Origin: Notolepis coatsorum
Taxonomy: Eukaryota > Chordata > Actinopteri > Aulopiformes > Paralepididae
Reading direction: 5' to 3'
DNA length: 64,000 nt
Assembly: GCA_963971535.1 (NCBI GenBank)
Contig: OZ020587.1
Location: 162,848,491-162,912,490, forward strand
The position numbers were made by a program, and so were the translations under genes. Position 1 is the first letter of the stretch. Each line of letters begins with the position of its first letter. Positions 1-64,000 of the stretch are shown piece by piece. Under the pieces are notes generated by a model, which had not been told where the DNA came from, ran no database searches, and was given only the letters and a program-made list of their open reading frames with translations.

Positions 1-40
1 GGGTATATTAACATTTAGTTTACTGTATTTATTTACTCAC

Positions 41-47998
<47,958 letters not shown>

Positions 47999-48750
47999 CT
48001 GCGGAACAAAGACGGGTTGTTACCCCCCTCCAGACACCCCGGTACCAGGGACGTGCACAGGACTTTAGAGGGGCAGGTGCTCAAAGGCTGAAACGGGAAC
48101 TGGGCCTGTACCCGTTCTAACTGGGCCCTTTGTTGGTGGGGGGCCCCCTTTTTATGCTTTTTGGGGGGTTTTGGTGATCAAATATTGAATATTGAACTAT
48201 AATAATCAGTGCAGGAGTTCACTTATCCTTGAAAGACACTTTTATCACTGACTTAAAAGGCCCATCCATCACCATAAATGTTCATGGGGGAGGGAATAAG
48301 TGCTTACCCTACAGACCCCAAGAAGTTGTTTAATATAATGCATTTTTTATTCCAATCCCGATTTGTATTTGAGATTTCCAAATCCCATCGGAGTGGACTT
48401 GACTTCTTCGTGTCCCTCAGTGAGTGTAATATCAGCATTCAACTGTATGCGCTACAGCGCCACACAGATGTTGGAAGTCGGTATTGCACTGGGAAGTGAT
48501 GAGTGCTTCAAATAGTTTTGACTTCATGAGTTGACTGTATTGTTTATTATTGGTTATTAGCATAATTGTACAAACCGAACATATTTGTACATATACAGTA
48601 TTTCGTTTTTGGTGTAAAGTGGATCTGCAAGCACATTAAACAAAAAACAAAAAAATATATATATAAAAGAAATGGCATAAAAAGGGCACTTTTTTATGAG
48701 GCACAAAAGGGCAGGTGCTCGAGCATCCTTTGGGCTCTATGTGTGCACGT
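47999..48750. other. No gene recognised
   Basis: Intron or flank; no repeats that I recognise and no collagen-like block. Confidence 0.4.
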
Positions 48751-48753
48751 GCC

Positions 48754-49796
48754 TGCCCGGTACCCCCTCCCCTCTCGCCCCGCGTCGTTACCCCCCTCGA
48801 GACACCCCGACACCCCCTCCCGCCCCGCGTCGTTACCCCCCTAGAGACACCCCGACGTGTCAATACTTTGACCAACTAACCTCCAGTTCCGCGTTCGCGT
48901 TCTGCGATCTGATTGGCCACTGACGTTTCTGGTCATGTGACATCTGCGCCAATCGTGTGACGCCTGTTTCTACACTGGTTAAGCTTAGGCACTCTTTCGA
49001 AGTTGGTTATGGTTAGAGTTTGTCTTAGAGCGGGGCGATAGAACACCAGCCCTGATTCCAAACTCTAACCATAACCAACTTCGAAAGAGTTGCCTAAGCT
49101 TAACCAGTGTTAAACTAGGCAAAGGTAGTTTGCAGGCTGTTAGAGGCGGAAATAGGCACAGAAACAGGCGTCACGCGATTGGCGCACATGTCACATGACC
49201 AGAAACATCAGTGGCCAATCAGATTGCAGAACACGAACACGGAACTGGAGGTTAGTTGGTAAAAGTATAGACGCCACCCCCGACACCCCCTCCCGCCCCG
49301 CGTCGTTACCCCCCTCGAGACACCCCGGTACCCCCTCCGGCTCGCGTCGTTAACCCCCTCGAGACACCCCGGTACCCCCTCCCGCCCCGCGTCGTTACCC
49401 CCCTGGAGACACCCCGACACCCCCTCCCGCCCGCATCGTTACCCCCCTCGAGACACCCCGGTACCCCCTCCGGCCCCGCGTCGTTACCCCCCTGGAGACA
49501 CCCCGGTACCCCCTCCGGCTCGCGTCGTTAACCCCCTCGAGACACCCCGGTACCCCCTCCCGCCCCGCGTCGTTACCCCCCTGGAGACACCCCGACACCC
49601 CCTCCCGCCCGCATCGTTACCCCCCTCGAGACACCCCGGTACCCCCTCCGGCCCCGCGTCGTTACCCCCCTGGAGACACCCCGGTACCCCCTCCCGCCCT
49701 GCGTCGTTACCCCCCTCGAGACACCCCGCCGGTACCCCCTCCCGCCCCGCGTCGTTACCTTCCTCGAGACACCCCGGTACCCCCTCCCGCCCTGCC
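48754..49796. repeat. GC-rich 42-46-bp minisatellite with foldback insert
   Basis: Units of CACCCCGGTACCCCCTCCCG CCCCGCGTCGTTACCCCCCT at 48754-48857 and 49270-49796, split by the foldback at 48863-49267. Confidence 0.9.
48863..49267. mobile_element. Foldback element, arms about 150-200 bp
   Basis: Left arm has CCAACTAACCTCCAGTTCCG, GGTCATGTGACATCTGCGCC and CTTTCGAAGTTGGTTATGGT; the right arm has their complements with few mismatches and an extra 50 bases near the centre. A short unique centre lies at about 49021-49064. Confidence 0.85.
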
Positions 49797-50422
49797 TCGG
49801 CTCCTATGTGTAGGTACTCGTGTCGTTGGATCGCAGCCAGATGCACACATTGTTCTCAGTCGGGGAGGAGGAGTGTGGAGAGGAGCAAGTTTGCACCTGC
49901 CGCCCTGTTCGGATGTAACAATCCTACGGTACGGTATATAAGAGGAGCTGTGTTTGTAACCCCCCTCCGACCTCCCCTTCCCCCCCCCCCCCCCCCCCCC
50001 CCCCCGCCCTCTCCTGCCCCCCCCCCCCCCCCCCCGCCCTGCCCTGCCCTCCCCATACCCTTTCCATGCACCGTCGCATCAAGTCTGAACGTCTACATAT
50101 GATCCCCCCGGAGTCAGTGTGCTGTACTCTGTGTGCCTGACAAGCACCGAGACACGTGAGAGAGGGTGGTGCAGGAAGGCTTTGTTGTCTTATTAGGCTG
50201 CGTTCACACTGCAGGATCGAGCGCTCATTTCAGATTTATTGATCAGATCAAATTTTTTTTAATTTTTATTTAATTTTTTTTTAATGGGGCCAATATCAGA
50301 TTCCAGTGTGAACTGGTCACTGCTCCTGAACTGACCTGCATGCTCTAAAATGAACAATAAAGAAGATGGCACGTGGAATATGTTTGGACGAATGTCAATC
50401 TAGAAGTGACGTAAAAGCAGGG
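49797..50422. other. C-run region, no gene
   Basis: 49978-50034 is two long C-runs separated by GCCCTCTCCTG. Otherwise nothing recognised. Confidence 0.6.
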
Positions 50423-50838
50423 GTGTAAAAAGTACCCACAAATTATACTTAAGTGAAAGTATATGGGTACCGTCTCAAAATCTTACTCAAGTAAAAGTCA
50501 GAGCATCTGGCTAAAAACACTTGAGTAAAAGTAAAAAAGGTTAGTACTAAATTTGGGCGGGTTAATTTTCCATTGATGGGGATTTGATTGGCTGTTTTTA
50601 AATAAAGAGCGGCCGCAGGATTAATAATCTTAACGTTAGTTCGGCCAGAGAAACAAATACACAAATTAAAATGGTTGGACCTGCGAGATTTGTACTTTGT
50701 ACTTTGTAGGTCTGCCTTCTAAATGTAGGGAGTAAAAAGTATGTTTTTTTTCTCTAAAATGTAATTGAGTAAAAGTACAAGTATACAAACTTAATAATAC
50801 TTGAGTAAAGTACAAATCCCCAAAAACAGTACTTAAGT
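50423..50838. mobile_element. hAT-type MITE with AAGTA-rich ends
   Basis: Starts AGGGGTGTAAAAAGTACCCA and ends AAACAGTACTTAAGTA; internal TTACTCAAGTAAAAGTC and TGAGTAAAAGTACAAGT. No target duplication found. Confidence 0.6.
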
Positions 50839-51593
50839 ATTGTAACGAAGAGATCAGATTTGTGCCGAGTCACATTATGAGCTAAGAAATGCAGCGTGGA
50901 CGTTCGCTCATAGTCTTCCTGTTTCCCGGTTTGTCACATCAAACATTGCGTTGTCATTGTCCGTTTCATCTATTGTCTGTTTTTTTACGGTTTGTGAATT
51001 TTTTCCACTTTTGTCTGTAGTCCAGAGTTCCCACAGAAATTGCTAAATGAAATTCAATTACTTTCAAGTACTTTCCCAAGCAAATTTTTTTTATATTAAA
51101 AGGGCATTTAAAAGGATACAATTCACTTTTAACCTCTTAACCTGCACCCCCAAAAGTGGCCATTTTAGTTTTCGTTTTTGAGGACTGTATACTTTTTATG
51201 CAAACCAAAACAATGTGACATTCTGAAGTTTCTGATTCCAGAAGGATAATTCACTTTTAGTGCTAATGAAATAGAGTAACATAGGTCTGAACTTGAGTTG
51301 TAGAAAAACTTGTTACTCATGTTTTTCTGTAGTAGTTAGTAGTCCAGAGGTAGTATTTCCCCAGAAGGTGGTATGGCTTAAAAAACTCCTGAGATCCATA
51401 GCCTGAAGCCTGTAGTACATGTCCAAATTTCATAAAGATCCATTCAGAAATGAGTGATTAGGAGTGATTTTAGTAAACTGTGTACAAAAGAAAAACTCAG
51501 TTATATTATCGTATAGCTTATGCTCTGCACTCTAGTGGAACTATCCCTTTACCCACATCCGCTCCTCTACATAAGCGGGGTCGTGGCCACACT
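50839..51593. other. No gene; short ITR-like segment at the end
   Basis: 51554-51593 (CCACATCCGCTCCTCTACAT AAGCGGGG ...) resembles the TATA region of the following element's terminal repeat at about three quarters of bases, perhaps an older copy. Confidence 0.4.
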
Positions 51594-51806
51594 AACGTTA
51601 GGTTATGACTATAACCAAGTTCTGTCAACACTTAGTGAACGCTCAGCGTTCATTGCATATATCTCGCTTCAGCATATATACACTGAATAATTTCACAAAT
51701 GTACCTTTAAATGTCAGCATTCATCTGGCCACACCCCCATCCGCTTACCTATATAAGCAGGGGTGGTGCCACACACTCATCTCCTTCCCAACAAATTTCA
51801 TCACAA
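51594..51806. repeat. DIRS-like terminal repeat, low-coordinate end
   Basis: Starts AACGTTAGGTTATGACTATA. The first 45 bases are unique to this end; 51640 onward matches the other end inverted. Contains the palindrome AACGCTCAGCGTT. Confidence 0.75.
51750..51757 (+). promoter_or_regulatory. TATA box in terminal repeat
   Basis: TATATAAG preceded by a CCACACCCCC box and followed after about 25 bases by CACACTCATC. This is a plausible inward-facing Pol II promoter. The mirror copy is at 56824-56831 on the minus strand and would drive the element. Confidence 0.5.
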
Positions 51807-51842
51807 TGAATGAATGAAAAATCAAGGGCCTGCAGCGTCGTC

Positions 51843-51942
51843 TAAACGCTGAGCGTTCACTAAGTGTTGACAGAACTTGGTTATAGTCATAACCTAACGT
51901 TCTGTTCCACACTAGCTCACGCTCAGCGTTCATTGCATAATA
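51843..51942. repeat. Internal complementary region (joined-ends complement)
   Basis: 51843-51903 is the reverse complement of 51594-51655. 51900-51942 is the reverse complement of 56920-56962. The two parts meet at GTT, the complement of terminal AAC. Confidence 0.75.
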
Positions 51943-53091
51943 GGAGCTGAGCGGGAGCTAGAAGCTCGACAAATGTACCCCGCTGAGGCCCCCCACAACC
52001 ATCAGACCAGGGAGGGCCGAGCCCCCCCGACCCACCCTAATGGAGGGCACCCCCCCTATTGGTGGCTTCACGGGAGGGCGACGGACCCGACCGTGCGAAG
52101 AGGCACTCAAGCAACTCAACGCACAGGGTGAGCAGACCGTGGCTTGACCCCACGACTACACACACGCACAACCCGCATGCCACCCGGGAACGAACGGAGG
52201 GAAACAACCTCGTTACTGCCCCCAGAATCACGGGGTCAAGGGCAAACCCAACCCCGTGGCAAGGCCGTAGCAGCGGAGCGCGAAGGAAGACCCAGACCCA
52301 CCAAGAGGACTGGACTCCCTGGAATGGGGGCCCGGAGAAGTCCATGATGCCAGCATCAAGACCCCACCAGGTGGGCACGTAGTGCCGCGCCCCCCACATC
52401 GCCAGCGTATTCGGACAAAAGCCCCTCAGCCGAGCGGGCCCTGTCCCCCCAATAGTACACCGCCTGGCACACTGACCCTGCAACAGGCAGTCAGCATGGC
52501 CGTAAGCACACAAAAAAGGTTAACCAACGGAAGCAGGCAGCGCACCGGGGAAAAACCAGGCAACAGGCTATTAACCCTAGCCCGGAGACTGCAGACGAGA
52601 CAGGCGCCAGAGGGGACAGCTGAACACAGCCGCCCCGGCGGAAGGAGCGGAAGCTGGCGGCGTTGCATGACCAAGCCTCCATTCAAAAACCCCCACCCAG
52701 AGGGGTTGAGGCAGAGAAGGCTGACACGATTGGCAGACGTCATGAACGTGCAGGGGCACCCTCAACTGGTGAACCCGAGAGTTGACACTGCCCAAACACA
52801 CCAGGGAATCAAACACCTTGGCGTTACCCAATGCGGTGGTTGTTCCTATAACCCCTCAAGAAAAAACTCCAAAACACACCTGCGGGTATACACCGGCTAT
52901 ACCGCAGTACAAGTGTTTCAGTTTTCAAAAAAGGGTTAACCCAGGCCTACGGGTCGACGAAACATTACCTCGGACCGGGCCTGGCGATACGGGAAGCACA
53001 GGGTCACCAGAGGAGGTCAAAGACCACCCCAACAGGCCCCTCTTCGCCCATGCGTGAGAGAGGAGCGAAAAAGAATGGAGAACCAGCCCCT

Positions 53092-53210
53092 AAGCACACC
53101 GTACTTGGTATTCCCAGGCGGTCTCCCAACCAAGTACTAACCAGGACCAACCTGTGTAGCGGCCGAGATCCGACGAGATCGAGCGTGTACAGGTTGGCAT
53201 GGCCGTAAGC
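53092..53210 (-). ncRNA. 5S rRNA-like sequence
   Basis: Minus strand begins GCTTACGGCCATGCCAACCT and includes GATCTCGTCGGATCTCGG, TGGTTAGTACTTGG and TTGGGAGACCGCCTGGGAAT, aligned over the full about 119 nt of 5S rRNA with roughly four fifths identity by eye. The C box is nearly intact and the A box (GCTACACAGG) is altered, with one base missing after it. A TTTTT Pol III stop follows about 20 bases downstream (53068-53072). Probably a 5S pseudogene or 5S-derived promoter captured by the element. Confidence 0.85.
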
Positions 53211-55489
53211 CATTACGACAGTGCTGAGTAAAAACGTACCCAACCAGGGTCTCCATAGCGCTTAACCCTGTGACACCCGGACCGACCTGGCATTTTTCCC
53301 CCTGAAAAAAGCCCAAGTCCCTCAGGGTACCAGAACAGCAGATCTGCATCCCCGGCGGACAACGGGTTCAACTGATCCGGACCAGCGTGACCAGAACCAG
53401 TCCCGTGCCCTAACCACGCCGACATGCCTACTCCAGGAGAAAGGGCAGATATGCGTGTCTATCTTAACATGAAAAGAAGGCGCCACCCAGACGTTCGGGC
53501 GAACCGCGCCTGGTGGCCCACCCCAAGGGCGTGAGACCCCTCTACATATGTTCAGATCTATTCCGTCATCATCCCCCAGACATGAACGAGAATCCGTCGA
53601 TAACCAACCCAGGTCGTGGGATGTGGTCGTCGGAAGAGGAAAAACCCCCATCTCAGTCGCTTTATAAAAACGCTGTTTTAACCACAAGCAACCAAGGCGT
53701 GCCAGTCAGTCGCCTGTTTACAGCGAGCTAGCACTATACGTGCGTCGGGACACACCCCCATCAATGAACAGGCTATTTAGACCTGCCATTAAATCCCCAA
53801 GGCGCCCAGGGGAACGACAAGAGGGGTGTGACACTTCCTAACTCCAACACTTTTTGAATAGAAAAGAAGGAAGCATCAACAGTATGTATCCCAGTCTACA
53901 CAGCCGGGGGTAAAAAATTTTCACATTTTTACACCCCACCACCCTCCCATAGGAAGGAGACGGGGATCCCCAGAGAGACTTCCCACGCGAGCTGTACAGA
54001 TTGAAAAGAATATATTGCACCTTGAGCCATGTAAAAAATTGGTTTTAGGGCTCTCCGGGGAAGAGGCACTGAACCCATACACACTCAATAATCGAATTGA
54101 ATCGAATACATATACAATAGAATAGGACACCTTCTAGAGGGTCCACTCACTTTGACAGTCTGAGGAGGAAGGCTCTGTACTCTGATGGAGGCTCCCTCAC
54201 ATGGAAGAAGGAGTCCGAACTCACAGAAGGCCCGAATAGGCGCTTGGTGAGGAGGAGCCCTGACCACCCCCCTGAAACAGATCCATCACATGGACCTGAA
54301 CAGCACACGGAAGTCCTACCAACAGAGACGCGCACGGTGACGTACTCTATGGCGGGGGAATTTCTGCGGTGCACACGCCCAATATACCAGGCCGTGGGAC
54401 CAGGAAACTCCCCCCCCCCCCGTAACGTGCCGAACCGCAACGTGACGGGAACCTTGAAGGACAGGGGGTGTACCCCTGACCGACAGAAACAAGGGGGAGA
54501 GGAAAGGTTACCAGTTCACCCCTTTACGACCCCACACCCATGATATGATGTAATGACAAAAAGAGAATATGACACAGTCATATTCAGCTCTATGAAGCGT
54601 TTGACAGCTCCACACAGCGCATGAGCTAACCTGCTATCTGATTTTTACTAAGGAAAAAACACAGAATTGAGAGGGCTCTAAGAGCCCCGGTCCAACATAC
54701 ACATGTGCTTCTGTGGCCAGTCCAACCCAGTTGTAGGTCACATGACACACACAACCCATCATCACCTACAAAAAATGGCAAAAACACTCTACAGAGGAAC
54801 GCCGTTTTTCATAATGAGAGAATACATAATTCTCGATTAGTATCGGCCACAGGCCTTGCTAAGCACACACGACAGCGACCAAACAATCTTTTCTTTTAGG
54901 AAAATAAAGTTTCTACAGCAGTCTTAGCACAACCTCAGCAATCAAGCTAAGGGTTACATCGCATCCCTACCACACAAAAGACACAACGTAGTGCAACATG
55001 TCTGATAGGAGGATGAAAAAGTCCCCAGGGAACCGGGGGGAAACACAATCCTCTTATTTTACCCTTAATACGGCCAGTTAAAACAGGAAAACCTGTTAAT
55101 ATGTGAACACTGTTCATTGTCATCACAGGCTGAGAAAAGAACATTCTTTTACTCACTTGTCACTAAGCATAGCTTCATAGGTTAGTTACCTTAGTTGTGA
55201 GTACACGGTACATAACAACACACATGATGTTTCTCACACAACAACCAGATCATTTTCACATCTGTAACAACCCGATTTGCACGGAGAAGCTAACTGCCAG
55301 TGACAAAGACAGTTCACACATAACTCGCGTCGTATCCTAAATGCATTGCAGCAACACACGTTTTGGGAAAACATCGTCATTCACAAAACATTTAGAAAAG
55401 TAAAACCAGAAGACGTGTTATAAGGTCTGGTCAAACCTTGTCCTACCCGGAACGTAGATCAGCGAAGTGCAGTCACAAGACACCGTAGA

Positions 55490-55965
55490 ACACAGCCGTC
55501 CTGTGTTGTTCGATCCGGGCAGCGTCGCCGCTCCAACCAGTCGCTACAGTCCTCTTTGTTGACGCAATCCCCGTCCAGGCTCAGGGCAGGGTCGACGAAC
55601 ATCCCCTGTCAAGGATGACGTCGTAGTCAAGAGTGTAAAACATGTTACAATCAAAGCACGTACAACAGAGTAGCATTAAGCTAACGGCCGCTCCAACCGT
55701 TGGTCGCTATTACCCCTGCTCGCGAGACGCCGAGCGAACGGCGCACGCGACGAGAGGGGAGCTCACGGCGGCGCGCGAGTAGCAGAAGCTACCTCGCGCT
55801 GGCCTTGTCCGATAGCAGCAAGCTAACGTTTCCTAGTGATCACAACAGCTAGCGCCGCAGCTAACAGCTGACTGGCTAACAGTAGGCCCACCTCTGTAGG
55901 CCACGCAGTGATCCCAGCAGGCTAACGCCACAGCTAACAGCTGACTGGCTAACCGTAAGCTAAGC
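55490..55965. other. CpG-rich segment in DIRS-like element
   Basis: Dense CG (GCGAGACGCCGAGCGAACGG, GGCGGCGCGCGAG) and two copies of CACAGCTAACAGCTGACTGG CTAAC-type sequence. May be a CpG-island-like promoter or cargo. Confidence 0.45.
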
Positions 55966-56779
55966 AGCTATCACCTGAACTTCGTACACAATGACATAAC
56001 ACTCACCCAGACAGGCCGCCGTTCTGAAACTCTCCTCACTTTTTAAGCGAAAAGAGAAACAAGATGTCACACAGCTTTACAACGGTGATTTTACCAACAC
56101 CCGACGGAATCAGCACAATACCAAACTGGCTTGTGTAGCTGACTTGAACATGGATCTGCCGCTATCGCACATCCATGCACATATCTCCTTGTGAAGGAAT
56201 ACTCTCATTCGGATATGAAAGAAGGGGCTTAACACGGGACAGAGAGATATCCACTCGTCCAGAACACACAGGGATCACCAGTGTTAATGGTCGCGGCCCA
56301 CTAGTTAAAACTACAATGGTCTTCAGACCAAGGTCTTCTGTCGCCTAGGTGGCTGAACAAAGGACCCTAGCCTGGGGCCGGTTTCCATAAACATTGTCAA
56401 GTAGCCCCCATAGCACTAACAGACAAGTGAAGCCCGCCAGCAACAGTACTCACCTAACCTGAAACCCACCGCTTCTCACAACAGCGGCGCGTCCGACAGT
56501 TCAGCTGTGGCCTGACAGGTTTCACCCCAACAAACACAGCAAGGAACTGCAGTTGAGAAGCATGCAGCGGCGTGCTCCCAATACGAAAACCGGTGGAGGG
56601 TTTTTAGAATGATCACCATCTTCCAGACACTCCAGTGACGAAGACAACATTGCCGTATTTTCTCGAAAATAGTGAGAGAGAAAATAAAGATATGATGTCA
56701 ACGTATCTCCTTGTTCTTCCTTTCCTTGTAAACAATATTTTTCTCCACGTCAAGTGGGCATATGAGCAACACGTTGCTT

Positions 56780-56962
56780 GTGATGAAATTTGAGAAGGAG
56801 ATGAGTGTGTGGCACCACCCCTGCTTATATAGGTAAGCGGATGGGGGTGTGGCCAGATGAATGCTGGCATTTAAAGGTACATTTGTGAAATTATTCAGTG
56901 TATATATGCTGAAGCGAGATATATGCAATGAACGCTGAGCGTGAGCTAGTGTGGAACAGAAC
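56780..56962. repeat. DIRS-like terminal repeat, high-coordinate end
   Basis: Inverted copy of 51640-51806 with few changes. The outer 20 bases (to ...GTGGAACAGAAC) differ from the other end. Confidence 0.75.
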
Positions 56963-57069
56963 AGCTCTTTCCCTATTTTCACCACCGAAAAAGTGCCTGT
57001 ATACACCACTTTAGTTTAGTGCCGAAATAGTTATTGGAAAGGAGTTACGTTATTGGAGAAAAGGAGCTG

Positions 57070-58364
57070 TGTTGTGAAGGGCCAGATTAAAGCTGAGAAT
57101 CTACATTTATTGTTTTATATACATTGTATATTATTTATATATACACGGTATATCCCTTTAAACCTGCGTTCGAACCATAGTAATATTCGCTCTCCTTATT
57201 GGATAACGCCCGTAGGCGCCAGCCCGCAAGCCCCCAAAGTCAGGTTCAAAGACAAGCCCAGGCATGTCGTAACATGCCCGGAGACAGCGTATTGATTCCA
57301 GACAAGAACTGAGGTTTGGGACTAGATAATCACTTAATTATATATACGGCGCAGGTGCGCACAGCAGCAGTTCGTGTGACAAGTTGTTCGGTAACAGTGA
57401 AGTGAGCAGCCGTGCGTCTAACAGAGCGTTGAGAACCACGTGCGAATTGAATAGTAAAGTGTCAGAGTTTAATGCAGTAACGTCAAGTTTGACCTAATTT
57501 AATGTGAAGTAAATAGTCGTTCATTTATTGTATATCGTGCCAACCACAGTTCGTTTGTGTGTAGCATTACCCAGCGGTTCGTTCGTGTTAGCTAGTGGAC
57601 CTTAGCCAGTGCGCGTGGACTAAATACCTTAGTACCAGCACACGAGGAGGCCTAGTCGGAGAACCTGCTGGACATGTGCACAGGAGAACCAGCGGCGGCG
57701 ATTGCAGAACCATTACTGGTTGGATTATATTGATTGTGGAACGTGTTACCCGGAGAAGAGCATCGTTAATCTCCACTGTCGTTTGGGATTTAACCTCGTG
57801 AGGATTTACATTCGGGCTGGCCTCATGGACCGAGGCTGGCTGGCTATCATCGTTTGCTATCGAGCATTGGATTACAGTTATTGCTTTGTTGCTGATCGTT
57901 GGATTTACAGGGACTGGCTTCTGTACGTGAACCCCCTTATTCTTCATTGAATCAGACTGAGTATCCGAACATTCCTCTATCCTCTAGACCTTACAACTCT
58001 GAGAGGAACCCAGTGTCTCCAGGTGGTACCAGCGTTACCTTCTATAATTGCTATTATACGCCAGGTGGCGTCAGCCTAGTACCCATCGTAGGAATCATTC
58101 TATTCCCAGTGACTCATGCTACTGACTGACTTTATGCATATTCTTCGCCATACAAGCGCGACCCTAATTCTCATTCTGTAACCTAATGTTGCATAATAAT
58201 AAAATACCCTCAAATACTATTTATTTGCCAATGCCGTGTTATTATGAGTGTCCACCATATCTATTCGATGTACTGTCTGGCCAGTAATTAAAGTACATAC
58301 CTAGCAGTGGTTTAATCTATCACAATCTTTAATACAGTCAGGGTTTTGTAACCCCTCAGTTACA
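57070..58364 (+). repeat. BEL copy B 5' LTR
   Basis: Starts TGTTGTGAAGGGCCAGATTA, ends CCCCTCAGTTACA, 1295 bp. It aligns in patches with the copy A LTR (start, the ATTGGA...GGCGCCAG block, the end). Five bases before it are AGCTG. Confidence 0.85.
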
Positions 58365-58366
58365 AT

Positions 58367-58383
58367 TGGTCCTTCGAGCCGGA
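58367..58383 (+). other. BEL copy B primer-binding site (tRNA-Tyr)
   Basis: TGGTCCTTCGAGCCGGA, identical to copy A and with the same two-base spacing from the LTR. Confidence 0.9.
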
Positions 58384-58420
58384 GGGTATCAGTAATCTTT
58401 AATATCATATTAATATTGAT

Positions 58421-58522
58421 ATGGCCAGCGGTGGACACTCTCCAAACGGCTCCCCCAAACTAGAGCGCCCGCAGCGCAAACGTCAGCCACCTCCATATCT
58501 GGAGGACTTCGCTTTCGTTTGA
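58421..58522 (+). pseudogene. BEL copy B gag start, stopped after 33 codons
   Basis: Matches copy A gag around R-P-Q-R-K-R-Q-P-P-P-Y-L-E-D-F; a TGA at 58520 ends it. Homology continues out of frame to about 58655 (N-E-T-D-L-A-H-G-G). Confidence 0.8.
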
Positions 58523-58659
58523 CCCCCTAGCTTATCTAAACAGACGTTAAATACGGATAAAACGGATAGTTTAAGCATGCCCAATCCTATCGACTTGTCG
58601 GCCCTTCCAGTAGAGACCCCAGTGGGTTCAAACGAAACTGACTTAGCTCACGGGGGGAC

Positions 58660-60945
58660 CAAGCGGGACATGACGTGACCAACCAGCCGAACACTTCTTT
58701 ATCCACCGCAAAGATCGGACAGCAGAGTCCGGTAAACAACGTGGAGGAGGTATTGCCTTCATGTTTAACAACAATTGGAGCGATCCAACTAACGTGAAGG
58801 AACTATCCAACCACTGCTGCCCAGACCTGGAATATATAACCATCAAGTGTCGTCCTTTCTTCCTCCCGAGGGAGTTAACGGCGATCATCCTTGTAGGAGT
58901 GTATATTCCACCGCAAGCCAGTAACAACGTCGCGCTCTCCAGACTCCACGACGAGGTAAATAGAATACAAGCGGCGAACGTTAACGCCGCCATTTTGGTG
59001 CTGGGTGATTTCAATAGCGCCAATCTGAGAAAGGTATTACCTGACTTCTATCAGCATGTGACTTGCAACACCAGAGGCGGTAACATCCTAGATCACTGTT
59101 ACACGCAATTTAAAGGTGGCTACAAGGCTTATTCTGATAGTGGCTTTGGTAAATCAGTCTGTGCCGACCAACTGGCCCCAGTATTCACTGACATATTTAA
59201 CCTGTCCTTAGAACAGGCTGTCATCCCCACCTGCCTGAAGAAGTCCACTATTATCCCTGTACCCAAAAAATCCAAGCCTGCTTGCCTCAACGACTACCGC
59301 CCTGTAGCTCTCACCTCCATAGCCATGAAGTGCTTTGAGAAGCTAGTAAAGGGCTACATCTGCTCCTCCCTCCCCATCAACATGGACCCCCTGCAATTTG
59401 CATACCGCCCCAACAGGTCCACGGAGGACGCCATAGCCCATGTGCTGCACACAGCAGCATCACACCTGGACAAGAGGCAGGGGAACTATGTGAGAATGCT
59501 ATTCATCGACTACAGCTCGGCATTCAATACCATAGTCCCCTCCATACTCATAGCCAAGCTCAGGGACCTGGGCTTGAACTATGACCTCTGCCAGTGGGTC
59601 TTGGACTTCCTGACTGGCAGACCCCAGGTGGTGAGAGCAGGCAACTGCACCTCCTCATCCATCACCCTCAACATAGGGGCCCCCCAGGGCTGTGTTCTGA
59701 GTCCCCTCCTCTACTCCCTGTACACACACGACTGTGTGGCTCAGCGGAGTAGCAATACAATCATCAAATTTGCTGACGACACAGTGGTGGTGGGCCTGAT
59801 CTCTGCCAACGACGAGAGGGCCTACCTGGAAGAGGTCAAGGTCCTGGCGGGATGGTGCCAGGAAAACAGCCTCTCCCTGAACGTCAGCAAAACAAAGGAG
59901 ATGATTGTGGACTTCAGGAGGTCGGGGGTCAAGGACTACAGCCCCCTCAGCATCGACGGGGCACCGGTTGAGAGAGTCAACAGCTTTAAGTACCTCGGAG
60001 CCTACATATCCGAGGACTTGACATGGACCACACACATTGACAGTGTTGTGAAGAAGGCACGACAACGCCTCTACTTCCTCAGGCGCCTGAGGAAGTTCCA
60101 AGTCAGTCAGAAGATCCTTAAGAACTTCTACTCATGTACAATAGAGAGCATCTTGACCGGCAACATCACCTCCTGGTTTGGAAATAGCACTGCACAAGAC
60201 CGAAGCAGACTACAAAGAGTGACACGTTCAGCCTAACGCACAATTGGAGGGGGGCTCCCCACCCTCCAGAACATTTACAACAAGCGTTGCAAGGGCAAGG
60301 CTAAGAGAATCATTAAAGACTCCAGTCACCCGAACAACTGCCTCTTTGAACTGCTGCGGTCAGGCAAGCGATACCGGAGTCTCAAGGCGAGCACAGAAAG
60401 ACTCAGAAGAAGCTTCTATCCCCAGGCCATCAGGCTGCTAAACGAACAATGAATGAACACTACACAACAACAACCACCAAACGCACATAGCACACACATC
60501 CACACGCACACACTCACTTTAAACAAATACACTGTAGCACCCACTCCACACACTTTATAGCACACACCCACTTTAAACAAACACACTGTAGCACCCACTC
60601 CCCACACTTTATATTTATTGATGAAGGATTGCACTACAACTCGTACACCTTACTGTAAATTGTACCTAAATTGTACCTCATCCCATTTCTGCTTTGCACT
60701 ATATAGTACTGTACATTAGTACACTGCATAGTATTGTATATTATATGGTAACTCAGAACATTGTACATATGTCTATACCGAACACTGTGACCTCATTTTC
60801 TTCTTCTAAATTACATGCTATACTATGTTATTTGATACTATCTTGTCTAGCACAGTCTCTGGAGCGTAACAGTAAGAAGCATTTTGTATGAAAGTATTCT
60901 GTACTTCTGTATGACAACTATTAAAGAAACTTGAAACTTGAAACT
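58660..60945 (+). mobile_element. CR1/L2/Rex-type LINE inserted in BEL copy B
   Basis: 5'-truncated LINE holding an endonuclease remnant, a reverse transcriptase frame, a 3' untranslated region (about 60450-60945) and an (ACTTGAA)n tail. BEL sequence resumes at about 60946. Target duplication not resolved. Confidence 0.85.
58761..60236 (+). pseudogene. LINE ORF2: partial endonuclease fused to reverse transcriptase
   Basis: 491 codons. Residues 1-115 are the APE-type endonuclease middle (V-Y-I-P-P-Q-A, G-D-F-N). At about residue 127 it jumps in frame to the RT, lacking the endonuclease end and the linker. RT motifs follow: [33 protein letters not shown] and F-A-D-D-T. It ends R-S-A-stop at 60236; the remaining C-terminus (I-I-K-D-S-S-H-P to R-L-L-N) continues in another frame to about 60452, so a one-base shift ended it. 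Confidence 0.9.
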
Positions 60946-62428
60946 ATACCTCAAGACAGCGCCACCGGGACAGACCCCGGAGCGCCCCAGGATAAAGAAA
61001 GCGCCCCAGGGATAGACCCCGGCGCACAACCAACCCAAGAGCGCGTACCCGAGACAGACCTCGGCGTGCAACCAAGAGAAGAGTACCGCGCTCAAGAGAT
61101 AGACCTCGGAGCGTGCCAAGAGAACAGGTCTCCGCCAAGCCCTGTCAGCGCCCGATCACCTCCATCAGTGTCATCCCCCAGCGAGGCTGACCAGAGACTG
61201 GTGCAAGCCTTGATCGCCACGCTGACAGCTTCAACCGAAAGAGACCGTATCCAGGGTGAGCGCGACCGCCTTCAAGCACAGACGCTTAGTGAGCGCGAAC
61301 ACTCTGCAGCGGAACGAGAGCGCCTCCACGCGCAACTCCAAGCACAAGCCCTTAGTGAGCGCGAACACTCTGCAGCGGAACGAGAGCGCCTCCAGGCGCA
61401 ACAACGGAGTGAGCACGACCGCATCAGACTGGAGGAGAGGCGCCTCCAGACGGAAGAGAACATCCAGCGAGAACACGCCAATGCACAGCGCGAAGCGGAG
61501 CGCGACCGGCTGCAGGCGCAGATGATAGAACAATTGATCGCCAGGGCGACCCCCCCTCTCTCCACACGGAGCTCCCGGAGATCATCACGACACGGGTCTA
61601 GGGCACCTTCCCCTACCCGACAAAGCTACACGGGACCCGGCCAACAGGAAGAACCTGCCTACGTCTCCGAGCCCCCTCCCCGACCGGTCCATACGGGACC
61701 CAGCCAACGGGAAGAACCGGCCTACGTCGCCGAGAGACTAACTAGAAGACTCCAAGACCTAGCGGAGGAAGAGGAGGGATATCAAGCCCACCAGCACGAA
61801 CCTACTTTGGACCAGGAGGCCCAGTACAGCCCCGACCTCAGCCCAGAGTCACTGCGCTACAAACCCCCGACCCAACTCAAGGGTGAGTTTGATGTACAGT
61901 CAGCACCGAGGAACAGCACCTGGGGGCCCGGCCTCTGGTACCCACCCAGTGCTAACCCACGACCACCCGTACGGGGAGACTCGCCCAGGAGGCCTCTCCC
62001 CCTACGCTCATCGGTGTCCCAGCCATCCATGGCGTCTTACCTTGGCACACCGACGTTCCAAGACTTTACGCGCGAGGACAGAGCACAGTACACAGAATTA
62101 CGCATGTGTTTAGAGACTATAATGTCCGATGTCCACGACGAGTCTTATAAATATGCCATCCTCCTCAAGCATCTCAAGGTGCCCAGAGCGCATAACATAG
62201 CGCTGGCATATTCGAACTCAAGCACCCCATACTCAGCTGCTCTGGTGGCCCTCGACGCGCGCTATGGACGCATATGGGATTACGTGATCCAAGAAATACG
62301 AGATATAGACCGCCTCCCCCCAGCCAAAGACAATAGAGCACTGGATGACCTCTCTATCAAGGTACAATCCCTCGTGGGGATGCTGGGGTCCCAAAAGGAG
62401 AAGGGGAGATATGAACTGTATGCAAATT
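60946..62428 (+). pseudogene. BEL copy B gag, middle part
   Basis: Open for about 494 codons. Pro/Asp-rich segment with repeated D-P-G-A, then a long coiled coil of R-L-Q-A-Q and S-E-R-E-H-S-A-A-E-R-E-R repeats (two copies where copy A has one), an Arg/Ser-rich segment, then the DUF1759-like part ending Y-E-L-Y-A-N where the SINE entered. No start codon remains because the LINE removed it; the frame begins in the LINE tail. Confidence 0.88.
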
Positions 62429-62925
62429 TTTATTTTTATTTTTTATTGGTCTTTTTCCCCCTCCATTTTCCTCCGATTTTTCTCCCATCCCAATGTTAGT
62501 CGTATGCCAATTCCCAGTCCCTTCCTGGTCGCTGCGCACTTACCCCCCACAGTCAGATCATCTGGGAGAGTGGAGGCTACCACGTGCTTCCTCCGACACA
62601 CGTCCAGCCAATCACCGCTTCTTTTCACCTGGCAGCGCGGATTCTCATTGAGAGGGCGTAGCGTGTGGGAGGACCACACTATCCCCCTCACGTCCAATCC
62701 GCGCTTAGCAGGCGCCCCGACCGAACTGTAGGAGTCGCTGTTTACAACGACCCGGACCCACCCCGCCAGCTTCTCCCACCCTCTGATACAGCCAATTGTA
62801 TCAGTGCAGACGGCCAGCCAAGCTGGTGACAACCCCGGAGCTGTGAGCTGGATTCGAACAGGCAAATCCAGCTCAGCTCCGGGGCTGGTGACGAACGCAA
62901 TCTCCGCTCGGCCACCTAACCGCCT
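62429..62925 (-). mobile_element. tRNA-derived SINE, family A variant
   Basis: Flanked by ACTGTATGCAAATT at 62415-62428 and 62926-62939. The minus-strand head GTTAGGTGGCCGAGCGG with GTTCGAATCC looks like a Ser/Leu-type tRNA, while the body matches 32697-33157. Confidence 0.88.
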
Positions 62926-63152
62926 ACTGTATGCAAATTCTAACGTGGAGCGGATACTGGAGAAGCTCCCTCCAGCCCTTCAAGAGCGTTTTTTCGGCGG
63001 CAGAAAGACCACAGTGACCCCAACGGCCCAGAACCATCCCTCCTAGACCTGGCTGATTTCCTCGCCAGGGAGGTCAGCAGTCTACGACTGGACACATTCG
63101 TGTGGAGTGGCTCTAGCGGAGGTTCAATGACAACCGCCGGTCAGTGACAGTT
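62926..63152 (+). pseudogene. BEL copy B gag, frameshifted part
   Basis: Resumes N-S-N-V-E-R-I-L-E-K-L-P-P; shifts frame at the T-run near 62990 and again near 63105. Confidence 0.8.
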
Positions 63153-64000
63153 ATGCACCAGGCCAAGTCAGTGCCGCAGCACAAGAACCACAACACCCCC
63201 CACGTGAAGGGAAAGTGGAAGATTGCATGCCAGTACTGTGAAAATGAACATTGGCTGTCTCAATGTGACACCTTCAAGAAGCTGACCGCTGACGAGGTGA
63301 GTCAGTGGATCAAAGCGAACTGCCGCTGCTTCCGCTGCGCGCGCAGCCATATGGCAGCTGAGTGCCGCCTAAAGAAAAGATGCAGCAAGTGCGACGGTGC
63401 CCACTTGGAGGTCCTGCACGACAGCAACAAGAGGAGACCCGTACCACAAAGCAGCTCGAGAGTAAATGTCATGTATATAGACCCTGCGAAGAGCGGGAGC
63501 TCCCGAGGGCTCTTGAAGGTGGTCCGAGTGCTCCTAAGCTACGAGGACAAGGTCATGGACACTTACGCCGTCCTAGATGATGGGTCAGAAAAGACTCTCC
63601 TCCTCGCTTCCGCCGCAGCCCAGTTGGGTCTGCGGGGTACCGAAGAAACAATGACAATCCGTACCATTAGAAGAGACCTAAAGACCATAAAGGGTGAAAA
63701 TGTCTCCTTCACGATAGCAGCGGTCAAGCAGCCCGAGAAGCGGTATAGCATCACTAACGCCTTCACAAGCCACGACATAGGTCTGTCACGGTATACCTAC
63801 CCCATCACACAGCTGACGGAGAAATACGTGCACCTACGTCAACTACCTATACCGCCCATCGACGGCGCCACCCCGACCCTGCTCATAGGATCCGACCACG
63901 CACACCTCATCGTCCCAACGGACCAGGTCCACATCGGGCCCAGAGGCTGTCCAGCAGCGGTCAAGACCCGCCTGGGTTGGACACTACAAGGCCCCCTCTC
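63153..64000 (+). CDS. BEL copy B gag-pol, open segment to window end
   Basis: Open from ATG 63153 to the edge (282 codons). Zinc knuckles C-x2-C-x3-H-x4-C near 63230 and 63330, a third C-x2-C-x3-H, and the retropepsin V-L-D-D-G-S at about 63570. It corresponds to copy A from about 19010 to 18160. Length beyond the window unknown, so coding status of the whole is uncertain. Confidence 0.85.
   Translation, partial: MHQAKSVPQHKNHNTPHVKGKWKIACQYCENEHWLSQCDTFKKLTADEVSQWIKANCRCFRCARSHMAAECRLKKRCSKCDGAHLEVLHDSNKRRPVPQSSSRVNVMYIDPAKSGSSRGLLKVVRVLLSYEDKVMDTYAVLDDGSEKTLLLASAAAQLGLRGTEETMTIRTIRRDLKTIKGENVSFTIAAVKQPEKRYSITNAFTSHDIGLSRYTYPITQLTEKYVHLRQLPIPPIDGATPTLLIGSDHAHLIVPTDQVHIGPRGCPAAVKTRLGWTLQGPL

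Follow-up and report, generated by a model that had tools for sequence, protein, structure and literature searches.

Structure of the element

The window, a stretch of 64,000 bp of contig OZ020587.1 of Notolepis coatsorum, contains an element of 5369 bp on the minus strand (51594..56962), the ends of which were established from its internal complementary region (ICR) and from other copies. The sense strand of the family to which it belongs (family A) is the minus strand, with the 5' end at 56962 and the 3' end at 51594. This polarity is based on the position of the ICR, which sits at the 3' end in the reverse transcriptase (RT)-encoding DIRS of the same genome. Features are on the minus strand unless indicated.

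At the 5' end of the element, the divergent part of the inverted terminal repeat (ITR; 56943..56962) starts with GTT in the sense orientation and is followed by the conserved part (56790..56942), which a repeat search identified as the inverted partner of 51639-51791. At the 3' end, the conserved ITR (51639..51791; 153 nt, two differences with 56790-56942) is followed by a divergent part (51619..51638) that matches its 5' counterpart partially and has an exact copy in the ICR, and by a right extension (rE; 51594..51618). The rE, AACGTTAGGTTATGACTATAACCAA, is partly palindromic and is a candidate recombinase site. The noncoding interior common to family A (51940..56789) measures ~4.85 kb. The sense strand of family A is T-rich, which was counted against the interpretation given below.

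The right ICR (51845..51901) is the reverse complement of the 3' outer edge 51594-51650 (57/57) and the left ICR (51899..51939) that of the 5' outer edge 56922-56962 (41/41). The two overlap in GTT (51899-51901). When the right end is joined to the left end via one AAC, the reverse complement is identical to 51845-51939 over 95/95 nt, which is far beyond chance. The first-pass annotation had described inverted terminal repeats with differing outer edges, and 51843-51942 as the complement of these edges joined together. The repeat search confirmed the former (151/153 nt identical, 99%, with unlike outer edges). The latter was correct to within 2-3 nt on each side, because the exact match to the joined ends spans 51845-51939.

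ITRs with conserved and divergent parts, a right extension, and an ICR in which the two outer edges meet at a circular junction of 3 bp are the terminal features of DIRS1-like elements. According to the available text of Piednoel et al. 2011 (PMC3266345), the fish DIRS1-like elements GaDIRS1, GaDIRS2 and TnDIRS1a start with GTT, have an AAC junction and lack a left extension, as does family A. Their divergent ITR (19-21), conserved ITR (144-148), rE (26-27), ICRs (36-46 and 56-57) and length (5322-5931 bp) compare with 20, 153 (two differences), 25, 41 and 57, and 5369 bp, respectively, in family A.

A candidate TATA box for the sense transcript, TATATAAG, is located in the 5' ITR (56824..56831), with a predicted start at ~56802. 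Its mirror in the 3' ITR points inward (51750..51757, plus strand) and would give an antisense start at ~51779. Both starts were predicted solely from the TATA box as read in the sequence.

Boundaries and target site

The AAC crossover trinucleotide is present at the left (51594..51596, plus strand) and right edge (56960..56962, plus strand) of the element. Among 21 copies, counting that of the window, 20 have AAC on the left, the exception being L018 (ATC). The right end GAACAGAAC was present in all 19 copies in which it was reached (it was out of reach in L010 and L027), and AAC flanked both sides in 18 of the 19 copies having both ends, L018 again being the exception. One locus was fetched twice (L020 and L021); the duplicate was retained in the boundary, ICR and ITR-difference counts and left out of the pairwise-difference and 5S-rate rows (20 rows with the window).

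Apart from the ATC of L018, the ends reached in the fetched copies had the boundaries proposed in the first-pass annotation, and no target duplication beyond AAC was seen in these copies. The annotation was also right about AAC at both ends, with the nuance that the trinucleotide on both sides corresponds to a single one in the unoccupied target: the uninterrupted minisatellite units around the copy L023 contain AAC once. Insertion thus occurred at a pre-existing trinucleotide. For DIRS1-like elements, integration is described as recombination at a 3-bp match with no target duplication (PMC3266345, available text).

Copies of family A in the genome

All 20 further copies fetched from the 3.42-Gb genome contained the same noncoding interior, whole or in part, mostly at 97-99% identity. 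These copies were the best left-end matches and are therefore biased towards young and intact ones. The mean pairwise difference was 1.4% (range 0.55-2.1%; 20 rows including the window). The 95-nt ICR was found in 20 of 20 other copies, identical in 18 and with one change in two. Family A thus consists of several copies with common ends and a noncoding interior, as expected of the non-autonomous DIRS family that had been suggested. One copy was heavily rearranged (L019; 3544 bp, part inverted). For L001-L008 only the lengths were read, and L029-L036 were not used. Families A and B (see below) have at least 39 further scored copies each; the query's own place was counted in some of the sets of 40 best matches. 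The numbers of first-look candidates in the various searches (2588, 5569, 1924 and 45,898) are not copy numbers, as scoring was limited to the best 40 or 150. An exact pattern scan of viral contigs gave no match.

Five copies carried private insertions. A six-frame Pfam scan covered five insertions larger than 1 kb, but not a sixth of 498 nt in L018. The insertions in L013 and L027 each encode part of a reverse transcriptase together with an ALKBH8_N domain and are presumably LINE fragments. Apart from these pieces, no match to DIRS proteins was found within the element spans, nor was an intact transposase seen between the same ends in the 20 fetched copies.

Coding capacity of the interior

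A six-frame Pfam search of the window copy, with stops read as X, gave no domain above the cut-off; one frame matched CNRIP1 at 0.066, below the cut-off of that model. A tblastn search with 28 open frames from six DIRS loci found elsewhere in the genome yielded a best match of only E 0.032. Within the interior, the longest frames measure 222 aa and 160 aa (the latter being the minus-strand maximum); frames at least as long occurred in 17 and 198 of 300 shuffled versions, respectively. Coding capacity of the longest frames was rejected, as they did not exceed those of shuffled sequences. For the four frames examined, 14, 17, 16 and 15 of 20 rows kept the frame open and in phase, at 1-2% divergence. 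The lack of recognisable DIRS proteins noted in the first-pass annotation was therefore borne out for the window copy. DIRS1-like elements encode GAG, RT/RNase H, often MT, and a tyrosine recombinase (YR) (PMC3266345, available text), whereas family A encodes nothing recognisable. With neither a Pfam domain nor a frame resembling those of the six DIRS loci, the element is not an autonomous DIRS.

RT-encoding DIRS and a second noncoding family

DIRS-type RT sequences are present in the same genome: of 45,898 first-look candidates the best 150 were scored, and all had E values of 1.6e-57 or lower. Three of the six fetched DIRS loci (L039, L041 and L042) have an ITR of ~170 nt and an ICR at the 3' end, an anatomy shared with family A. 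They differ from it in having long frames. L039 and L042 are 5511 and 5610 bp long; in L042, Pfam detected RVT_1 above the cut-off and RNase H slightly under it, and no tyrosine recombinase. Dam methylase (PF05869), searched as a handle on DIRS, had no match in the genome.

The first 28 nt of family A (51594-51621) were 24/28 identical at five places across the six loci, namely the ICR and 3' end of both L039 and L042 and a single site in L040. Elsewhere in the six loci identity stayed below 20/28 on both strands, and the stretch was absent from L037, L038 and L041. The ITR and promoter sequences of L039, L041 and L042 are unlike those of family A; among the six loci read, none was an autonomous DIRS with the full ITR of family A, and the rest of this ITR was matched only via a copy of family B flanking the DIRS of L039.

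Family B is a second, diverged noncoding family with similar behaviour, differing from family A by ~18-27% where alignable. The ends of family B were used to predict its internal junction, which then turned up in all 40 scored matches, the best of 1924 candidates, and seven of these 40 junctions lay downstream of the family B interior on the same strand. At two places (C32, ~55018544, and C48, ~554998) the coordinates hint at a head-to-tail arrangement. In the copy of family B that was read, large parts of the family A interior were missing. Near the 3' end, 27 of 28 aligned columns matched between this copy and a DIRS nested inside it.

Interpretation

We consider the element in the window to belong to a non-autonomous DIRS family that was active recently and has the size of an autonomous DIRS (probability about 0.9). 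The first-pass annotation had called such a family undescribed. This holds for the literature searched, which contained no non-autonomous DIRS of this type; Repbase lay outside that search. The word 'autonomous' does not occur, even inside other words, in the available text of Piednoel et al. 2011 (PMC3266345).

Family A is most likely mobilised in trans by the enzymes of DIRS in the same genome. Transcription by pol II would begin at the TATA box of the 5' ITR and proceed through the interior, the ICR and most of the 3' ITR. The resulting transcript would be copied by a DIRS reverse transcriptase supplied in trans, with the 3' ITR and the ICR acting as template for the missing outer edges, so that a circle would form in which the ends meet at AAC. 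A tyrosine recombinase of DIRS, also provided in trans, would then cross the AAC of the circle with a genomic AAC, so that the inserted element would have AAC on either side. The interior would serve as replicable filler, similar in length to an autonomous DIRS, together with any signals that DIRS proteins need.

The two ITRs may hold a trace of this process. In the 19 rows with both ends (including the duplicate L021), differences between the ITRs at positions 1-149 were scattered and mostly found in single copies; position 35 differed in two copies, in opposite directions, and position 149 in two copies that both had shifted alignments. Position 150, just beyond the predicted start at 141, was C/T in 17 of 19 rows, and the window copy has a 3-nt indel after this position. 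A near-fixed difference here, with scattered ones before it, is a possible signature of reverse transcription.

Inverted repeats with AAC on both sides would also suit a DNA transposon that is non-autonomous, has long inverted repeats and strictly targets the trinucleotide AAC, either of the DDE type or a Crypton-like element with a tyrosine recombinase. For such an element, no purpose is apparent in carrying its joined ends internally as well, a feature kept in 20 of 20 further copies and also found for family B. The near-fixed ITR difference at position 150 is indicative of reverse transcription, and the terminal 28 nt resemble those of RT-encoding DIRS. DDE target duplications have a fixed length and a sequence that varies by site, except in TA- or TTAA-specific groups; the AAC of family A is non-palindromic and fixed. 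A DNA transposon is thus very unlikely. We attach equally little weight to an autonomous element with proteins too novel to be recognised. The common interior of ~4.85 kb and the 222-aa frame, rarely equalled after shuffling, could be taken to suggest one, but the minus-strand maximum is ordinary, the four frames are broken in some rows despite the low divergence, none resembles a frame of the DIRS loci, and the family B copy lacks large parts of the interior. The absence of recognisable coding frames would finally fit a decayed autonomous DIRS, present in the window as a chance relic. This has a negligible probability and was refuted by the 20 other copies: they share the same noncoding interior, with ends and ICR nearly unchanged, and the family therefore multiplied while noncoding.

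The interior contains a 5S-rRNA-like block in sense orientation (53093..53210; Rfam RF00001, 67.2 bits with a cut-off of 38, E 5.5e-12). It is improbable, in our estimate, that this block is functional in a non-autonomous DIRS, either as a pol III promoter or through a 5S fold binding ribosomal or 5S-handling proteins, which would bring the RNA near nascent DIRS proteins. The match to RF00001 is full-length, the block was retained in 20 of 20 family A copies (97-100%), and its 3' half, in which the C box of 5S is located, appears better conserved in the alignment. However, slower evolution was not seen (32nd percentile versus the rest of the interior), the RNA fold was unremarkable (z -1.08), and family B multiplied with most of the block missing at that site in the copy read; the 40 best family B matches were chosen with a query lacking the block. 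A DNA search with the 5S region gave seven matches and is uninformative on copy number, as very common words were skipped.

Parallels are found among LTR retrotransposons. Cassandra, Helenus and Ajax carry 5S- or tRNA-like sequences within direct LTRs and measure 311-1263 bp (Kojima 2024, PMC10886601, available text, which contains no word beginning with DIRS). Family A resembles them as a non-autonomous retroelement with a small-RNA-like sequence, but its block is internal, outside the repeats, in a DIRS-type element of 5.4 kb. A wider reading, which we regard as rather unlikely, would make families A and B long-lived protein-free parasites of DIRS, with a separate DIRS-sized genome and recombinase sites tracking autonomous DIRS, and with the captured 5S domain of family A aiding access of its RNA to DIRS proteins, as a DIRS counterpart of Cassandra. 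The unexplained block in any case offers a concrete, testable hypothesis.

Comparison with other systems and significance

LARDs and Dasheng-type elements are long non-autonomous LTR retrotransposons with a noncoding interior that is moved in trans; they have direct LTRs, tRNA priming and a DDE integrase. Family A is similar in its long noncoding interior, probably also moved in trans, and differs in its inverted repeats, its ICR and the putative use of a tyrosine recombinase. Families A and B would extend long non-autonomous partners to tyrosine recombinase retrotransposons with ITRs and an ICR.

The replication scheme of DIRS has been described as not fully proven experimentally (PMC5633606, available text). 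Protein-free families turn this scheme into sequence predictions, as with the junction of family B, which was predicted and then found. They suggest that the ends, the ICR and a promoter are the sequences sufficient for DIRS replication and, being free of coding constraint, provide a clean substrate for locating re-copied ends.

Tyrosine recombinase retrotransposons also include VIPER of Trypanosoma cruzi, whose truncated relative SIRE is described as its non-autonomous version; SIRE measures ~435 bp (185 + 30 + 220), consists mostly of VIPER ends and has split direct repeats (PMC6681497, available text). Unlike family A, SIRE has neither ITRs and an ICR nor a large unrelated interior. The repeats of family A, which are inverted and accompanied by an ICR, also differ from the split direct repeats of Ngaro/PAT-like elements (A1-B1-A2-B2).

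Terminal structure and copies in the genome

The element at 51594-56962 (5369 bp) belongs to a non-autonomous DIRS family (family A), DIRS by its ends and not an autonomous DIRS by its content. The inverted ends with differing outer edges described in the first-pass annotation were recovered by a repeat search, as repeats of 153 nt at 99%, 57/57 and 41/41. The annotation also held 51843-51942 to be complementary to the two outer edges joined; the complementarity stood, but the real internal complementary region (ICR) is 2-3 nt shorter on each side. Positions 51845-51939 are the reverse complement of the right end plus the left end via a single AAC (95/95 nt). This 95-nt ICR was present in all 21 family A copies (window included), and differences between ends and ICR were few and single, none of them shared between copies other than L020 and L021, which are one duplicated locus.

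The copies were found by searching the assembly (3.42 Gb, 4787 contigs) with the left 357 nt of the element. All of the best 40 of 2588 first-look candidates, the window itself among them, showed 99-100% identity over at least 351 nt when scored. Twenty of the 39 other places were retrieved for comparison. All 20 contained the interior of the window copy, whole or partial, confirming that this is a repeat family; their interior pieces were 95.7-99.7% identical to the window copy (mostly 97-99%), and the mean pairwise difference was 1.4% (20 rows). Because the copies were chosen as best left-end matches, the sample is biased to young copies. Private deletions and insertions were seen among them, and one copy (L019) was rearranged.

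Integration boundary and target

The left end read AAC in 20 of 21 copies including the window, the exception (L018) having ATC, and the right end read GAACAGAAC in all 19 copies where it was reached. By eye, T precedes AAC at 12 of 18 independent insertion sites. Unoccupied sequence with one AAC was seen around copy L023, whose host site is a minisatellite (unit ~50 bp): six uninterrupted units match the joined flanks at 26/27. The rearranged copy lies inside a different repeat, which matched its joined flanks at 24/27, here too with a single AAC; for copy L025 no comparable unoccupied match to the joined flanks was found. The end and empty-site data fit a crossover within AAC.

When joined via a single AAC, the flanks of the window copy (51540-51593 and 56963-57107) are similar to the promoter region in the inverted terminal repeat (ITR) of the element itself. 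Local scores were 70 against the left and 90 against the right ITR region, with a maximum of 53 in 500 shuffles against the left ITR region; the left flank alone scored 53 and the right alone 22. The window copy may sit in the relic of a related DIRS end. At L020/L021, the sequence to either side of the duplicated copy had 32 and 35 tblastn matches to frames of the DIRS loci described below, and the insertion target of this copy was apparently an autonomous-type DIRS.

Reverse transcriptase-encoding DIRS and protein content

The genome was queried with a DIRS reverse transcriptase (RT) piece. All of the best 150 of 45,898 first-look candidates matched at 55-59% identity, many within long open frames, and DIRS may be unusually abundant in this genome. 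Among six such loci (L037-L042), L039, L041 and L042 had ITRs of ~170 nt and an ICR close to the 3' end, L040 had one inverted pair of 76 nt, and L037 and L038 had no inverted repeat within the stretch retrieved. Given this position of the ICR, the sense strand of the element is therefore the minus strand. The first 28 nt of its 3' end matched at 24/28 in five places in the six loci (51 kb, both strands). These were the ICR and 3' end in both L039 and L042, plus a single site in L040; everywhere else in the 51 kb the match was below 20/28.

In agreement with the reported absence of DIRS proteins, the six frames of the window copy contained no Pfam domain above cut-off. As a control, one open frame of L042 gave RVT_1 above and RNase H below cut-off, while three others had no match. 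Pfam found no tyrosine recombinase in the L042 frames, and thus Pfam alone cannot exclude one in the element. With tblastn, the best match of 28 open frames from the six DIRS loci to the element had an E value of 0.032; the L042 frames had high-identity matches in all five of the remaining loci. Such frames matched inside the element span in 2 of the 20 retrieved copies (L013 and L027), where the matches were confined to private insertions located at different points. These insertions encode a partial RT with ALKBH8_N (Pfam) and are presumably truncated LINEs; the remaining three insertions of more than 1 kb had no Pfam match at E 0.01. We infer that family A is mobilised in trans.

A second noncoding family

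The DIRS of L039 (1085-6596, sense orientation) is nested within a copy of a diverged noncoding relative, family B, which matches the element at 73-82% across several stretches. A 701-nt piece of it was used as query, and among the best 40 of 5569 candidates, its own place included, the 39 others were 95-98% identical. Close to the 3' end of the B copy, 27 of 28 aligned columns were identical to the end of the nested DIRS. No ICR was seen in this copy, so the B junction (90 nt) was predicted from its two ends. It was matched at 94-100% over 79-90 nt by all 40 scored places (best of 1924 candidates). Seven of these are found downstream of a like-oriented B interior, at a distance of 0.4-2.3 kb, and an eighth adjoins a B interior of opposite orientation. 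The latter, and one of a pair on contig C32, have an inverted partner junction 5.7 kb away. By coordinates alone, the inverted pairs (C32:55018544/55024207, 5.66 kb; C48:554998/560681, 5.68 kb) have the layout that two copies sharing one GTT in a head-to-tail arrangement would show.

Differences between the two ITRs

The two ITRs were compared in the 19 rows having both ends. Differences at positions 1-149 were scattered, with at most 3 per copy, and position 150 was C/T in 17 rows; the other two (L024 and L028) had shifted alignments with the difference at position 149. The window copy has a 3-nt indel after position 150. The transcription start predicted from a candidate TATA box lies ~29 nt past TATATAAG, at ITR position 141. 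The pattern is possibly a signature of reverse transcription, in which the ITR part upstream of the start would be regenerated from the other ITR in each cycle.

Comparison with described elements

The termini closely resemble the fish DIRS termini in Table 3 of PMC3266345. The DIRS replication model is, according to a passage of PMC5633606, not fully proven. Passages of PMC6681497 describe SIRE, those of PMC10886601 describe Cassandra, Helenus and Ajax, and those of PMC8498967 report LARD and TRIM contigs without a tie to DIRS. A noncoding DIRS family with ITRs and ICR was not described in the passages of PMC8498967, PMC9210276, PMC12477816, PMC3783388, PMC5753468, PMC9341512 and PMC7599744. 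The phrase 'non-autonomous DIRS' was absent from the literature searched (subscription journals lie beyond it, and Repbase outside its scope).

Interior features and neighbours

A 5S rRNA-like block on the sense strand (53210-53093) matched RF00001 over its whole length (67.2 bits). It was present in 20/20 family A copies at 97-100%, L017 holding 112 of the 118 nt, and changed no more slowly in these copies than the rest of the interior. At this site the B copy has ~70 nt versus 152 in A; in the remaining 39 scored B places the match runs across the site, but the query itself lacked the block and so favoured such copies. Family A may have acquired the block, or B may have lost it long ago. Across most of the interior (51940-56789) the plus strand has more A than T and more C than G, and the sense RNA would thus be rich in U and G. 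Two direct repeats of 40 nt (90%), starting 73 nt apart and containing GCTAAC words, occupy 55848-55960 in the noncoding interior.

Elsewhere in the window, a direct-repeat pair (14117-14568 and 23661-24112) flanks a 1782-aa frame on the minus strand (14731-20079), which we take to be BEL/Pao-like. A diverged relative of this direct repeat (70-73%) lies immediately right of the element at 57108-57540, and is followed on the plus strand by a 520-aa open frame (58674-60236) that resembles a LINE reverse transcriptase.
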